From NCBI GenBank assembly GCA_033485155.1, contig JAWQJJ010000003.1, positions 248,001 to 312,000 on the forward strand: DNA of 64,000 nucleotides, read 5' to 3'. A program made the position numbers and the translations under genes. The stretch comes from Methanomassiliicoccus sp. (GTDB taxonomy: Archaea > Thermoplasmatota > Thermoplasmata > Methanomassiliicoccales > Methanomassiliicoccaceae). The notes beneath the pieces are model-generated. The model had not been told where the DNA came from and did no database searches. It saw only the letters and a program-made list of their open reading frames with translations. Below are positions 1 to 64,000 of the stretch, in pieces. Position 1 is the first letter of the stretch. Each line of letters starts with the position of its first letter.

Positions 1-332
1 ATCCCTCGAAACTCGAGTTCGTTATCACTGAACCCCTCATCGACCCATGATCGCTGGGAGATCTCCTTTTCTGAACCCATTCCGATGGCCACCTAGGTAT
101 GGAGTCGTATCTGCAGATGGATAACGGTTAGCCACCTCAAATATGATCCGCTAGGAGCAAAAACACAGACATGACGGTAGCGCCATGTATTCGTGGGCCA
201 GGCGACCACATGATTGGAAGTGATTGAAGATATGGGAAAGAGTTTGACCTTCCTGGTTCCTCCCAGGTCGGGACCGACGGGGCATTCCGATTCTGCATCA
301 AGCAGGACCGGTTGTCCCTTGACCGGCAGCGC
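1..332. other. No gene recognised
   Basis: Open frames here are short, have no ribosome-binding site and overlap the 3' end of the neighbouring glycosidase. I see no tRNA, repeat or clear regulatory element. The end of a gene lying to the left of the window cannot be excluded. Confidence 0.5.
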
Positions 333-1475
333 TTACTCGGCGGTCTGGTCCGCGAGGGCCCCACCGGTATATGGGTAGTTCGGGGTCCCCGTCAGCACCA
401 TCGAGGTTATGGCCTGGCCCCCGGCGGACCAGATGGCCTTTTCCCCGAAGTCGTACCGGACCAGGGGATACACGCCGTTATCGGCGAGCTCTCCCCAATA
501 TAGGGGTTTGCCCGCCGCATGGGCCCACTCCTCGGGCAGAGCAAAGTTAGCGGTATCGGAGTTCGAGCCGTAGTAGTGCCGGTGCAGGATCTCGAAGCCG
601 CCATTGCCGGTGGAGAGGTTGAAGTCCTCCTGATTCATGCCGAACAGGTTCCCGAACCCGGCGACGCCCATGGTCCTCGGGTGAGTGGAGACGTTCTTGG
701 TGGCGTCGGCCACGGCGTTCTCCCAGGCGTTGAACCTGACCTTGTCGCCGTGCCAGTAGTTGGCGTCCACGAGGTTGTGGTCAGGCTCGTTGTACATATC
801 GTACATAGCTACCGAGTTCTCCTTCTCCAGCTCCACCATGTTCGCCTTGGCGAACTCCACGAAGTTGGCGAAGCCCTCGGACGAGGGGTCGAACACGGTG
901 CCGGAGCCGTAGTAGGTGAAGGTCGGATACTCCTGCGATCCGGCGATCACGAAGGCCAGATACACACCGTGCGCCTCGGCGTAGTGGCACATGGTGTGGA
1001 GCAGTTCGTTGTACTGGTCGCGGTGATCCATCCATGCATCGTATGACAGCTGGGTTCCCCAGGCATCGCCCGGACCGATCCGGACGAGGTTCACACCGTA
1101 GTACTCCATCTGGGCGAAGTACTGGTTCCAGAACGTATCTGGAGAGTCGTTGGGAGCGACAGGCACGTGAGTGCCGGTGTCGGGAGAGTTGAACACTGAG
1201 GTCCATCCGGCAACATCGCGGTTGCCATTGATGTAGGCCTCGATCGCGAAAGCTAGGGCGGTGGTATCATCCACGCCGAAGAACTTTTCGTCGGTGATGT
1301 TGCCATCGATCGTGAAATTTTCGCCAGACACGCCGACCCGGCCGAGGCTAGGGTCGGTGGTCGCGGCCGCGGCGGCAGTCGTGGAGCCCTCTAAAAGCAG
1401 GACTCCAGGCACCAGCAAGGCCAGTGCAGCCATGGCTACCGCTATCTTAGGTATATGTCTCTTAACCATTTGCAT
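333..1475 (-). CDS. Secreted glycoside hydrolase, GH5-like (clan A TIM barrel)
   Basis: Probable exported glycosidase of 380 residues. Residues 1-40 look like a signal peptide: a basic start (MVKRHIPK), a hydrophobic core and an Ala-rich cleavage region. The rest reads as a clan-A (beta/alpha)8 barrel. YDMYNEPD carries the Asn-Glu acid/base pair, and PLYWGELADNG near residue 340 supplies a candidate nucleophile Glu on a late strand. GH5 and related families act on beta-1,4 glucans or mannans, but the substrate cannot be read from sequence. There are two in-frame ATGs six bases apart (1475 and 1469); the second starts directly at the basic n-region. No polysaccharide-binding domain or S-layer anchor is visible. 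The gene stands alone. Confidence 0.7.
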   Translation of the reverse strand: MQMVKRHIPKIAVAMAALALLVPGVLLLEGSTTAAAAATTDPSLGRVGVSGENFTIDGNITDEKFFGVDDTTALAFAIEAYINGNRDVAGWTSVFNSPDTGTHVPVAPNDSPDTFWNQYFAQMEYYGVNLVRIGPGDAWGTQLSYDAWMDHRDQYNELLHTMCHYAEAHGVYLAFVIAGSQEYPTFTYYGSGTVFDPSSEGFANFVEFAKANMVELEKENSVAMYDMYNEPDHNLVDANYWHGDKVRFNAWENAVADATKNVSTHPRTMGVAGFGNLFGMNQEDFNLSTGNGGFEILHRHYYGSNSDTANFALPEEWAHAAGKPLYWGELADNGVYPLVRYDFGEKAIWSAGGQAITSMVLTGTPNYPYTGGALADQTAE

Positions 1476-1992
1476 CCCTTTCTAAATAGGCCCTCCCTTA
1501 GGGCAATATGCAAAAAGGGGAGGGGGTAGTTCTCGTTTTTGAAACGGTTATCACTACTGATTTCAATTTAGAGAATGAACTGGATGGTTCTTTTTTGAGC
1601 AGAAATGGCTTTTGCGGACATCGCATGTAGGCGAATTATGACCCCTCAATGTTGGTCGATCGCGCCTCATCGGGTTTGGGGGGAGGCTTTGCTCGATCTG
1701 TGATCGATGAATGAACGACGGATACGCGAGGAGGAGCGAGTATTGGAAAATTTTTGACAAAAATCTGAGGCCTCCAACGCCTCTAAGGCTAAGGCCGGCC
1801 AGACGCCCGATCGCCCACCAGGGGGAGGCGTCCGAAACATCATGGCTGAGACGATATCCGGTTGAAGAGCGCCATAGGCCGGCAAGGTCTGTTGGGAGCA
1901 AAGGCTACATATACTCTCGCCCGCCGGGGTGATGAGAGAGGTCTGGTCCGACCTCCTCTCCACTGATCGGTAGGTCCTAACATCGAGTCAGG
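1476..1992. other. Intergenic, no gene recognised
   Basis: This 0.5-kb stretch holds the promoter side of the glycosidase. Overlapping open frames on both strands give low-complexity, Ser/Arg-rich translations with no start signal or family resemblance, so I do not call a gene. Confidence 0.45.
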
Positions 1993-2832
1993 CTAGACCT
2001 TCAACTGCCTCTTCAGCGTCATCACCATGCTTCTGACTCCGTCCGGGTCGCTGATGCCTGAAAAGCGCAGCTCTTCCTTCCCGCTGAACAGGAAGACCAG
2101 ATCTCCAAAGACCATGCTGGCTCCGTCAGTGCTACCGGCCTCGGCCGCGGCCCCATTGCGGCCGGCGTAGGCTCCAATGGGGCTCGCATTTCGCTTCCGG
2201 CGCTCGTTCATAACCGCGACGTTGCACACCGCCAGTCCTATCGTCTCCACCGATCTCTGGCTCGTTTCGGTGGCGGGCCGCTCGATCATGGCCCTCTGAT
2301 TGGTGATCACCCACCTCTCCGCGAGCGCGCTGCGTATGAGCCCCTTGTGGACATCGTGGCTCCATAGAACTTCCTCACCAGGATTGAGGTTCGGATTGTC
2401 CATCTTCTGATCATAATCCCTGATTATAGGCAATATCCGTTCTTGGAAGAACCGATTGATCATCTCTCCATCCCCGGTCTTGGCCACTTTCACCCATTCT
2501 CTTTCCGTGACATCAGGGAATATATCCCTCATCTTGATTACAAGGCCGTTGACGTCATTGACGAGCTTCTCCACACTCTCTCCCGGAGGAAGGGACATGG
2601 ATGGACGTGAAGTAGCGTCATTGACCGATGCCTGTGGGGCTGCGACCGGGAAAAACTCGGAGGTCTGAGGGGGCGCAGCGTTCGTCTGTGCAGCCTCGAT
2701 GGGTTTTGGCAGGGGAGGGACGGCGACTGCAGAGGAGGTCACCTTAGCGACATCGGTCCTCCTAACGCCGCAATATTGGCAGAAAAGAGCATCGTCATTG
2801 TTGCTCTTACCACAGTTCGTACAATATACCAT
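1993..2832 (-). CDS. Zinc-ribbon protein with a PH-like C-terminal domain
   Basis: A protein of 279 residues. It opens with a zinc ribbon (MVYCTNCGKSN, then FCQYCG), followed by a Pro/Ala-rich linker. The folded C-terminal part contains GEEVLWSHDVHKG, RWVITNQRAMI and a terminal helix, the pattern of bacterial/archaeal PH-like domains that follow a zinc ribbon. An upstream in-frame ATG at 2898 exists, but the ATG at 2832 has GGTGGTGAG about seven bases before it and starts right at the ribbon, so it is preferred. No membrane segment is seen. The stop codon is TAG. Function is unknown; this class is often thought to mediate protein or membrane contacts. Confidence 0.6.
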   Translation of the reverse strand: MVYCTNCGKSNNDDALFCQYCGVRRTDVAKVTSSAVAVPPLPKPIEAAQTNAAPPQTSEFFPVAAPQASVNDATSRPSMSLPPGESVEKLVNDVNGLVIKMRDIFPDVTEREWVKVAKTGDGEMINRFFQERILPIIRDYDQKMDNPNLNPGEEVLWSHDVHKGLIRSALAERWVITNQRAMIERPATETSQRSVETIGLAVCNVAVMNERRKRNASPIGAYAGRNGAAAEAGSTDGASMVFGDLVFLFSGKEELRFSGISDPDGVRSMVMTLKRQLKV

Positions 2833-3141
2833 TTTACGCTCACCACCGGATAGGGGGAACGTCTGATAATGGTTTTTGAGAAACGACCGCATCTTCATCC
2901 CTCACCTTTGATTCATGGCCGTCGGTGATCTCCGCCGGTGGGTGGTATCGGATATCACGAGAAAACGAGGAGCGGATTTACTCCGACCAAGGAGGCTGAG
3001 GTGCCCAAATGATGCCGAAATGAAGGGACTGTGATGGAAACACCATGTCCGTCATGCAGGATGATGATCGGATGGAAGCACAGGAGGTTAGGTAAACAAG
3101 CCCTGCTGCCCGGCGTTCGGAGAATGACCGGTTGAAGCCGA
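2833..3141. other. Intergenic, no gene recognised
   Basis: The stretch lies between the 5' end of the zinc-ribbon/PH gene and the 3' end of the sensor kinase. It would hold the promoter of the former. No ORF, repeat or RNA was recognised. Confidence 0.45.
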
Positions 3142-6096
3142 TCATGCCGGGATGGTGAAGAAGAACGTCGTCCCCTTGCCCGGTTCGCTCTCAAACCATA
3201 TGCGGCCGCCGTGTCGTTCGACGATCTTCTTGGCGACCGCCAGGCCGATGCCGGTGCCCGGATATTCCTCCTTCGTATGAAGGCGGTGGAACATCTTGAA
3301 CAGTTTCTCGGCGTATTTGGGATCGATGCCGATGCCGTTGTCCTGGACCGCAAAGACCGACATAAAGTTGTACGTGACGGCGGAGACCTCTACCCGGGGC
3401 GGCTGTTCCGCACGGAATTTAAGAGCGTTCGAAATCAGGTTCGTAAGCAATTGCTTCATCTGCACCTCATCGGCGTGGATGGTCGGCAGGGGGTAGATCG
3501 CGACCTCCGCTCCGCTCTCGGCGATCAGCATGCCGAGATCGTCCCTGACCGCTTGAGCCACCCGACCCATGTCGACATCCATAGGCTCGACCGGTCTCGA
3601 TTCCAAACGAGAATAGTCCAGCAGATCGTCGATCAATTCCCTCATCCTCACCGAGCCCTCGACGGCGGTTGCCACATACTCCTTGGCCTGCGATGGGAGT
3701 TCATCGCCGTACTTCTTGCTCAACAGCCCAAGGAAGGCGATGACCATGCGCAACGGTTCCTGTAGGTCATGAGAGGCGATGTATGCAAACTGCTGCAGAT
3801 CATCGTTCGAACGTTTGAGCTCTTCCTCCAGCTCCTTTTGCTCGGAAATGTCCGCGGCCACCCCCAGCAATCCGTTGACCGATCCCTCCTCATCGCGTAT
3901 GGGTACAGCCCAGGCTTGGAACGTTTTCCCCCTGATGTCGACGGTGAATGGGCTTTCCACTCCCAGTAGGGCTCGCGCCATCGCGTCGGTTATGGCCGGA
4001 TAGTCCCTATACATCTCGAAGGCCGAACGCCCCAACACCTCACCGGGCCTCAATCCGAGGCTACCGAGACCCCTCCCCTCAGATAGGGTGAAGTTGCCGT
4101 CTGAGTCGGTCGTCCAAAGGACGATGGGCAGGTTGGAGATCACCCCCCGAAGGATCGCCTCGCCCCTCCGCAGCGACTCCTCCACCCTTTTGCGCCCGGT
4201 GATGTCGATATGAATCCACATCCTCCCGCATGCTTCGCTCCCGATCCTGATAGGAGTATAATCGACGAGGACGGTCCGACCTCCCTTCAGAGCCACCTCC
4301 TCGTCCCGCACCGACCGATCACCTGATAAAATCTCCTCGATCCGGGCTATTGCCTCCTGTGGGTCTCCGTATTTATCGCGGACCATTTCGAGGACCTCAT
4401 CCCGGGACAGGTCGATGAGGTCCTCTGGCCGCCTATTTAGGTCGAACAGATCACAGAAGGCCGGGTTGGCGAACTCGACCTTGCCCGCTTCGGTGATCAA
4501 GAGGATGCCGTAGGGCATGTCAGAGAGGGTTCGGTAGAACCTTTCCAAGGTGCTCCTGAGCTGCTTCTCCGCCCTCTTGCGCTCGGTGATATCCTCGTAC
4601 GTTCCGAGGACCCCTATGATGCGGCCATCGAGTTCCCTGAGCGGCAGCTTGTTGGTCATGAGACACAGCTGGCTGCCATCGGGCCGGAGCTGCGGTTCCT
4701 CATAGTTCATCTTGGCGATGCCCGTTCTCATGACCTCTAGATCATCGGCCCGATACATCTCGGCCGAACTCCACCAGGCGAGGTCACGGTCGGTCTTCCC
4801 CACGATCTCGCTGGGTTCGGACAGCCCGGCGTCCTTGGCGGCGATGCGGTTGCACCCAATGTATCTCGAGTTAATGTCCTTCCAGAAGACGGGGACGGGA
4901 ACGCTATCCAGCACCAGCTGCAGCATGTGCCGGGAGCGCGTGATCTCTTCCTCATACCTCTTGCGCTCGGTGATGTCCCGGAAGATCACCTGCACACCCA
5001 TGCTGTCATCGAGCTTGTACGGCATAGTGGTGACGTCGACATCCACGCTTGAGCCGTCCTTGCGGAGGAACTTCTCCTCGATGCGGGGCTGGATAGTCCC
5101 CCTGTGGTCCCAGATCCGCCTCGACGCTATCTCTCGATAATCTGGATGGACCACGTCGATGGGGTTGATGCCAATGGTGTCCTCGGGCCGATCATAACCC
5201 ATGATCCGGGCTCCGGCCCGGTTCATAAAGAGCACGCGGCCTCCATCGTGTATGACCACGCCATCGGTCATCGATTCCACCAGCTGACGATACATTTCCC
5301 GGTTATCGTTCAGGGCATTTTCGGCCAGTTTTTTCTCGGTGACGTCCGAGCTGACGCCGACATGCCCGAGGAACCTACCGCTCTCGGAGAACCGAGGCTC
5401 GGCGTGGGACTCCACCCATCTCCAGGCCCCATCGGATCTACGGACCCGCGCTTCGGCCGAAAAGGGCCCGTGTTCGCGCGATGCGGCCTCGAAGGTGCAA
5501 AGATAGGTGAACGAATCCTCCGGATGTATCAGCGTCTGCCACTCTACTTCATCGGCAAGCTCGAGGGGGATGCCGAAAAACTCATGGTACTGGCGATTTG
5601 CGGCGATGAGCTTACTGTCTGCATCGGTCACCCAGATGATGTCTGGAGAACCATCCACCATGATGCGCAAGCGCTCCTCCCGCTCGTTGAGGACCTTCTC
5701 GCCCATTTTCCTTCCGGTGATGTCGGCAAACAATGACAAGACGCCGGCATACCTGTCCTCGTCATCGAAAATCGAAGTTGTGGATAAGGAGGTCCAGACC
5801 TCAGAACCGTCCCCGCGGCGCATGCGAACCTCGGCCTGATGGGCCCTGCCATCATCGCAGCCCTTGAACTTCTCACCATTCTGCTCCTTGTCCTCGAGGA
5901 TGAAGTCGGTGGGCGGGCGGCCGATCATCTCCTCTCGAGCGTAACCGAGGATGGCTGACCCGCTTTCGTTGACAAAGTTGATGAGGCCGTCGACTCCCAC
6001 CGTCCAGATGCCTTCAGGCGCCTGATCCACGATGAGCCTGAATCTGTCTAGAGGGATCTCTCCATGTTTCGTTGATGCACCCCCCGGCCTCAACAT
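3142..6096 (-). CDS. Soluble multi-PAS sensor histidine kinase
   Basis: A 984-residue sensor kinase with no membrane segment, so it should sense a cytoplasmic signal. I count six PAS modules, each ending in a PAC-type tail such as DITERKR or DITGRKR, starting near residues 17, 140, 265, 390, 515 and 635. The H-box SHDLQEPLRMV lies near residue 775. It is followed by an HATPase_c domain with the N-box NLISNALKF, the G1 box DNGIGID and the G2 region GTGIGLAVAKKIVERHGG. This layout is typical of Euryarchaeota. No response regulator gene lies beside it, so it is an orphan kinase. None of the PAS domains shows an obvious haem-binding Cys or flavin Cys motif. The start at 6096 has only a weak ribosome site. 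Confidence 0.9.
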   Translation of the reverse strand: MLRPGGASTKHGEIPLDRFRLIVDQAPEGIWTVGVDGLINFVNESGSAILGYAREEMIGRPPTDFILEDKEQNGEKFKGCDDGRAHQAEVRMRRGDGSEVWTSLSTTSIFDDEDRYAGVLSLFADITGRKMGEKVLNEREERLRIMVDGSPDIIWVTDADSKLIAANRQYHEFFGIPLELADEVEWQTLIHPEDSFTYLCTFEAASREHGPFSAEARVRRSDGAWRWVESHAEPRFSESGRFLGHVGVSSDVTEKKLAENALNDNREMYRQLVESMTDGVVIHDGGRVLFMNRAGARIMGYDRPEDTIGINPIDVVHPDYREIASRRIWDHRGTIQPRIEEKFLRKDGSSVDVDVTTMPYKLDDSMGVQVIFRDITERKRYEEEITRSRHMLQLVLDSVPVPVFWKDINSRYIGCNRIAAKDAGLSEPSEIVGKTDRDLAWWSSAEMYRADDLEVMRTGIAKMNYEEPQLRPDGSQLCLMTNKLPLRELDGRIIGVLGTYEDITERKRAEKQLRSTLERFYRTLSDMPYGILLITEAGKVEFANPAFCDLFDLNRRPEDLIDLSRDEVLEMVRDKYGDPQEAIARIEEILSGDRSVRDEEVALKGGRTVLVDYTPIRIGSEACGRMWIHIDITGRKRVEESLRRGEAILRGVISNLPIVLWTTDSDGNFTLSEGRGLGSLGLRPGEVLGRSAFEMYRDYPAITDAMARALLGVESPFTVDIRGKTFQAWAVPIRDEEGSVNGLLGVAADISEQKELEEELKRSNDDLQQFAYIASHDLQEPLRMVIAFLGLLSKKYGDELPSQAKEYVATAVEGSVRMRELIDDLLDYSRLESRPVEPMDVDMGRVAQAVRDDLGMLIAESGAEVAIYPLPTIHADEVQMKQLLTNLISNALKFRAEQPPRVEVSAVTYNFMSVFAVQDNGIGIDPKYAEKLFKMFHRLHTKEEYPGTGIGLAVAKKIVERHGGRIWFESEPGKGTTFFFTIPA

Positions 6097-6105
6097 ACTC
6101 TATGC

Positions 6106-6130
6106 TATGTATTGATTCTATAGATACATA
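6106..6130. promoter_or_regulatory. Inverted repeat upstream of the sensor kinase
   Basis: TATGTAT and ATACATA arms of seven bases are separated by 11 bases, starting about ten bases before the kinase ATG. The arms are AT-rich and could be an operator or part of a core promoter. Statistical weight is low. Confidence 0.3.
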
Positions 6131-6382
6131 ATCGTCATTGTGCCAGAGCCTGGTGTCATCCGGGGGCGGCATTTTGCGCTATGAGCCTAAGTATGGTTCA
6201 TGGCCCAGGGCCGCAAGGTCCTGGACTACAGTGATCTTCCTCGCTCCCTTAGGGGCAGGGCCAGCGTATAGCGATGTGAGTGCATCTGACCGTTACTGAC
6301 ACGCTATCCGTCGTTCACCTGGAGCAACACGTCGGGAGGTCGGTTGGTCACCTTGCGGCGTGCTAATCGTCCAATGGCTGGC

Positions 6383-6562
6383 CTATATGGAGGCGGCCAC
6401 GATAAAGACCGCGAACACCACCACTGCCGCCACGATGATTACCTGCGTGTTGCTGAACATCCTCTTCTTGGCCGGTTGCTCGGGGGCGTTCAGTGAAGCA
6501 TTGCACTTCTGGCAAACGGTCGCGCTCTCGTCGTTGGTTGTACCGCACTTTGAGCAATCCAT
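6383..6562 (-). CDS. Small zinc-ribbon membrane protein
   Basis: A 59-residue protein. It starts with a zinc ribbon (MDCSKCGTTN, then VCQKC), continues with a short polar linker and ends in one hydrophobic helix (VIIVAAVVVFAVFIVAASI) at the extreme C-terminus, giving a tail-anchored layout with a cytoplasmic ribbon. The frame stays open upstream to 6829, but that part is low-complexity and crosses AT-rich promoter-like DNA. The ATG at 6562 (or the one two codons earlier) directly precedes the ribbon and follows a GGATGGGATGAT stretch. It stops with TAG. Function is unknown. Confidence 0.6.
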   Translation of the reverse strand: MDCSKCGTTNDESATVCQKCNASLNAPEQPAKKRMFSNTQVIIVAAVVVFAVFIVAASI

Positions 6563-7042
6563 GATCATCCCATCCATATTAGGTTGGAGTGATAGAGATG
6601 GATTTAGTATATACAGATTTTCATATAGATACTTATAATTTAAAGGCATGAAATTCACTTCTGGAATGATCTCTGCCCATAGATCATCGGCCCATTCATC
6701 GTGTGAGGAAGCACGGCCCCTAGGCGCCGTAACCAGCGAGGCTGAAGCGTAGGGCGAGGCAGGGATTTTATACCTTGAGCTACAACATTTGATTGGCCAG
6801 GGATGCCTCGACATCGACCTTTCCACCAAAGTTGCTCATTGCTCAACCTACTCCAGTGTTAATGGGTCGAGCACCCCCGGCCTTTGACTCCCTTTACAAG
6901 CTCAGCTACTGAATGGGTCGGGCCTTCCATCCATGTTCAGGATCGTAGCACGTTGGTCTCGGCGGCGATGGATCGAGGGGGATTGGACCATCGTTATCCC
7001 GTGGCAATAGGAATATATCCCTGGTCAGGCCAACAAGGCCAT
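6563..7042. other. Intergenic with AT-rich divergent promoter region
   Basis: Between about 6596 and 6650 the sequence is AT-rich, with TATA-like stretches reading leftward (for example TATATACTAAAT) placed suitably for the zinc-ribbon gene at 6562. The rest, up to the PsiE-like gene, contains no credible ORF. Confidence 0.45.
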
Positions 7043-7480
7043 GTGGTGAATGCGGAGCGAACGGTCAGGACATTGGTCATCTATGCCATCATAACGCTCA
7101 TTCTTATCCTCATCGTCCTGGTGACTATCGGCCTGTTCCTGATCCTCGTGAACGATCTGCTGGCAGGCCACTTTACTATGAATAAGGGCGAGATCCTCGC
7201 GTTCTTTGGACAGCTGCTCTTGGTGATCATCGGAGTGGAGCTTCTCGACACCATTCGTGGGCTCATCACCGAGTCACGGCCCCGAGCGGACCTGGTCCTT
7301 CTGGTAGCGGTCACCGCCGCCTCGAGGGAGATCATTATTTTCAACTACGAGGAGGCGGAAGGATTGATGTTACTAGGCCTTGGCGTCATCATCGCCTCGG
7401 CGACCATTGGATACTACCTGGTGCGGAAAACCCAGACCATGAAGGACGTTCCCGCCGATGTCGTGGCGGGCAAAGAATGA
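7043..7480 (+). CDS. PsiE-like membrane protein
   Basis: A small integral membrane protein of about 145 residues resembling the phosphate-starvation-inducible PsiE family. Four hydrophobic stretches are visible: the N-terminal TLVIYAIITLILILIV segment, the FFGQLLLVIIGVELLDTI segment, the ADLVLLVAVTAASREII segment, and LGLGVIIASATIGYYLV. The short E-L-L-D-T-I stretch and the SREIII region are typical for the family. The biochemical role of PsiE proteins is not established. Two consecutive GTG codons (7043, 7046) precede the first membrane segment; an upstream ATG at 6968 is possible, so the start is uncertain. The gene stands alone. Confidence 0.6.
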   Translation: MVNAERTVRTLVIYAIITLILILIVLVTIGLFLILVNDLLAGHFTMNKGEILAFFGQLLLVIIGVELLDTIRGLITESRPRADLVLLVAVTAASREIIIFNYEEAEGLMLLGLGVIIASATIGYYLVRKTQTMKDVPADVVAGKE

Positions 7481-7497
7481 CCGGGTTCATTCCGGGA

Positions 7498-8787
7498 TCA
7501 GGTCCCCGCCCTACGACGGAGAGCCCGATCGTCGGTCCACACCTTCCGGATGGCGCCCTCGTCCCCGAACCCACCGTTGTCACTGGCGCTATACGTCTCC
7601 TGACGAATCGAGCCGTCGGTATGGCGTAATGCCGCCGTTCGACGGCCTGGCATCTCGAGGTGGCCGGCAGGGTCGGTCGCCCTTACCCATGCATAGGTCT
7701 CCGCTAACCACCGGGCGCGATAGGCCTTGGGCTGGTTGGCGAACCAGCTGATCTCGTCGAATCCCCACCAATTGATATCGTCGCCGAACGATGGCTTATC
7801 CAGCAGCTCGGGCGTGAACCCGTTCCAGTTGTCCAATTCCACGATATATGGCAGGCTGTCGGTCCCCCATCCGCTGGGGGCGATACCTCCGAGGCTGTGA
7901 GTGATGATGGAGTCCCTGAAGTCCAGCTTTCGGACCTCCTTGCCCACCCCCACCCCGGGGACGATGTCCTGGGGCTCGCTCTCGCTCGAGGGGTGAGGTC
8001 TCGAGCCCTCTGGAGCCCGGCCGCGAACCGGGGAAGCATGAAAGTCGAAAAGCAAATACCCAGGGGGGCGAGCGATGCCGAAGGTGTGGGCGTTGATGAG
8101 CACAGTGCCCCGGCGGGCATGCTCTCGGGCGTATGAGCGTATCCTTGCCAGCAGGTCGGCCAGATGCCGTCTTCCACCCCAGTCATTGGCTCCCATGAGG
8201 TGCACTTGGCCGAGATGCAATCCCTCGAAGCCGGCGTCGATGTGAATACACGCCAGATAGTAGAACAGCATCTTGGTCTCCGCTCTCCTGATATCCGGCA
8301 CGCTGATACCCGGACCGAATACATCGCGACGCTTCCCGAACCGGAAGACCATGTGCTTGGACGAGAAGCAGCGCCTCCTGACCTTGCGGTCGAAGGCCGT
8401 GAACACCCAGGCAGGTATCTCTATCATGTCGACCGAGCCGCTGACGGTCTCGAAGATACAGGCTTCGAGAATCAGCTCTTCATCCACGGCGTGGACGGCA
8501 CCGGCGATTTCCTTGCGCCGAGAGAGGGACCCCACATACTCTGGAGTCAGTACCCAGGAGCCGCCGGCGCGGGCGATGTACTTGGCACCGGTGTTTCTGA
8601 TCATACGAACATCGTCCGCCAAGTTGCCGCTCCCGGTGAGGTCGGCCAGGATCATGGAACGGGACAGGTAGTTGCAGAGCACCTCTCTTGACACTCTCCG
8701 GCCGATATTGAAATCAAGGCCCTCGTTGGCGGGATGCTCAGCGCTAGCCACGGGCACCCCCGAACAATCCATGCATCGCTCCGTCAT
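7498..8787 (-). CDS. Uncharacterised protein, possible TIM-barrel hydrolase fold
   Basis: A protein of 429 residues that I do not recognise as a named family. It begins near a CMDCSG cysteine pair and has no signal peptide or membrane segment. Strand-helix alternation with motifs such as HIDAGFEGLHLGQVHLMG, TVLINAHTFG and WWGFDEISWFANQP is reminiscent of a (beta/alpha)8 glycosidase-type barrel with acidic residues at strand ends, but no catalytic pair can be assigned. Asp, Trp and His are frequent in the conserved-looking parts. It ends 18 bases from the convergent PsiE-like gene. Its start at 8787 lacks a good ribosome site. Confidence 0.45.
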   Translation of the reverse strand: MTERCMDCSGVPVASAEHPANEGLDFNIGRRVSREVLCNYLSRSMILADLTGSGNLADDVRMIRNTGAKYIARAGGSWVLTPEYVGSLSRRKEIAGAVHAVDEELILEACIFETVSGSVDMIEIPAWVFTAFDRKVRRRCFSSKHMVFRFGKRRDVFGPGISVPDIRRAETKMLFYYLACIHIDAGFEGLHLGQVHLMGANDWGGRRHLADLLARIRSYAREHARRGTVLINAHTFGIARPPGYLLFDFHASPVRGRAPEGSRPHPSSESEPQDIVPGVGVGKEVRKLDFRDSIITHSLGGIAPSGWGTDSLPYIVELDNWNGFTPELLDKPSFGDDINWWGFDEISWFANQPKAYRARWLAETYAWVRATDPAGHLEMPGRRTAALRHTDGSIRQETYSASDNGGFGDEGAIRKVWTDDRALRRRAGT

Positions 8788-8820
8788 CGTTAGCCCGGTA
8801 TGTAATGGTCTCCTGCGAGC

Positions 8821-8837
8821 AGAATAAAACTATTATG
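8821..8837 (+). promoter_or_regulatory. TATA element for the surface protein gene
   Basis: An AT-rich AATAAAACTATTATGG stretch lies about 30 bases before the ATG at 8860. That is the archaeal TATA-to-start distance expected for a leaderless or nearly leaderless mRNA. Confidence 0.4.
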
Positions 8838-8859
8838 GGCCGACTGCGTTTATCTGGGT

Positions 8860-9810
8860 ATGAGGCATCTGACCCGAGACCGCTCGGGGCTAGCGGGAGT
8901 TCTTATAGCGATCGTCATCATCGTCATCATCCTCGTGGCGGCGATCGCCCTGTTCCTCGTACCGTTCAAGAGCGTGAAGGTCAACGAGTCCCATCAGGTG
9001 GATATAGCCCCTGGAGCGCGGTCGTTGAGCATGAACGTGACCATCGATACCGGCAGCATTGACGTCAGGTTCGTCAACGATAGTTCGGTGGCCGCCTCCA
9101 TGACGGTCGTCGGCACCCACCGATCCGGCCTCCTCGGTCCAGACCAGCCGGTGAAGGTCAACTGGACGGCGGTCAACGGGTCGGAAAGCATGGCTATTGA
9201 CCTGAACGTCAGCGTCGGCCGGAACATCGGGTGGTTCTCTAACAACGATATCAGGTGCACCCTGAACATATCTAGCCAGCTGAAGACCGCGCTCAACGTG
9301 ACCAGCTCATTAGGTACCGTCAACGTGACGACCGCCGAAGGAGTGACCTTGGCCGGGGTCGATCTTCGGGCCTCGGCGGGAGCGGTCAGGCTCAACATGA
9401 CCGGCGGGACCGTGCTCGATGGTCCGCTAAGGATGGATACCTCACTTGGAGGGGTGGACCTGTCGTGGACCGACCTTAACGCCACTGGCAACGCTAGCGT
9501 GGACCTGCGGGCCTCAGCAGGCGGCATAAGGCTCACCATGTTGCAGGGGAGCGAACTGGACAGCAACCTGACGGTGCGGTCCTCGGCCTCGCTGGGGGGC
9601 ATTGACATCACCCTGGACCTCAGAGGCAACACCTCCGCCCATGTGATCTCGCATGCCGATCTGGGCGGGGTCAGGGTCAGCAGCCGTGACGGGTTCAACG
9701 GCTCTGATGGAGATATGGCCTCTCAGAACTACCCCGGAAGGTCCAACCTGGAAGTCCGGTCCAATGCGAGCGCGGGAGGTATCAACATCCGCTCGAACTA
9801 TACCGCGTGA
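8860..9810 (+). CDS. Membrane-anchored repetitive beta-solenoid surface protein (DUF4097-like)
   Basis: A 316-residue protein with one N-terminal membrane segment (about residues 12-35) and a large extracellular part. The ectodomain repeats a short unit built on VDLRASAGGIRL / MDTSLGGVDLSW / SSASLGGIDITL, the stacked-strand pattern of DUF4097/LiaF-type adhesin-like domains. Many N-x-S/T sequons suggest heavy N-glycosylation outside the cell. There are no catalytic motifs and no Cys. It probably acts as a structural or adhesive envelope protein. A hairpin terminator follows the stop. Confidence 0.6.
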   Translation: MRHLTRDRSGLAGVLIAIVIIVIILVAAIALFLVPFKSVKVNESHQVDIAPGARSLSMNVTIDTGSIDVRFVNDSSVAASMTVVGTHRSGLLGPDQPVKVNWTAVNGSESMAIDLNVSVGRNIGWFSNNDIRCTLNISSQLKTALNVTSSLGTVNVTTAEGVTLAGVDLRASAGAVRLNMTGGTVLDGPLRMDTSLGGVDLSWTDLNATGNASVDLRASAGGIRLTMLQGSELDSNLTVRSSASLGGIDITLDLRGNTSAHVISHADLGGVRVSSRDGFNGSDGDMASQNYPGRSNLEVRSNASAGGINIRSNYTA

Positions 9811-9819
9811 ACAAGGACC

Positions 9820-9850
9820 CCGCCCCTAGTGGCGGCTTTTTTCTTATTTC
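9820..9850 (+). terminator. Hairpin plus T-tract terminator
   Basis: CCGCC and GGCGG arms (9820-9824 and 9831-9835) enclose a short loop and are followed by a T-rich tract, just after the stop of the surface protein gene. Archaeal termination mainly needs the T-tract; the stem is an added hint. Confidence 0.5.
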
Positions 9851-9943
9851 CTGATTGGGTCAGAGCGAACCCTGATGGATAAGGAAACAGCGATTTGGGG
9901 AGACAAAGGATTATATTAAAATAATAATCTTAAATCGCTCATC

Positions 9944-10525
9944 ATGTTCAAGCCGAAGGTACTGTACAGTTGCGTTTGCTGCAACGCTCCTGTCACCGCC
10001 AAGGATCTGCAGATGACCTGTTCGATGTGCGGCTACGGTATGCACCAGCACTGCGCCTTGAACAATATCAGCAGCTATAGTCCACGACAGATCGAGTGGT
10101 TCAAGCGCAGCTACCGCCTCGCTCCGTTCATCCACTATGGCAGATACGCCTATACGTTCTGTCCACGCTGTCAGAACGTTCTAAGGAACCAGTTCTTGCC
10201 CCCTCTGGCGGAAAGGCTCGAGCTAAACGCCCGCTATGAGGAGCTGGCCCAGCTCTATGAGGACTTCGGTTATCTGGCCCAAGCGGGGCAGGTCAGGAAC
10301 CGTAAGAATCACCAGGTGGTCAAGAACATCAACGTGGACGTCAACGGCCTCATCGATCAGATGAACTCCGGAAGCCTCAGCATTCCCTACAAATGTCCTT
10401 GCTGCGGGGCGTCGCTCAACGTCCATAGCAGCATGGGGGAAAACGGAGTTAAGTTCTGCCAGTACTGTGGAACAGCCATCAATACCGAGATGGTTTCCAA
10501 TGTGATCAAGCAGGCTCTGAAGTGA
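9944..10525 (+). CDS. Multi-zinc-finger protein of unknown function
   Basis: A soluble protein of 193 residues with several cysteine knuckles. The N-terminal CVCCNAP and CSMCGYGMHQHC resemble a treble-clef or RING/PHD-like cross-brace. A CPRC pair lies near residue 75. A C-terminal zinc ribbon is formed by CPCCGASLNVHS and FCQYCGT. The middle is helical (LAERLELNARYEELAQLYEDFGY). The TATA-like ATTATATTAAAA lies roughly 30 bases before the ATG, pointing to a short or absent leader. I cannot assign a function; a role in protein-protein or nucleic-acid contacts is possible. Confidence 0.55.
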   Translation: MFKPKVLYSCVCCNAPVTAKDLQMTCSMCGYGMHQHCALNNISSYSPRQIEWFKRSYRLAPFIHYGRYAYTFCPRCQNVLRNQFLPPLAERLELNARYEELAQLYEDFGYLAQAGQVRNRKNHQVVKNINVDVNGLIDQMNSGSLSIPYKCPCCGASLNVHSSMGENGVKFCQYCGTAINTEMVSNVIKQALK

Positions 10526-10758
10526 AGTGAGAGAAAAAGTGGCTGACAGCGTTCCATGGTTCCCGCGGGCTCGCGCACCGCAGTACAGCATGGAACGCAG
10601 GCGGGCTTAACTTCCGGGTTCGAATGGGACCGGGTGTATCCCCGCCGCTGTGGCCGTCACACCAAAACCACTGATGAATATCATCTATTTATTCGTTTCT
10701 GTACGGTCGCCCCGCCATAGAACGGAACGTCCAGGGAGTATCGCTTGGGGACATGCCC

Positions 10759-12819
10759 TCAGAACCTCTTGCTCCATCCCAGGAACCCTGTCATCTCGGC
10801 CACAGGGTCCTTGGACGGATGAGCCCCCACCTGCTCCCGGTACCGCGCCACCCGGTTGTCCAGAATGATCGCAACCCCCCGGTCCGTCTCCGTGCGGATC
10901 AGCCGGCCTACCGCCTGCTGCACCTTGCGCACCGCGGGGACGGCGGAGGCATACTCCCACCCCCGCCCTGGGCCATACTTGCGATCATAGCGGTTCTTGA
11001 GCTCGTCCAACAATAACGATGGTGGGGGATAGGGCAGGCCGACGATCACCGCGATGTCCAGCTCCTGACCTGGGAAATCAAGGCCCTCGGCCACCTTGCC
11101 CCCCATGACCGTGAAGAAGACCCCGCCGCGGCCCCGCTTGAACGCCTGGATGCTTGAGGCCAGCCGTCGGGACGCTCCCGCCTCCTCCCAGTATAGCTGG
11201 CGATCGACCAGCTCCTCGATCCGGGGGCGCATGGTCCGCAGCATGTCGTAGGAGCGGAAGAACACCATGGTGTTCCGGTCGGTCGCCTGGCAGATCTGGA
11301 TAATATGGTCCTCGATGCGCTCCTTCATCGAGGGATCCTCTCGCATCTCCCGCTGGCCAGCGCACACGTCCTCGGCGTAGAGCACCAGACGGTTCTCCGA
11401 CGGGAACGGCGACGGGAAGATGCGCAGTTCCCGCTGAGGTGGCAGATCGAGGATGTCCGCGTACTGCTTGAGGGGCTGCAGGGTGCCGGACATGTGGACC
11501 ACGCCCTTGACCTCCCGTAGGAATGATGTCGTTTCCTGGGGATCGAGGCAGCACGCCTTAAGCGATCCGAGGTCATCGGAGGACACCAGCTTCACGAACC
11601 GCGCGTCCTCGGCCCGGAACCAGCTCTCCAGCAACGAGCCCAGGCGAAGGGTGGCCGAGCTCGGCTCCTTGCCCTGTTCCAGGCGCAGCTCGATCTGCTT
11701 CTCCCCGATGCCGACCATGTTGGCGCACATGGCGTGCAGCTCCTCATCGTCCAGCTTCAGTTCTCCCCTCAGCCGGCCCTCCAGGAACCTCCGCCCCAGG
11801 CGGGCGTCGTAGGACCCCCGAGGCACCTGCTCCCGGACCGCCTCGTCGATAATGCGTCGCAACGTGGAGCACAGCAGACCGTGATCCACTCCGGTCACCA
11901 ATCTGGGATTCCCCAGCTCCTTGGCCTCGTCCTCAGCAGCCTCGATGTCGTGCATCGAGAGGTCGAAGCTCTCCTGGTCCCGGGCGGCATCGATGAGATT
12001 GTGAGCCTCATCGACGATCATCACCACGTCGTCCATGGTCAGCTGCATTCGGTCGAACAGCTGCGACCGAATGTCCTTTGACAGCACCTGGACATAAGGG
12101 ACGGCGACCACATCGACCAGGGGCACGATGGCCTTCCTGGCCTCGTACGGGCAGGCTCCCTGCTTCTCGCAGAAGCGATCGAACTCCGCTGCGGTCGGCA
12201 GTTCGTCGGCGCAGTATTTTAAGAAGCTCATCTCCCCGATGGCTAGGAAGTCTGCGTAGTGCGGGCATCCCCCGTGCTGCTTGGCCAATGTACGGGACTT
12301 GCGCTCCTCGCATATCCTGGACAGGGCGTGAGGAGGAATATCCTCGAATTCCTCCAGGGTACGCAGAAGCAGGCACGATCGCCTTCGACCTTGCATTGCC
12401 AGCCCGGACACTCGCTGGCGGCGGGAGATGGAGCGTAGCTCCTTCATCACCTGATCGCTCTGGGAGATCGTCCTCGTAAGGTACAGCACCTTCTTCTTAT
12501 GGACCTTGGCGTGCTGCAGTGCCCCCACCAGGGAGCATATCGTCTTCCCCGTGCCCGTGCCCGATTCCATGACCAGGTGCTTCCCCTGATCCATGGCAGC
12601 CTGGACCGCGTCGACGATCTCGATCTGCGACGGCCGGGGACGATAGGGGAAGAAGGGAGGGCGGTCCACCTCGACCTTCTCCTCGGCGGCTTCCCTTCGT
12701 CCGGCGGGGACCATCTTGCCCGATGTCTTCCGCACCTGCCTCACCTCCTCCCCGCATCCCGGACAGATATTGGATGTCGGGTCTAGGAGACAGCCGCACT
12801 CGCAGAACCTCCCTGCCAT
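10759..12819 (-). CDS. xpd: XPD/Rad3-family DNA helicase with N-terminal zinc ribbon
   Basis: An SF2 iron-sulfur helicase of 686 residues, the archaeal counterpart of XPD that unwinds DNA 5' to 3' in repair. Walker A is ESGTGTGKT near residue 88. A run of spaced Cys (RRSCLLL, CPHY, YCADE, FCEKQGACPYEA) forms the [4Fe-4S] domain. Walker B is VDEAHN, and motif VI is QAVGRLIRTETDRG. The first 30 residues add a zinc ribbon (CECGC, then CPGCGEE) that is not part of the classical archaeal XPD core. It is divergent from the dikinase gene at 13003. Confidence 0.88.
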   Translation of the reverse strand: MAGRFCECGCLLDPTSNICPGCGEEVRQVRKTSGKMVPAGRREAAEEKVEVDRPPFFPYRPRPSQIEIVDAVQAAMDQGKHLVMESGTGTGKTICSLVGALQHAKVHKKKVLYLTRTISQSDQVMKELRSISRRQRVSGLAMQGRRRSCLLLRTLEEFEDIPPHALSRICEERKSRTLAKQHGGCPHYADFLAIGEMSFLKYCADELPTAAEFDRFCEKQGACPYEARKAIVPLVDVVAVPYVQVLSKDIRSQLFDRMQLTMDDVVMIVDEAHNLIDAARDQESFDLSMHDIEAAEDEAKELGNPRLVTGVDHGLLCSTLRRIIDEAVREQVPRGSYDARLGRRFLEGRLRGELKLDDEELHAMCANMVGIGEKQIELRLEQGKEPSSATLRLGSLLESWFRAEDARFVKLVSSDDLGSLKACCLDPQETTSFLREVKGVVHMSGTLQPLKQYADILDLPPQRELRIFPSPFPSENRLVLYAEDVCAGQREMREDPSMKERIEDHIIQICQATDRNTMVFFRSYDMLRTMRPRIEELVDRQLYWEEAGASRRLASSIQAFKRGRGGVFFTVMGGKVAEGLDFPGQELDIAVIVGLPYPPPSLLLDELKNRYDRKYGPGRGWEYASAVPAVRKVQQAVGRLIRTETDRGVAIILDNRVARYREQVGAHPSKDPVAEMTGFLGWSKRF

Positions 12820-13002
12820 GAGCGAAGCATCGCTGGGTAGGATATAAACATGACCTAGGGTAAGCCGACAGCAACAATCCGCGTCTGTCCGCCTCCCTGG
12901 GGGAGGGCCACGGATAGCATAAACGACCGATCGGCGTCCAGCACATACTTTTTATCGCCCTTTCGGATATACTGCCGCACGCCCCCATCGAGGTCGCTAA
13001 GT

Positions 13003-15624
13003 ATGGTTCTCATCGTGCCCCTTGACGCCGTTGACGAGAAGAATGACGCTCAGGTCGGAGGAAAGGCGGCCAACCTCGGCAAGCTGATCAGGGGGGGCTT
13101 TCGCGTCCCTCCGGGGATCGTGGTCACTGTTGAGGTCTACGACCGCTATCTGGGCGGCGGCGTCCGTGAGCGAATAGGGGAGTTGCTCGCTTCCCTGGAC
13201 CCGGGAGATGAGACATCGTTGGAGCAAACCTCCGCCCGTATCCGTGCGCTCTTCGTAGGCGAAACGGATGATGGAATGGCAGAGGCGATAGACCGGGCCA
13301 TCGGGGCCATCGACCCCCATGCATTGTGGTCGGTGCGGTCCTCGGCAGTGGCCGAAGACCTGGCCAGTGCGTCCTTCGCCGGGCAGCAGGATACCTACCT
13401 TAACGTGGGCCGGAAGGACATCATGGCCAACGTGAGGAGATGCTGGGCATCTTACTGGAATTCCCGAGCCATCGCCTACCGCCACCGGGCCGGGGTGGAC
13501 CAGCTGGGGACGGGGATGGCGGTGGTGGTCCAGCGCATGGTGAACGCCCACTCCTCGGGCATCATGTTCACCTCCGATCCGGTGTCCGGACGCAAGGATA
13601 GAATGATCGTAGAATCCTCCTGGGGGCTGGGAGAGTCGATCGCCTCCGGCCTGGTGACCCCGGACCGCTTCATCTGCGACAAGAGGACCCTGCGTACGGT
13701 GGACAAGGCGATAAGCCGCAAGGTCACCGGCATCTTCCTATCCGTCGAAGGCTCCCGGTCGGTGAACATCGAGCCGGACAGACAGACAGCCCCGTCCCTG
13801 ACCAAGGGCGAGTTGGCCAAGGTGGGGCGGATGGGCAGACGGGTGGAAGCTCACTTTCACGCCCCCCAGGACGTCGAGTGGGCCATTGAGGGGGACGAGG
13901 TCTTCCTGCTGCAGTCCCGCCCCATTACCAATCTGTCAGAGGGCTCCGACATCCTCTGGACAAGGGCCTATGGCGACGAGTATTGGTCTGACGTGACCTC
14001 TCCGCTGTTCTTCTCCCTTCTGGGCGAACTGCTCACCAAGTACGTCAACCACGAGGGCTCGGAGATCATGGGCTACTGGAACCTGACCGACAAGGAGCTG
14101 TTGAAGGTCCACCGGGGGCATATTTACTTCAACGCGTCCGTGCTGGAGGAGGTGTTCACCTACAACCCCAAGTTCTCCCGGACCACCGAGCTGCTGAACT
14201 ACTTCCCCCAGAAGGACCAGGCCCGCATCGCCCGAGCCGACACCCGGATCGTCCAGCGGCTGTGGGCCGAGGTCCGCATTGCCATCTTGGACAACGAGGG
14301 CACGATCTTCCGCACCGACAAGGCCTACCGCCGGTGGGCCGAAGGCTTCGTCCGGGTGTCGGAGCGGCTCGATTCCCTGGATCTCCCCTCACTGAGCGAC
14401 GGCCAGCTGTACGACGAGTACCTGGCCTATCGGCAGGCGGGGATCAAGCATTACCGGCTCATTCGTTATGGCATGGTCACTCACTCCATCGGCACCAACC
14501 TCATGGTCAAGCAGTGGCTGGCCAACTGGCTTGACGACCGCAGTGGGGTGTACTACGCCAAGCTCATCTCCGGTCTTGAGGACAACAAGACCCTCAAGAC
14601 CAACATCGCTATAGCCAAGCTCGCCCGGGCGGCCCGGGAGAACCCGGCCGTGCACGAGGCGCTGACCTCCGGCGATCGGCAGGGGACGCTGGAAGCAGTC
14701 CGCTCCGATCCCCGTCTGGCCTCCTTCAAGAACGAGCTGGAGGGGTTCCTCCGCACCTACGGCCACCGCTCCCACACCCGCGAGATGTACTTCCCCCGGT
14801 GGGCCGACGATCCCACGCTGGTCATCGACGTCGTGAGAGCCCTCGTGACCTCGGAGGTCGGGGATCTGCAGAAGCTGGAGAGAGACCGGGCACGGGAGCG
14901 CGAGGAGGCCGAGAAAGAGGTCCTGAAGAGCCTCGGCCGCCTCCGCTTCGGATTTGCCCGCAAGCTCATCTTCCGGCCGGTGCTCAGCTATGCCCAGATC
15001 TATCTGATGTTCCGGGAGAACCAGCGATTCTACCTCGACCACATGATCTATCGCTGGAGGAAACTCTTCTTAGAATACGGTCGGAGGCTCGCCGAACGCG
15101 GCTATCTCAGCGACCCGACGGACGTCTTCTTCCTGAGCAAGGAGGAGGTGTTCGAGCTATGCGCTCGGGGCGGGGAGGTCAAGGAAAAGGTCGAGGAGCG
15201 GCGGGCCGATTTCGAGCTCTGCCGCGACGTTCTCCCACCCAAGTTCCTACGGGGCGACCTGGAGTTCGATGACACCGTGGTCCGGGGAGCGGACACCGTT
15301 AGGGTGACGGGAGTGTCGGCCAGCCCTGGAGTGGCCACCGGTCGGGTGCGGGTGGTGCAGAACATCGAAGCATTGCCCACGGTGAGGGAGGGCGAGATCA
15401 TGGTCACCTCCAACACCGACCCAGGGTGGACGGCGGTGTTCTCCAAGTTAGGGGGGCTGATCACTGAGACCGGAGGCATATTATCGCACGGCGCAGTGGT
15501 CTCCCGGGAGTATGGCATACCCGCGGTCACCGCGGTGAAGGACGCCACCTCGTTCTTCCGCACCGGGCAAAGAGTAACTCTAGATGGCAACGATGGTACC
15601 ATATACATCTTGGAAGAGGCATGA
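13003..15624 (+). CDS. PEP synthase/rifampin phosphotransferase-like dikinase
   Basis: An 873-residue enzyme with three parts. The N-terminal ATP-grasp domain (about residues 1-310) has GGKAANLGKLIRGGFRVPPG and WSVRSSAVAEDLASASFAGQ. A central helical substrate domain (about 320-760) starts with WTRAYGDEYWSDVTSP. A C-terminal swivelling phosphohistidine domain has GGILSHGAVVSREYGIPAV, with its catalytic His near residue 829. The C-terminal PEP/pyruvate barrel of true PEP synthase is missing. Order and length match rifampin phosphotransferases and related dikinases that move the beta-phosphate of ATP to a small molecule. The natural substrate is unknown. The stop overlaps the next start (ATGA), so the two products are probably made together. 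Confidence 0.75.
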   Translation: MVLIVPLDAVDEKNDAQVGGKAANLGKLIRGGFRVPPGIVVTVEVYDRYLGGGVRERIGELLASLDPGDETSLEQTSARIRALFVGETDDGMAEAIDRAIGAIDPHALWSVRSSAVAEDLASASFAGQQDTYLNVGRKDIMANVRRCWASYWNSRAIAYRHRAGVDQLGTGMAVVVQRMVNAHSSGIMFTSDPVSGRKDRMIVESSWGLGESIASGLVTPDRFICDKRTLRTVDKAISRKVTGIFLSVEGSRSVNIEPDRQTAPSLTKGELAKVGRMGRRVEAHFHAPQDVEWAIEGDEVFLLQSRPITNLSEGSDILWTRAYGDEYWSDVTSPLFFSLLGELLTKYVNHEGSEIMGYWNLTDKELLKVHRGHIYFNASVLEEVFTYNPKFSRTTELLNYFPQKDQARIARADTRIVQRLWAEVRIAILDNEGTIFRTDKAYRRWAEGFVRVSERLDSLDLPSLSDGQLYDEYLAYRQAGIKHYRLIRYGMVTHSIGTNLMVKQWLANWLDDRSGVYYAKLISGLEDNKTLKTNIAIAKLARAARENPAVHEALTSGDRQGTLEAVRSDPRLASFKNELEGFLRTYGHRSHTREMYFPRWADDPTLVIDVVRALVTSEVGDLQKLERDRAREREEAEKEVLKSLGRLRFGFARKLIFRPVLSYAQIYLMFRENQRFYLDHMIYRWRKLFLEYGRRLAERGYLSDPTDVFFLSKEEVFELCARGGEVKEKVEERRADFELCRDVLPPKFLRGDLEFDDTVVRGADTVRVTGVSASPGVATGRVRVVQNIEALPTVREGEIMVTSNTDPGWTAVFSKLGGLITETGGILSHGAVVSREYGIPAVTAVKDATSFFRTGQRVTLDGNDGTIYILEEA

Positions 15625-16538
15625 TCATGAACACCGACATGATACACCCAGCGGGGATGGAGAAGGAGTGGAGCGAGAGCTTCTACTTCAACGTGTATGA
15701 TAAGGCGAATGACGTCTGCGTCTTCATGCGCATCGGGCTGAAGCCGAACATGGACGAGCGCTCGGCGTTCTGCTTCATCATGATGCCCGACGGCCCGGTC
15801 GTGGGGATCAAGGACCAGGAGACCTACGGCCGGGGCACTCTGGACGCCAAGGGGCTCCACTTCGAGGTGGTGGAGCCGGAGAAGCGCTGGAAGATGACCT
15901 ACGGCGGGCACATGGCCTGCATGACCGATAAGGGGCCCGTGCCGGTGCCCGTCTCTTTCAACCTGGCCTTCGAGGCTCGTAACGAGGTGTTCGACTACCG
16001 GGAGTGCGTCGATGCGGCCGGGGAGCGCATCTCTGGGCAGGTCGCCTCCGAGCACCTCGAGCAGTTCGGCAGAATCACCGGCTCGCTTATGGTCGGGGAG
16101 GAGCAGCTCGACCTCTCCGGATTGGGGGAAAGGGACCATTCCTGGGGAGTGCGGGACTGGAACGCGCCCAAGATGTGGATATGGCTGACCGCCCAGTTCT
16201 CCGATCACGTGGCGCTCAACGTCACCAAGCTGTTCGTGGACCAGGGAGAGGTCTCGGCCGGTTACTTCCACCTCAATGGCAAGAACCTGCCCCTGGTCAA
16301 GGCGGAGGTGAGAACCGTGCTGGACCCCGATGGCACGCCGCGCTCTCTGGCAATGTCCCTGGTCGACAAGTTCGGAGCCAAGCACAAGGTCACCGCCGAG
16401 GTTCTCCGCCTGGTAGCCATGCCCTTCCCCAGTCGGGACGGTAAATCGGTATCGGTTATGCACGAGACCCTGGCCGAGTACACCTTCAACGGGCAGAAGG
16501 GCTATGGCATCGCCGAGTACCTCGTACGCAAGGAGTAG
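15621..16538 (+). CDS. CrtC/lipocalin-like protein coupled to the dikinase
   Basis: A soluble 305-residue protein. The motif GLGERDHSWGVRDW near residue 180 is shared with the hydroxyneurosporene-synthase (CrtC)/AttH-like lipocalin superfamily; DUF7064/DUF7065 proteins look alike. That fold is a double beta-barrel binding hydrophobic molecules, and CrtC itself hydrates carotenoids. The gene starts inside the stop of the PEP-synthase-like gene, which argues for a shared pathway. Whether it is an enzyme or a binding protein cannot be read from sequence. A link to retinal or carotenoids, given the heliorhodopsin 3 kb away, is speculation. It stops with TAG. Confidence 0.55.
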   Translation: MIMNTDMIHPAGMEKEWSESFYFNVYDKANDVCVFMRIGLKPNMDERSAFCFIMMPDGPVVGIKDQETYGRGTLDAKGLHFEVVEPEKRWKMTYGGHMACMTDKGPVPVPVSFNLAFEARNEVFDYRECVDAAGERISGQVASEHLEQFGRITGSLMVGEEQLDLSGLGERDHSWGVRDWNAPKMWIWLTAQFSDHVALNVTKLFVDQGEVSAGYFHLNGKNLPLVKAEVRTVLDPDGTPRSLAMSLVDKFGAKHKVTAEVLRLVAMPFPSRDGKSVSVMHETLAEYTFNGQKGYGIAEYLVRKE

Positions 16539-16549
16539 AGCGAAAAGGC

Positions 16550-16975
16550 CTAGTTGGCCTTCTGGGTGATGCTCTCGTCCACCTCATCAAACCTGCTCGA
16601 CATCTCCCTGATCTCACCCTCGTCGAACAGCTTCCGGGCCCGGGGGATCATCTGTTCCTCCTCGTCCATCACGTGGTCGTTGATCACCGAGGTCAGCTCC
16701 TCGATCGCGTCGGTGAAGGCATCGCCCTCCTTACTTAATGCCGATAAGGACTCCAGCAGCTTGTCCACCTGGCGGTGCTCCTCCATGGCGTGTTCCACCA
16801 TCCCCTCCTCCTTTCCCTTCATCGCCGGGTACAGTGATCCCTCCTCCGCCCGCATGTGCGCGGCCAAGCTCAGCTTCAGCTCGTTGAACACCTTCTCGTC
16901 GTAGCCTTCGCTCAGCCTCTCGAGCATGCCCTCGACCTCACGGTGCTCCTTCATGATGTGCTCGAATATGTCCAT
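16550..16975 (-). CDS. Hemerythrin-like HHE-domain protein
   Basis: A protein of about 141 residues with a hemerythrin/HHE four-helix fold, presumed to bind a di-iron centre and sense or buffer oxygen or nitric oxide. Visible ligand motifs are HIMKEHREVE, LAAHMRAEEGSLYP, HAMEEHRQVD and INDHVMDEEEQMIP, which give the expected His and Glu sets. The start at 16975 has GGACGTGA four bases upstream; an upstream in-frame ATG at 17023 would add 16 polar residues. It converges with the CrtC-like gene (11 bases between stops). Oxygen handling fits the nearby superoxide dismutase. Confidence 0.75.
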   Translation of the reverse strand: MDIFEHIMKEHREVEGMLERLSEGYDEKVFNELKLSLAAHMRAEEGSLYPAMKGKEEGMVEHAMEEHRQVDKLLESLSALSKEGDAFTDAIEELTSVINDHVMDEEEQMIPRARKLFDEGEIREMSSRFDEVDESITQKAN

Positions 16976-17055
16976 GTAGTCACGTCCGACCATCCTTTTC
17001 GATGGTCTGGACCGCTTCTCCACGCCAACGTATAATAGGCTTGCACGCCGGAAGC

Positions 17056-17394
17056 TCAGTGGCAGTTACAATGGCGGTGCTCACCGCATTCTGGCCGGAG
17101 GTCGAAGACCTTCTTCAGCCACCCCTCGGCGTCGGCCCAGTCCTTGCACACGATGTGGTCCTCGGTGAGGCCCGTATCGCGGGCGATCTCGTACTCGTGC
17201 TCCGGCCCCGGGGTCTCGAAGTGGAGCACGTACAGGCGAAATGTCCCCTTGGCCGCCAGGTCGGCCTTGGGGGCGGAGACCACCGAAGCCCCGAAATCGT
17301 TAGGGAACCGGTAGATATTATGGATCCTGTCCCCCTCCATGCATCCGCACACGCACCTGGCGTTCAGATCGACGACGTACCTATCGAAGTCCAT
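17056..17394 (-). CDS. Hypothetical Cys/His-rich small protein
   Basis: A 112-residue soluble protein of no family known to me. Cys pairs near the start (RCVCGCMEG) and a Cys/His tail (ECGEHRHCNCH) could bind metal together. The middle is a compact alpha/beta-like stretch (FRLYVLHFETPGPEHEYEIARDTG, split in the family sense by helices). The ATG at 17394 is the only plausible start. It sits in a run of minus-strand genes with the hemerythrin-like gene downstream and the SelB-like gene upstream, with short gaps. Confidence 0.45.
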   Translation of the reverse strand: MDFDRYVVDLNARCVCGCMEGDRIHNIYRFPNDFGASVVSAPKADLAAKGTFRLYVLHFETPGPEHEYEIARDTGLTEDHIVCKDWADAEGWLKKVFDLRPECGEHRHCNCH

Positions 17395-17439
17395 CTCTCT
17401 CCCCGGGAGTATCCTCGCACAGGTTTATCGCCCTGTCGT

Positions 17440-18399
17440 TCACGGAAGGACAATTGAGCCGGCGACCCTCAGCTTCCCGCCTTCCAGGTACATGATGACC
17501 GCCCGGGACCCGGGAGGGTGCACGACCGGCTTGTCCAGGGTCAAGGAGATGGTCGGCCGACGGAAGTCGCCGCCATCCTTAACCGCCTCCACACGGGCGC
17601 CGATGAACTGCATCCAGTGTCCGAGGTGCAGGACCATCCCCTCCTTCAGAGGCATCTTCCAGTAGTTGACCAGCTCCGCCTGGGCGGTGACGGATGAGTC
17701 GCTTCTTATGCTGCTGTCCTCGGTGAGCACATACCCTCGGTCCAGCTGCTCCACGTCGATGTTCTTCAGTGCCAGGCCGACGCGGTCCCCATGGACCGCG
17801 TCGTCGAAATCGTCATCATGCTTCTGGATAGACCGCACGAGTGCTGTGCGGTTGGTGGGCAGCACCTTCAGGTCGTCGTGCTTCTCGATGCGGCCGTACG
17901 CCACGTAGCCGAGGATGACCGTGCCCACTCCCTTGACGTTGAAGAAGTGGTCGATGGGTACTGCCCCCTTCCCCATCCCCTGAGCGACCGTCCGGCCCTT
18001 GGCCTCGCTGATCAGCATCTCGCGGAGGGAGTTCTTGTCATCCTCCACAAAGCGATACGCTTCCAACACCGTTCCCTTGGTCAGCGGGGCGAGCTGCTCC
18101 CGGGTAAGGTAATTGCGGAGGATGATGTATCCCTCCTTCACCCCGGCGCACTGCAGCATGACGATGCACTCCCCCAGCTGAGCGTTGATCGCCTCCACCA
18201 CCACCAGCGCGCGGTCGGCCATGGAGACAGCATAGAAGAGCGGGGCAAGGCGGTCGGGATACTTGGTCGGCTCGATGAAGGTCACCGTATCGGTGCCCTG
18301 CTTCAGATCGTAGAGCGTGATGTCCGAGGCGGTTCCCTTCTTTCCCAGGTCCTTGGCGTAATCGTTCGGACCGATGACCGCCACGTTCAGGTTGGCCAT
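17440..18399 (-). CDS. Archaeal SelB-like (aSelBL) EF-Tu paralog with dead GTPase domain
   Basis: A protein of 319 residues with the domain order of EF-Tu/SelB: a shortened G domain (1-130), a domain-II barrel (DHFFNVKGVGTVILGYVAYG, near 165) and a third barrel. The GTPase signatures are gone. The P-loop GHVDHGK(S/T) is replaced by GPNDYAKDLGKKG, DTPGH by EPTKYPDR and NKxD by RNYLTRE. This matches the archaeal SelB-like family, which is wider than selenocysteine or pyrrolysine use and known for G-domain disruption. It may still contact aminoacyl-tRNA and the ribosome. A TATA-like CCTTTATCC about 28 bases before the ATG suggests a leaderless transcript. Confidence 0.7.
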   Translation of the reverse strand: MANLNVAVIGPNDYAKDLGKKGTASDITLYDLKQGTDTVTFIEPTKYPDRLAPLFYAVSMADRALVVVEAINAQLGECIVMLQCAGVKEGYIILRNYLTREQLAPLTKGTVLEAYRFVEDDKNSLREMLISEAKGRTVAQGMGKGAVPIDHFFNVKGVGTVILGYVAYGRIEKHDDLKVLPTNRTALVRSIQKHDDDFDDAVHGDRVGLALKNIDVEQLDRGYVLTEDSSIRSDSSVTAQAELVNYWKMPLKEGMVLHLGHWMQFIGARVEAVKDGGDFRRPTISLTLDKPVVHPPGSRAVIMYLEGGKLRVAGSIVLP

Positions 18400-18469
18400 G
18401 GTGGACGATAAAAATGGGGCGGGATAAAGGTTTTTGGATGGAAAAAGAGAGGGACCGGCCCCGACGCCC

Positions 18470-19243
18470 TCAGGTGCCGGTAGCCAGGGTACCCGCGAAA
18501 ACCAGCCAGGCCAGTGCCGACTTGGCGAACAGGCTTAGCAGGATGTAGACATACTCGCCGAACAGGTAGTCCTTCCATCTTCCCACCTTCTTGTACTGCA
18601 GGACCATGTTGAAGGCGAAGGAGAAGAAGAAGATCGCAATGACGAAGTATATCCAGTACACGAAGTCCGGGACTCTTCCACCAACTCCCGAACCCCACAG
18701 GTAGATGGAGATGACCACCCAAGGAACTAGACCGGCGTAGGTGCCGAAGATGTAGGAGGTCCAGTCCGTCTTCTTGGTGACCTGGTTGTGCTTCTCCATC
18801 ATCAGCCCGAACAGGTTCATCACCGAGTTGATGGCGAACAGCGGAATGATCGCCGCGATGTCCCGGACCCCGCACAGGACGGCGATGACCACAATCATCA
18901 CCGAGGACGAGATGGCGTACTCGTACCATCGGGCGTAGTTGTGGTTCTCCTTCAACCCCGCCACGTACCATTTGTACAGCGGACCGGCCAGGAGGAAGTG
19001 GTCGAACGCCGATATGAACAGGAACAGGGCGACCATGGGGCCTAGCAGCAGATCGAACATCAGCTGCTGCTGCGATATCAGGCTCTGAGTGGCCGGATCG
19101 AACTTCAGGAAATAGCTGTAGATCGGCTGGGAGGTATTATTTGCCAGCACCAGGATGAGCAGTGCCTGCACCAGGTGCACGACCGCCATTACGGCGTTGA
19201 ACCTCCTGAGTCTCTTGAACTTCATTTCCTCTGTTAGGTTCAT
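18470..19243 (-). CDS. Heliorhodopsin
   Basis: A 257-residue seven-helix membrane protein that I recognise as a heliorhodopsin, a retinal protein inverted in the membrane relative to type I rhodopsins and without a proven pump activity. Family marks are RRFNAVMAVVHLVQALLILVL in helix 1 (residues 13-33), ARWYEYAISSSVMIVVIAVL in helix 3 with Glu108 as the likely Schiff-base counterion, and helix 7 SLFAKSALAWLVFAGTL with Lys241 as the retinal lysine. Length and lysine position agree with characterised members. It is a single gene; the next genes are the SelB-like factor downstream and an exporter upstream. No carotenoid cleavage or carotenoid synthesis gene is in the window, apart from a remote CrtC-like protein. 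Confidence 0.9.
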   Translation of the reverse strand: MNLTEEMKFKRLRRFNAVMAVVHLVQALLILVLANNTSQPIYSYFLKFDPATQSLISQQQLMFDLLLGPMVALFLFISAFDHFLLAGPLYKWYVAGLKENHNYARWYEYAISSSVMIVVIAVLCGVRDIAAIIPLFAINSVMNLFGLMMEKHNQVTKKTDWTSYIFGTYAGLVPWVVISIYLWGSGVGGRVPDFVYWIYFVIAIFFFSFAFNMVLQYKKVGRWKDYLFGEYVYILLSLFAKSALAWLVFAGTLATGT

Positions 19244-19265
19244 GGTTGGTATATCGTTTTCCGAA

Positions 19266-19280
19266 ATAATAAAAAGATAC
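19266..19280 (-). promoter_or_regulatory. TATA box of the heliorhodopsin gene
   Basis: CTTTTTATTATTTC, read leftward, ends about 25 bases before the ATG at 19243. This suggests transcription starts at or just before the start codon. Confidence 0.45.
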
Positions 19281-19321
19281 CGAACAGGTTAGGTCCGTTC
19301 GATGGGGACAAGGGGGCCAGA

Positions 19322-20788
19322 TCAGGGACCCTTTCCCTCAGCCATGCTCTCCACCTCGCACTGCACCACCTTGCCCCGGGCCAGCGAGGTTAGGGCACCA
19401 ACAAAGGCGATCCCCGCCGATACCATGAACGCCAAGTTCATCCCGCTGACGAACTCCGCGGTCCCGGCGAGGGGCACCGAGCCCATCGTCCCCGAGAACA
19501 GCTCGGACACCACCGCGGTCGAGGCCACCGTTGCCACCAACGCGCCCATCACCGCCAGGCTGAGCGATTGCCCCACCGTGCGCATCGTGGACAGGGTCCC
19601 CGAGGCCACCCCCAGTTGCTCCCTGGGGACGCATCCCATGATGGCGCTGGTGTTGGGAGAAGAGAACATCCCCATGCCAATGCCCAGCAGGACAAGATAG
19701 GCGACGAGCTCCAGAGCCGAGGTGCTCTCTCCGATGGTCCCCAGCAACAGCAGGCCGATGGTGATGAGGAGCATCCCCCCGGACGCGAGGACGCGGGAGC
19801 CGATGCGATCGGAGGCGGCCCCCATGATGGGCGACAGGATGCTCATCACCAGGGGCATGGACAGGAGGACGAAGCCGGTGAGCGCCAGGGAGTAACCGAG
19901 GACCCGTTGCATGTAGAACGAAAGAAGGAAGGAGATCCCGAAGTACGAGGTGTAGTTCAGCAGGGCGGAGATGTTGGCCATGGCGAACAGGCGGTTCCTG
20001 GTCAGCAGGTGGAGGTCGAGCATGGCGTCCGGTCCCTTCCTCCGCTCGATGACCACGAACACGGCGAAGCTGATGATGGTCACCACCAGGAGGGTTATCG
20101 AGACCGGGGAGGTCCAGCCCAGGTCCTCCCCCACTGTAAGGTTGATGAGCAGCGCGGACAGCCCGGTGGCGAAGGTTATGGCCCCGGTCAGGTCAAAGGG
20201 GCGGGGGCGGACGGTGCGGACCGGCTCCTTCATCATCGCCAGGGAGAGGGCGATGACGACCAGACCTATGGGGATGTTGACCAGGAAAATGGACGGCCAA
20301 CCGAAGGACGCCGTCAGGAAGCCTCCCAGGGGCGGACCCAAGCTGAGGCCGATGTACACGGACATGGCGTTGATGCCCAGCGCCTTACCCCGCTCCTGGG
20401 GCGGGAAGGAGGCGGTTATTATGGCGGGCGAGGTTGACATGATCATCGCCGCCCCGATACCCTGGAGGAAGCGGAATGCGATCATCTCCCCGCCGTTGAC
20501 GGACACGCTGCATAGGAGGGAGCCGAGGACGAAGATGGCGAAGCCGGCGACGAACAAGGGCTTTCGCCCTCGTAGGTCGGAGAGCCGGCCCACGGTGAGC
20601 AGCAAGCTAGCCACCGCGAGGAGATACGCGGTGGGAATCCACAACGCCGTCGCATAGTCCATCCCCAGATCGCTGGAGATGGTGGGCAGGGAGACGCTGA
20701 CGATGGTCGAGTCCAGGGGGCCCATGAGTGCCCCGACACAGGTAATGAATAGGATGATCCGCCGTTCCCGTTTATCCAGCGCTGCCAA
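19322..20788 (-). CDS. MFS drug:H+ antiporter, DHA2 family (14 TM)
   Basis: A 488-residue transporter of the EmrB/QacA type, expected to export small molecules against protons. It has about fourteen hydrophobic segments. The motif-A loop VGRLSDLRGRKPLF lies between TM2 and TM3. LGPPLGGFLTASFGWPSIFLVNIPIG is the motif-C/TM5-6 stretch of the DHA2 group, split here by turns. Acidic residues within membrane segments are few. The substrate is unknown. The gene stands alone, divergent from superoxide dismutase at 20965, so the two might share a control region. Confidence 0.85.
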   Translation of the reverse strand: MAALDKRERRIILFITCVGALMGPLDSTIVSVSLPTISSDLGMDYATALWIPTAYLLAVASLLLTVGRLSDLRGRKPLFVAGFAIFVLGSLLCSVSVNGGEMIAFRFLQGIGAAMIMSTSPAIITASFPPQERGKALGINAMSVYIGLSLGPPLGGFLTASFGWPSIFLVNIPIGLVVIALSLAMMKEPVRTVRPRPFDLTGAITFATGLSALLINLTVGEDLGWTSPVSITLLVVTIISFAVFVVIERRKGPDAMLDLHLLTRNRLFAMANISALLNYTSYFGISFLLSFYMQRVLGYSLALTGFVLLSMPLVMSILSPIMGAASDRIGSRVLASGGMLLITIGLLLLGTIGESTSALELVAYLVLLGIGMGMFSSPNTSAIMGCVPREQLGVASGTLSTMRTVGQSLSLAVMGALVATVASTAVVSELFSGTMGSVPLAGTAEFVSGMNLAFMVSAGIAFVGALTSLARGKVVQCEVESMAEGKGP

Positions 20789-20964
20789 TGTTATCGCCCT
20801 TCACGCCTCTATATGGAGGGGGCCAAAAGCGTTTCGTCTCTAGATAAGGCTGACGGGGGCCCTCTTAGCTTCTGGAAGACCATGCCGGAGGGGACACCAC
20901 CTCCGGTCCCGCGGTTTCTCAAAAGTAAATTATAGGGGTCGCTCAGAGCGAGTACGGTGACAAA

Positions 20965-21636
20965 ATGACCGACGGCAAGGGGTTTTATTCGCTCCCTGCC
21001 CTGCCCTACGGGTACGGGGAGCTGGCGCCATTCATATCCGAACAATTGTTGAAAGTTCACCATGACGGGCATCACCAGAAGTACGTGAACCAGGCCAACG
21101 GCCTCCTCGAGAAGATGGACAAGGCCCGGGCCGAGGGAACGATGCCCAACATGAAGGCCGAAGCCCAGGCCCTGGCCTTCAATGTCGGGGGCCATTTCCT
21201 CCACAAGTTATACTGGGAGAACATGAGGCCAGCGACATCGGGAGGGGGAGGGAGGCCCGGAGGCAAGATCGCTGACCTCCTGGACCAAGAGTTCGGCGGC
21301 TTCGAGCGCTTCCAGAAGGAATTCACCGAGCTCGCCAACACGGTGGAATCGTCAGGTTGGGCGACCTTGATATACTGCAGCATGACCAAGCGCCCGCTGT
21401 TGGTACAGGTCAAGGATCATGACCTCTATGCCATCCCCGGGTTCAAGGTGCTGATGGTCATGGACGTATGGGAGCACGCCTACTATCTGGACTATAAAAA
21501 CGAAAAGGCCAAGTACACCGCGAACTTCTGGAACGTCATCAACTGGGACGTGATCGACCAGCGGTTGGAGAAGGTCCTCGGCGGGAGGAAGGAAGGAATG
21601 GCGGTGCCGGTGGCCGCGGCCGGTGGGTCGCTATGA
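20965..21636 (+). CDS. sod: Fe/Mn superoxide dismutase
   Basis: A 223-residue cytoplasmic enzyme that converts superoxide to hydrogen peroxide and oxygen. The four metal ligands fit: His in KVHHDGHHQKYV, His in VGGHFLHKLYW, and Asp plus His in MDVWEHAYYLDY. The N-terminal LPALPYGYGELAPFIS is the usual substrate-channel entrance. Metal choice cannot be read safely. A GGTGAC element precedes the ATG and a TATA-like stretch lies near 20925. Its 3' end overlaps the open frame of the MEDS protein upstream of that gene's likely start. Presence in an otherwise anaerobe-like genome suggests exposure to oxygen. Confidence 0.93.
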   Translation: MTDGKGFYSLPALPYGYGELAPFISEQLLKVHHDGHHQKYVNQANGLLEKMDKARAEGTMPNMKAEAQALAFNVGGHFLHKLYWENMRPATSGGGGRPGGKIADLLDQEFGGFERFQKEFTELANTVESSGWATLIYCSMTKRPLLVQVKDHDLYAIPGFKVLMVMDVWEHAYYLDYKNEKAKYTANFWNVINWDVIDQRLEKVLGGRKEGMAVPVAAAGGSL

Positions 21637-21679
21637 GTCCCTCGTCCGACGATCTCTCGTTGTTGGGCCGGGTGCAGAC

Positions 21680-22303
21680 ATGAAGCGATGGTATGAGGAG
21701 CTGAGGAGAGGTGACCACGCTGCACACATCTACCGCAGTGATGCCGAGCAGGTGCGGGTGGTGACCGATACGGTCTCCTGGATGGGCGAGGACCAGCGCC
21801 TGGTCATGCTTAGTGACCGTTGGGACACGGAGACCAAGGCCTCCCGCCCCCGGGTCCTGGACGCGGCCGTGGAGGACGGGCATCTGATTGTCGTCCCCGC
21901 CAAACCCCTTTTGTGCCGTTCCGGGCAGTTCCAGGCCGGTGCACTGCAGGAGTACATCGACGTGGAGCTGGACGGTTTGACCCGTCCCGAACTGGTGATA
22001 ATGTGGGACTTGGATTGGCTGGGCGCTGACCCTGATGCTTTCGAGGCCCATATCGTCCAGCTGTCCAGCATGGCCCTCGCACCGCCCATTCATGGGGTCA
22101 CGCTCATCGGCCAGTACGGCACCGCGTTCTACACGGCGGAACAGGTGGAGAGGATACTTAGGGTTAACCCCCTGGTCCTGGAGGGCGGCATGCTCGCCCG
22201 CAAGTTCTGGGTGGTGTCCAAGAGTTCGGTGGGAAAACCCTCCAAGGACGGGCATTCGCTCAGGGTCGACGTCCCGGAGAGCGCCAAGGTCCACGAATTA
22301 TAG
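21680..22303 (+). CDS. MEDS-domain sensory protein
   Basis: A protein of about 207 residues resembling the MEDS (methanogen/methylotroph, DcmR) sensory domain: GDHAAHIYRSDAEQ close to the N-terminus, then a RecA-like alpha/beta core with VIMWDLDWLG. Catalytic Walker residues are absent, as usual for the group. It probably binds a small ligand and signals to a partner. The frame is open back to 21623, but the ATG at 21680 has GGGTGCAG before it and begins at the domain. It follows superoxide dismutase by 43 bases and its stop overlaps by six bases that of the convergent Lrp regulator. Confidence 0.6.
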   Translation: MKRWYEELRRGDHAAHIYRSDAEQVRVVTDTVSWMGEDQRLVMLSDRWDTETKASRPRVLDAAVEDGHLIVVPAKPLLCRSGQFQAGALQEYIDVELDGLTRPELVIMWDLDWLGADPDAFEAHIVQLSSMALAPPIHGVTLIGQYGTAFYTAEQVERILRVNPLVLEGGMLARKFWVVSKSSVGKPSKDGHSLRVDVPESAKVHEL

Positions 22304-22738
22304 TCCAGGATAGCGGACCACCGGTTCCAAGACCACCGTCACCTCGATGTTGTGAAAGCCCAGGGGCCGGATCTTGCGGTCGATGATGTCAATCATCTCT
22401 GAGTTGTTAGCCGCCCGGATGCGGAACATGATCCGGCGCTCCCCGGTGACCCGGAGGATCTCGGAGACATTCTCCATCGAGAACAGGGAGGCTATCGCCG
22501 TCTGGGTCTTGTCCGGCGGGATGTCCGCGGCGATGTACGCATCGCAGCTGATGCCCATGCGGTCGTGGTTGACGATGGCGGAGTAGCCCATGATCGTTTT
22601 ATTCTCTTCCAACTTCTTAATGCGATCGCGTATGGTCGACGGGGAGCGGTCGACGAGGGCCCCTATCTCCTCATAGGTCAACTTTCCGTTCCGCTGCAAC
22701 AACCGAAGTATCCTGGAGTCAAGGTCATCTTGCAGCAT
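22298..22738 (-). CDS. Lrp/AsnC-family transcriptional regulator
   Basis: A 146-residue regulator with an N-terminal winged helix (LDSRILRLLQRNGKLTYEEIG, then DRSPSTIRDRIKKLEE as recognition helix) and a C-terminal RAM/ASNC domain (FSMENVSEILRVTGERRIMFRIRA and following, with the usual beta-alpha-beta repeat). Members form octamers or hexadecamers and respond to amino acids. Target genes are unknown; it converges with the MEDS gene and is near the HTH-Nudix gene in the same direction. Confidence 0.87.
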   Translation of the reverse strand: MLQDDLDSRILRLLQRNGKLTYEEIGALVDRSPSTIRDRIKKLEENKTIMGYSAIVNHDRMGISCDAYIAADIPPDKTQTAIASLFSMENVSEILRVTGERRIMFRIRAANNSEMIDIIDRKIRPLGFHNIEVTVVLEPVVRYPGL

Positions 22739-22813
22739 CCTGTCTTTGTACGCTTGCCCACAGTATAAAAGCTTTCCAGGTGAAAGGGGGGCAGTGATAG
22801 CGGCGTTCTACGC

Positions 22814-23515
22814 TCAGCGCCGCTTCCCCGTCGCCCTAAGATGGTCGGTAATGATCTTGGCGTGATCGAAGGCTAGCTCCGGAAGGGAATCGAGGTCGTA
22901 GAGCGACACCTCATCGGCGTCGTCCCCGGCCCTCAGCTCGCCGCCCACGACGCGCAGGTGGAAAACCGCGCTGACGATGTGCCCGCGGGGATCCCGCCCG
23001 GGGTCGGAGTACAGGCCCACCAGTCCCAGCGGCTCGGTCCGCAATCCAGTCTCCTCCATGACCTCGCGCACAGCGCAGTCCTCGGCCCGTTCGCCGTGTT
23101 CTACGAAACCGCCGGGCAGCGCGTACTTGCCCCTACCCGGCTCCCGGCCCCGGCGGACCAGAACGATGCGGCCATCCACCATGACCACCCCGTCGGCAGT
23201 GAGGGTGGGGTTCCTGAAGGCGTGGGCCAGCTGCTCGTCGGCCCGCCGCTTCTTGTTCTGGTGCTCATCGAGGAGCGCGTTCCCTTCGGCGGTGAGGTTG
23301 CACCTGTCCCCGCTCACCACGATCCTGGCACCGAGCACCTCCTCGATCTGGGCGATGATCTCCCGAGCCCGCCCGTCGCTCATCCCCCGGACCGCGGCCG
23401 CTTCCTGGAGGGATCCCCGCTCGGCGATAGAAGCGAGCAACCCGGCCCCCTCCTCCCCAATGATCAGGCGTTCCCCCTCCGTCAACCAGATCTGGCACCT
23501 GACCCCGTGGCTCAT
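22814..23515 (-). CDS. ModE-like HTH fused to a Nudix hydrolase
   Basis: A 233-residue two-domain protein. Residues 1-95 look like the winged-helix N-domain of ModE/LysR-type regulators: LLASIAERGSLQEAAAVRGMSDGRAREIIAQIE gives the HTH, and CNLTAEGNALL the wing end (quoted in parts only for orientation). Residues 98-233 are a Nudix domain with the full box from GGFVEHGE through REVMEETGL, which binds Mg and cleaves a nucleoside diphosphate linked to X; the surroundings resemble ADP-ribose pyrophosphatases. NrtR regulators have the reverse order (Nudix first, HTH last). This one could be a nucleotide-responsive regulator or a bifunctional protein. A frame break is not involved. Confidence 0.72.
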   Translation of the reverse strand: MSHGVRCQIWLTEGERLIIGEEGAGLLASIAERGSLQEAAAVRGMSDGRAREIIAQIEEVLGARIVVSGDRCNLTAEGNALLDEHQNKKRRADEQLAHAFRNPTLTADGVVMVDGRIVLVRRGREPGRGKYALPGGFVEHGERAEDCAVREVMEETGLRTEPLGLVGLYSDPGRDPRGHIVSAVFHLRVVGGELRAGDDADEVSLYDLDSLPELAFDHAKIITDHLRATGKRR

Positions 23516-23573
23516 CGCCCCCGACGATGGCCAAATGATAACTTAATAACTTGCTCCCTCCTATGGCCCGGCC

Positions 23574-24569
23574 ATGCAGGACTGGAAGCGGCAGATTCCG
23601 ACCATCATGACAGCCCAGGAGCTCCTGGACCGGGCCTATGCCCGAGCTTCCAGAAAGGAGGTCAACGGGGCGGCAGCGTTCGATACGGTCAAGAAGACCA
23701 ACATCGGCAAGATAACCGCCATCGGGGACATGACCACCACCACGCTGCTGAAGTACGTCCGTTCCTTCCCTCGGATGGAGAAGGAGGACGAGTTCTACTC
23801 CCAGCTCATCGACGTCATCATCGGGCACGAGAAGCTGAAGAAGGCGCTGGGGAATCTCTCGTGGTGCGCCGAGAAGTGCTCCGATCTCCAGCGCATCTAC
23901 CTGATGCGGGTACGGAGGGCTCCTACCATCGATGAGGTGGCCAAGGCGACCAGGGAATTCTACGGCCGCTTCTCGTCGGTCATCAACCGCGTGGACGGGG
24001 ACCTTTTGTTCTGCCAAAAGGCCCGCGACCAGCTGAGACAGCTCCCGGCGGTGGACACCACCGTGCAGACCGTGGTCATCGCCGGCTACCCCAACGTTGG
24101 CAAGAGCCAGCTGGTAGAACGCATCTCGACGGCCAAGCCCACCATTGCTCCCTACCCCTTCACCACCAAGGGCGTCATCATTGGACATCTCAAGAGCGGG
24201 TGGCAGACCTACCAGATCATTGACACCCCCGGCCTGCTGGACCGGGAGCTGGAGAAGCGGAACGCCATCGAGCTTCAGGCCGTCCTGGCCCTGCGCTACC
24301 TGGCCGACATCATCGTATTCCTCATCGATCCCTCGGAGACCTGCGGCTACACCCTCGACCGGCAGTTGGCGCTGTTGGAATCAGTCAAGGCTAACTTCTC
24401 GGAGATACCCATCATCGAGGTGGAGAGCAAGGCGGACCTGGAGGGCAAGTTCACAGACCGGCCGCGCATCTCCGCCCTCACCGGGGAGGGAGTGGACGAA
24501 CTGATGGCCAAGATCGAGGGAGCGCTCAAGGCTCAACGGGTGAACGACCTGGACAAGCTGCCGACCTAG
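23574..24569 (+). CDS. nog1: NOG1-type GTP-binding protein
   Basis: A 331-residue GTPase of the Obg/NOG1 group, linked in eukaryotes and archaea to large ribosomal subunit assembly. A helical N-domain (residues 1-160) precedes the G domain: G1 GYPNVGKSQ, G2 region PYPFTTKGV, G3 DTPGLLDRE, G4 read as EVESKADLE with a substituted first position, and G5 ISALTGEG. The usual G4 is NKxD; here SKAD, which still has the Lys and Asp. A TATA-like CTTAATAAC lies near 23543. It is followed by the PolD gene in the same direction. It stops with TAG. Confidence 0.85.
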   Translation: MQDWKRQIPTIMTAQELLDRAYARASRKEVNGAAAFDTVKKTNIGKITAIGDMTTTTLLKYVRSFPRMEKEDEFYSQLIDVIIGHEKLKKALGNLSWCAEKCSDLQRIYLMRVRRAPTIDEVAKATREFYGRFSSVINRVDGDLLFCQKARDQLRQLPAVDTTVQTVVIAGYPNVGKSQLVERISTAKPTIAPYPFTTKGVIIGHLKSGWQTYQIIDTPGLLDRELEKRNAIELQAVLALRYLADIIVFLIDPSETCGYTLDRQLALLESVKANFSEIPIIEVESKADLEGKFTDRPRISALTGEGVDELMAKIEGALKAQRVNDLDKLPT

Positions 24570-24676
24570 GGGTAAAGATTCGCCTTTGCCATCTCTTCAA
24601 GCGAACCATTTATCTTCACGTCCTCGCATTGGCCGATGGCCGACATAGGGGATCGGCGGATCGCAGGTGATTAAGC

Positions 24677-27600
24677 ATGGCGGGAGTGGCGTGCAGCAAG
24701 GCCATGGAGGATTACTTCAAGGGCCTGTTCGCGGAGACGGACCGGTGCTACGGCATAGCCCGCCGGGCCCGAGCCCGGGGGTTGGACCCCGAGGTCTTCG
24801 TGGAGATCCCGCGGGCCGAGGACCTGGCCTCGAGATGCGAGAAGCTGCTCGAAGACTGGCATGTGGAGGGCGTGGCCGAACGCATCCGTGAATTGTCCAA
24901 GAACCACAACCGCGAGGAGGTTTCCCTGCTCGTGGCCAAGGAGATGGCCACCCAGCCGGCCAAGACACGCGAGGAGTCGATCGACCGGGCGGTGCGGGTC
25001 GGGCTCGCCGTCCTTACCGAAGGCATCCTGGTGGCGCCGCTGGAAGGCATCGCCGGATGCAAGATCGGCCGCAATGCCGATGGGTCCGAGTACCTCTCCA
25101 TTTCCTTCGCCGGGCCCATCCGGGCGGCGGGAGGGACCGGGCAGGCGCTGAGCGTCCTCATCGGGGACGTCGTCCGACGGGAGATCGGTATCGGGCGGTA
25201 CATCCCCACCGAAAGCGAGGTTCAGCGGTTCATGGAGGAGATTCCCCTCTACAAGCAGTGCCAGCACCTTCAATATACTCCGGGCAACGAGGAGATCGAG
25301 ATCATCGCCCGCAGCTGCCCGGTGTGCGTCGACGGCGAGGGCACGGAGGAGATGGAGATCTCGGGATTCCGGGACCTGCCGCGCATCGAGACCAACCGGG
25401 TGCGGGGCGGAGCCTGCCTCGTGATATCGGAGGGCATGTGCCTGAAGGCGCCCAAGATCCAGAAGCACGTCAAGAAGCTGGGCATCGATGGCTGGGAGTT
25501 CATCGACGAGTACCTGGAGTGGAAGAAGCGCCACGACAAGGGCGATGATAAGTCGGCCAAGAAGATAGTGCCGGACTCCAAGTTCCTCAAGGACATGGTC
25601 GCCGGCAGGCCGGTCATCTGCCACCCCTCCCGCGTTGGAGGTTTCAGACTGCGGTACGGGAGGGGACGCACTACCGGTCTGGCCGCGTTGGCCATCAATC
25701 CGGCCACCATGTTCGCCCTCAACGACTTCCTCGCGGTCGGCACGCAGATCAAGATCGAGCGCCCGGGCAAGGCTGGTGCGGTCACGCCCTGCGACACCAT
25801 CGAGGGACCGATCCTGCTGCTCAAGAACGGCGACCTCGTTCAGGCCAACACCGTCAAGGATGCCAAGCGATACCGGCCGGACGTCGCGGAGATCGTCGAC
25901 CTCGGGGAGGTGCTGCTAGCCTACGGCGAGTTCATGGAAAACAATCACATCCTCGCGCCTGCGGGCTACGTGCCCGAATGGTACAGGGCCGAACTCAGGT
26001 CCAAGGCGCGGGATCTGCCTGCCGATTGGGAGGAGCCGGGCTACGAGCGGGCCAAGGAGATCTCCCGCCAGTTCGGGGTGCCCCTGCATCCTAGGTACAA
26101 CCTGTTCTGGTACGACCTACCCCTGGAGGACCTGCAGGCCCTCAGGGCGCACATACTGACGACGGGAGCGTGGAAGGAGGACGGACTGCATCTCAAGCGA
26201 GAGCAAGGCAGCAAGCGCACCTTGGAGTCCCTGGGGGCCCTCCACCGGGTCACGGGGCAGGAGGTCATCGTCGAGTTCTACGCCATGCCCTTACTGGAAG
26301 GCCTCGGATTGAGCCATGAGGGAGGGAAGATCGTCGAGCGCACGCCCCTGGCCGACCCGGGGGCGCAGCCCGACGAGCTGTTGCCCTCGCCGACCCTGAG
26401 GGCGGTTTCGAAGGCCATGGGCGCCGAGGTGCGGGCGCGGGCGGTCACCCGCATCGGCTCGAGGATGGCCAGGCCGGAGAAGGCCAAGGAGAGGAAGATG
26501 AAGCCCCCGCCCCACGCCCTGTTCCCCCTGGGCCAGAGCGGAGGGATGCAGCGTCTCGTCTCCACCGCGGTCAACGAATCACGAGTGGAAGCGGAGATGG
26601 GCCTCCGGCAGTGTCCGGAGTGCGGGAAGAATACCTTCCTATGCTCCTGTGCGGAGTGCGGAGCCCACACCTTCACCGTTAATAGGCCGACCACGCAGCG
26701 CATAGACCTGAGCCAGCTCCTGCAGAACGCCATGGCCCGCGTGGGAGTGGCCGAGGCCCCAGAAATCAAGGGCGTCCAGGGTATGATCTCGAAGAACAAG
26801 ACCCCCGAGGCCCTGGAGAAGGGTCTGCTGCGGGCGGTCCATGACATCTATGTGTTCAAGGACGGCACGATCCGGTTCGACATGACCGATGTTCCGGTGA
26901 CCCATTTCCGCCCCCGGGAGATCGGGCTGAGCATCGAGAAGGCTAGAGCATTGGGGTACACCAAGGATGTCCACAACGAGGAGCTGACCTCTCCCGAGCA
27001 GGTGTGCGAGCTCAGGGTGCAGGACATCATACCGTCGGAGAGCTGCGGGGATTACATGATCAAGATCGCCGACTTCGTCGACGACCTGCTGGAGAAGTAC
27101 TACGGGCTCGCGAGGTTCTACAACGCCCGTAACCGCGGCGACCTCATCGGGCAGCTGACCATCGGTCTCGCCCCCCACACTTCGGGCGGGATCCTGTGCC
27201 GCATCATCGGTTACACGAAAACGAACGTCGGCTACGGGCACCCATTCTTCCATGCCGCCAAGCGCAGGAACGCCGATGGCGACGAGGATTCGGTCATCCT
27301 GCTGCTCGACGGTCTGCTCAACTTCTCGAAGGAGTTCCTCCCGAAGAGCCGGGGCGGGCTGATGGATGCCCCCCTGGTCCTGACCACTAGGCTCGATCCC
27401 AACGAGATCGACAAGGAGGCGCACAACATCGATGTGCGCTGGGAGTACCCCTTAGAGTTCTACCAGGCGACGCTGGAGTACAAGCACCCCAAGGAGATCG
27501 ATTCTATCATGGACCAGGTCTCCGGCCGCATCGGTTCGGCGCTCCAGTATGAGGGCTTCGGGTACACCCATGATACCAGGGACATCTCCGAGGGGCCTAA

Positions 27601-28021
27601 CGAATCGGCCTACAAGACCTTGGAGACCATGATCGATAAGATGAACGCCCAGCTGGAACTCGCCCGCATCATCCGGGCGGTCGATGCCAAGGACGTGGTG
27701 TACCGGGTCATCACCAAGCACTTCCTGCCGGACATGATCGGCAACCTGAAGTCCTTCTCCTCGCAATCGCTGAGGTGCACCAAGTGCGGAGCGAAGTACC
27801 GCCGCATACCGCTCAAGGGCCGCTGCTACTGTGGCAACAACCTAACGCTCACGGTACATGAGAAGAGCGTGAAGAAGTACCTTGAGATCACCAAGGAGAT
27901 CAGCGAGAAGTTCGAGCTCGACGCCTATACTCAGCAACGCATAGGCATAGTCGAGGAGTCGATGAAATCGCTGTTCCAGTCAGATAAGGTAAAAAAATGC
28001 AAGCTCACCGATTTCATGTGA
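24677..28021 (+). CDS. polC: DNA polymerase D large subunit (DP2)
   Basis: The catalytic subunit of the euryarchaeal replicative polymerase PolD, 1114 residues, a normal length with no intein. Visible marks are SFAGPIRAAGGTGQALSVL near residue 155 and the active-site segment KRRNADGDEDSVILLLDG near residue 865, whose Asp residues bind Mg in the double-psi barrel core. Zinc ribbons include CPVCVDGEG, CPECGKNTFLCSCAECG and, near the C-terminus, CTKCGAKYRRIPLKGRCYC. The AGGTGATT ribosome site is well placed before the ATG. The small subunit DP1 is not in the window. A T7 tract follows the stop. Confidence 0.97.
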   Translation: MAGVACSKAMEDYFKGLFAETDRCYGIARRARARGLDPEVFVEIPRAEDLASRCEKLLEDWHVEGVAERIRELSKNHNREEVSLLVAKEMATQPAKTREESIDRAVRVGLAVLTEGILVAPLEGIAGCKIGRNADGSEYLSISFAGPIRAAGGTGQALSVLIGDVVRREIGIGRYIPTESEVQRFMEEIPLYKQCQHLQYTPGNEEIEIIARSCPVCVDGEGTEEMEISGFRDLPRIETNRVRGGACLVISEGMCLKAPKIQKHVKKLGIDGWEFIDEYLEWKKRHDKGDDKSAKKIVPDSKFLKDMVAGRPVICHPSRVGGFRLRYGRGRTTGLAALAINPATMFALNDFLAVGTQIKIERPGKAGAVTPCDTIEGPILLLKNGDLVQANTVKDAKRYRPDVAEIVDLGEVLLAYGEFMENNHILAPAGYVPEWYRAELRSKARDLPADWEEPGYERAKEISRQFGVPLHPRYNLFWYDLPLEDLQALRAHILTTGAWKEDGLHLKREQGSKRTLESLGALHRVTGQEVIVEFYAMPLLEGLGLSHEGGKIVERTPLADPGAQPDELLPSPTLRAVSKAMGAEVRARAVTRIGSRMARPEKAKERKMKPPPHALFPLGQSGGMQRLVSTAVNESRVEAEMGLRQCPECGKNTFLCSCAECGAHTFTVNRPTTQRIDLSQLLQNAMARVGVAEAPEIKGVQGMISKNKTPEALEKGLLRAVHDIYVFKDGTIRFDMTDVPVTHFRPREIGLSIEKARALGYTKDVHNEELTSPEQVCELRVQDIIPSESCGDYMIKIADFVDDLLEKYYGLARFYNARNRGDLIGQLTIGLAPHTSGGILCRIIGYTKTNVGYGHPFFHAAKRRNADGDEDSVILLLDGLLNFSKEFLPKSRGGLMDAPLVLTTRLDPNEIDKEAHNIDVRWEYPLEFYQATLEYKHPKEIDSIMDQVSGRIGSALQYEGFGYTHDTRDISEGPNESAYKTLETMIDKMNAQLELARIIRAVDAKDVVYRVITKHFLPDMIGNLKSFSSQSLRCTKCGAKYRRIPLKGRCYCGNNLTLTVHEKSVKKYLEITKEISEKFELDAYTQQRIGIVEESMKSLFQSDKVKKCKLTDFM

Positions 28022-28033
28022 GCATGCAGTGGG

Positions 28034-28047
28034 AAGGCGGTTTTTTT
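28034..28047 (+). terminator. T-tract terminator after polC
   Basis: A run of seven T follows a short G-rich stretch about 20 bases after the polC stop and before the convergent rubredoxin gene. This is the usual archaeal intrinsic terminator. Confidence 0.4.
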
Positions 28048-28072
28048 AATGCTGAAAGCGGCCTTCATCCGC

Positions 28073-28264
28073 TTAGATGCTGCCCATGACGGAAGAGAAG
28101 CTCTGGCAGCTGCTCTTCGGAGTGTTGCAGTAGGGGCAGGTCCACTCGTCCGGCAGATCCTCGAACGGGGTTCCGGGGGGGATGCCGTGGTCAGGGTCTC
28201 CTACTTCTGGGTCGTAGATGTAGCCGCAGATGGGGCAGACATACTTTTCCATGTTCTTCTCCAT
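28073..28264 (-). CDS. Rubredoxin-like iron protein
   Basis: A 63-residue electron carrier. The two knuckles [16 protein letters not shown] and [11 protein letters not shown] place four Cys around one iron. Between them is the family stretch [17 protein letters not shown]. The C-terminus extends a little beyond the usual 52-54 residues. ATGs at 28264 and 28252 are both possible; the first has AGGAG upstream. Rubredoxins in anaerobic archaea pass electrons to oxygen- or superoxide-detoxifying enzymes such as rubrerythrin or flavodiiron proteins, none of which is adjacent. Confidence 0.9.
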
Positions 28265-28475
28265 GTAAGTGAGCTCCTATGGTTTAGTAAGATACCATTT
28301 ATTGAAGAATATAAGAAAATTAGCCCTGATTGAATATGGGTCTCGAACGATCTCTCCGATTTCGAAGGAGTCGCCGTCATAACGCGGTCCTTGACCGGGA
28401 ACGATGATAAACGCATTACAGAAAAGGAAAATGGAAGATGCCCGTCAGGGCAGAAAGCGGTTTTTCGCTATGGTT
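28265..28475. other. Intergenic between rubredoxin-like gene and rpo3
   Basis: No gene is called. A T-loop-like stretch near 28330 does not fold into a tRNA. The downstream end of the ribosomal-protein/rpo3 operon lies here. Confidence 0.4.
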
Positions 28476-29315
28476 TCATCCTTCGATGAGCTGACCCACA
28501 TCCTCACGGAAGTCGTCGAACTTCTTCTCGAGGATCTCCAGGGCCTTTCTCAGAGTGTCCCGGGCGGTCAGCGAACCGTCGGTCTCGAACTCGAAGATGA
28601 ACTTGGATTCATCGCCGCTCGTGGTGATCGCGTCCTTGGGGCAGGCCTTGATGCATGCGCTACACAGGATGCAATCCTCCAGGTTGGTGACCACGATCTT
28701 GCCGTCCTTCTTGGCCAGCACGTCGCGGGGACAGGCTTTTACGCATTCCTCGTTGCCATCACACTTCGCCGTGTCGATGGTGACAGTGGGGTAGTAGCGG
28801 TAGCTGGTCCCGGAGGTCACCTGCCACTTGGCGTGCCGCTTGGCGATGCCAAGCTCAGCGGAGGCATAGACGAGCAATGCCTGCTTAGGGCCGAGCTTGA
28901 CGATCGGTATGAGTTCGTCCTTCACCCTCAGCTCCTTCCCACCGAGGGGCTCCAGATCGCCGGAGTAGACCTCCGCGGGGCCCTTCTTGTTGAGGGAGTA
29001 CATGATGGTGCAGTTCGGACAACCCTCGCCGTTGCAGGTGCACTTATCCTTAACGACGTACAGATCGGGATCGGTAGGGATGGGCACGAGACCGAGCCGG
29101 TGGGCGATGATCTCGTCGAACAGCGGGCTGACGCTCTCGCATTCCTTACCGTCCTCGTCCCTGATCGGACCCAGGTGGAACTCGACGGTCTCGATGGCCA
29201 TCTTGGGGACCTCGGTCATGAGCGTACGCCTCAGGGCGTTGGCCATGTCCGGGCGGATCCCCGAAACGACGAACCTAGCATGGGTTTCGGTCAGGTCGAT
29301 GATCTTCAGGTCCAT
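28476..29315 (-). CDS. rpo3: RNA polymerase subunit Rpo3 (RpoD) with Fe-S domain
   Basis: The alpha-like subunit of archaeal RNA polymerase, 279 residues, which dimerises with Rpo11 to start enzyme assembly. The alpha core (MDLKIIDLTETHARFVVSG and the RTLMTEVPKMAIE segment) surrounds a Cys-rich CTCNGEGCPNC insert and a ferredoxin-like domain with two clusters' worth of Cys (CDGNEECVKACPRD and CILCSACIKACPKD, near residues 160-210). Fe-S versions occur in several methanogens. It is the last gene of the uS13-uS4-uS11-rpo3 operon, 11 bases after uS11. The usual next genes (eL18, uL13, uS9) are absent. Confidence 0.96.
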   Translation of the reverse strand: MDLKIIDLTETHARFVVSGIRPDMANALRRTLMTEVPKMAIETVEFHLGPIRDEDGKECESVSPLFDEIIAHRLGLVPIPTDPDLYVVKDKCTCNGEGCPNCTIMYSLNKKGPAEVYSGDLEPLGGKELRVKDELIPIVKLGPKQALLVYASAELGIAKRHAKWQVTSGTSYRYYPTVTIDTAKCDGNEECVKACPRDVLAKKDGKIVVTNLEDCILCSACIKACPKDAITTSGDESKFIFEFETDGSLTARDTLRKALEILEKKFDDFREDVGQLIEG

Positions 29316-29326
29316 GTATGCAACCT

Positions 29327-29710
29327 CTATACTCTTCGGCCCCTTCTGCCGCCCTTCTTCTTGGTCCCATCATGGGGGATGGGGGTGACATCCTCGATCC
29401 GGCCGATCTTCATGCCGGCTCGAGCGAGCGCCCGAATGGCAGCCTGTGCGCCGGGACCGGGGGAGGTAGCCTTGTTGCCGCCCGGAGCGCGGACCTTCAC
29501 GTGGATGCCTTCGATGCCCTTCTCCTTGGCGATCTCCGCCACCTTCTCCGCGGCCCTCATGGCCGCGTAGGGCGAAGACTCGTCCTTGGCCGCCTTGACC
29601 ACCATGCCACCGGTGGCCTTGGTGATCGTCTCAGCGCCGGTGATGTCGGTCAGGGTGATGATGATGTTGTTATAGCTAGCGTAGATGTGCGCGATGCCCC
29701 ACTTTCCCAT
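29327..29710 (-). CDS. rps11: 30S ribosomal protein uS11
   Basis: A platform protein of the small subunit, 127 residues. Family marks are [40 protein letters not shown] and a C-terminal [20 protein letters not shown] tail (quoted to 20). The gene begins two bases after the uS4 stop and is followed closely by rpo3, so it is translated from the same mRNA. Confidence 0.96.
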
Positions 29711-29712
29711 TT

Positions 29713-30399
29713 TTACTCCTCCTTTGCTTCAGGGGTCAGGTCTGGCAGGTCCGCAGGCTCGCCCTCGACCACATCGGCGGCGACCTTCTTCAGTACCTTC
29801 TCGACTTTCTCCACTTGGGAGTTCGAATGTTCCTCGACCTTCGCGGCCGGGGCCTCGGGAGCATTGCTCGGCTGTCCCCCGGTTCTCAGGGGGTGAAGCT
29901 CGTTGGATATGGGAGACAGGGGGTTGAAGGTGATCTTCTCCTCCTCCGTCCTCTTCACGACGTATCCGGGGATGGTGACTTTGCGGCCATCGATGGACAC
30001 GTGGCCATGGACGATGAACTGCCTTGCCTGCTTGGGCGTGGCAGCGAGTCCCTTGCGGTGGACCAGGGTCTGCAACCTGCGGTTCAGGACGGTCTCCTGG
30101 GTGAGGCCGAGGACGTCATCGAGGGTGCTCCCCTCCATGGGCAGGAGGCCCATGCGGGCGCACTTCTTCAGCAGAAGGGACGCCTCGAGCTTGGCCTGCT
30201 CGTCGTTAAGACGGACGCGGGCCTGCAGCAGCTTGGACTGGTTCCTCAGGTTCCTGAGGACCGCCTGGGCCTTCCACAGCTCGCGCTTGTTCTTCAAACC
30301 GTAGGCATTGCATATCTCAGTCTCGGCCTTGATCCTCTCTCCTCTCCAGGGGTGAGAAGGAGCGTCGTAGGACCGGCGAGGGAACTTCGGATCTCCCAT
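29713..30399 (-). CDS. rps4: 30S ribosomal protein uS4
   Basis: A primary 16S rRNA-binding protein, 228 residues. It has the archaeal N-terminus [18 protein letters not shown], the S4 RNA-binding fold with [20 protein letters not shown] and [10 protein letters not shown], and an acidic Ala/Glu-rich C-terminal extension of about 45 residues beyond the usual archaeal length. It lies 24 bases downstream of uS13 in the same operon. Confidence 0.96.
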
Positions 30400-30423
30400 A
30401 TTAACACCTGCTCAATATCTCTC

Positions 30424-31002
30424 TTACTTCTTCTCGGCCGGGGCCGCGGCGGCGCCAGGCTGCTGAGCCTTCTGCCGGCTGACACCCATAGTAAGGCCAG
30501 TCCGTCCGTTGGACCGGGTCTTCTGACCACGAACCTTCTGTCCCTGCTCGTGCCTTACGCCCTTGTAACAGCGAATCATCTTCATGCGGTTGATGTCGTC
30601 CTTCTTCGCCACATCGAGGTCCACGCCGAAGATGTGCATGTCATCACCGCTCTCGAAATCGTTCTGGCGGTTCACAGCCCAGTGCGGGGCGAACTCCGGG
30701 TAGCTGGCGATCACCTTGGTGATCTCATCGGTCTGCGCTTCGGACAGGTTGCCCATCTTCTCCGAGGGCTTGATGCCGGTTCTCTTAGCCACGACAGCGG
30801 CGACACGGGGGCCGACACCCTTCACATTCTGTATGCCCATCATCAGGGACTTGTTGCCATCGATGTCGAAGTTCATGATGCGGACGATGTACCGGAAGTT
30901 CTCGTCGACCTTCTTCTCTACCGGCTTCTCCGCTTTCTCCTTCTTTCCCTTCTCTTTCTTCTCGGCCTTTTGTGGTTTTTCCTGTCCTTCAGGTTGCGCC
31001 AA
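30424..31002 (-). CDS. rps13: 30S ribosomal protein uS13 with charged N-terminal extension
   Basis: A head protein of the small subunit contacting the 50S, 192 residues. The core from FRYIVRIMNFDIDGNKSLM includes the helix-hairpin-helix NVKGVGPRVAAVVAKRTG and the C-terminal GQKVRGQKTRSNGRTG. The first 35 residues are an extra low-complexity Lys/Glu tract, and the C-terminus ends in an Ala/Pro/Lys tail. It is the first gene of the operon. AT-rich leftward TATA-like DNA lies upstream around 31030-31060. Confidence 0.95.
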   Translation of the reverse strand: MAQPEGQEKPQKAEKKEKGKKEKAEKPVEKKVDENFRYIVRIMNFDIDGNKSLMMGIQNVKGVGPRVAAVVAKRTGIKPSEKMGNLSEAQTDEITKVIASYPEFAPHWAVNRQNDFESGDDMHIFGVDLDVAKKDDINRMKMIRCYKGVRHEQGQKVRGQKTRSNGRTGLTMGVSRQKAQQPGAAAAPAEKK

Positions 31003-31171
31003 ACTGCTACCTCCAATGAAATTGTATGAACTTTATCCATTCTATGTATATAGTTTATGGAGCGTCTCCCCTACACGCAAGTCCCTATTTAACCATTTCT
31101 CTGTTCGCCGGCTGTGCCCTGAGCCATGCTGGCGATGCCTTCGGGAACGAGGTACGGGAGAGGTCCTCGAC

Positions 31172-33859
31172 TCACCGCTTGGCCATCGCTGCTGTAACGA
31201 TTTCGAGGGCCCGCTCCATCGCTCCCGGCAGCTTGGCGGGGTCGCCCCCTCCGCCCTGGGCGAAGTCCGGCTTGCCCCCGCCCCCGCCTCCGACCAGCTT
31301 CATGATGTCCTTAAGCACTGGTCGGCAGTCAAGCTTGATGTCGGAGGAACGGGACACGAACAGCTTGGGGCTCTTGTCCTGAAGACCGAGCACGGCGATC
31401 ACACCGGGGACCGAGGTCAGGGCGAGGGAGAGGGCCTGGGGGTCCTCGTCCTCCGCCGCGAGGTGGACGACGACGCGCGCGCCGTCGACCTGGACCGCCT
31501 TCTCCAGCAGGCTGTCGGCCATGATCCTGTTAAGCTTGGCCGCCATGTTCTCCAACCGCTTGCGGTCTTCCTTGACGTCGTTGAGGAGCTTCACCGCGGC
31601 CGGGAGAAGCGCTTCGCGACCAACGTTCATCCTGTCTGCCAGCTGATCGACGCACGCCTTGTCCGACTGCATTCCATTGACTGCGGCCAGGCCGGCGGAG
31701 TATTCGATCCGGACCACTCCATCTTGGATCCTCTTGGTGCGCAGGATGCGAATGGGGCCGACACGAGAGGTACGGTCGCAGTGCAGCCCGCCGCACGCTT
31801 CCACGTCCACCCCGGTGGTGTTGACGACACGGATGATCTTGCCGGGGACGACACCACCCTGGTATAGCCTGAATCCGAACTTCGCCTCCGCCTCGTCCCG
31901 CTGCATGAACTTGATCTCCACCGGATGGTCCTCCAGCACCACCTCGTTGCACCGCTTCTCCAGCTGAGTACGCTGCTCCTCGGAGAGGTTCTCGAAGTGG
32001 GTGATGTCCAGGCGGGCCTCGTCCACGCTCTTGTGGGCGCCCGATTGCCATACATGGTTTCCGAGCATCTCCCGGGCCGAGCCGTTGATGATGTGCGCCG
32101 CGGTGTGGTGGCGCATCAGCTGCCGGCGCCGGGGCTCGTTGATGGCACAGGCGACCCTGCTGCCCACAACGACGTCGTGCTTTCCGTCCAGGAAGTGCAG
32201 GATCGTGTTCCTCACCTTCTGCACGTTGATGACCTCGTAGCCGTTCAGTGTGCCGTAATCGGCTTCCTGGCCACCCCCTTCGGGGTAGAAGTAAGTATGG
32301 TCCAGCACCACCGCCCCGTTCACCACGGCCACGACCTCAGCCTCGAAAGCCATGACCTCTGGGTCCTCGTAGTACGACTTCGTGGTCTCCGGCATGTTCA
32401 GAGGGTACTCCTCGGTCTTCGCCCCTTCCTCGTCGACGGCTTCGGTGGACTCGTGCCGCTTGGCGACCTGCATGTAGAAGTTGTCTGGTATCTCCACTGG
32501 CACATCGGAGAACTCTTTAACGATCTCCGGGTTCAGTCCATGGGAGTCATACAGCTCGATGAGCTTGTCGACCGTGATCGGCTGGCCCTTGAGGTCCTTG
32601 GTCATCCTCTGGACAATGGACCGGCCGCGTTCCAGCGTTTCGTAATAACGCTGTTCCTCGACCTTGACCAGAGACATGATGTCGTCGCGGTTCTCCACCA
32701 GCTCAGGGAAGTATGGCGAGAAGTAGTCGATCTGCATCCCCACGATGTCAGCCAGGGTGAACTTGACGTCCAGCGAGCGCATTGAGCGCAGGGCCCGGCG
32801 GACCAGCATGCGGGCGAAGTAGCCTTCGCGCACGTTCGACGGCACCACCCCATCGTTGAGCATGAAGGCCAAGGCGCGGGAGTGGTCGCAGATGATGTAG
32901 ATGTCCTCCATCGGCCCAACGTTGGCGATTAGTTCCTCGTAGGTGATCCCGAGCCGCTCCGCGGTGCGCTGCCTCAGGTTCCGGATGTCCGCCGCGGTCT
33001 TCATATTCATGGCCCCAGCCACCTTGCTGTATTCCTCCAAGATGCGCTGGTTCGGCTTGATGCCAACCTCATCCTGGATGTACTGGACGACCGGACCGAA
33101 GACCGCCTCGTAGGCCGACGGCGTTCCCTGGGAGATCCAGGTCGCACGCTCGAGACCATAGCCCGTATCCACCACGGTCATGTCCATGGGTATGCGGCCC
33201 TGCGGCGTTTCCCGATACTGCATGAACACTAGGGTGGCAAGCTCCACGCCCTCCAGGATCACTTCCACGCACGGTCCGGAGTTGCCGCCGCCCTCCCACC
33301 ACTCCTCGATGTAGCGCATCCTCTCCTTCTGTACGCCCAGCCGCTCGGTGTAGAACTTATGGCAGAGCTCGACGGTCCGGTCCTTGAAGTAGATCTCCTT
33401 CCCCGATCTGTTGAACGCATGATGCGCGAGCATCTCGAAGAAGGTGTAGTGCCGACCGGTGCGTCCAACGTTGTCGATGTCGTTGAACCGGACGCAGGTC
33501 TGGGAAATGGTCAGCGGATTGAACGGCGGATCAACGACGCCATTGAGCACCCACGGCTGGAAGTCGTAGATGCTGGCCTGGGTGAAGAAAACATCTTCCC
33601 GCCACCGGGCGACGATGGGGTAGCGGCGGACCCGGCCGTGACCATGTTCCTCGAAGAAGTTGAGATACTCTTCACGCATCTCGTGGTTGGAGTAGGGCCG
33701 CTTTATCGGCGAGTTGTTGATGAACGAGTACTCCTCGCAGGGAGACTCTCCACAGGTCTCCCAATCTCCCTGGGACCAGAACGCACGGCCGCACTTGGGG
33801 CAGACCTTGCGAATGAAGTTGTTATCCTTGAAGAACTGAAGATCGAACTCTGAGGACAT
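31172..33859 (-). CDS. alaS: Alanyl-tRNA synthetase, archaeal type
   Basis: An 895-residue enzyme that charges tRNA-Ala. The archaeal N-terminal extension has a Cys set (VCPKCGRAFWSQGDWETCGE, C-E-E-Y). The class II core has RYPIVARWREDVFFTQASIYD (motif region) and ICDHSRALAFMLNDGVVPSN. The editing domain carries HHTAAHIINGSARE and the zinc ligands in ACGGLHCDRTSRVG, with HLAAEDEDPQ and a Gly-rich C-terminal DHHA1 part (VGGGGGGKPDFAQGGG). Domain order is catalytic, tRNA-recognition, editing, oligomerisation. It stands alone after the ribosomal operon. Confidence 0.96.
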   Translation of the reverse strand: MSSEFDLQFFKDNNFIRKVCPKCGRAFWSQGDWETCGESPCEEYSFINNSPIKRPYSNHEMREEYLNFFEEHGHGRVRRYPIVARWREDVFFTQASIYDFQPWVLNGVVDPPFNPLTISQTCVRFNDIDNVGRTGRHYTFFEMLAHHAFNRSGKEIYFKDRTVELCHKFYTERLGVQKERMRYIEEWWEGGGNSGPCVEVILEGVELATLVFMQYRETPQGRIPMDMTVVDTGYGLERATWISQGTPSAYEAVFGPVVQYIQDEVGIKPNQRILEEYSKVAGAMNMKTAADIRNLRQRTAERLGITYEELIANVGPMEDIYIICDHSRALAFMLNDGVVPSNVREGYFARMLVRRALRSMRSLDVKFTLADIVGMQIDYFSPYFPELVENRDDIMSLVKVEEQRYYETLERGRSIVQRMTKDLKGQPITVDKLIELYDSHGLNPEIVKEFSDVPVEIPDNFYMQVAKRHESTEAVDEEGAKTEEYPLNMPETTKSYYEDPEVMAFEAEVVAVVNGAVVLDHTYFYPEGGGQEADYGTLNGYEVINVQKVRNTILHFLDGKHDVVVGSRVACAINEPRRRQLMRHHTAAHIINGSAREMLGNHVWQSGAHKSVDEARLDITHFENLSEEQRTQLEKRCNEVVLEDHPVEIKFMQRDEAEAKFGFRLYQGGVVPGKIIRVVNTTGVDVEACGGLHCDRTSRVGPIRILRTKRIQDGVVRIEYSAGLAAVNGMQSDKACVDQLADRMNVGREALLPAAVKLLNDVKEDRKRLENMAAKLNRIMADSLLEKAVQVDGARVVVHLAAEDEDPQALSLALTSVPGVIAVLGLQDKSPKLFVSRSSDIKLDCRPVLKDIMKLVGGGGGGKPDFAQGGGGDPAKLPGAMERALEIVTAAMAKR

Positions 33860-34148
33860 GCTGGCGAGTAATGTGATGGCTCATTTAATCCTTTTCTAAT
33901 TAGATGAGGGAGGCACGATACAACCCCCTGTGGACTGCATGACCCTCCCGTATTCATCTGGTTCGTCCCGCTCCCAGCACGCCGCGTACAGCATCATAGG
34001 GCGCGTGGTCGGAGGAAGCTGCATCAGCCGTTGTTATCGGCCCTATAGCCGATGTTGATGATCCTCGATGACCTGCTGATGGCGGGCCCGAACGGTCGAC
34101 TTCCTCAGCTCCTGGGTGAAATATGGGGGACATGGGAATACGCCGCGC
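33860..34148. other. Intergenic between alaS and the acetolactate-synthase-like gene
   Basis: It holds the alaS promoter (leftward AT-rich stretch near 33885-33900) and the downstream end of the nifB operon. No gene or RNA was recognised in the remainder. Confidence 0.4.
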
Positions 34149-35747
34149 TCAGGACGGCGAGAGGCCTGACGTCTCGCTGGCGTCCACCGCCACATCTATC
34201 ACCGCCAGCTCGTCGTCCTTGAGGCATCGCGTCAGGACCTCCTCTAACTCTCTGCTCGATGATGCCCGGTAGCCGGCGACTCCCAACGACTTGGCATAAC
34301 CGACGAGGTCCGGGTTGCCGAATCGTACACCTATGCTGCGTCCGAACGCCTTCTCCTGCTTAATCCGGATCAATCCGAGCTCCGAGTCGTTCCACACCAC
34401 CACTACAAGGGGCGTCCCCTGCTCCTTGGCCGTGAGCAGCTCCATACCAGTCATGGCAAAGCTCCCGTCGCCGACCGAAGCCACGATCTTGCGCTCCGGG
34501 TTAACTAGCTTAGCGGCAATGGCCCATGGCACGCCGACGCCCATCGGTATCAGGGCATTGCTCATGAGCAGGGTGTTCTCCTTGTACACGGGGTATCGTT
34601 GAGCCATCCACAGCAGGTGGGCGCCCACGTCAGACACTGCGACATCCTCCTTCCCCAGCGCACTCCTGATCGCCCGCACTATCGCCTGCGGCTTCACCCC
34701 CCTGCCCGGATTAGGCACGGTGGCGAGCATTTCCTTCAGCTCAATTTTCAGGTCCGCGGTCCAGTTCTGACCGGCCGCACCGATTTCGCTTAATGCGCTC
34801 AGCATCGGGCGCACGTCCCCGATGACCTGGAGGTCCGGTTGGAATCCCGGGACGCGATTGCAAGGTGCCGCCGCCATGTACGCCACCTTCTTCGCCGTCC
34901 CGAAGTTCCAGTACAGCGGTTCGAACTCCACGATGTCGAAACCGACAAGGAGAACGAGGTCCGAAGCCTCGAACGCCCGCCTGACGAGGTCCGCCCTCCG
35001 CAGGCCTACGGTCCCCAAGCTCAGGGGATGATCGAACGGCACGCTCCCTGTTCCGAGCCAGGTCATGGCCACCGGAACGTTCCACCGCTCCGCGAATTTG
35101 ATCAGCTCGGCGGTCGCCCGTCCCCGGACCACGCCGCTGCCAGCGAGGATGATCGGGTGCTGGGACGCGGCGAGCCATTCTCTGACCTGGCTTACGTCCG
35201 GGGCCATCGCGCTCTCGGAAATGGGACGGGATGGGGGGGCCGGCTCCAAGCCGCTACCCTTCATAACGTCCTCCGGTAGCTCGAGGTACACCGGCCCCGG
35301 GCGCTCGGCGGCAGCCAGGGAGAACGCTTCCCTTGTCTTTCCGACCAATTCCTCCGCATTGGCCGGAGAAAGAACACCCTTGGTGATGGGACGGAACATG
35401 GACATGAGGTCCAGGTACTGCTTCCTCGTCGGGCGGTGGCATGAGTGGCTCAATTGCCCGCTCATCGCCACCATGGGACAATAGCCGAGATATGCTTCCC
35501 CGACCCCGATGACAATGTTCGCTGCTCCCGGGCCCAGGGTGGTCAAGCACGCCCCGGGCCTCGAGGTCAACCGCCCGACCATTCCGGCCATGAAGGCAGC
35601 GCTGCTCTCATGGCGAGTTAGAATAAAATCGATGTTCGAGCCGACCAAAGAGTCCATAAAGTCGAGGTTTTCCTCTCCCGGGATTCCGAACACGCGCTCT
35701 ACGCCCTGTTCCTCCAGGCACTTGACCAGAATGTCCGAACCTTTCAT
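34149..35747 (-). CDS. Acetolactate synthase-like ThDP-dependent enzyme
   Basis: A 532-residue member of the acetohydroxyacid synthase/pyruvate oxidase superfamily. The N-terminal PYR domain has GIPGEENLDFMDSL and the catalytic Glu in TRHESSAAFMAGM. The C-terminal PP domain binds ThDP-Mg with GDGSFAMTGMELLTA followed by VVVWNDSELGLIR. The middle domain keeps PGPVYLELPEDVMK. It would join two pyruvates to acetolactate, but related enzymes use other 2-oxo acids. No regulatory small subunit is adjacent. The start lies 9 bases after the nifB stop with GAGGTG before the ATG, so it is the second gene of a nifB operon. Confidence 0.82.
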   Translation of the reverse strand: MKGSDILVKCLEEQGVERVFGIPGEENLDFMDSLVGSNIDFILTRHESSAAFMAGMVGRLTSRPGACLTTLGPGAANIVIGVGEAYLGYCPMVAMSGQLSHSCHRPTRKQYLDLMSMFRPITKGVLSPANAEELVGKTREAFSLAAAERPGPVYLELPEDVMKGSGLEPAPPSRPISESAMAPDVSQVREWLAASQHPIILAGSGVVRGRATAELIKFAERWNVPVAMTWLGTGSVPFDHPLSLGTVGLRRADLVRRAFEASDLVLLVGFDIVEFEPLYWNFGTAKKVAYMAAAPCNRVPGFQPDLQVIGDVRPMLSALSEIGAAGQNWTADLKIELKEMLATVPNPGRGVKPQAIVRAIRSALGKEDVAVSDVGAHLLWMAQRYPVYKENTLLMSNALIPMGVGVPWAIAAKLVNPERKIVASVGDGSFAMTGMELLTAKEQGTPLVVVVWNDSELGLIRIKQEKAFGRSIGVRFGNPDLVGYAKSLGVAGYRASSSRELEEVLTRCLKDDELAVIDVAVDASETSGLSPS

Positions 35748-35756
35748 TTCCGCACC

Positions 35757-37052
35757 TCATTGAAAGGTGGCCGACCGCTCCTTGTAGATCGAATCCGCCG
35801 CCCGCCTCAACGCGTCATGTACGTCGCCATGATCTTCTATCGGTATCAGGCCGTTCTCCCGAATGACCTCGATCGCCGGCTCCCCGAACTTCGTCGAGAT
35901 CACCGCATCCATGCCTCTGAGCTTGACGGCCGTATCTTCGATCTTGGTGCGGTGACCGGGCCCGAACAGAGGGATCTCCTGCTGTTCTCGCACGTCGATG
36001 CTCTCCCCTTCGGAGATCTTGCCGGCCTCCACAGTATAGGTGCGGAACACCTCGGCCATGCCGAAGTGCTGATCCACGGCCCGGCCGTCGCCGGTGGCGA
36101 CAGCGATGCGGTATTTTGTTGCTCCCTCCAACTCCAGCGCCACCGGCTGTCCTTTCTCTGCACTGCTGCCGGAGCAGGTAAAGTGCGCGAACTCCGCCGA
36201 GCGGTCCTCGCCCAGGAGGCCGATGGCATCGGCACGGCACTGCCGGCAGTGCCTCATCTGCCGGATATCCACTTCGCACAAATCCTGCAGCTCCTTTCGC
36301 TGCTTCGCCGTCGGTGCCGGCAGGTTCTCGAACTTGGTGCCCGGCACCGGTATGAGCGGCAATATGTTGACAATGTACGCGCCGAGCTCCTTCGCCCTCT
36401 TGGCCACCGCCGGCAGGTGATCGGCGTTGATGCCGGGGATCAGAACAGAATTGACCTTGACCAGCATTCCCGCGTCCGCCGCCCTCTTGATCCCTTCCTG
36501 CTGGTTATTGAGGAGGATCGTTGCCGCCTCCACCCCGCGGTAGTTCTTGCCATCATAGTGGACGAAGTCATAGATGCGTGCGCCGACCTCGGGATCGATG
36601 GCGTTCATGGTAACGGTGAGGAAGCGCACGTTCAACGCCTTCAGCCGCTCGACGTTCTTCGGAAGGTTCAAGCCATTGGTACTGAGGCACAGCGTCATCT
36701 CCGGGAACTCTTTTCCGACCAGCTCCAGCGTCCGGAAGGTCTCCTCGTTCGCCAACGGGTCTCCGGGACCGGCGATGCCGATTACGCTGAGGTGCGGCAC
36801 CTTGCTCTTGACGAAGCGTACCTTCTCCACCGCCTGCTCCGGGGTCAGGACCTCCGAGGTGACGCCAGGGCGCGATTCGTTGGTGCAGTCGTACTTGCGG
36901 TTGCAGAAGTTGCACTGGATGTTGCACTTCGGCGCTATCGGCAGGTGCATGCGGGCGAACTGGCGGTGAGCACATTCGTTGTAACAGGGATGCGTCTCCA
37001 GCATCGCCTTCAGGTCTGGCCTGTCCTTGGTGTCCATCTCCCTCGTCATCAC
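35757..37052 (-). CDS. nifB: NifB radical-SAM FeMo-cofactor precursor synthase
   Basis: A 431-residue radical SAM enzyme that builds the carbide-containing [8Fe-9S-C] precursor of nitrogenase cofactors. The N-terminal HPCYNECAHRQFARMHL and the SAM cluster motif CNIQCNFCNRKYDC are diagnostic, as is the later RHCRQCRADAIGLLGED. The C-terminal third (RIAVATGDGRAVDQHFGMAE on) is a NifX/NafY-like cofactor-binding domain, an architecture seen in part of the archaeal NifB set. No nifHDK genes are in the window. In methanogens NifB can occur without nitrogen fixation genes nearby. It precedes the acetolactate-synthase-like gene. Confidence 0.93.
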   Translation of the reverse strand: MMTREMDTKDRPDLKAMLETHPCYNECAHRQFARMHLPIAPKCNIQCNFCNRKYDCTNESRPGVTSEVLTPEQAVEKVRFVKSKVPHLSVIGIAGPGDPLANEETFRTLELVGKEFPEMTLCLSTNGLNLPKNVERLKALNVRFLTVTMNAIDPEVGARIYDFVHYDGKNYRGVEAATILLNNQQEGIKRAADAGMLVKVNSVLIPGINADHLPAVAKRAKELGAYIVNILPLIPVPGTKFENLPAPTAKQRKELQDLCEVDIRQMRHCRQCRADAIGLLGEDRSAEFAHFTCSGSSAEKGQPVALELEGATKYRIAVATGDGRAVDQHFGMAEVFRTYTVEAGKISEGESIDVREQQEIPLFGPGHRTKIEDTAVKLRGMDAVISTKFGEPAIEVIRENGLIPIEDHGDVHDALRRAADSIYKERSATFQ

Positions 37053-37191
37053 GATGCACTTTAACGATTATAACCGATGCCCCTTACCCGTTTCGGACCT
37101 TTGAAGGGACGGCAGCTCCAAGATGCCCTCCAGATCGGGGAAGGCCGCGACAGCCAAAGCTTCAAGAATTCCGTTTACCTAGACCGAGGCG

Positions 37192-37593
37192 ATGCAGGAC
37201 GAAACCCAGATACGAAGGCTCCTGGAGATGATGAACCGTCATGTGCCGTCCAGGAGGACCTCTCTGACCGACCTCCTGAAAGCCCAAGATCCCGAGTACC
37301 AGAGCAAGGATGGCATCCACTACCGTATCAAGAGGAACGAGCTGGAGTATCTGTCCACCATCGTCGATCCCTGGGACCAGCCGAAGCTAAAGCTGCCGAT
37401 CATCATCATGACCGACACCGGGGATGAGGCGGGGGGTGCCTGGAAGATCCTGGGGAGGGTCGAGGTCAAGGTCGTGTCCCAGATCGTAGGAAGAGAGCCG
37501 GAGTTCCCTGATCAGATGAGGCTGTTCCATCCCCACATGGTGAAGCTCAGGACCGTGCTGCCGACGGCTACCACAACGATGTTCTCTCCGTGA
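37192..37593 (+). CDS. UPF0216 (DUF61) protein
   Basis: A 133-residue archaeal protein of the UPF0216 family. Recognisable stretches are LLEMMNRHVPSRRTSLTDLL and YRIKRNELEYLSTIVDPW. The family is conserved in Euryarchaeota without a known function. It is divergent from nifB and followed by DUF763 in the same direction 64 bases later. Confidence 0.8.
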   Translation: MQDETQIRRLLEMMNRHVPSRRTSLTDLLKAQDPEYQSKDGIHYRIKRNELEYLSTIVDPWDQPKLKLPIIIMTDTGDEAGGAWKILGRVEVKVVSQIVGREPEFPDQMRLFHPHMVKLRTVLPTATTTMFSP

Positions 37594-37657
37594 AACATCG
37601 AGATTTTCATCCAACCCCGGCAAACGCTTATGCTTATGACCGATCGTCAGTGATCGC

Positions 37658-38758
37658 ATGTCCCGCACCGGGATCACCGATCTACCGTTGCACAACGGCA
37701 GCGCGCCGCGCTGGCTGTTCAACCGGATGGTCAAGCTGGCCGGGGCCATCTCCGACGTCATGCTCCTGGAGTGCGGGAGCGAGGAGTACCTGCGCCGGCT
37801 AGCGGACCCCTTCTGGTTCCAGGCGTTCTCTTGCGTGCTGGGCTTCGATTGGCACTCCTCCGGAACCACCACCGTCACCTGCGGAGCACTGAAGAAAGCG
37901 CTGGAGGGCCGCAAGGACCTGGTGGTGGTCGGCGGGAAAGGAAAGGTATCTCTGAGGACTCCGGACGAGATTGCCTTCCACGCCGACCTGTGCGACATGT
38001 CGGAGGAAGACCAGCAGAGGCTGGTCTATGTGTCCCGCATGTGCGCCAAGGTCGACAGCGCTGCGATCCAGGACGGTCACCGCCTGTACCATCACGCCCT
38101 GGCCTTTGACGGTGAGGGTCACTGGACAGTGGTCCAGCAGGGGATGTCCGATGTCAGCGGGTACGCTCGCCGGTACCAGTGGAACAGCGGGATGGCACGC
38201 CATTTCGTAGAGGAGCCGCACACCGCCATCCTGGGCAGCCGGGTGGAGGAAACTTTGGACATGACCGCCGGGGCATCCGGCGAATCTAGGAGAGTGGCAG
38301 TGGACCTGGTGTGCGACGGGATTGAGCACGTGGAGAAGGACATCCTGCTAGTGGCCGAGGGGCAAAGCACTCTGGACGAGTGGTGCGGGGGGCAGCCGCT
38401 GAAGCTGCACATGCCCCGCACGGTGAACTGGAGGGCGCTGAGATCAGCGTACGAGTTCCAGCCGTCCAGTTACGAGGAGTTGTTGGCCATCAGGGGGGTT
38501 GGTCCATCGGCAATCCGGGCCCTGGCTCTGACCGGGGAGCTGGTGTACGGGGCTGAGCCGAGCTGGAAGGACCCCGTGAAGTTCTCCTTCGCGGTCGGCG
38601 GCAAGGACGGCGTACCCTATCCCGTGGACCGCAGGGCGATGGATCAGGCCATCGACTACCTGACCAAGGGCGTGGAGGAGGCCAAGGTCAAGAAGCGGGA
38701 GAAGCTGGAGGCAGTGCAGCGACTTCGGGCAATGGTGCCCCCGGACTTCGAGCGCTGA
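37658..38758 (+). CDS. DUF763 family protein
   Basis: A 366-residue protein with the DUF763 start RTGITDLPLHNGSAPRWLFNRM (read in parts) and family stretches LECGSEEYLRRLADPFWFQA, DWHSSGTTTVTCGALKKAL and LLAIRGVGPSAIRALALTGEL. The last is a helix-hairpin-helix-like motif, so nucleic-acid contact is plausible. The family occurs in archaea and some thermophilic bacteria and has no established role. Confidence 0.82.
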   Translation: MSRTGITDLPLHNGSAPRWLFNRMVKLAGAISDVMLLECGSEEYLRRLADPFWFQAFSCVLGFDWHSSGTTTVTCGALKKALEGRKDLVVVGGKGKVSLRTPDEIAFHADLCDMSEEDQQRLVYVSRMCAKVDSAAIQDGHRLYHHALAFDGEGHWTVVQQGMSDVSGYARRYQWNSGMARHFVEEPHTAILGSRVEETLDMTAGASGESRRVAVDLVCDGIEHVEKDILLVAEGQSTLDEWCGGQPLKLHMPRTVNWRALRSAYEFQPSSYEELLAIRGVGPSAIRALALTGELVYGAEPSWKDPVKFSFAVGGKDGVPYPVDRRAMDQAIDYLTKGVEEAKVKKREKLEAVQRLRAMVPPDFER

Positions 38759-38800
38759 CCCAGGCAAAGATACTTGATTCTCCTTCCCTTCACCGTGACG

Positions 38801-39364
38801 ATGGCCAAGGGAAAGAAGGCGTTCGACGAGACCAAGGGCGAGCTGCTGTACACCGAAACGATACCGAAGAAGTTGCAGCCTAGAAAGGTCCTGGCAGGTT
38901 GGAGGTGGTCCCTGTTCGAGAACCTCGGCAGGATGGCCGAGATCGTCCTCTTCATCTATCTCATTTACCTGGCGACATCGAAGGACCTCTCCGACGGAAC
39001 GACCGTTCGTAACCTCCTCATGGGAGTTGTCGCGCTCGTGCTCATGTTCTACGTCACTGAGGTCATAAGCCCACGGGGCCGCCGAATGAGCTATCCGGTT
39101 AAGGTCTGGTCCAGGGGCCTGGAGGTCCACACCTCTTTCCTCGAAGAGGTGAGGGGATTCCCCGGGTTCATTCCCAAGGAAAGGATCTCCAAGATCCTCG
39201 TTCGCCGGATAGAGATCAACATCAAGGACAGGACGGATGAAATGCCGACCAACCTCAAACTTGTATTGTCCAGCGGTAAGGTCCTCGACCTCGGTCGACG
39301 TAACTACAACGAACTGGACAACATAATCAAGCTCATGAAGGAGAAGTACGGCGTCTCCGAGTGA
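38801..39364 (+). CDS. Membrane protein with PH-like domain
   Basis: A protein of about 187 residues with two membrane segments (AEIVLFIYLIYLA and LLMGVVALVLMFYVTEVI), followed by a globular tail that looks PH-like (GLEVHTSFLEEVRGFPGFIP, KLVLSSGKVLDLGRRNYNE). The start at 38801 is preferred over the open frame from 38774 because GTGA precedes it and the product begins MAKGKKAF. Function is unknown. Confidence 0.5.
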   Translation: MAKGKKAFDETKGELLYTETIPKKLQPRKVLAGWRWSLFENLGRMAEIVLFIYLIYLATSKDLSDGTTVRNLLMGVVALVLMFYVTEVISPRGRRMSYPVKVWSRGLEVHTSFLEEVRGFPGFIPKERISKILVRRIEINIKDRTDEMPTNLKLVLSSGKVLDLGRRNYNELDNIIKLMKEKYGVSE

Positions 39365-39390
39365 GCATTTTTCATATTGCCCTGTAAACG

Positions 39391-40389
39391 GTGTTCGAGC
39401 CTGACTGGACCAAGCATTATGCCCACCGGCGGGTATGGCCTCGGGGGATCATGGACGAAGAGGTCGCCAAGTGGCTGATCGAAGGCGAGTATTGGATGAG
39501 GCATGCGTTCGAGAAGCAACTGCTAGGCCTGCCAGGGAGGCCGGCTGAGGCCATTCGAGAACAGGGAATCGCCGCCGTCATAAAGAGACTTAAGGACGAT
39601 AAGGTCGGATTGCAGGGGTTGAAGACCGGTCAAGTCCCCTACACCAGTACCGGCAATGCATTCTGGGATCTGTACTTCCTAGCAGATATTGGCCTCACCA
39701 TCCATGATCTGGGCCTCGAACGGGAGGTCGAGGAAATCCTCAACCTGCAGCGGGAGGACGGCTCGTTCGTCTTTCAAAATAACATGAAGCCCCGCTATTA
39801 CTGCATCTCGGCCATCCTGCTCTCTTCGCTGGCCCGAATGGGCTATAAAAACGACCCCCGGTTGAAGAAGTTCGTCGAGCTATTACTCAAGGATCAGCGT
39901 CTAGATGGTGGGTGGCATTGTGCTATGAATCGAGCAAGAGGGGAGAAACTAGAGTCCACGGAATCATGCCCCATGGATAACCTCAACATACTGATGCTCC
40001 TCGGGCAGTACGATAAATTTCGGGACGATCCGCAGATGAACGGGGCCATCGACCTCATCTTGGACCATTGGGCCCGCCGAGCTGAGCCATGGCGACCATA
40101 TGGATTCGGAATCGGAACCCAATTTACAAAACTGAGGTACCCCGAAGTGAAATATGGGATTCTCAGGGTGCTTGATGCCCTATCGCTGTTTCCCCATGCA
40201 ACTAAAAATCCAAGATTCCAGGACATGCTGGACAATGTGATCGCTAAATCCAAGGGCGGCAGATATTATGCGGAGTCGGTGTCCCGTTCGTATACTGACT
40301 TCGACTTTGGTCAGACAAGAACACCTAGCAGATGGATCACATTCGTCGTTAAAAGAACTCAAGATCGCTGCATGTCCAGCTTCCGCTGA
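39391..40389 (+). CDS. Terpenoid-cyclase/prenyltransferase-fold protein
   Basis: A protein of 332 residues rich in alpha-helical pairs with QREDGSFVFQN and KDQRLDGGWHCAMN, the QW-like repeats of the alpha/alpha-toroid fold shared by squalene cyclases, prenyltransferase beta subunits and complement-like proteins. The DxDD motif of cyclases is absent and no zinc-ligand set is clear, so it may be non-catalytic or of another specificity. It starts with GTG at 39391; an ATG at 39451 after CGGGGGATC is an alternative. The 3' end is 110 bases from the 23S processing stem. Confidence 0.55.
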   Translation: MFEPDWTKHYAHRRVWPRGIMDEEVAKWLIEGEYWMRHAFEKQLLGLPGRPAEAIREQGIAAVIKRLKDDKVGLQGLKTGQVPYTSTGNAFWDLYFLADIGLTIHDLGLEREVEEILNLQREDGSFVFQNNMKPRYYCISAILLSSLARMGYKNDPRLKKFVELLLKDQRLDGGWHCAMNRARGEKLESTESCPMDNLNILMLLGQYDKFRDDPQMNGAIDLILDHWARRAEPWRPYGFGIGTQFTKLRYPEVKYGILRVLDALSLFPHATKNPRFQDMLDNVIAKSKGGRYYAESVSRSYTDFDFGQTRTPSRWITFVVKRTQDRCMSSFR

Positions 40390-40501
40390 TCAAGCAGTGA
40401 AATGTTATCATGCAATAACTTCCACCATTGACTGTTAGAACCATTTACAACAATTTCAGTTATAGAATGATTAAAAATTATAGAATTTGGAAGAGTTGAA
40501 C

Positions 40502-40521
40502 CATACGCAATTCGATTGACT

Positions 40522-40534
<13 letters not shown>
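40502..40534 (-). repeat. 3' arm of the pre-23S rRNA processing stem
   Basis: Inverted repeat with 43460-43492. Two 13-base arms (outer 40502-40514, inner 40522-40534) pair with the other side, 12 of 13 Watson-Crick plus one G-U for the outer and 13 of 13 for the inner. The seven bases between pair as a short central helix with three-base bulges, a bulge-helix-bulge. The inner arm includes the conserved terminal helix 1 of 23S rRNA. Confidence 0.75.
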
Positions 40535-43459
<2,925 letters not shown>

Positions 43460-43472
<13 letters not shown>

Positions 43473-43492
43473 ACACGTCCGAATTGCATATG
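43460..43492 (-). repeat. 5' arm of the pre-23S rRNA processing stem
   Basis: Partner of 40502-40534. On the RNA the order is outer arm, central helix (GAC, pairing with GTC), three-base bulge TGT, inner arm; the other strand has inner arm, central helix, bulge AAT, outer arm. That is the topology of substrates of the archaeal splicing endonuclease. Confidence 0.72.
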
Positions 43493-43636
43493 ATTGGTTA
43501 TCATCAAACGCGAGACCTCTTCCAAATCCCGCTATTCTCCTCCACTTCCCCGAAAAGGATCGCTTTCCGGGTGCATCAAAGTGAACTTCTGTGGTCGTTT
43601 TTGTATTCGACCGCAGCCCCCCTTCATGTCTGAAGG

Positions 43637-43650
43637 GGTATATATAGGTT
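43637..43650 (-). promoter_or_regulatory. Proximal TATA-like element of the 23S gene
   Basis: CCTATATATACC, read leftward, lies 145 bases before the 5' processing arm and directly before a perfect eight-base-pair hairpin. Confidence 0.4.
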
Positions 43651-43718
43651 GCCATACCGGCAGACCCTATTGCTCCGAAACCACTTGGGTTCCGGGCCTT
43701 CCCACCTAAGCACTCATT

Positions 43719-43733
43719 GTATATAAGGCTTTT
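43719..43733 (-). promoter_or_regulatory. Second TATA box of the 23S gene
   Basis: AAAAGCCTTATATAC, read leftward. The DNA downstream (43689-43711) repeats the module found after the next TATA box. Confidence 0.5.
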
Positions 43734-43846
43734 GTAGGGGGTTCTGCCCCGTCATGCATCGTTTCCGACACATGCCAGTCGTATAGGTCAACACCTATGC
43801 CCGATACATTTGCTCCGTTTCGGGCTTTTCCAGCTAAGCTGCTGTC

Positions 43847-43860
43847 CTATTTATACTTTT
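43847..43860 (-). promoter_or_regulatory. Third TATA box of the 23S gene
   Basis: AAAAGTATAAATAG, read leftward: a near-consensus archaeal BRE/TATA element. The module CTTAGCTGGAAAAGCCCG follows it. Confidence 0.6.
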
Positions 43861-43941
43861 CCTGACCTCTGTATTGCCATATATTGCAGGTAGTGACTGC
43901 ATCCCGCACACAGGCAAGGGGCTCATATCGTCCGACGTAGG

Positions 43942-43958
43942 TGTTATACCTTTTCCTG
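43942..43958 (-). promoter_or_regulatory. Distal TATA-like element of the 23S gene
   Basis: TCAGGAAAAGGTATAAC, read leftward, shares TCAGGAAAAG(G)TATAA with the box at 43847, suggesting a further tandem start. Confidence 0.4.
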
Positions 43959-44021
43959 ATGAACGCGTAAATCAGGAATGAACAACAGAAAAGATAATGA
44001 TATAATATATTGAGATCGCCG

Positions 44022-44882
44022 CTATCTGCTCCCTGCAACCAGCTTAGATATCCTCCAGGGAGTATCCGCCACCCTCGCTCCGGCCCCCTCCAGGGCCGCG
44101 ATCTTGCTCCGTGCGGTCCCCCGCCCGCGGGACACCAACGCCCCGGCGTGGCCCATCTTGCGGCCCGGCGGAGCAGTGAGGCCGGCAATGTACGCCACCA
44201 CCGGCTTGCTCATCCTGCTTCGGATGAACTCAGCCGCCTCCTCCTCGGCGCCTCCGCCGATCTCCCCGATGAGCACGACGGCCGAGGTACCGTCGTCCGC
44301 CTCGAACATTCGCAGGGCTTCGACAAAAGAAGTCCCTACCACCGGGTCGCCGCCGATCCCGATGCAGGTCGATTGCCCTAGCCCGGCACGCGACAGCGAG
44401 CTTACGACCTCATAGGTTAGCGTACCGCTCCTCGACACCACCCCAACGGAGCCCTCTTGGAAGATTTCATTCGGCATTATGCCTGCCTTACCTCGGCCAG
44501 GGGCAGCTATCCCTGGGCAATTGGGACCGATGATCCGCCCACCCTTGAGCCGGGCATATTGGATCACGGTCATGGCATCATGTACCGGCACGTGCTCGGT
44601 GACCATCACCACCGTTCCTATACCCGCCTCCAATGCCTCCAGGGCGCTGTCCGCCGCGGCGCGTGGGGGAACGAACACGACCGACACGTCGGCCCCGTGC
44701 TCGTCGACCGCCCCCTGCACCGAATCATAGACCGGGACGCCTTCCACCGAGGTCCCGCCCTTGCCCGGCGTGACTCCGGCAACCACTTCGGTCCCGAAGT
44801 CCAACATCGCCCGGGCATGATATCTGCCCTGGTGGCCGGTGATGCCCTGCACCACGACTCTGGTCCCGCGATCCATGATCAT
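44022..44882 (-). CDS. sucD: Succinyl-CoA synthetase alpha subunit
   Basis: The subunit that binds CoA and carries the phosphohistidine, 286 residues. It has the N-terminal CoA fold (VVVQGITGHQGRYHARAML), IIGPNCPGIAAPGRGKAGIM and the active His in PGRKMGHAGALVSRG near residue 246. With SucC it interconverts succinyl-CoA and succinate with NDP phosphorylation in the (often incomplete) TCA cycle. Its start lies four bases after the sucC stop. It ends about 160 bases before the upstream 23S promoters on the same strand. Confidence 0.93.
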   Translation of the reverse strand: MIMDRGTRVVVQGITGHQGRYHARAMLDFGTEVVAGVTPGKGGTSVEGVPVYDSVQGAVDEHGADVSVVFVPPRAAADSALEALEAGIGTVVMVTEHVPVHDAMTVIQYARLKGGRIIGPNCPGIAAPGRGKAGIMPNEIFQEGSVGVVSRSGTLTYEVVSSLSRAGLGQSTCIGIGGDPVVGTSFVEALRMFEADDGTSAVVLIGEIGGGAEEEAAEFIRSRMSKPVVAYIAGLTAPPGRKMGHAGALVSRGRGTARSKIAALEGAGARVADTPWRISKLVAGSR

Positions 44883-44886
44883 CTCC

Positions 44887-45981
44887 CTACCTTCTTGCCA
44901 CCGCGTCCATGACCGCTCCCTCTAGCTCGGTATGGGCGGCTAGGCCTTCCGACCTCAGCATGTCCTGGGCCTGCTCTTCATTAATGCCACGTATCCGCAC
45001 CACAATAGTCGGCGGGGCCACCATACCTGCGAGGGCCTCGAGCAGCCCCCGGGCCACGGTATCGCATTTGGTCATCGCCCCAAAGATGTTCACCAGAATG
45101 ACCTTCTGTCCAGACCGCGCCATGATCTCGAAGGCCCGCCTCACCCTCGCCGGGTCGTCGGTTCCGCCTAGATCCATGAACGCCCCTGCGTCACCGCCGT
45201 GCAGCGATAGCGAGTCGAGGGTGGCCATGGTCAAGCCGGCCCCGTTGGCGATGACCCCAATATCCCCATCCAGACGCACGAATGCTAGACCTTCGGCTCG
45301 CGCCACGCCCTCCAGCTCATCCCCGCTCGTCGGCGGGAGCTCGAGGTCCGGATGGCGGAAGAGCGAGTCGTCGTTGATCGATATCTTGGAATCCGCAGCC
45401 ACCAGCGCGCCGTCCGTCGCCAGGATGAGAGGGTTTACCTCCACCAGGTCGCAGTCGATGGAGGTGAACAGCTCCCAAAGGTTCGTTACAAGGTTCCTCA
45501 CCTCGGCCTCCCGGTCTTTCAGGCCGAGCGCTATGGCGATTCCCCTGGTCACGTATTGCCGAACCCCAAGGAAGGGGTGAAGCGTCCAGCGTTGGATGAT
45601 CGAGGCGTCCAGCGTTTCAACCTCGATGCCCCCGGAAGCGGAGGCGACGAGGACCGGAAGACCTAGCGATCGGTCGATAGAGATACTAAGGTACATCTCC
45701 CTGGCCACGGGAACGGCCTCCTCGATGAGGATTTTGGTGACCTCGTGGCCGGACACCGTAGCGCCCAGCAGCGCGGAGACGGCCGGGCCGATATCCTCCT
45801 CGTGCATTACCTTCTTTACTCCTCCGCCCTTGCCCCTGCCCCCGGCCGGCACCAAGGCCTTGACCATTGCCGGCCCGGTGATGCCTACCGCCTGCTCAGG
45901 AACGGAGACGGTACGTCCGGACGGCACCTTGATCCCGTGTTCTCGGAACAGCCTCTTCCCCTGGTCCTCAAGGAGCATCAT
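44887..45981 (-). CDS. sucC: Succinyl-CoA synthetase beta subunit
   Basis: The nucleotide-binding subunit, 364 residues. An ATP-grasp domain (LLEDQGKRLFREHGIKVPSG, KALVPAGGRGKGGGVKKV) is followed by the ligase domain with GAGLTMATLDSLSLHGGDAG and the DLGGTDDPARV loop. It is slightly shorter than the usual 380-390 residues. First gene of a sucC-sucD operon. Confidence 0.93.
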   Translation of the reverse strand: MMLLEDQGKRLFREHGIKVPSGRTVSVPEQAVGITGPAMVKALVPAGGRGKGGGVKKVMHEEDIGPAVSALLGATVSGHEVTKILIEEAVPVAREMYLSISIDRSLGLPVLVASASGGIEVETLDASIIQRWTLHPFLGVRQYVTRGIAIALGLKDREAEVRNLVTNLWELFTSIDCDLVEVNPLILATDGALVAADSKISINDDSLFRHPDLELPPTSGDELEGVARAEGLAFVRLDGDIGVIANGAGLTMATLDSLSLHGGDAGAFMDLGGTDDPARVRRAFEIMARSGQKVILVNIFGAMTKCDTVARGLLEALAGMVAPPTIVVRIRGINEEQAQDMLRSEGLAAHTELEGAVMDAVARR

Positions 45982-46154
45982 GCGATGAAGTGAATCGAGA
46001 GCATGCCTGATATCCTTTCCCGCTGCGGCACATGGTTCGACGAACGACGAATTTTATTCCCCCATTACGATTGGAGTACCGAAGACGCAAGCGTTGTCCC
46101 GGCGGCCCTCGTTCGGCATCCGACGTAGAAAAATTCTCCTGTAATTTTCATTTC

Positions 46155-46172
46155 TAGGAAAGACTAAATAGG
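46155..46172 (+). promoter_or_regulatory. TATA element before the metallo-hydrolase operon
   Basis: GAAAGACTAAATAGG ends about 25 bases before the ATG at 46194, consistent with a leaderless transcript for the three-gene set that follows. Confidence 0.4.
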
Positions 46173-46193
46173 CCTTCAAGCTTCGCTTACCTA

Positions 46194-46832
46194 ATGGCCG
46201 TCCATATGTTGCCAGGGTCCGGTTATGATTGTAATGTTTTCATCATAACAGGGAGCCGGCCCATGGTGGTGGACGCTGGTACCGGGGACAACCTCCCGCG
46301 GATGGTCAACAAGGTCCGCAAGGTGATCGGCGGGAGCAAGGTGCAGGCGATCGTGCTGACCCATCGGCACTTCGACCATGTGGGGGGCGCGGCCGCTTTG
46401 GCAAAGGAGCTCGATGCTCCGCTCTACGCGCACCAAGACGATGCCGAGGTCATCCGCGAAGGCTCGACCAAGGGGACCGAAGCGCTGATGTTCCAGCGGC
46501 GAATGGAGGCTGCAAGCGTGCAGAACCTTAAAGGTGGGGAAACGTTTTCCACCGGTGATCATGATCTCAAGGTGATCCATACTCCCGGCCACACCGCGGG
46601 AGGGATCTGCCTTTACGATCAGGAGCACAAGATCCTCCTGTCCGGCGATACCGTCTTCGCTGGTGGGGTCGGCCGTTGGGACCTTGCTACCGGTAACCTG
46701 AGCGACCTGACCGCTTCGGTGCGGTCACTGCTCGCCCTCCAGCCGGCGGACCTGTATCCGGGCCATGGGCCATGCGCGCTTGGAGACGCGCATATGCAGA
46801 TCATAGAGGCGTTGAGATACTTAGGGGAATAA
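46194..46832 (+). CDS. Metallo-beta-lactamase-fold hydrolase (glyoxalase II-like)
   Basis: A 212-residue hydrolase with the binuclear metal site LTHRHFDHVGG, the later ligand HTPGHTAGG, LSGDTVFAGGVGRWD and the terminal PGHGP. These put it in the hydroxyacylglutathione-hydrolase-like group, though archaea lack glutathione, so the natural thioester or other substrate is unknown. It is separated by two bases from sua5 and heads a likely operon with sua5 and map. Confidence 0.85.
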   Translation: MAVHMLPGSGYDCNVFIITGSRPMVVDAGTGDNLPRMVNKVRKVIGGSKVQAIVLTHRHFDHVGGAAALAKELDAPLYAHQDDAEVIREGSTKGTEALMFQRRMEAASVQNLKGGETFSTGDHDLKVIHTPGHTAGGICLYDQEHKILLSGDTVFAGGVGRWDLATGNLSDLTASVRSLLALQPADLYPGHGPCALGDAHMQIIEALRYLGE

Positions 46833-46834
46833 CG

Positions 46835-47473
46835 ATGGAGATCATAAAGTGCGAGCTGAAGGACGGGGTGCCGGTCATCCCGGAGTCGAGATTGAAGCAG
46901 ATAGTGTCCGAACTGGCTGCCGGCAGGCTCATCGTCTATCCCACTGAAACGGTATATGGTCTCGGGTGCGATCCGTTCGACGAGACCGCGGTCAAGCGCA
47001 TCTACATGGCCAAGCGGAGACCGTTCGACATGGCCATGTCCATCATGGTCAAGGACCTGCAGATGATGGAGGAGGTCGGGGTGCTGGACGAGCGGTCCCG
47101 CCGACTGGTGAATAAGTTCATGCCCGGCCCCCTAACCATCATCGTCCCCAAGCGCCCCAACGTCCCGGACATCCTCACGGCCTCGACCAACGAAATCGGC
47201 ATCCGCATACCGGATAACGCGGTGGCTATGAGGCTCATCGAGGAGTTTGGCCCCCTGGTGACGACCTCCGCTAACGTCCACTCTCACGGGAACCCCAGGA
47301 CCTGCCAGGAGGCGCTAGACGATCTGGGCGCCTCGGTCAGCCTTTACCTTGACGGTGGTCCGACGGTCCATGGAAAGCCGTCTACCATCATCCAGCTCAC
47401 CGATCAGGAGATAACCCTCATTCGGCCGGGGGCCCTATCGCCGGACACCATCAAGGCGGCATTGGATGAATGA
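46835..47473 (+). CDS. sua5: L-threonylcarbamoyladenylate synthase (Sua5/YrdC)
   Basis: A 212-residue enzyme that makes threonylcarbamoyl-AMP from threonine, bicarbonate and ATP for the universal t6A37 tRNA modification. Motifs are YPTETVYGLGCDPF, the KxR-type AKRRPFDM, and TSANVHSHGNP with STIIQL. It lacks the C-terminal Sua5 extension, so it is the short YrdC type. The ATG at 46835 (after TAGGGGAAT) fits the family start; an upstream open frame is an overlap with the hydrolase gene. Its last eight bases overlap map. Confidence 0.9.
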   Translation: MEIIKCELKDGVPVIPESRLKQIVSELAAGRLIVYPTETVYGLGCDPFDETAVKRIYMAKRRPFDMAMSIMVKDLQMMEEVGVLDERSRRLVNKFMPGPLTIIVPKRPNVPDILTASTNEIGIRIPDNAVAMRLIEEFGPLVTTSANVHSHGNPRTCQEALDDLGASVSLYLDGGPTVHGKPSTIIQLTDQEITLIRPGALSPDTIKAALDE

Positions 47474-48365
47474 GGAAATCCTGGAAAAGATCAGGCGCGC
47501 CGGATTGATCGCCGCCGAGGCTCGCGAGCTGGGGGCCGACATGGTGGACGAAGGCGTGAAACTGCTCGATGTCGCTACCGAGGTAGAGGCCTATATCGTT
47601 CGCAAGGGAGCGAAGCCAGCATTCCCCACGAACCTCAGCATCAATGAGGCCGCCGCTCACTATACCCCGTCCTCCCAGGACAAGCTCGCATTCCACCGCG
47701 GAGACCTGGTGAAGGTGGACGTGGGGGCGCAGGTGGACGGCTATATCGGAGACACTGCCAAGACCGTAGAGGTGCGGACGAAGAGCTGGACCAACCTGAT
47801 CGCCGCGTCGGCCAAGGCGCTGAGCATGGCCACGGTGATGGTCGGCGACGGAGTCCAGGTGGGATCCATCGGCGGCACCATCGATCGGGCCATCCGGAGC
47901 GACGGCTTTGTCCCGGTCACCAACCTCACCGGCCATGGGCTGAACTGCTATAACCTGCATGCCGGGCTGACGATCGCCAACTACGATGATGGCAACCAGA
48001 CCCGATTGCGCACCGACATGATGCTGGCCATCGAGCCGTTCGCCACAGACGGGGCGGGGGAAGTGCGCAACTCCAAGCCGGGGAACATCTACCGCATCTT
48101 GAGGGACCGCGAGGTCCGGGACGCGGAAGCAAACAAGCTCTTCGGCAAGATAAAGGAGGAGTTCGGCAGCCTGCCGTTCTGCGAGCGGTGGTGCACCGCC
48201 CTGGATCCGAAGGCCCCGATACACCTGAAGACGCTGGTCCGGCATGGCATCCTGTTCGCCTATCCCGTCCTGGCCGAAGTCAAGGGCGGAATGGTCTCCC
48301 AGACCGAGCATACCCTGGTGATCAACAACGGCAAAGGAGAGATCACCACAAGAATAGGAGTATGA
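47466..48365 (+). CDS. map: Type II methionine aminopeptidase
   Basis: A 299-residue dimetal aminopeptidase that removes initiator Met. Metal ligands are visible as DVGAQVDGYIGDTAKTV (two Asp), LTGHGLNCYNLHAG (His), MLAIEPFAT (Glu) and the terminal TEHTLVI (Glu). The helical type II insert lies between residues 190 and 255. The start overlaps sua5 by eight bases, indicating coupled translation of a tRNA-modification and a protein-maturation enzyme. Confidence 0.95.
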   Translation: MNEEILEKIRRAGLIAAEARELGADMVDEGVKLLDVATEVEAYIVRKGAKPAFPTNLSINEAAAHYTPSSQDKLAFHRGDLVKVDVGAQVDGYIGDTAKTVEVRTKSWTNLIAASAKALSMATVMVGDGVQVGSIGGTIDRAIRSDGFVPVTNLTGHGLNCYNLHAGLTIANYDDGNQTRLRTDMMLAIEPFATDGAGEVRNSKPGNIYRILRDREVRDAEANKLFGKIKEEFGSLPFCERWCTALDPKAPIHLKTLVRHGILFAYPVLAEVKGGMVSQTEHTLVINNGKGEITTRIGV

Positions 48366-48565
48366 GGAGGGGAAGGCGCCACCCCGTGGTTCTGGTACGG
48401 AGGAAATGACGAGGTGCTATGCGTCCCTCCCCTCACCTGTCCCGTCAGGCCACCCAGTATCCTGCTGTAAATATAAAATAGTTGTCAGCAGATAATGACG
48501 GCAGCATAATATTCGATTTTTATTCTAACATCGACCGTCAACGGACGGGGCAAGGCCATAGGGAA

Positions 48566-48576
48566 GGTTTAATAAG
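48566..48576 (+). promoter_or_regulatory. TATA box of tRNA-Leu
   Basis: GGTTTAATAAG lies about 30 bases before the mature 5' end of the tRNA, the normal archaeal distance for a transcript starting just before the gene. Confidence 0.5.
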
Positions 48577-48600
48577 GGCTGGGCATTAACGAAAAGCAAC

Positions 48601-48714
48601 GCGAGGGTAGCCAAGCCAGGTCAATGGTGTTACTCTGTACCACCGGCCAAAGGCGACAGACTCAAGATCTGTTCCTGAAGAGGTTCGTCGGTTCAAATCC
48701 GGCCCCTCGCACCA
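48601..48714 (+). tRNA. tRNA-Leu(CAA) with intron in the D-loop
   Basis: The acceptor stem GCGAGGG/CCCTCGC is perfect, with discriminator A and encoded CCA (48712-48714). The anticodon stem ACAGA/TCTGT holds loop CTCAAGA, so the anticodon is CAA (48663-48665). A variable arm (CCT/AGG) and the T-arm GTCGG-TTCAAAT-CCGGC are in place. The D-arm is interrupted by 26 bases; without them the D-region reads CCAAGCCAGGTCAAAGGCG, as in normal archaeal tRNA-Leu, and the mature tRNA is 85 nt, a usual class II length. Confidence 0.9.
48625..48650 (+). other. 26-nt intron of tRNA-Leu with bulge-helix-bulge
   Basis: GGTC (48619-48622) can pair with GGCC (48645-48648), and GGTG (48626-48629) with CACC (48641-48644). 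The two three-base bulges AAT and AAA flank the central helix. Cutting after the second base of each bulge releases 26 nt and joins GGTCAA to AGGCG. Because the borders share A residues, the exact ends may shift by one or two bases. Confidence 0.75.
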
Positions 48715-49235
48715 ATTGTTCTGGGGTAGTAGATAACTAAATCAAATGTCCCCCTTTTCGATCGTCTACAATTTTTCAGTTTATGACCTAGCCAGACGTT
48801 TTATACAGGCTGTTACAATATTACTTTGTGGCACTCTGTTGTTGGGGGTTAGTAAGCTCAGTGTATCGGCCTCTCCAGCCAACCTCCTGATAGCCATCAG
48901 TTTCAAGCCAGTTTGAATAAACTGGCACAGGGTCGTTTCATGACATGTCATGCGTCGGTCCCTGAAGGGCTCCTAGTGATTGGCTTGCTTCTCCTAGTTC
49001 ATTGGTCACAGGATTGGTGCCCTCCTATAGAGAAAAGAGTTCACCTAGGAGCAGAACGACAAAGAGTAATATTCGCGTTCAATCACTTATTCACCCCTTC
49101 CATCCTCATTGGATGATCTCGGTTCAAAGGGTCATCCAGAATAGAAGTTGAGATTGAGAAAAAATGGAAGAGATTTAGGGCTGTGGGCGTCTCTTTCTCT
49201 AACATGCTCCTATGATGTTAGGAGCAAAACGACAA
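48715..49235. other. Intergenic with dispersed repeat copy 1
   Basis: It contains repeat copy 1 (48744-48837), and TAGGAGCA(G/A)AACGACAA occurs near 49050; a second copy lies near 49217. No convincing gene was found; a 67-codon open frame at 48913 lacks a start signal. Confidence 0.5.
48744..48837 (+). repeat. Dispersed 94-bp repeat, copy 1
   Basis: About 80 percent identical by eye to copy 2 (52112-52205) over 94 bases without gaps. Best conserved are CCTTTTCGAT, CTAGCCAGA(C/T)GTTTTATACA and ACAATATTACTTTGT. It lies 30 bases downstream of tRNA-Leu. Confidence 0.7.
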
Positions 49236-50696
49236 TTAGGGCATCTTTGAAGTAGACCCATGTTTCTCAGCCCGCTTTTGAGCCATGATCCTCCTGTCGG
49301 CGAGGACAATGACTAATCCTACGAAACTAAGGATTACCATAACCAGGGCGATTGTGTGCAGGCCATCATCAGTGACGCTCTGATGGAAGAAGATAGAAAT
49401 GAGGGCCGAAGAGGCGATCGAACCGATGTAACCGAAGGTACGTAGTAGGCCCGAAGCGGTGCCTATCTGGTCCGCAGTCGCCTCAGTATACAAGGTCGTC
49501 TGATTCGCACTGACGCTCGCGCCAAGAGTAATCCCGAAAATCGAGGTGATGACTACCACCCACAATATAGGAGTGGTCGAACCGATAAAGAGTACGCCAA
49601 TAGACGCTATCAAGCACGAAACGGCCGCCGCAATCAGGGGGGCGCGGACTAAGTTCCGTCTTGAGATTGGCAACGCAAGCACGCCTCCGACGAGAGTCAT
49701 AGGCACTAGGAGGAGACCAGCATCCTCGGCCGAAATGCCCCGAACGACCTCTGTCCATTGCGTGACACCATACAGCACGGTGTAGACGCACAGCGATGCC
49801 AGAGCGAAACGAAGGTAGGAAAGAGTCAACCCCCTATTTGTGGCCAACAATCGAATATCAATGAACGGATGGCTCGCCCGTAGCTCCCACCAGACCAGGA
49901 CCAAACCACTTATAATAGCCAAACCGAGCGAAATCCAGTTTGTGGTTGGTAATGATAAGAGGAACACTAGAAGGGTTGACATCGCAGCACTAAAGACAAT
50001 GATGCCTCCCAGATCGATGCGTGTCGCGATTTCCTTGAAAGTTCTCGAACTCTTGATCGGATCGTCACGGGGAATCCAAAAGGCTGTCATACACAGCGTT
50101 ATCAGGGCTAACGGGACGTTTACCAAGAACACGGCCTGCCACCCCCACGCTGCAACGAGGAGGCCACCAAGCGGCAGCCCGATTGCAGGTGTCACCATTG
50201 CAGTAACCACTAGGCCGCCAAGCACACCTCCGGGGGGCGCTGATAATCCAGCCCATTCGGCCCGACGGCGAACTAGAAGCATGGCCGATGGATAGCCGGT
50301 AGAGGTGCCTATCCCTATCAGCACCCGGGACGCTATCAGTGTCGTCAAATCGTGGCCAAATCCACCTACCAAACCGCCAATCAGGGCGGCCATCATGCCA
50401 GCAAGGAACACACGCCGTGGCCCGAACACCTCCGATAACTTTCCTGCCGTTGGTTGGGCGACAGTACTTGCCAAGTATAGCGCTGCGACAAGCGCTACCG
50501 TTTCTCCGATGGAAACATGAATGGCTGAGGCTATCGATATCAAAGCGGTCGCAATGAGCGAACTGTTTACGGAATTCAGCGAGGAACCGAGGAATACGGG
50601 CGCTGTGAATCGCCAGCCGAATGCCTCCTCGTTTCCACTCCCTCTCACGCTCGCCATAAGGTTCGGTTTACTATCGTCTTCTTTTGGATCAGACAT
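49236..50696 (-). CDS. MFS transporter, DHA2-like (14 TM)
   Basis: A 486-residue exporter with about fourteen membrane segments. The motif-A loop is AGKLSEVFGPRRVFLAGM. TM5 carries the antiporter motif (VTPAIGLPLGGLLVAAWGW). It is related in layout to the exporter at 19322 but not close in sequence. The substrate is unknown. Neighbours are a metallo-hydrolase and an HxlR regulator, so it may be part of a chemical-stress cassette bracketed by repeat copies 1 and 2. Confidence 0.82.
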   Translation of the reverse strand: MSDPKEDDSKPNLMASVRGSGNEEAFGWRFTAPVFLGSSLNSVNSSLIATALISIASAIHVSIGETVALVAALYLASTVAQPTAGKLSEVFGPRRVFLAGMMAALIGGLVGGFGHDLTTLIASRVLIGIGTSTGYPSAMLLVRRRAEWAGLSAPPGGVLGGLVVTAMVTPAIGLPLGGLLVAAWGWQAVFLVNVPLALITLCMTAFWIPRDDPIKSSRTFKEIATRIDLGGIIVFSAAMSTLLVFLLSLPTTNWISLGLAIISGLVLVWWELRASHPFIDIRLLATNRGLTLSYLRFALASLCVYTVLYGVTQWTEVVRGISAEDAGLLLVPMTLVGGVLALPISRRNLVRAPLIAAAVSCLIASIGVLFIGSTTPILWVVVITSIFGITLGASVSANQTTLYTEATADQIGTASGLLRTFGYIGSIASSALISIFFHQSVTDDGLHTIALVMVILSFVGLVIVLADRRIMAQKRAEKHGSTSKMP

Positions 50697-50807
50697 GGAA
50701 ATACTCTTCTAAACCCTGATTTTAAAGCTCACTCTGCATTAGAACGAAATAATCGTATTTCGATTTCATAATTCAGTAAATAAATGGGCGGTTCCCATCT
50801 ACCCGAA

Positions 50808-51497
50808 CTACAGTCGTTTCAGCTCCGCCAGAAAGGTCCGGACCCTTCCCGAGGCATCTGGCCTGATGGGTGGTCCATGCCCTGGAAGCATGATTTCCAT
50901 ATTCAGTTTGGACAGTCGTTCGATCGCCCCATCACATTCTTCTTTGTTGCACTTATACAAAGCGGGAGGCTGCAATCTGTCCTTGCGGTTGCTCACCGTG
51001 TCGCTCGAGAACATCAATCTAGAGGATGAATAGATCAGACCAATGTTCCCGGGCGTATGTCCCTTCAAGGGAACGACTTTTAGCCCTCCGAGGACATCGA
51101 CGATGTCACCATCCTTCAGTCTAACGTCAACGGGAACGGGCTCGAACCGCATCATCGGTCTTAAAAGGCGGAAGACGAGCCCCATTGCGCCTTTGGGCAA
51201 CGGCATTGGTTTAGCCCCGCTGATCACGTCTGCATCTTCTTCTCCAACCATGACCTTGGCCGAACTCAATGAGACGATCTCGGCCAAACCCTGCATATGA
51301 TCATGGTGAGCATGGGTGATGATGATGGTTTTTATGTCTTTCATCGAGAAACCGAGTTCTTCGAGCTCCTTCTTGATTTTTGGAACGTTCTTCCTCATCC
51401 CCACATCGATTAGCGTCACGCCATGGTCTATCAAAATATAGGTGTTCGCTCCGCTGGGATTGTCCAGGATGTAGACTCCCTCGATTATCTTCGACAA
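50808..51497 (-). CDS. Metallo-beta-lactamase-fold hydrolase
   Basis: A 229-residue hydrolase with IITHAHHDHMQG, PLKGHTPGNIGLIY, MFSSDTVSNRK and LPGHGPP as metal-site motifs. It is not closely related to the hydrolase at 46194. The N-terminus begins MSKIIEGVYILDNPSGANTY with no signal peptide. It is divergent from the HxlR regulator, with the repeat operator in between, so it is a likely target of that regulator. Confidence 0.83.
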   Translation of the reverse strand: MSKIIEGVYILDNPSGANTYILIDHGVTLIDVGMRKNVPKIKKELEELGFSMKDIKTIIITHAHHDHMQGLAEIVSLSSAKVMVGEEDADVISGAKPMPLPKGAMGLVFRLLRPMMRFEPVPVDVRLKDGDIVDVLGGLKVVPLKGHTPGNIGLIYSSSRLMFSSDTVSNRKDRLQPPALYKCNKEECDGAIERLSKLNMEIMLPGHGPPIRPDASGRVRTFLAELKRL

Positions 51498-51603
51498 TAT
51501 CTCACCATCACCATTAGCGATCTAACTGGCTTCCTAATCCGTCCCCTGGTCAGAAAGCTGTTAGAAACATTAATATCATAGTAGTAGATAAGCACTTCAG
51601 AGT

Positions 51604-51634
51604 CCAAAAAGTAATATTGTAACCAAAAAGTAAT
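51604..51634. promoter_or_regulatory. Direct-repeat operator candidate before hxlR-type gene
   Basis: CCAAAAAGTAAT occurs twice (51604-51615 and 51623-51634), 19 bases apart start to start, ending seven bases before the regulator ATG. Two helical-turn-spaced copies suit a dimeric winged-helix regulator acting on its own promoter and the divergent hydrolase. Confidence 0.5.
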
Positions 51635-51640
51635 TAATGG

Positions 51641-51961
51641 ATGATTCACATGATATTGGAAAAAGGTGTCGTCCTAGTGGAGGTCCTGGGCAATAGATGG
51701 AACATGAGGATTCTCTGGATCCTTCGCGAGGGACCACTGCGGTTTACCGAGCTAAAGAAGCGAATGGGGGATGTGAACTCGAAGACGATCACCGAGCATC
51801 TGCGGGTCCTAGAACGATATCATGTTATTGACCGGGCGGTCTTTGCCGAGGTGCCCCCCAGGGTCGAATACTCGTTGACCGAGCACGGGAGAGCGTTCCT
51901 CCCAGTGTTCAAGGTCATCTATGATTGGGCGGCATCGTTACCTCCTCCCAAGGAAAACTAG
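51641..51961 (+). CDS. HxlR-family transcriptional regulator
   Basis: A 106-residue winged-helix regulator. Family marks are EVLGNRWNMRILWILREGPL, RFTELKKRMGDVNSKTITEHL (recognition region, quoted across helices) and YSLTEHGRAFLPVFKVIYDW. The Cys that senses aldehydes or oxidants in several HxlR members is missing, so ligand sensing would use another route. ATGs at 51641 and 51650 are both possible. It stops with TAG. Confidence 0.85.
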   Translation: MIHMILEKGVVLVEVLGNRWNMRILWILREGPLRFTELKKRMGDVNSKTITEHLRVLERYHVIDRAVFAEVPPRVEYSLTEHGRAFLPVFKVIYDWAASLPPPKEN

Positions 51962-52569
51962 TCTTCAAGTCAATTAATGGTTACCAAGAATTTTTATTTA
52001 CTATCCCTTTTTCCGCCTTCTCAGATGTCCCACTACGGCGGATATGGACAAGCCCACAGACCTTGCCACATCCCCGGCGTCGGCGCTTCGGGGGCAGTAC
52101 AAAGATTGAAAAAATGTCCACCTTTTCGATTGACTACAATTGGTTATTTTTAGGTCTAGCCAGATGTTTTATACAATGGGCTACAATATTACTTTGTAGC
52201 ACCCTATCTAGCTATCCACTAAGGAACCTATCGGCTCGTTTCTCAATCCTTGAGTTAAGCTTAGTTTTTTGGACGTCGTCGCCTCTTCAATTCCTCGATC
52301 TCACTAATGTTTCTAAGGCAGCAACCTCTGAAGCAACCTGATGAACATGGCGTTCATCTTCAAGTCTACCTCATAATAGGCCTTGGAAAATCCACTAACA
52401 TGATTGAATCTAAAGTTATTGATCATGTCTATTTTCTCCTCGCCACCTTATGTTAGAATTAATGGATGGCCCCTGGTAGAGGCATCTTATTCCAATATAA
52501 TAACACATCACAGATAGAATCGACGGCTATTTCATCAAGAATTGCAATACCTGCCCGGGGAAGCACTCT
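51962..52569. other. Intergenic with dispersed repeat copy 2
   Basis: It contains repeat copy 2 (52112-52205) and AT-rich sequence. Open frames cross the repeat and have no family resemblance. No RNA gene was recognised. Confidence 0.5.
52112..52205 (+). repeat. Dispersed 94-bp repeat, copy 2
   Basis: Same orientation as copy 1 and 3.4 kb from it. The pair brackets the exporter, hydrolase and regulator genes. Similarity fades gradually on both sides, with a further shared TATCGGC some 35 bases downstream. Confidence 0.7.
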
Positions 52570-53487
52570 ATGAGGTGGGGGAAGAAGAGAGTAATCCTGG
52601 TGACCGGTGTATTGATTGTGGTCGTGTCGCTGATCGCGGTCATATTCATCACAAACGCCAATAGCTATAATTCCATTGTCGTTGTGGCGGAAACGGAAAA
52701 GTCCTCGTATCACTATGGGGAAACGGTCAACATCACCCTTAGGACAGTAATGTCCAACGTCGATTTTTCCTCTAACAAGACGGTCGGCTTGTGGGTGGCC
52801 AGGATACCGGATGAAGTAAGCCCTGAGAAGGTGGTCGGCAATCAAGGGGCTCTAGCAAATATGATTGTGAGCCAGAATGAATACGCAGGTGGATACCGGT
52901 GTCATCTATCGGTGACCAACTTCTCCACCTCGTCGAACTTTACCTTGACGTGGAACGGGACGGTCGAGGGTCCCCCTAATCCGTTCCAGAACGGGCTACT
53001 CCCCCAAAATACGACATATATGGCACCAGGTGGATATTATCTGGTATATGGTGACCAGAACTCTGGAGGCCTGGCGGCGAATGTCGGCCTGATGTATGAG
53101 AGCGATGAGCACTCTATCTTCCACCTAGATGGGATCGAGCCGAGAGTCAACTGGACTCATGATAACTCGTCAAAAGAAGTCACCTTCGGAATCAACGTGA
53201 CAAACGCCTTCGAGGACGGTTCTTTGAACTGTAGCCTGAGAGCTGCCGCTATGTTCCTTAACGGCAGTAGCAACAATCGTTATTGGACTTTCTGGAATGA
53301 GAGCGCAATACTCTCACCTAAGCAAAATCAATCTTTCAACTTCACTGTAGAGAACATCAGCTTATCGGAACAATCAGAAATGGTCCAGTTCACCACCATC
53401 ATAGACACCGACTACGGTAGGTTCTTCATCTACTGTCTGGCGAACGAGTACGAATCTTCAGTGGATTGGGAGTCCTATGGGGCTTGA
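52570..53487 (+). CDS. Membrane-anchored extracellular protein of an ABC operon
   Basis: A 305-residue protein with a basic start, one N-terminal membrane helix (VILVTGVLIVVVSLIAVIF) and a beta-rich exterior domain with many N-x-S/T sequons (glycosylation sites). No substrate-binding-protein family is recognised. The first part (YHYGETVNITLRTVM) resembles Ig-like domains of archaeal surface proteins. Its last 11 bases overlap the ABC ATPase gene, so it belongs to that operon and may be its accessory or sensing subunit. Confidence 0.55.
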   Translation: MRWGKKRVILVTGVLIVVVSLIAVIFITNANSYNSIVVVAETEKSSYHYGETVNITLRTVMSNVDFSSNKTVGLWVARIPDEVSPEKVVGNQGALANMIVSQNEYAGGYRCHLSVTNFSTSSNFTLTWNGTVEGPPNPFQNGLLPQNTTYMAPGGYYLVYGDQNSGGLAANVGLMYESDEHSIFHLDGIEPRVNWTHDNSSKEVTFGINVTNAFEDGSLNCSLRAAAMFLNGSSNNRYWTFWNESAILSPKQNQSFNFTVENISLSEQSEMVQFTTIIDTDYGRFFIYCLANEYESSVDWESYGA

Positions 53488-54397
53488 GGACGGATTTTGC
53501 TTGGAAGCGGATAACGTCCAGAAAGTATATCGGAACCTCCTGAACAAGCGGCAGGTCAAGGCGCTAAATGGCGTCGGGTTCTCCCTCGACCGGGGAGAGA
53601 TCTGCGGGCTTGTGGGCCCGAACGGAGCCGGGAAAAGCACGCTGATCAATATCGTCATGGGCATAGAGCGTCCCGACGACGGTAAGATACGAATAAACGG
53701 TCCGGGCTCGGTGGGAGAGCTGGGCTTCGTCCCCGACCGCCCCATCTTCTACGAGGAGATGTCCGCTCTGAACAATATATTGTTCTTCGCCCGGCTGTGT
53801 GACCTACCGAACCCGGAAGAGAGGAGCGAACAGCTGCTGACCGAAGTTGGATTATCGTCCAGGAAGGACGACCCGGTGAGCACTTTCTCCAAGGGAATGA
53901 AACAACGATTATCCATAGCGCGAGCATTGGTGAGCAATCCGATCGTCCTGGTCATGGACGAGCCATTTTCGGGATTGGATCCAACGATGGTTCTTGAACT
54001 CCGGGAGATCGTCGTTGGATTGAAGGCCAGGGGTTTGACCGTGCTCCTTTCCTCGCACGACTTGAGCGAAATCGACAAGGTATGCGACTCCGTCGTCTTC
54101 ATCAAGAACGGCAGGGTCGTCAAGAAGCAACGTTTGAACTTCGTTTCCGATCAAGTGACGATAAGGCTGTCTATGACCAACCCAGAGGTGCTGGAATCGC
54201 TGGGACGACCGTTCAAGGTGGTGGAAAGGAAAGAGAAATGCATCCTCACCATGGAAGTGGAACCGGATAAAGTCCCCGAGCTTCTCCGGTCCATTATCCT
54301 TGCCGGTGGCATCGTTTCGGAATTCACCCTCCTGTCAAAAACGAGCGAGGAGTACTACCGAGAGGCCATCCTGGAGGTGGGCGATGAGACAATTTGA
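53477..54397 (+). CDS. ABC transporter ATP-binding protein
   Basis: A 306-residue ATPase of the ABC-2 exporter type (DrrA/CcmA-like). Walker A is GPNGAGKST, the signature FSKGMKQRLS (a variant of LSGGQ common in this group), Walker B VLVMDEPFSGLDP and the H-loop LLSSHDLSE. A C-terminal extension of about 90 residues follows. It pairs with the permease downstream, whose start lies inside this gene's end. Confidence 0.9.
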   Translation: MGLEDGFCLEADNVQKVYRNLLNKRQVKALNGVGFSLDRGEICGLVGPNGAGKSTLINIVMGIERPDDGKIRINGPGSVGELGFVPDRPIFYEEMSALNNILFFARLCDLPNPEERSEQLLTEVGLSSRKDDPVSTFSKGMKQRLSIARALVSNPIVLVMDEPFSGLDPTMVLELREIVVGLKARGLTVLLSSHDLSEIDKVCDSVVFIKNGRVVKKQRLNFVSDQVTIRLSMTNPEVLESLGRPFKVVERKEKCILTMEVEPDKVPELLRSIILAGGIVSEFTLLSKTSEEYYREAILEVGDETI

Positions 54398-55346
54398 GGT
54401 GTATCTCAGGAAGGATCTCCGTCTCCTGATCTCCGAGGCGTTCCTACCCATCGTCGTCATGCTGGCCGCGGCAATATGCTTGATCTTCGCCTTCTTCGCC
54501 TCCAATGCTTACGCCTCGAGCGTTCACGCCAACTACAACTGGGCCTCGTACACTCCACCGTCACCGAGCGAGATGCTGCTGTTGCAGAGGAGCAGCCTAG
54601 GCGCCTATTGGATAAGCGTGCTGTCGCCGCTATCGCTTCTGATCCTCGTCGTCTCCTGCCTTTCCTTGACGGGGGAGCGTGAGTCCGGCATGGTAAAGTA
54701 TATCCTCACTTACCGAAAGGGTGGCAGCGCCTTCATCGCCAGCAAGTTCGTGACTCTGGTCCTGATATCCATGATGTTCAGTTTCATCTCCCTCCTTGCA
54801 TATCTCCTCATCTTATCGTTAACGGGTGGGATCGTGCTAGGGGCCGATGCACTCCTTATTTCCCTCGTATTTCCCACTCTTCTCTTTATCACGCTCTCTT
54901 CGCTCGGCCTGTTCGTCTCCACGCTAGTACGGAAGAAGCATGTCGTGGCGGTGGCCGGCGTGCTTATTTTCTTGATCATTACCGCAATAATGGGAAGCGT
55001 GCTGGACTCAGGAATGGCGAGCGCTCAGAACGAGTTCACCGAGACACACGAATCGCTAGGAATGACCAATGCTCAGATGAGGGAGCTATTCCCGAGCGGT
55101 TCGAAGATGCTGGTAAGTGCTAATCCCATGATATTACAGCAGGGCCTGTTCGTAGCACTTAACTTAAGCGGCGCGGACCAGGACACAGTTGCTTGGGGCA
55201 CCTTTGCCCTCTATGGGCTCGATTACTACCTTGCCTATGCGGCGGTAGCCACAGCAGGATTCTTCCTCGCCGCATTAATATCGTTTAGGAGAGAGAGGAG
55301 TGATGAACACATAGTGCACTTACAAAGCCGCCAGTATTCCGATTGA
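54384..55346 (+). CDS. ABC-2 type transporter permease
   Basis: A protein of 320 residues with six hydrophobic segments: one near the N-terminus (FLPIVVMLAAAICLIFAFFA), a large exterior loop, then five more ending in YYLAYAAVATAGFFLAALI. This is the ABC-2 permease layout with the cytoplasmic N-terminus MRQFEVYLRKDL. The ATG at 54384 has GGAGGTGG in front. It forms an exporter with the preceding ATPase. The substrate is unknown. Confidence 0.85.
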   Translation: MRQFEVYLRKDLRLLISEAFLPIVVMLAAAICLIFAFFASNAYASSVHANYNWASYTPPSPSEMLLLQRSSLGAYWISVLSPLSLLILVVSCLSLTGERESGMVKYILTYRKGGSAFIASKFVTLVLISMMFSFISLLAYLLILSLTGGIVLGADALLISLVFPTLLFITLSSLGLFVSTLVRKKHVVAVAGVLIFLIITAIMGSVLDSGMASAQNEFTETHESLGMTNAQMRELFPSGSKMLVSANPMILQQGLFVALNLSGADQDTVAWGTFALYGLDYYLAYAAVATAGFFLAALISFRRERSDEHIVHLQSRQYSD

Positions 55347-55635
55347 TAAGTGCGAAAGCATACCTATCAAGGCTTTAATTTGGAAAGGAGAGTATTGGTT
55401 TAATAAATTAATGTGTTCAACCTTAAATAGTGCTGGGCAGAACTGCAAATATATCTTTAGTCAGAGGAAGACTGGCTTGCTGTTCATGCAACAGTAAATG
55501 AATCGAGATAGTATCAAAACCCGGCCTATAGGTAACATAGATAATCTCACTGACCCGGTCTCTTTTCGGTGGGAGTAGTTGCAGGAGAAGTAAAAGCGTC
55601 TGGTCATCAACGGTTCGGCGTTCGCCATCGTCTTT

Positions 55636-56613
55636 GTGGTGATGTTGGCAGCGCTGGCATACAATCCGAGTAATGGCGCCGAGGAAGATATGTCCACAGC
55701 CCCTATCACCATCCAAGGGGTAGTGACCGACGGAAGCGGTATGCCGCTCCGAGGGGCTGGTGTTGTCGCCAACACCTTCATATTGGGGCAACAAGACAAC
55801 AATCCTCAAAACTCCACGAAGACCGACGCTGATGGCCGATATATATTGACGGCCGAACGCGGCTATAAAGTCGAAGTCTTTGCCTATCTTGATCCCGACC
55901 TGCGGAACGTTTATTATTGGACGGAGGACCGTGATTTCAAGATTTCAAGCGACACCTCATCAATAGAGTCCAACTTCACGCTCCAGCGATCAACTAATGT
56001 TACCATCTCGCTGGGCGTGGCGATAGTTAGCGATACGCTCAACGGCTCGACCTACACCGATGTGACTGTGGACCCTAACTTCCTCAGATTGATTATTGAC
56101 GCTAAGAGCATGAACACTACCGTCGATAGCGTGGATTTATGCTCCTTCAATACGCAGCAGTTCAACTATTCCAGCGAGAATGGTGCGAGCGTGATGTTCT
56201 ACATGAACGCGATTGCATATGGAACTTACAACGAAACCGGTTTCATCACTGACCTGGACTTCATTCAAGCTGGGGACATCTATCCCGTCCAGTTCGATGC
56301 CAATGCCTTGGCCGAGGAGGCAGCATCTCAGGAGCACTCCATCTATAATCTAACAAAAGGGGTAAATCAAACGATAACCGCGCTCAAGCTTAGAGAAGCT
56401 TGTGCGCTACCGATCAGCCTGGAACAATCGACCTCTTTTACAGTCCTCGGGAAAGAGGTGACGATGCGCTCGATCGGCGTCAATTACTCGTACGGGTCGA
56501 ACGATTCGTCTGTTTCGGTCACCATCGAACCATTGACCGACGGCGTTCGCACTTACGATGTGAGCGTGATCAATGGCTGCATCGTGTACATCAAAGAGAC
56601 AACAACGGGTTGA
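55636..56613 (+). CDS. Secreted protein with carboxypeptidase-regulatory-like domain
   Basis: A protein of about 325 residues. Residues 25-95 (ITIQGVVTDGSGMPLRGAGVVANT and TDADGRYILTAERGYKVEVFA, quoted in parts) are a CarboxypepD_reg-like Ig fold, and the rest is beta-rich with N-glycosylation sites. The only regular start codon is GTG at 55636, in the middle of a hydrophobic stretch. The in-frame codons before it spell KRLVINGSAFAIVFVV, a good signal peptide, back to a TAA at 55591. The true start may be a non-standard codon, or the 5' end is mutated. Confidence 0.5.
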   Translation: MVMLAALAYNPSNGAEEDMSTAPITIQGVVTDGSGMPLRGAGVVANTFILGQQDNNPQNSTKTDADGRYILTAERGYKVEVFAYLDPDLRNVYYWTEDRDFKISSDTSSIESNFTLQRSTNVTISLGVAIVSDTLNGSTYTDVTVDPNFLRLIIDAKSMNTTVDSVDLCSFNTQQFNYSSENGASVMFYMNAIAYGTYNETGFITDLDFIQAGDIYPVQFDANALAEEAASQEHSIYNLTKGVNQTITALKLREACALPISLEQSTSFTVLGKEVTMRSIGVNYSYGSNDSSVSVTIEPLTDGVRTYDVSVINGCIVYIKETTTG

Positions 56614-56636
56614 AGCACCGAGCTTCAATTTCTTTC
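56610..56636. terminator. Bidirectional hairpin terminator
   Basis: TTGAAGC and GCTTCAA arms (56610-56616 and 56622-56628) form seven base pairs with a five-base loop, followed by TTTCTTTC, between two convergent genes. Confidence 0.5.
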
Positions 56637-57249
56637 AAGGCCAAGTCTGCGGATGTTTATCGCACCACCTGGGAGCCGCTTTCGCCATATTTCGTATGCG
56701 GCTGTCATCCGGTATTTTCTCAGGGGCATACTTTTGCAGATAATACCAGACCAGTGCGGTGTTTATGTAATCATTTTGATGAATACTAAGGTTGCCATCG
56801 GTGAGTGAGACGACGATCGATTCGTCATAATGCACGTTTACTGTGGTGTCTCTCCACCTCATCGTCTTGCATTCAGATGGTCCACTTCCTTTGCGTTCTA
56901 TTATATTGACTCTATCTGGACTGAATATCGCCATGTGATAAATCGGAGAAATCAACGAATAGAGGTAACCTAGCATGGTGAAGAATGGGAAGAAGAGCCA
57001 GGCAACCTCCACTCCCTAGAGATCAGAGTAGTACTCAAGGGGGTGCAACCATATGCCAATTATGGTCACGGGGATACTGAAAACATATATGCCCCACAAG
57101 CTCGGAAGATTATATGCTACCCTTGATTCCGTTTGAATCAAACCGGCCAGTCGGGCCTCCTCGATCATCGACCTTAGTTTGGTTCGAGCTTTCCTAACAT
57201 GGGACTTGGCTGCCAAATATGCTACAGCGTCCATGATAATAAGCGTCAA
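56635..57249 (-). pseudogene. Membrane protein gene interrupted by an in-frame TAG
   Basis: The frame opens with ATG at 57249, runs 77 codons, meets TAG at 57018-57016 and continues in the same frame for another 127 codons to a TGA at 56635. The first part ends in a membrane segment (WGIYVFSIPVTIIGIWLHPL) and the second begins with another (WLFFPFFTMLGYLYSLISPI), so the halves read as one protein of about 204 residues. A GTG two codons after the TAG could restart translation. Nonsense mutation, split gene and pyrrolysine decoding are the options. TAG ends several intact genes here (zinc-ribbon, CrtC-like, NOG1, HxlR), which makes mutation the simplest reading. Confidence 0.5.
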
Positions 57250-57478
57250 AGCAAACGATATCCAAAGGATTAGCCCACCAGAGTTTTATTAATATACAAT
57301 CATTTAAAGATAATGTAGTGCGGTTGTTGAGGATGTAATCCATGCCTTCACCATCGTCATTGAATAAAGATTGGACTAATTGGATAGAGTGATGATTGAA
57401 TGTTCATGTGCTATTACGTCTGGGTTCTGCCCTTCTAATTACTCGATGCATAATCGGATGGGCAAATAACCTAGGCAT

Positions 57479-58133
57479 TCAATCGTCGCTTGGCGGAGGA
57501 TTATCTGAGATCCAGTCCTCTAGTTTCTTCAGTGACCATGTTCGATTTATGCGAGGCACATGGCCTAAAACGTAAGCAGTCCACTGCAAAGGAGTCCAAT
57601 CCGGCCAGGGTGGTTCATCCTTATCCACGATTTCTTTGACGGCACGACTGCCCTCCGGCGTCAAGCCGAATCGTTCACCTTCGACCGCCAGCCATCCCCT
57701 CCTTCTGAGGCAGGAACGCCCAAGAAATCTCGTCATAAGTTGGAATTGCATGGTTTTCAGCATCGGCCGAATAGAGAACCTCCCATAGAGGGCGCAACTC
57801 CTCGTTCGTATGGTGAGCTAGTAGAGCATAAGCCAACCACCCCTCGGCGAATGGTTCTTGCTTCGGGACCTCTCGTTCTCCTGCCAATACAGCTTGCAAG
57901 AACGGCAGATACTCCTTTTCGAGTCTACGGTAAGTAATTTCGGCGTCTTCGGTGAAGGCTTTAGTCCTGGCATTGAAAATCTCATCCTTGTCGACTCCCA
58001 TGGAGAGCAGCATCTGGTTTAATTCGCGAGGGTGCGTCGGCTGGGGCGTTCTCCAGATACCCTGTGGAGTGGTCACTTCCGCTGTCCATAGATAGTGATC
58101 ATCCTTCCATTCAACAATCTTCATGGTGAGCAT
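57479..58133 (-). pseudogene. Frameshifted gene of unknown function with wHTH-like end
   Basis: Frame 1 starts at 58133 (MLTMKIVEWKDDHYLWTAEV) and runs through YDEISWAFLPQKEG. At the G-run 57694-57704 coding continues one base shifted as WLAVEGERFGLTPEGSRAVK down to 57479. Joined, the product is about 217 residues with a winged-helix-like C-terminal part. Frame 1 by itself ends a few codons later in a Gly/Arg tail. One extra base (or a lost pair) in the G-run explains it. I do not recognise the family. Confidence 0.5.
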
Positions 58134-58238
58134 TGGTCTAGCACTCCCCAGCTACGAAATCGGATTAGTCTGGGACGTTAAGAGGGTTACGTCCAGCTGT
58201 CGATGTGGAAAACACCACCCTGATAAGGAGCCACACGT

Positions 58239-58826
58239 ATGCCGTTTTATTTATCACTATCAAAGATATTTCCTAGTCAATCAGGAGATATAAACTTGCC
58301 AGCGAAGGGCGATGAGGATTCCAGGGACGTGGCATATGTCCGATTGAATAAAGCGCACTGGCAACTCTCTTGCCTGGGGGTGGGAATGTTTGGTGTAATG
58401 TTCTTCAGTATTGCGGCAGTGGACCCCAGTGTGGATATTGGCGTGCTAGGTCTTCTAATATTCATGTTAACCATTTTGATCATCGGGTTTCCGTTCAACA
58501 GCTATATCACTTGGTGGAAAGCTGACACTGAAGGCTTTCGGTTCAAGAACATCTTAAAGAACGTTTTCATTCCTGCGAACGATGTTCGGCAGATAGGCAT
58601 CATCAACATCTATGCCAGCGGGACAGTCCTCTTCATCCAGGGTTCGAAGAAGAGTATTGGAGTTCCCATTAAGGAGGATGGCGTCTCCGAGTTCATGGAT
58701 TTCGTCATGAAGAACTACCCTGAGAGCGTCTGGTTCACGGGAAAGGACTTCATGGTAAGATACATCGAGACGAGGAAAAATAGGGAGCCGTTGATGACCA
58801 AAGGCCCGGGATTGTTGAGGCCTTAA
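58239..58826 (+). CDS. Membrane protein with PH-like domain
   Basis: A protein of 195 residues with two adjacent membrane helices (LGVGMFGVMFFSIAAV and GVLGLLIFMLTILIIGF) and a soluble C-terminal part (EGFRFKNILKNVFIPANDVR, TVLFIQGSKKSIGVPI) that looks like a PH-type barrel. It resembles in layout the protein at 38801. The upstream open codons carry MPFYLSLSKIFPSQ as start; a ribosome site (AAGGAG) precedes it. Function is unknown. Confidence 0.5.
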   Translation: MPFYLSLSKIFPSQSGDINLPAKGDEDSRDVAYVRLNKAHWQLSCLGVGMFGVMFFSIAAVDPSVDIGVLGLLIFMLTILIIGFPFNSYITWWKADTEGFRFKNILKNVFIPANDVRQIGIINIYASGTVLFIQGSKKSIGVPIKEDGVSEFMDFVMKNYPESVWFTGKDFMVRYIETRKNREPLMTKGPGLLRP

Positions 58827-59464
58827 TGGACATCTTACCAGGCCACGGGATCGGATTCCTTTGGCGGACTAAGAGCGTTACGTTCGCCATGACGAGTACA
58901 CCTAGAACTCATCTTTTGCAGATATCTCCCCCTTCGATCACCAACAATTTTTCATTATTAACCTAGCCAGACAGTTCAAATGGGTCCCGTTCCAATAGAA
59001 TCTTCGACCGTTTTTTCCTTGTGCTCCGGCCAGCCCTGGGCATCGATGGCGGCCAGGGAAGGCGCAGGTATGGCCGGAGAAAGAACGATTCCAAAGGGGA
59101 AAGGACAAGAGAGTGGAACAGAATAAGGCAGGCCAACCACCGTCTCAAAGCAGCCGAGGATGCCGCTCGTTTCGCGGTCAACGATAGCATAATCTGCCAT
59201 GTTAAGCAGACTGGCGTCTCGATATTGGACTCAAGCCCATCATCATCGTCATGAACGCTGTGATGATCAAGTAGGACGATTCATGAAGCATTAAGTCACC
59301 CAGTAGGAAATGGTCCTTGATGATATTGATCGATCAAGGCACCGGAAAAGGTGATGCCATGGTCAAAACTCTTTTTCTTTCCGGCCACGGCATCAGCATG
59401 CGGATTGAGAACGCTCGGCCGCGCGTCAAGGACGGTCGGGAGTTCGAGCGATCCGCTTAAGATT
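58827..59464. other. Intergenic with partial repeat copy 3
   Basis: It contains the partial repeat at 58924-58978. Open frames between 58960 and 59260 overlap on both strands; one on the minus strand (MADYAIVDRETSG at 59200) has a plausible start but no recognised family, so no gene is called. Confidence 0.45.
58924..58978 (+). repeat. Dispersed repeat, partial copy 3
   Basis: TTCGATCA, ACAATTTTTCA and ACCTAGCCAGACA align with the first half of copies 1 and 2 with small gaps. The second half (TTTTATACA onward) is not preserved. Confidence 0.6.
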
Positions 59465-59893
59465 TCAATGATTAATACTCGTACAGTCGTCCAGTCTTCT
59501 ATCGATCTTCTCGGTTATCTTTCTCAAGTTCTCTTTATCCTTTTCATCCAGACAGTTAAGGAGCTGCTCCGGGACCTTGTCCATATGGTCGTCGAAATAT
59601 TGTACGCATCTTTCCCCTTTTTCGTCAAAAAAGCCTATATGTCCTGGTGGACCCGTCGTGGTTCTCTACCAGTTCCTTCTCGATCAGGGTTCGTGTGACC
59701 CTAGTTGTGAGGCCTTTGTCGGCGCCGAGAGCTGCGCAGACATCCTTCATTGAGATCCCCTCGTTCTTTCCGATCGTGATGATAAAGGGCACCTGGGATG
59801 ATGTGAAATCCTCGCCCTTCAGCATCTTGCTCATCTGAGCCCCCAGTAGGATTTCATTTTCTGGGGGGAGATAAACAGATTCTTATCGTTCAT
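59465..59893 (-). pseudogene. MarR-family regulator with two homopolymer frameshifts
   Basis: The ATG at 59893 follows GGGTGG and starts MNDKNLFISP. At the C6 run 59863-59868 the frame must shift to read PENEILLGAQMSKMLKGEDF and TSSQVPFIITIGKNEGISMK, a MarR helix-turn-helix with DKGLTTRVTRTLIEKELVE. At the T6 run 59627-59632 it shifts again to DEKGERCVQYFDDHMDKVPE and on to a TGA at 59465. Repaired, it is a normal MarR protein of about 143 residues. It is divergent from the ABC exporter. Either the gene is dead or two homopolymers were misread. Confidence 0.7.
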
Positions 59894-59937
59894 TACAGCC
59901 ACCCAGAATGTGATGAGGCGTATAATGTCATTATGAC

Positions 59938-59949
59938 TTGATATGTCAA
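59938..59949. promoter_or_regulatory. MarR operator half 1
   Basis: TTGATATGTCAA, one base off a perfect palindrome, lies just upstream of the TATA box of the exporter operon. Confidence 0.6.
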
Positions 59950-59952
59950 CAA

Positions 59953-59963
59953 TCCTTATATAC
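59953..59963 (+). promoter_or_regulatory. TATA box of the ABC exporter
   Basis: CCTTATATACA, located between the two palindromes, so repressor bound at either side would block TBP/TFB or polymerase. Confidence 0.5.
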
Positions 59964-59972
59964 AAAACAGCC

Positions 59973-59984
59973 TTGACATGTCAA
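59973..59984. promoter_or_regulatory. MarR operator half 2
   Basis: TTGACATGTCAA is a perfect 12-base palindrome, 35 bases from the first, on the downstream side of the TATA box near the expected transcription start. Confidence 0.65.
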
Positions 59985-60102
59985 CATCAACTGTCGAGGT
60001 TAGTGATCAAAGCGCCTCGCTTGTCCAGAACAGGGCGTTCGCTTCCGGGGATCCAGTCGATCATCCACATGATAAAATGGTCCAAAACAACGCTGGTGGA
60101 AA

Positions 60103-61854
60103 ATGATTCTGCGATATCTTAAGACAAGAGAGTGGGGGCTGATCGCCGCCATCACGGCATTCATTGTGGTTCAGGTGTGGTTCGACCTGGCGATCCCGGA
60201 CCACATGTTCACGATCACCAACGTAATCCAGACCGGAGGCACGGTGAATCAGGTCGTGGGCGAGGGGATGATCATGCTTGCCTTCGCGTTCGGAAGCCTT
60301 CTGATGGCAATGGCAACTGGCTACCTGGCCGCCTACGTCGCAACGAGCCTATCCAAGCGACTTCGTTCCATGGAGTTCAGCAAGGTCCAATCGTTTTCCG
60401 AAAAAGAGATCGGCCAATTCTCAACAGCAAGCCTGATAACACGCGCGACTAACGACGTCACGCAGGTGCAAATGGCAGTTGCGATGGGGCTGCAGGTGAT
60501 AATTAAGGCACCAATCCTAGCCGGCTGGGCAATCATCAAAATCTCCGGGAAAAGCTGGCAATGGACCACTGCCACTGCCGTGGCCATCGTCATAATGGTC
60601 GCGGTCATCTCAGTGCTGATGTACTTCGTGGTACCCCGTTTCAGGAAGATCCAGTGGCTTACCGATGAGGTTAACCGCAACGTGAGGGAGAACCTCAAGG
60701 GCATTCGTGTCATCCGTGCATACAATGCAGAGGGATATCAGGAGAAGAAGTTCGAAGAGGCGAATGAGAATCTCACATCCAACAACCTGTTCACCAGCCG
60801 TGCGATGGCGCTGATGATGCCATTAATATCAACGGTGATGAGCATGCTATCCCTCTCCATATACTGGATAGGGGCAATGATCATTGCGGCCACGGTCGGC
60901 ATCGGGGCGCAGATGATACTGTTCTCGAACATGATCACCTTCCTCTCTTACGCCATGCAGGTGGTCATGGGCTTCATGATGCTCATTATTGTGTTCATTA
61001 TCCTGCCACGGGCAATGGTCGCCGCCAGGCGTATCGAGGAGATACTGGATACGGAGCCGTCGATAAGGGATGGGCAGATCACGGAATCATCTGGAACGGC
61101 TAACAGCGAGATAGTGTTCGACAAAGTAGGCTTCAAGTACCCTAGCGCATCCGATTATGTTTTGAAGGATATCAGCTTCAAAGCAGAAAAAGGGGAGACC
61201 GTGGCGTTCATCGGCTCCACCGGGAGCGGGAAGAGCACCATTGTTAGCCTCATCATGCGCTCATATGATATTACTGAAGGCTCGATCACTATCGATGGAG
61301 TGGATATCCGTGACTACACGATCAAGGCCCTCCATAAGAAGATAGGATATGTGCCTCAGAGGGCTAACCTATTCTCAGGCACCATCGCCTCCAATGTAGC
61401 TTATGGCGACAGGGCATCTGAAACCGTGGACAATGATGTGAGGAAGGCTGTCGCGGTCGCTCAGGCAACAGAGTTCGTGGAGACCATGGAGGGTAGCTAC
61501 AACGCCGCAATAGCTCAGGGTGGGACGAATGTATCAGGAGGTCAGAAGCAGCGCCTCTCCATCGCTCGTGCGGTGTACTGGCGGCCTGAGATCTTCATCT
61601 TTGACGATTCGTTCTCAGCCTTGGACTATAAGACGGATCGCTTGCTCAGAAACGCCCTCAAGAAGGAAACGGCCGATGCGATAAACATAATTGTAGCTCA
61701 GAGAGTCGGCACGATAATGGATGCCGACAAGATCATCGTCCTAGACAATGGATACATTGTGGGGATAGGCAAGCACCACGATCTTCTCGACACCTGCCCC
61801 GTGTACAAGGATATTGTTTACTCTCAACTATCAGAGGAGGAGATTAGCAGATGA
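60103..61854 (+). CDS. Heterodimeric ABC exporter, degenerate-site subunit
   Basis: A 583-residue fused exporter half: six membrane helices (1-310) and an NBD. Walker A GSTGSGKST, the signature NVSGGQKQRLS and the Walker B stretch IFIFDDSFSALD are visible. The catalytic Glu after Walker B is Asp here, as in one partner of BmrCD/TM287-288-type heterodimers, where that partner's ATP site does not turn over. It is translated with the next gene through an ATGA overlap. Its promoter has the MarR palindromes. Confidence 0.9.
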   Translation: MILRYLKTREWGLIAAITAFIVVQVWFDLAIPDHMFTITNVIQTGGTVNQVVGEGMIMLAFAFGSLLMAMATGYLAAYVATSLSKRLRSMEFSKVQSFSEKEIGQFSTASLITRATNDVTQVQMAVAMGLQVIIKAPILAGWAIIKISGKSWQWTTATAVAIVIMVAVISVLMYFVVPRFRKIQWLTDEVNRNVRENLKGIRVIRAYNAEGYQEKKFEEANENLTSNNLFTSRAMALMMPLISTVMSMLSLSIYWIGAMIIAATVGIGAQMILFSNMITFLSYAMQVVMGFMMLIIVFIILPRAMVAARRIEEILDTEPSIRDGQITESSGTANSEIVFDKVGFKYPSASDYVLKDISFKAEKGETVAFIGSTGSGKSTIVSLIMRSYDITEGSITIDGVDIRDYTIKALHKKIGYVPQRANLFSGTIASNVAYGDRASETVDNDVRKAVAVAQATEFVETMEGSYNAAIAQGGTNVSGGQKQRLSIARAVYWRPEIFIFDDSFSALDYKTDRLLRNALKKETADAINIIVAQRVGTIMDADKIIVLDNGYIVGIGKHHDLLDTCPVYKDIVYSQLSEEEISR

Positions 61855-63728
61855 TGCGTGGTGGTCCTCCAGGAAGGCAAACCGGTAGATCTCAGGGAGC
61901 GAAGGCCAAGAACTTCAAGGAAGCTTGGCGAAGAATGTTGGGATACATGAGGCCATACATCCCATCGATCATCGTTGCCTCTATCCTCATAATCATAGGG
62001 ACCATATTAACCGTCGTAGGGCCCGACAAGCTCAGTGAGATGACCGACCTTATCTTCAGCGGGATGAAGCAAGGTTCGATCGACCTTACCGGGGTTGCGA
62101 GCATAGGGACGTTCCTGGTGACAATCTACGTCATCTCAGCAGTGATGACCTACGCCCAAGGATACATAGTGGCCACGGTGGTCCAGAAGCTGTCAAAGCG
62201 CCTCCGCACCGATATATCAGAGAAGATCAACCGCCTTCCGCTCAAGTATTTTGACCGGACTAGTTATGGTGACGTCCTCAGTCGTGCGACGAATGATGTG
62301 GACACCCTCGGCCAATCGATGAACCAGAGCATCGGTACGCTTTTGAGCGGCTCCGCGATGCTCGTCGGGGCGACGGTGATGATGCTCATTACCGATGTCA
62401 CAATGACCGTGGCCGCCGTCGCTTCCGCGTTGGGAGGCTTCGGACTGATGATGTTGGTGATGTCTAGGTCGCAAAAGCACTTCGTACGCCAGCAAACCTC
62501 GCTGGGCAAGATAAACGGTTATGTCGAGGAGAAATATTCGGGGCACAGTATAGTCAAGGCGTACAACGGTGAGGAAGCGGCCCAGAAGGAGTTTGACTCC
62601 TTAAACGATGAACTCTTTGATAGCGCGTTCAAATCGCTGTTCCTCTCAGGCCTGATGATGCCTATCATGGGATTCATCGGAAATCTGGGATATGTGATGG
62701 TGTGCATCGTTGGTGCTGTTCAGGTCATCAACGGATCCATATCCATTGGTACAATAGTCGCGTTCATAGTCTATGTGCGCCTGTTCACGCAGCCACTCAC
62801 ACAAGTGGGACAGGCTATGACCAGCCTACAGTCTGTTGCTGCAACTTCGGAGCGAGTGTTCGAGTTCCTCAGCGAACCGGAGCTGGAGAACGAAGATGAT
62901 AAGAGGTTGGTTCACAAGGATGTTAGAGGGGATGTGGAGTTCCGGAACGTGTCCTTCGGATACAGTCCCGAGAAGGAGGTCATCCACAACTTCTCCGTCA
63001 AGGTGAAGGCTGGAGAAAAGGTGGCGATAGTCGGTCCGACGGGCGCTGGTAAGACCACCATAGTCAACCTCCTGATGCGCTTCTATGAAGTGAACTCCGG
63101 GGATATCCTCATCGATGAAGTATCGACGAGACAGCTCACGAGAGAGAACGTGCACGACATGTTCTGCATGGTCCTTCAAGACACCTGGCTATTTCAAGGC
63201 ACCATCAAGGAGAACGTCGCCTATTGCAAAGAGGGCGTCACCGATGAGGAGGTCGAGAACGCATGCAAGGCTGTCGGTATTCACCATTTCATCAGCACCT
63301 TGCCAAAGAGCTACGATACCTTCCTCGATGACGAGTCTCAAATGTCCATTGGACAGAGGCAGCAGCTGACCATTGCCCGTGCGATGGTGCAGAACGCACC
63401 TCTCCTGATCCTGGACGAGGCCACCAGCTCCGTGGACACTAGAACCGAGCGGATCATCCAAAAAGCGATGAACGACCTAACGGTGGGAAGAACCTCGTTC
63501 ATCATCGCTCACCGCCTTTCGACGATTAAGGATGCTGACATGATCCTAGTAATGAGAAACGGAAGTATCGTGGAGAGCGGGAACCACGAACAACTTCTGA
63601 GCCAGGGTGGATTCTATAGCGAATTGTACAACAGTCAGTTCGGAGACCGAGATCGGGACGAAAGTGGAGAGGTCGCTGACGGTGGCGACGTCGACCGTGA
63701 ACATGCTTCCCCCGGAGTTAAACCCTGA
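61851..63728 (+). CDS. Heterodimeric ABC exporter, partner subunit
   Basis: A 625-residue exporter half with an N-terminal basic extension, six membrane helices and an NBD. Walker A is GPTGAGKTT, Walker B LLILDEATSSVD has the catalytic Glu, but the signature is SQMSIGQRQQ in place of LSGGQ. Together with the first subunit this gives one complete ATP site (this Walker A/B with the other's SGGQ) and one impaired site. A charged 30-residue tail follows the NBD. The probable role is drug or lipid export. Confidence 0.9.
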   Translation: MMRGGPPGRQTGRSQGAKAKNFKEAWRRMLGYMRPYIPSIIVASILIIIGTILTVVGPDKLSEMTDLIFSGMKQGSIDLTGVASIGTFLVTIYVISAVMTYAQGYIVATVVQKLSKRLRTDISEKINRLPLKYFDRTSYGDVLSRATNDVDTLGQSMNQSIGTLLSGSAMLVGATVMMLITDVTMTVAAVASALGGFGLMMLVMSRSQKHFVRQQTSLGKINGYVEEKYSGHSIVKAYNGEEAAQKEFDSLNDELFDSAFKSLFLSGLMMPIMGFIGNLGYVMVCIVGAVQVINGSISIGTIVAFIVYVRLFTQPLTQVGQAMTSLQSVAATSERVFEFLSEPELENEDDKRLVHKDVRGDVEFRNVSFGYSPEKEVIHNFSVKVKAGEKVAIVGPTGAGKTTIVNLLMRFYEVNSGDILIDEVSTRQLTRENVHDMFCMVLQDTWLFQGTIKENVAYCKEGVTDEEVENACKAVGIHHFISTLPKSYDTFLDDESQMSIGQRQQLTIARAMVQNAPLLILDEATSSVDTRTERIIQKAMNDLTVGRTSFIIAHRLSTIKDADMILVMRNGSIVESGNHEQLLSQGGFYSELYNSQFGDRDRDESGEVADGGDVDREHASPGVKP

Positions 63729-63866
63729 CCAGGGGCGCCAGAAGGCGGGCCTGTTAGCCTCCAACACTTTGTCCACGGATAAGATGTGCGGAGGTAGTAG
63801 TAATAGCAACAAAATGTCCCTAGCGACGGCGTAGCACGGTCGGTTGATAGATGAAAAGAAATCCAT
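63729..63866. other. Short intergenic stretch
   Basis: No gene recognised between the exporter and the fragment at the window edge. Confidence 0.4.
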
Positions 63867-64000
63867 TTAACTATCAGCCTTAAGTTCCTTGTCCACCATA
63901 GCCACTATCTTCTCATCCTCAATAAGATGGCACTTCACATCAGCAAGTTCGCCACCCTCTTCATCTTCCTATCACTGGTGATGATAGCATAGCCGTTTTC
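63867..64000 (-). CDS. Possible 3' end of a gene cut by the window edge
   Basis: Leftward from the edge one frame reads NGYAIITSDRKMK and another continues EEGGELADVKCHLIEDEKIV to a TAA at 63867. The two fit together only with a frameshift near 63955. Too short to name; it may be another damaged gene. Confidence 0.2.

Follow-up and report, generated by a model that had tools for sequence, protein, structure and literature searches.

The window analysed here, a stretch of 64,000 nucleotides (G000:C3:248001-312000), belongs to a 2.8-Mb assembly with 99.96% completeness and 3% estimated contamination. On the minus strand, positions 18470..19243 encode a protein of 257 residues, with the ATG start codon at 19243 and the TGA stop codon ending at 18470, exactly the ends given in an earlier reading made from the sequence only; the plus-strand reading of this interval is interrupted by stops. 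The translated product is a genuine heliorhodopsin, and its family membership is far beyond chance. It matched PF18761 over the entire profile (positions 1–242 of 242; E-value, 9.7e-97; 323.5 bits against a cut-off of 26.7) and the NCBIfam equivalog NF038020 (334.2 bits; cut-off, 100), and a PDB search retrieved six distinct heliorhodopsin sequences, the best being that of TaHeR (PDB ID: 6is6; E-value, 5.5e-78). PF18761 was the sole Pfam family matched at an E-value of 0.001, giving no assignment to the type-1 (proteo-/bacteriorhodopsin) family.

Structure prediction with AlphaFold2 gave a modest-confidence model (pLDDT, 69; pTM, 0.68) whose helices fit seven transmembrane spans, as the sequence-only reading had proposed. 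The ten best PDB structural matches to this model were all heliorhodopsins (TM-score, 0.73–0.79), and type-1 folds ranked 11th and lower, with E-values of 0.0056 and worse. The protein is a type-3 rhodopsin, and its N-terminus is predicted to be cytoplasmic; this inverted topology of heliorhodopsins is favoured by the charges of the loops, which hold 5, 3, 3, and 4 Lys and Arg residues on the inner side versus 1, 1, 1, and 0 on the outer side (15 versus 3 in total). Glu108 and Lys241, the two residues on which the identification had been based together with the seven helices, align with Glu107 and Lys241 of the actinobacterial heliorhodopsin 48C12 (PDB IDs: 6su3, 6su4, and 6uh3), and their counterparts in TaHeR are Glu108 and the lysine that carries retinal. 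None of the 57 aligned proteins departs from Lys241, Glu108, His82, or Ser237, so that the helix 7 retinal lysine in its SxxxK motif (Ser237 and Lys241) and the helix 3 Glu counterion occur in 57/57; His23 is present in 56, the remaining row being a gap.

TaHeR, from Thermoplasmatales archaeon SG8-52-1 (PDB IDs: 6is6, 7clj, and 7u55), shares with the present protein the family and phylum, the counterion Glu108, the SxxxK motif, and two pocket histidines, and aligns with it over residues 4–253 (E-value, 5e-78); in this alignment, the last outer loop has a gap of 3 residues. However, in the protein tree TaHeR lies with a Thermoplasmatota family (f23) apart from the present protein, whose host, moreover, is a methanogen. 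In several f23 heliorhodopsins (L104, L106, and L108–L110), the reading frame runs upstream into an N-terminal extension with an MCPK motif, and these are perhaps the published zinc-ribbon heliorhodopsins (PMC8612252). 48C12 likewise has the corresponding Lys241, Glu107/Glu108, His23, and His80/His82, but is more distant (E-value, 2.5e-57) and sits on a very long branch.

A putative archaeal TATA box (TTTTTATTA; 19267..19275, minus strand) has its centre 28 nt ahead of the heliorhodopsin start codon, the upstream sequence contains no Shine–Dalgarno motif, and a similar box (TTTTTATATT) is found at about equal distance from the start of the heliorhodopsin gene in a relative, G006. The upstream neighbour encodes a DHA2/EmrB-type MFS efflux transporter (19322..20788, minus strand; PF07690, E-value, 2e-53; TIGR00711 over cut-off), whose reading frame lies on the same strand and stops 78 nt short of the heliorhodopsin start codon; the MFS gene is divergent from an Fe/Mn superoxide dismutase gene (20965..21636, plus strand), which is part of a conserved block whether heliorhodopsin is present or absent. 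The downstream flank is a gene for an EF1A/SelB-like protein of 319 residues (17440..18399, minus strand), conserved in 14 of the 15 family genomes searched and preceded by its own putative promoter (CCTTTATCC; 18422..18430, minus strand), which is also found in the heliorhodopsin-less genome G005. The EF1A/SelB-like protein was matched at EF-Tu domain 2 only, is 63–86% conserved in 13 other family genomes, and seems to be missing the normal GTP-binding loop at its N-terminus.

The heliorhodopsin gene lies between the EmrB-type MFS and EF1A/SelB-like genes in its own genome (G000), G006, G014, and G011, and the same flanks occur without it in G005, G001, G002, G003, G008, G009, G010, and G012. 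In G005, the sister genome by mcrA, the flanks are only about 94 bp apart; in G006, the MFS and heliorhodopsin genes are separated by about 1.3 kb with an opposite-strand open reading frame. G000 and G005 have almost the same promoter-like sequence ahead of the EF1A-like gene, which therefore probably keeps a promoter of its own. The sequence comparison supports the heliorhodopsin gene as a leaderless one-gene unit with its own putative promoter, in line with the earlier proposal of a leaderless and monocistronic gene. The synteny speaks against an operon with either flanking gene (MFS pump or EF1A-like), and because both are conserved without heliorhodopsin, too, they are weak partner candidates. 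Neither a histidine kinase nor any other gene for signalling directly adjoins the heliorhodopsin gene; a histidine kinase of 984 residues with about six PAS domains is encoded 12 kb away (3142-6096).

A second heliorhodopsin (HeR2), 61% identical to the first, is encoded on contig 2 of the same genome (G000:C2:490590-491315). HeR2 and the copy in G012 lie in a 1.18-kb island of similarity inside unrelated flanks, a further sign of the gene moving as a small unit. In the HeR2 neighbourhood (L047:9558-12350), a truncated SDR gene of 73 codons comes after the HeR2 gene, and then a phage-type integrase gene beside a tRNA-Leu; the locus resembles an integration site, and integration may have cut the SDR gene. 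When the host and 60 relatives were searched, heliorhodopsin matches were found in 32 of these 61 genomes and in 15 of 24 genera, with only 5 of 19 genomes in family f2 (probably Methanomethylophilaceae), and in 34 of 243 genomes of a phylum sample. On an mcrA tree, built from reading frames selected by BLAST, presence and absence require at least 13 changes, and gain and loss are therefore frequent. In the protein tree, which the sequence-only reading had named as a check, the protein, with Lys241 intact, groups with those of G006 and G014 (support, 96/96); they belong to a larger Methanomassiliicoccales group (100/96), which is placed among Thermoplasmatota sequences and also includes HeR2, beside the G012 protein. 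The dN/dS ratio between the window gene and that of G006 is about 0.15 (dN, 0.12; dS, 0.82), showing that the gene is kept by purifying selection, and that between HeR2 and its G012 relative is 0.08. The third-position GC content of the gene (0.84) is close to that of its neighbours (0.85–0.88); the gene is neither decaying nor compositionally foreign. Two other genomes, G030 and G016, carry tandem pairs of divergent heliorhodopsins (L051:7787-9497 and L052:6996-8790) adjoined by an opposite-strand gene for an ArsA-type ATPase, and assemblies of Patescibacteria and other bacteria (L056–L059), some of them digester-named, encode heliorhodopsins 51–58% identical to the present one.

The host is a methanogen, because mcrA is present (as in 54 of the 61 genomes searched) and COX1 has no match in its genome, and it is therefore a strict anaerobe; it is placed in Methanomassiliicoccaceae, probably in Methanomassiliicoccus. 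Of the earlier description of a methanogen-like, anaerobic or microaerobic host, the first part stands and is made more definite, while ‘microaerobic’ is less apt. The window contains a 5S rRNA gene (10541-10661) and a 23S rRNA gene (40533-43459), both on the minus strand and 30 kb apart, and no 16S rRNA gene; the rRNA genes are unlinked. The 23S and 5S genes are set apart in other Thermoplasmata as well.

The sequence-only reading had found no retinal-forming gene in the window and had proposed a search of the genome for carotenoid synthesis and cleavage genes. In the whole genome, no match was obtained to BCD (brp/blh), SQS_PSY (crtB phytoene/squalene synthase), the RPE65-type oxygenase, or the CrtYcd-type lycopene cyclase, extending the absence to the genome for these four families, which made up the search. 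As controls, the BCD model gave matches with E-values down to 1e-55 in another family of the phylum, and the other three models gave matches in control genomes. None of the 60 relatives had a BCD match over the cut-off or any RPE65 match; BCD-like matches in 8 relatives (19–27 bits, under the cut-off, most with internal stops) were not counted as brp/blh. Phytoene synthase occurs in six relatives; in the examined clusters it is accompanied by a CrtI-like oxidase and by UbiA prenyltransferases, but by no enzyme recognised as cleaving carotenoids, and a retinal pathway is not evident. Clusters of CrtI-like, CrtB, and UbiA-type prenyltransferase genes (L041–L046, L054, L087, and L088) in some Methanomassiliicoccales suggest acyclic or C50 carotenoids in methanogens.

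The known retinal-forming enzymes are oxygenases that use oxygen, and import is therefore the simplest account of the retinal. Genes of a PRK06197-type SDR are located near some heliorhodopsin genes of the order, directly downstream in G012 (L079:8280-9137) and as the 73-codon remnant near HeR2, and none is beside the window gene. The best PDB matches of this SDR include protochlorophyllide reductases, and the PRK06197 group is reminiscent of retinol dehydrogenases. That heliorhodopsins can have SDR neighbours is on record (PMC11109279), and retinol salvage by the SDR is a lead, not a result.

Photolyase (PF00875) has no match in the host genome and exceeds the cut-off in 21 relatives. Across the order, 18 genomes have both heliorhodopsin and photolyase, 12 heliorhodopsin only, 2 photolyase only, and 27 neither, a co-occurrence above expectation (Fisher's exact test, p = 1.9e-5). 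When relatedness is allowed for on the mcrA tree, there are about 4.8 informative independent pairs, all in agreement and none opposed, but they are too few for significance (median p, 0.06); the association is then only suggestive. In six genomes of family f3, the photolyase gene is located 3.8–7 kb downstream of the heliorhodopsin gene on the same strand, but these loci are syntenic and therefore count as about one event. The link recalls the Trichococcus heliorhodopsin TfHeR, which works with a class II photolyase (PMC9769723) and whose association recurs in relatives within the order, although in those relatives several genes intervene and no operon is evident. Since the host genome lacks PF00875, its heliorhodopsin does not belong to the photolyase-associated group, and a partner of the Trichococcus type is impossible here.

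The best explanation, and one that we hold to be fairly probable, is a sensory heliorhodopsin that uses scavenged retinal and warns of UV and photo-oxidative stress. All-trans-retinal would be scavenged from outside, a supply suggested because no known making pathway was found, and would probably be bound at Lys241 through a Schiff base whose counterion is Glu108. By homology with TaHeR and 48C12, light would isomerise the retinal, protons would move slowly near Glu108, His23, and His82, and the protein would change its shape without pumping ions; this change may be passed to a partner protein. The likely benefit would be that light alerts cells that come near the surface to UV and photo-oxidative stress. 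Against the sensory reading counts that many near relatives, including the sister G005, do without the gene.

Retinal might instead be made inside the cell by an unrecognised route, through a cleavage enzyme or through retinol salvage by a dehydrogenase. The rhodopsin-bearing actinobacterium Aurantimicrobium minutum contains retinal without the known genes (PMC7734400), a precedent for such a route, and the SDR genes beside some heliorhodopsins of the order, with the remnant at HeR2, would fit salvage; however, cleavage by an oxygenase is at odds with an anaerobe, the lack of phytoene synthase leaves no home-made carotene to cleave, and the window gene has no SDR beside it, all of which makes this route rather unlikely. 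Methanomassiliicoccales live mostly in dark, anoxic places, and this, like the absence of every retinal gene searched for, would suit a retinal-free membrane scaffold or regulator with a relic pocket, but a relic is not expected to keep Lys241, Glu108, His82, and Ser237 in 57 of 57 proteins and His23 in 56, and the photolyase association points to light; we consider this reading improbable. Equally improbable is that heliorhodopsin modulates the neighbouring MFS efflux pump as OcHeR does the ABC drug exporter OmrDE (PMC11109279). In the host, G014, and G011, the pump gene does immediately precede the heliorhodopsin gene in the same orientation, yet it stands at the same place in most heliorhodopsin-less genomes (G005, G001, G008, G009, and G010), the pair is interrupted in G006, the heliorhodopsin gene has its own putative promoter, and HeR2 and other paralogues have no recognised MFS neighbour.

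Light-driven proton transport or a channel function, of the kind described for viral V2HeR3 and for some giant-virus heliorhodopsins (PMC9448325), is very unlikely, as the present sequence groups with the TaHeR-type archaeal proteins. The latter are not known to be transporters. Contamination or misassembly is more unlikely still: the 3% estimated for the assembly would allow it, but the flanks are colinear with those of same-family relatives, the arrangement recurs in G006, G014, and G011, and the third-position GC content is near that of the neighbours. An oxygen-free supply for the sensory protein, in which retinal or retinol would be taken up from decaying oxic-zone biomass, the retinol oxidised by the heliorhodopsin-linked SDRs of the order, and a working light sensor formed, is a long shot; if true, the sensor would tell a carotenoid-less methanogen of its nearness to the lit, oxic surface.

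Heliorhodopsins are already known in Thermoplasmatota (PMC8612252) and in anaerobic archaea. Those of Bathyarchaeota, whose transcripts have been reported (PMC7110647), likewise come from sediment archaea without a complete retinal pathway, but belong to another phylum. No paper mentioning heliorhodopsin together with Methanomassiliicoccales was found in the literature searched, and published genome surveys of Thermoplasmatota (PMC8612252) may contain such proteins in their tables. A few heliorhodopsins of bacteria have been described as acting on or with a partner, namely glutamine synthetase (PMC9529153), photolyase (PMC9769723), and an ABC transporter (PMC11109279); the earlier remark that heliorhodopsin function is unsettled still holds in general despite these, and the puzzle that it saw in a light role in a methanogen is genuine and sharper than it was put.

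Heliorhodopsins are widespread and their roles poorly known, and methanogens present a sharp case. The pocket is kept by selection, though no known chromophore pathway was found in the cell; the pigment must be imported or made by an unrecognised route, or else the protein is used without retinal. Among genomes that are otherwise colinear, the gene is present or absent as a single clean unit, which offers natural pairs with and without it, such as G000 and G005, and a test case for retinal scavenging.
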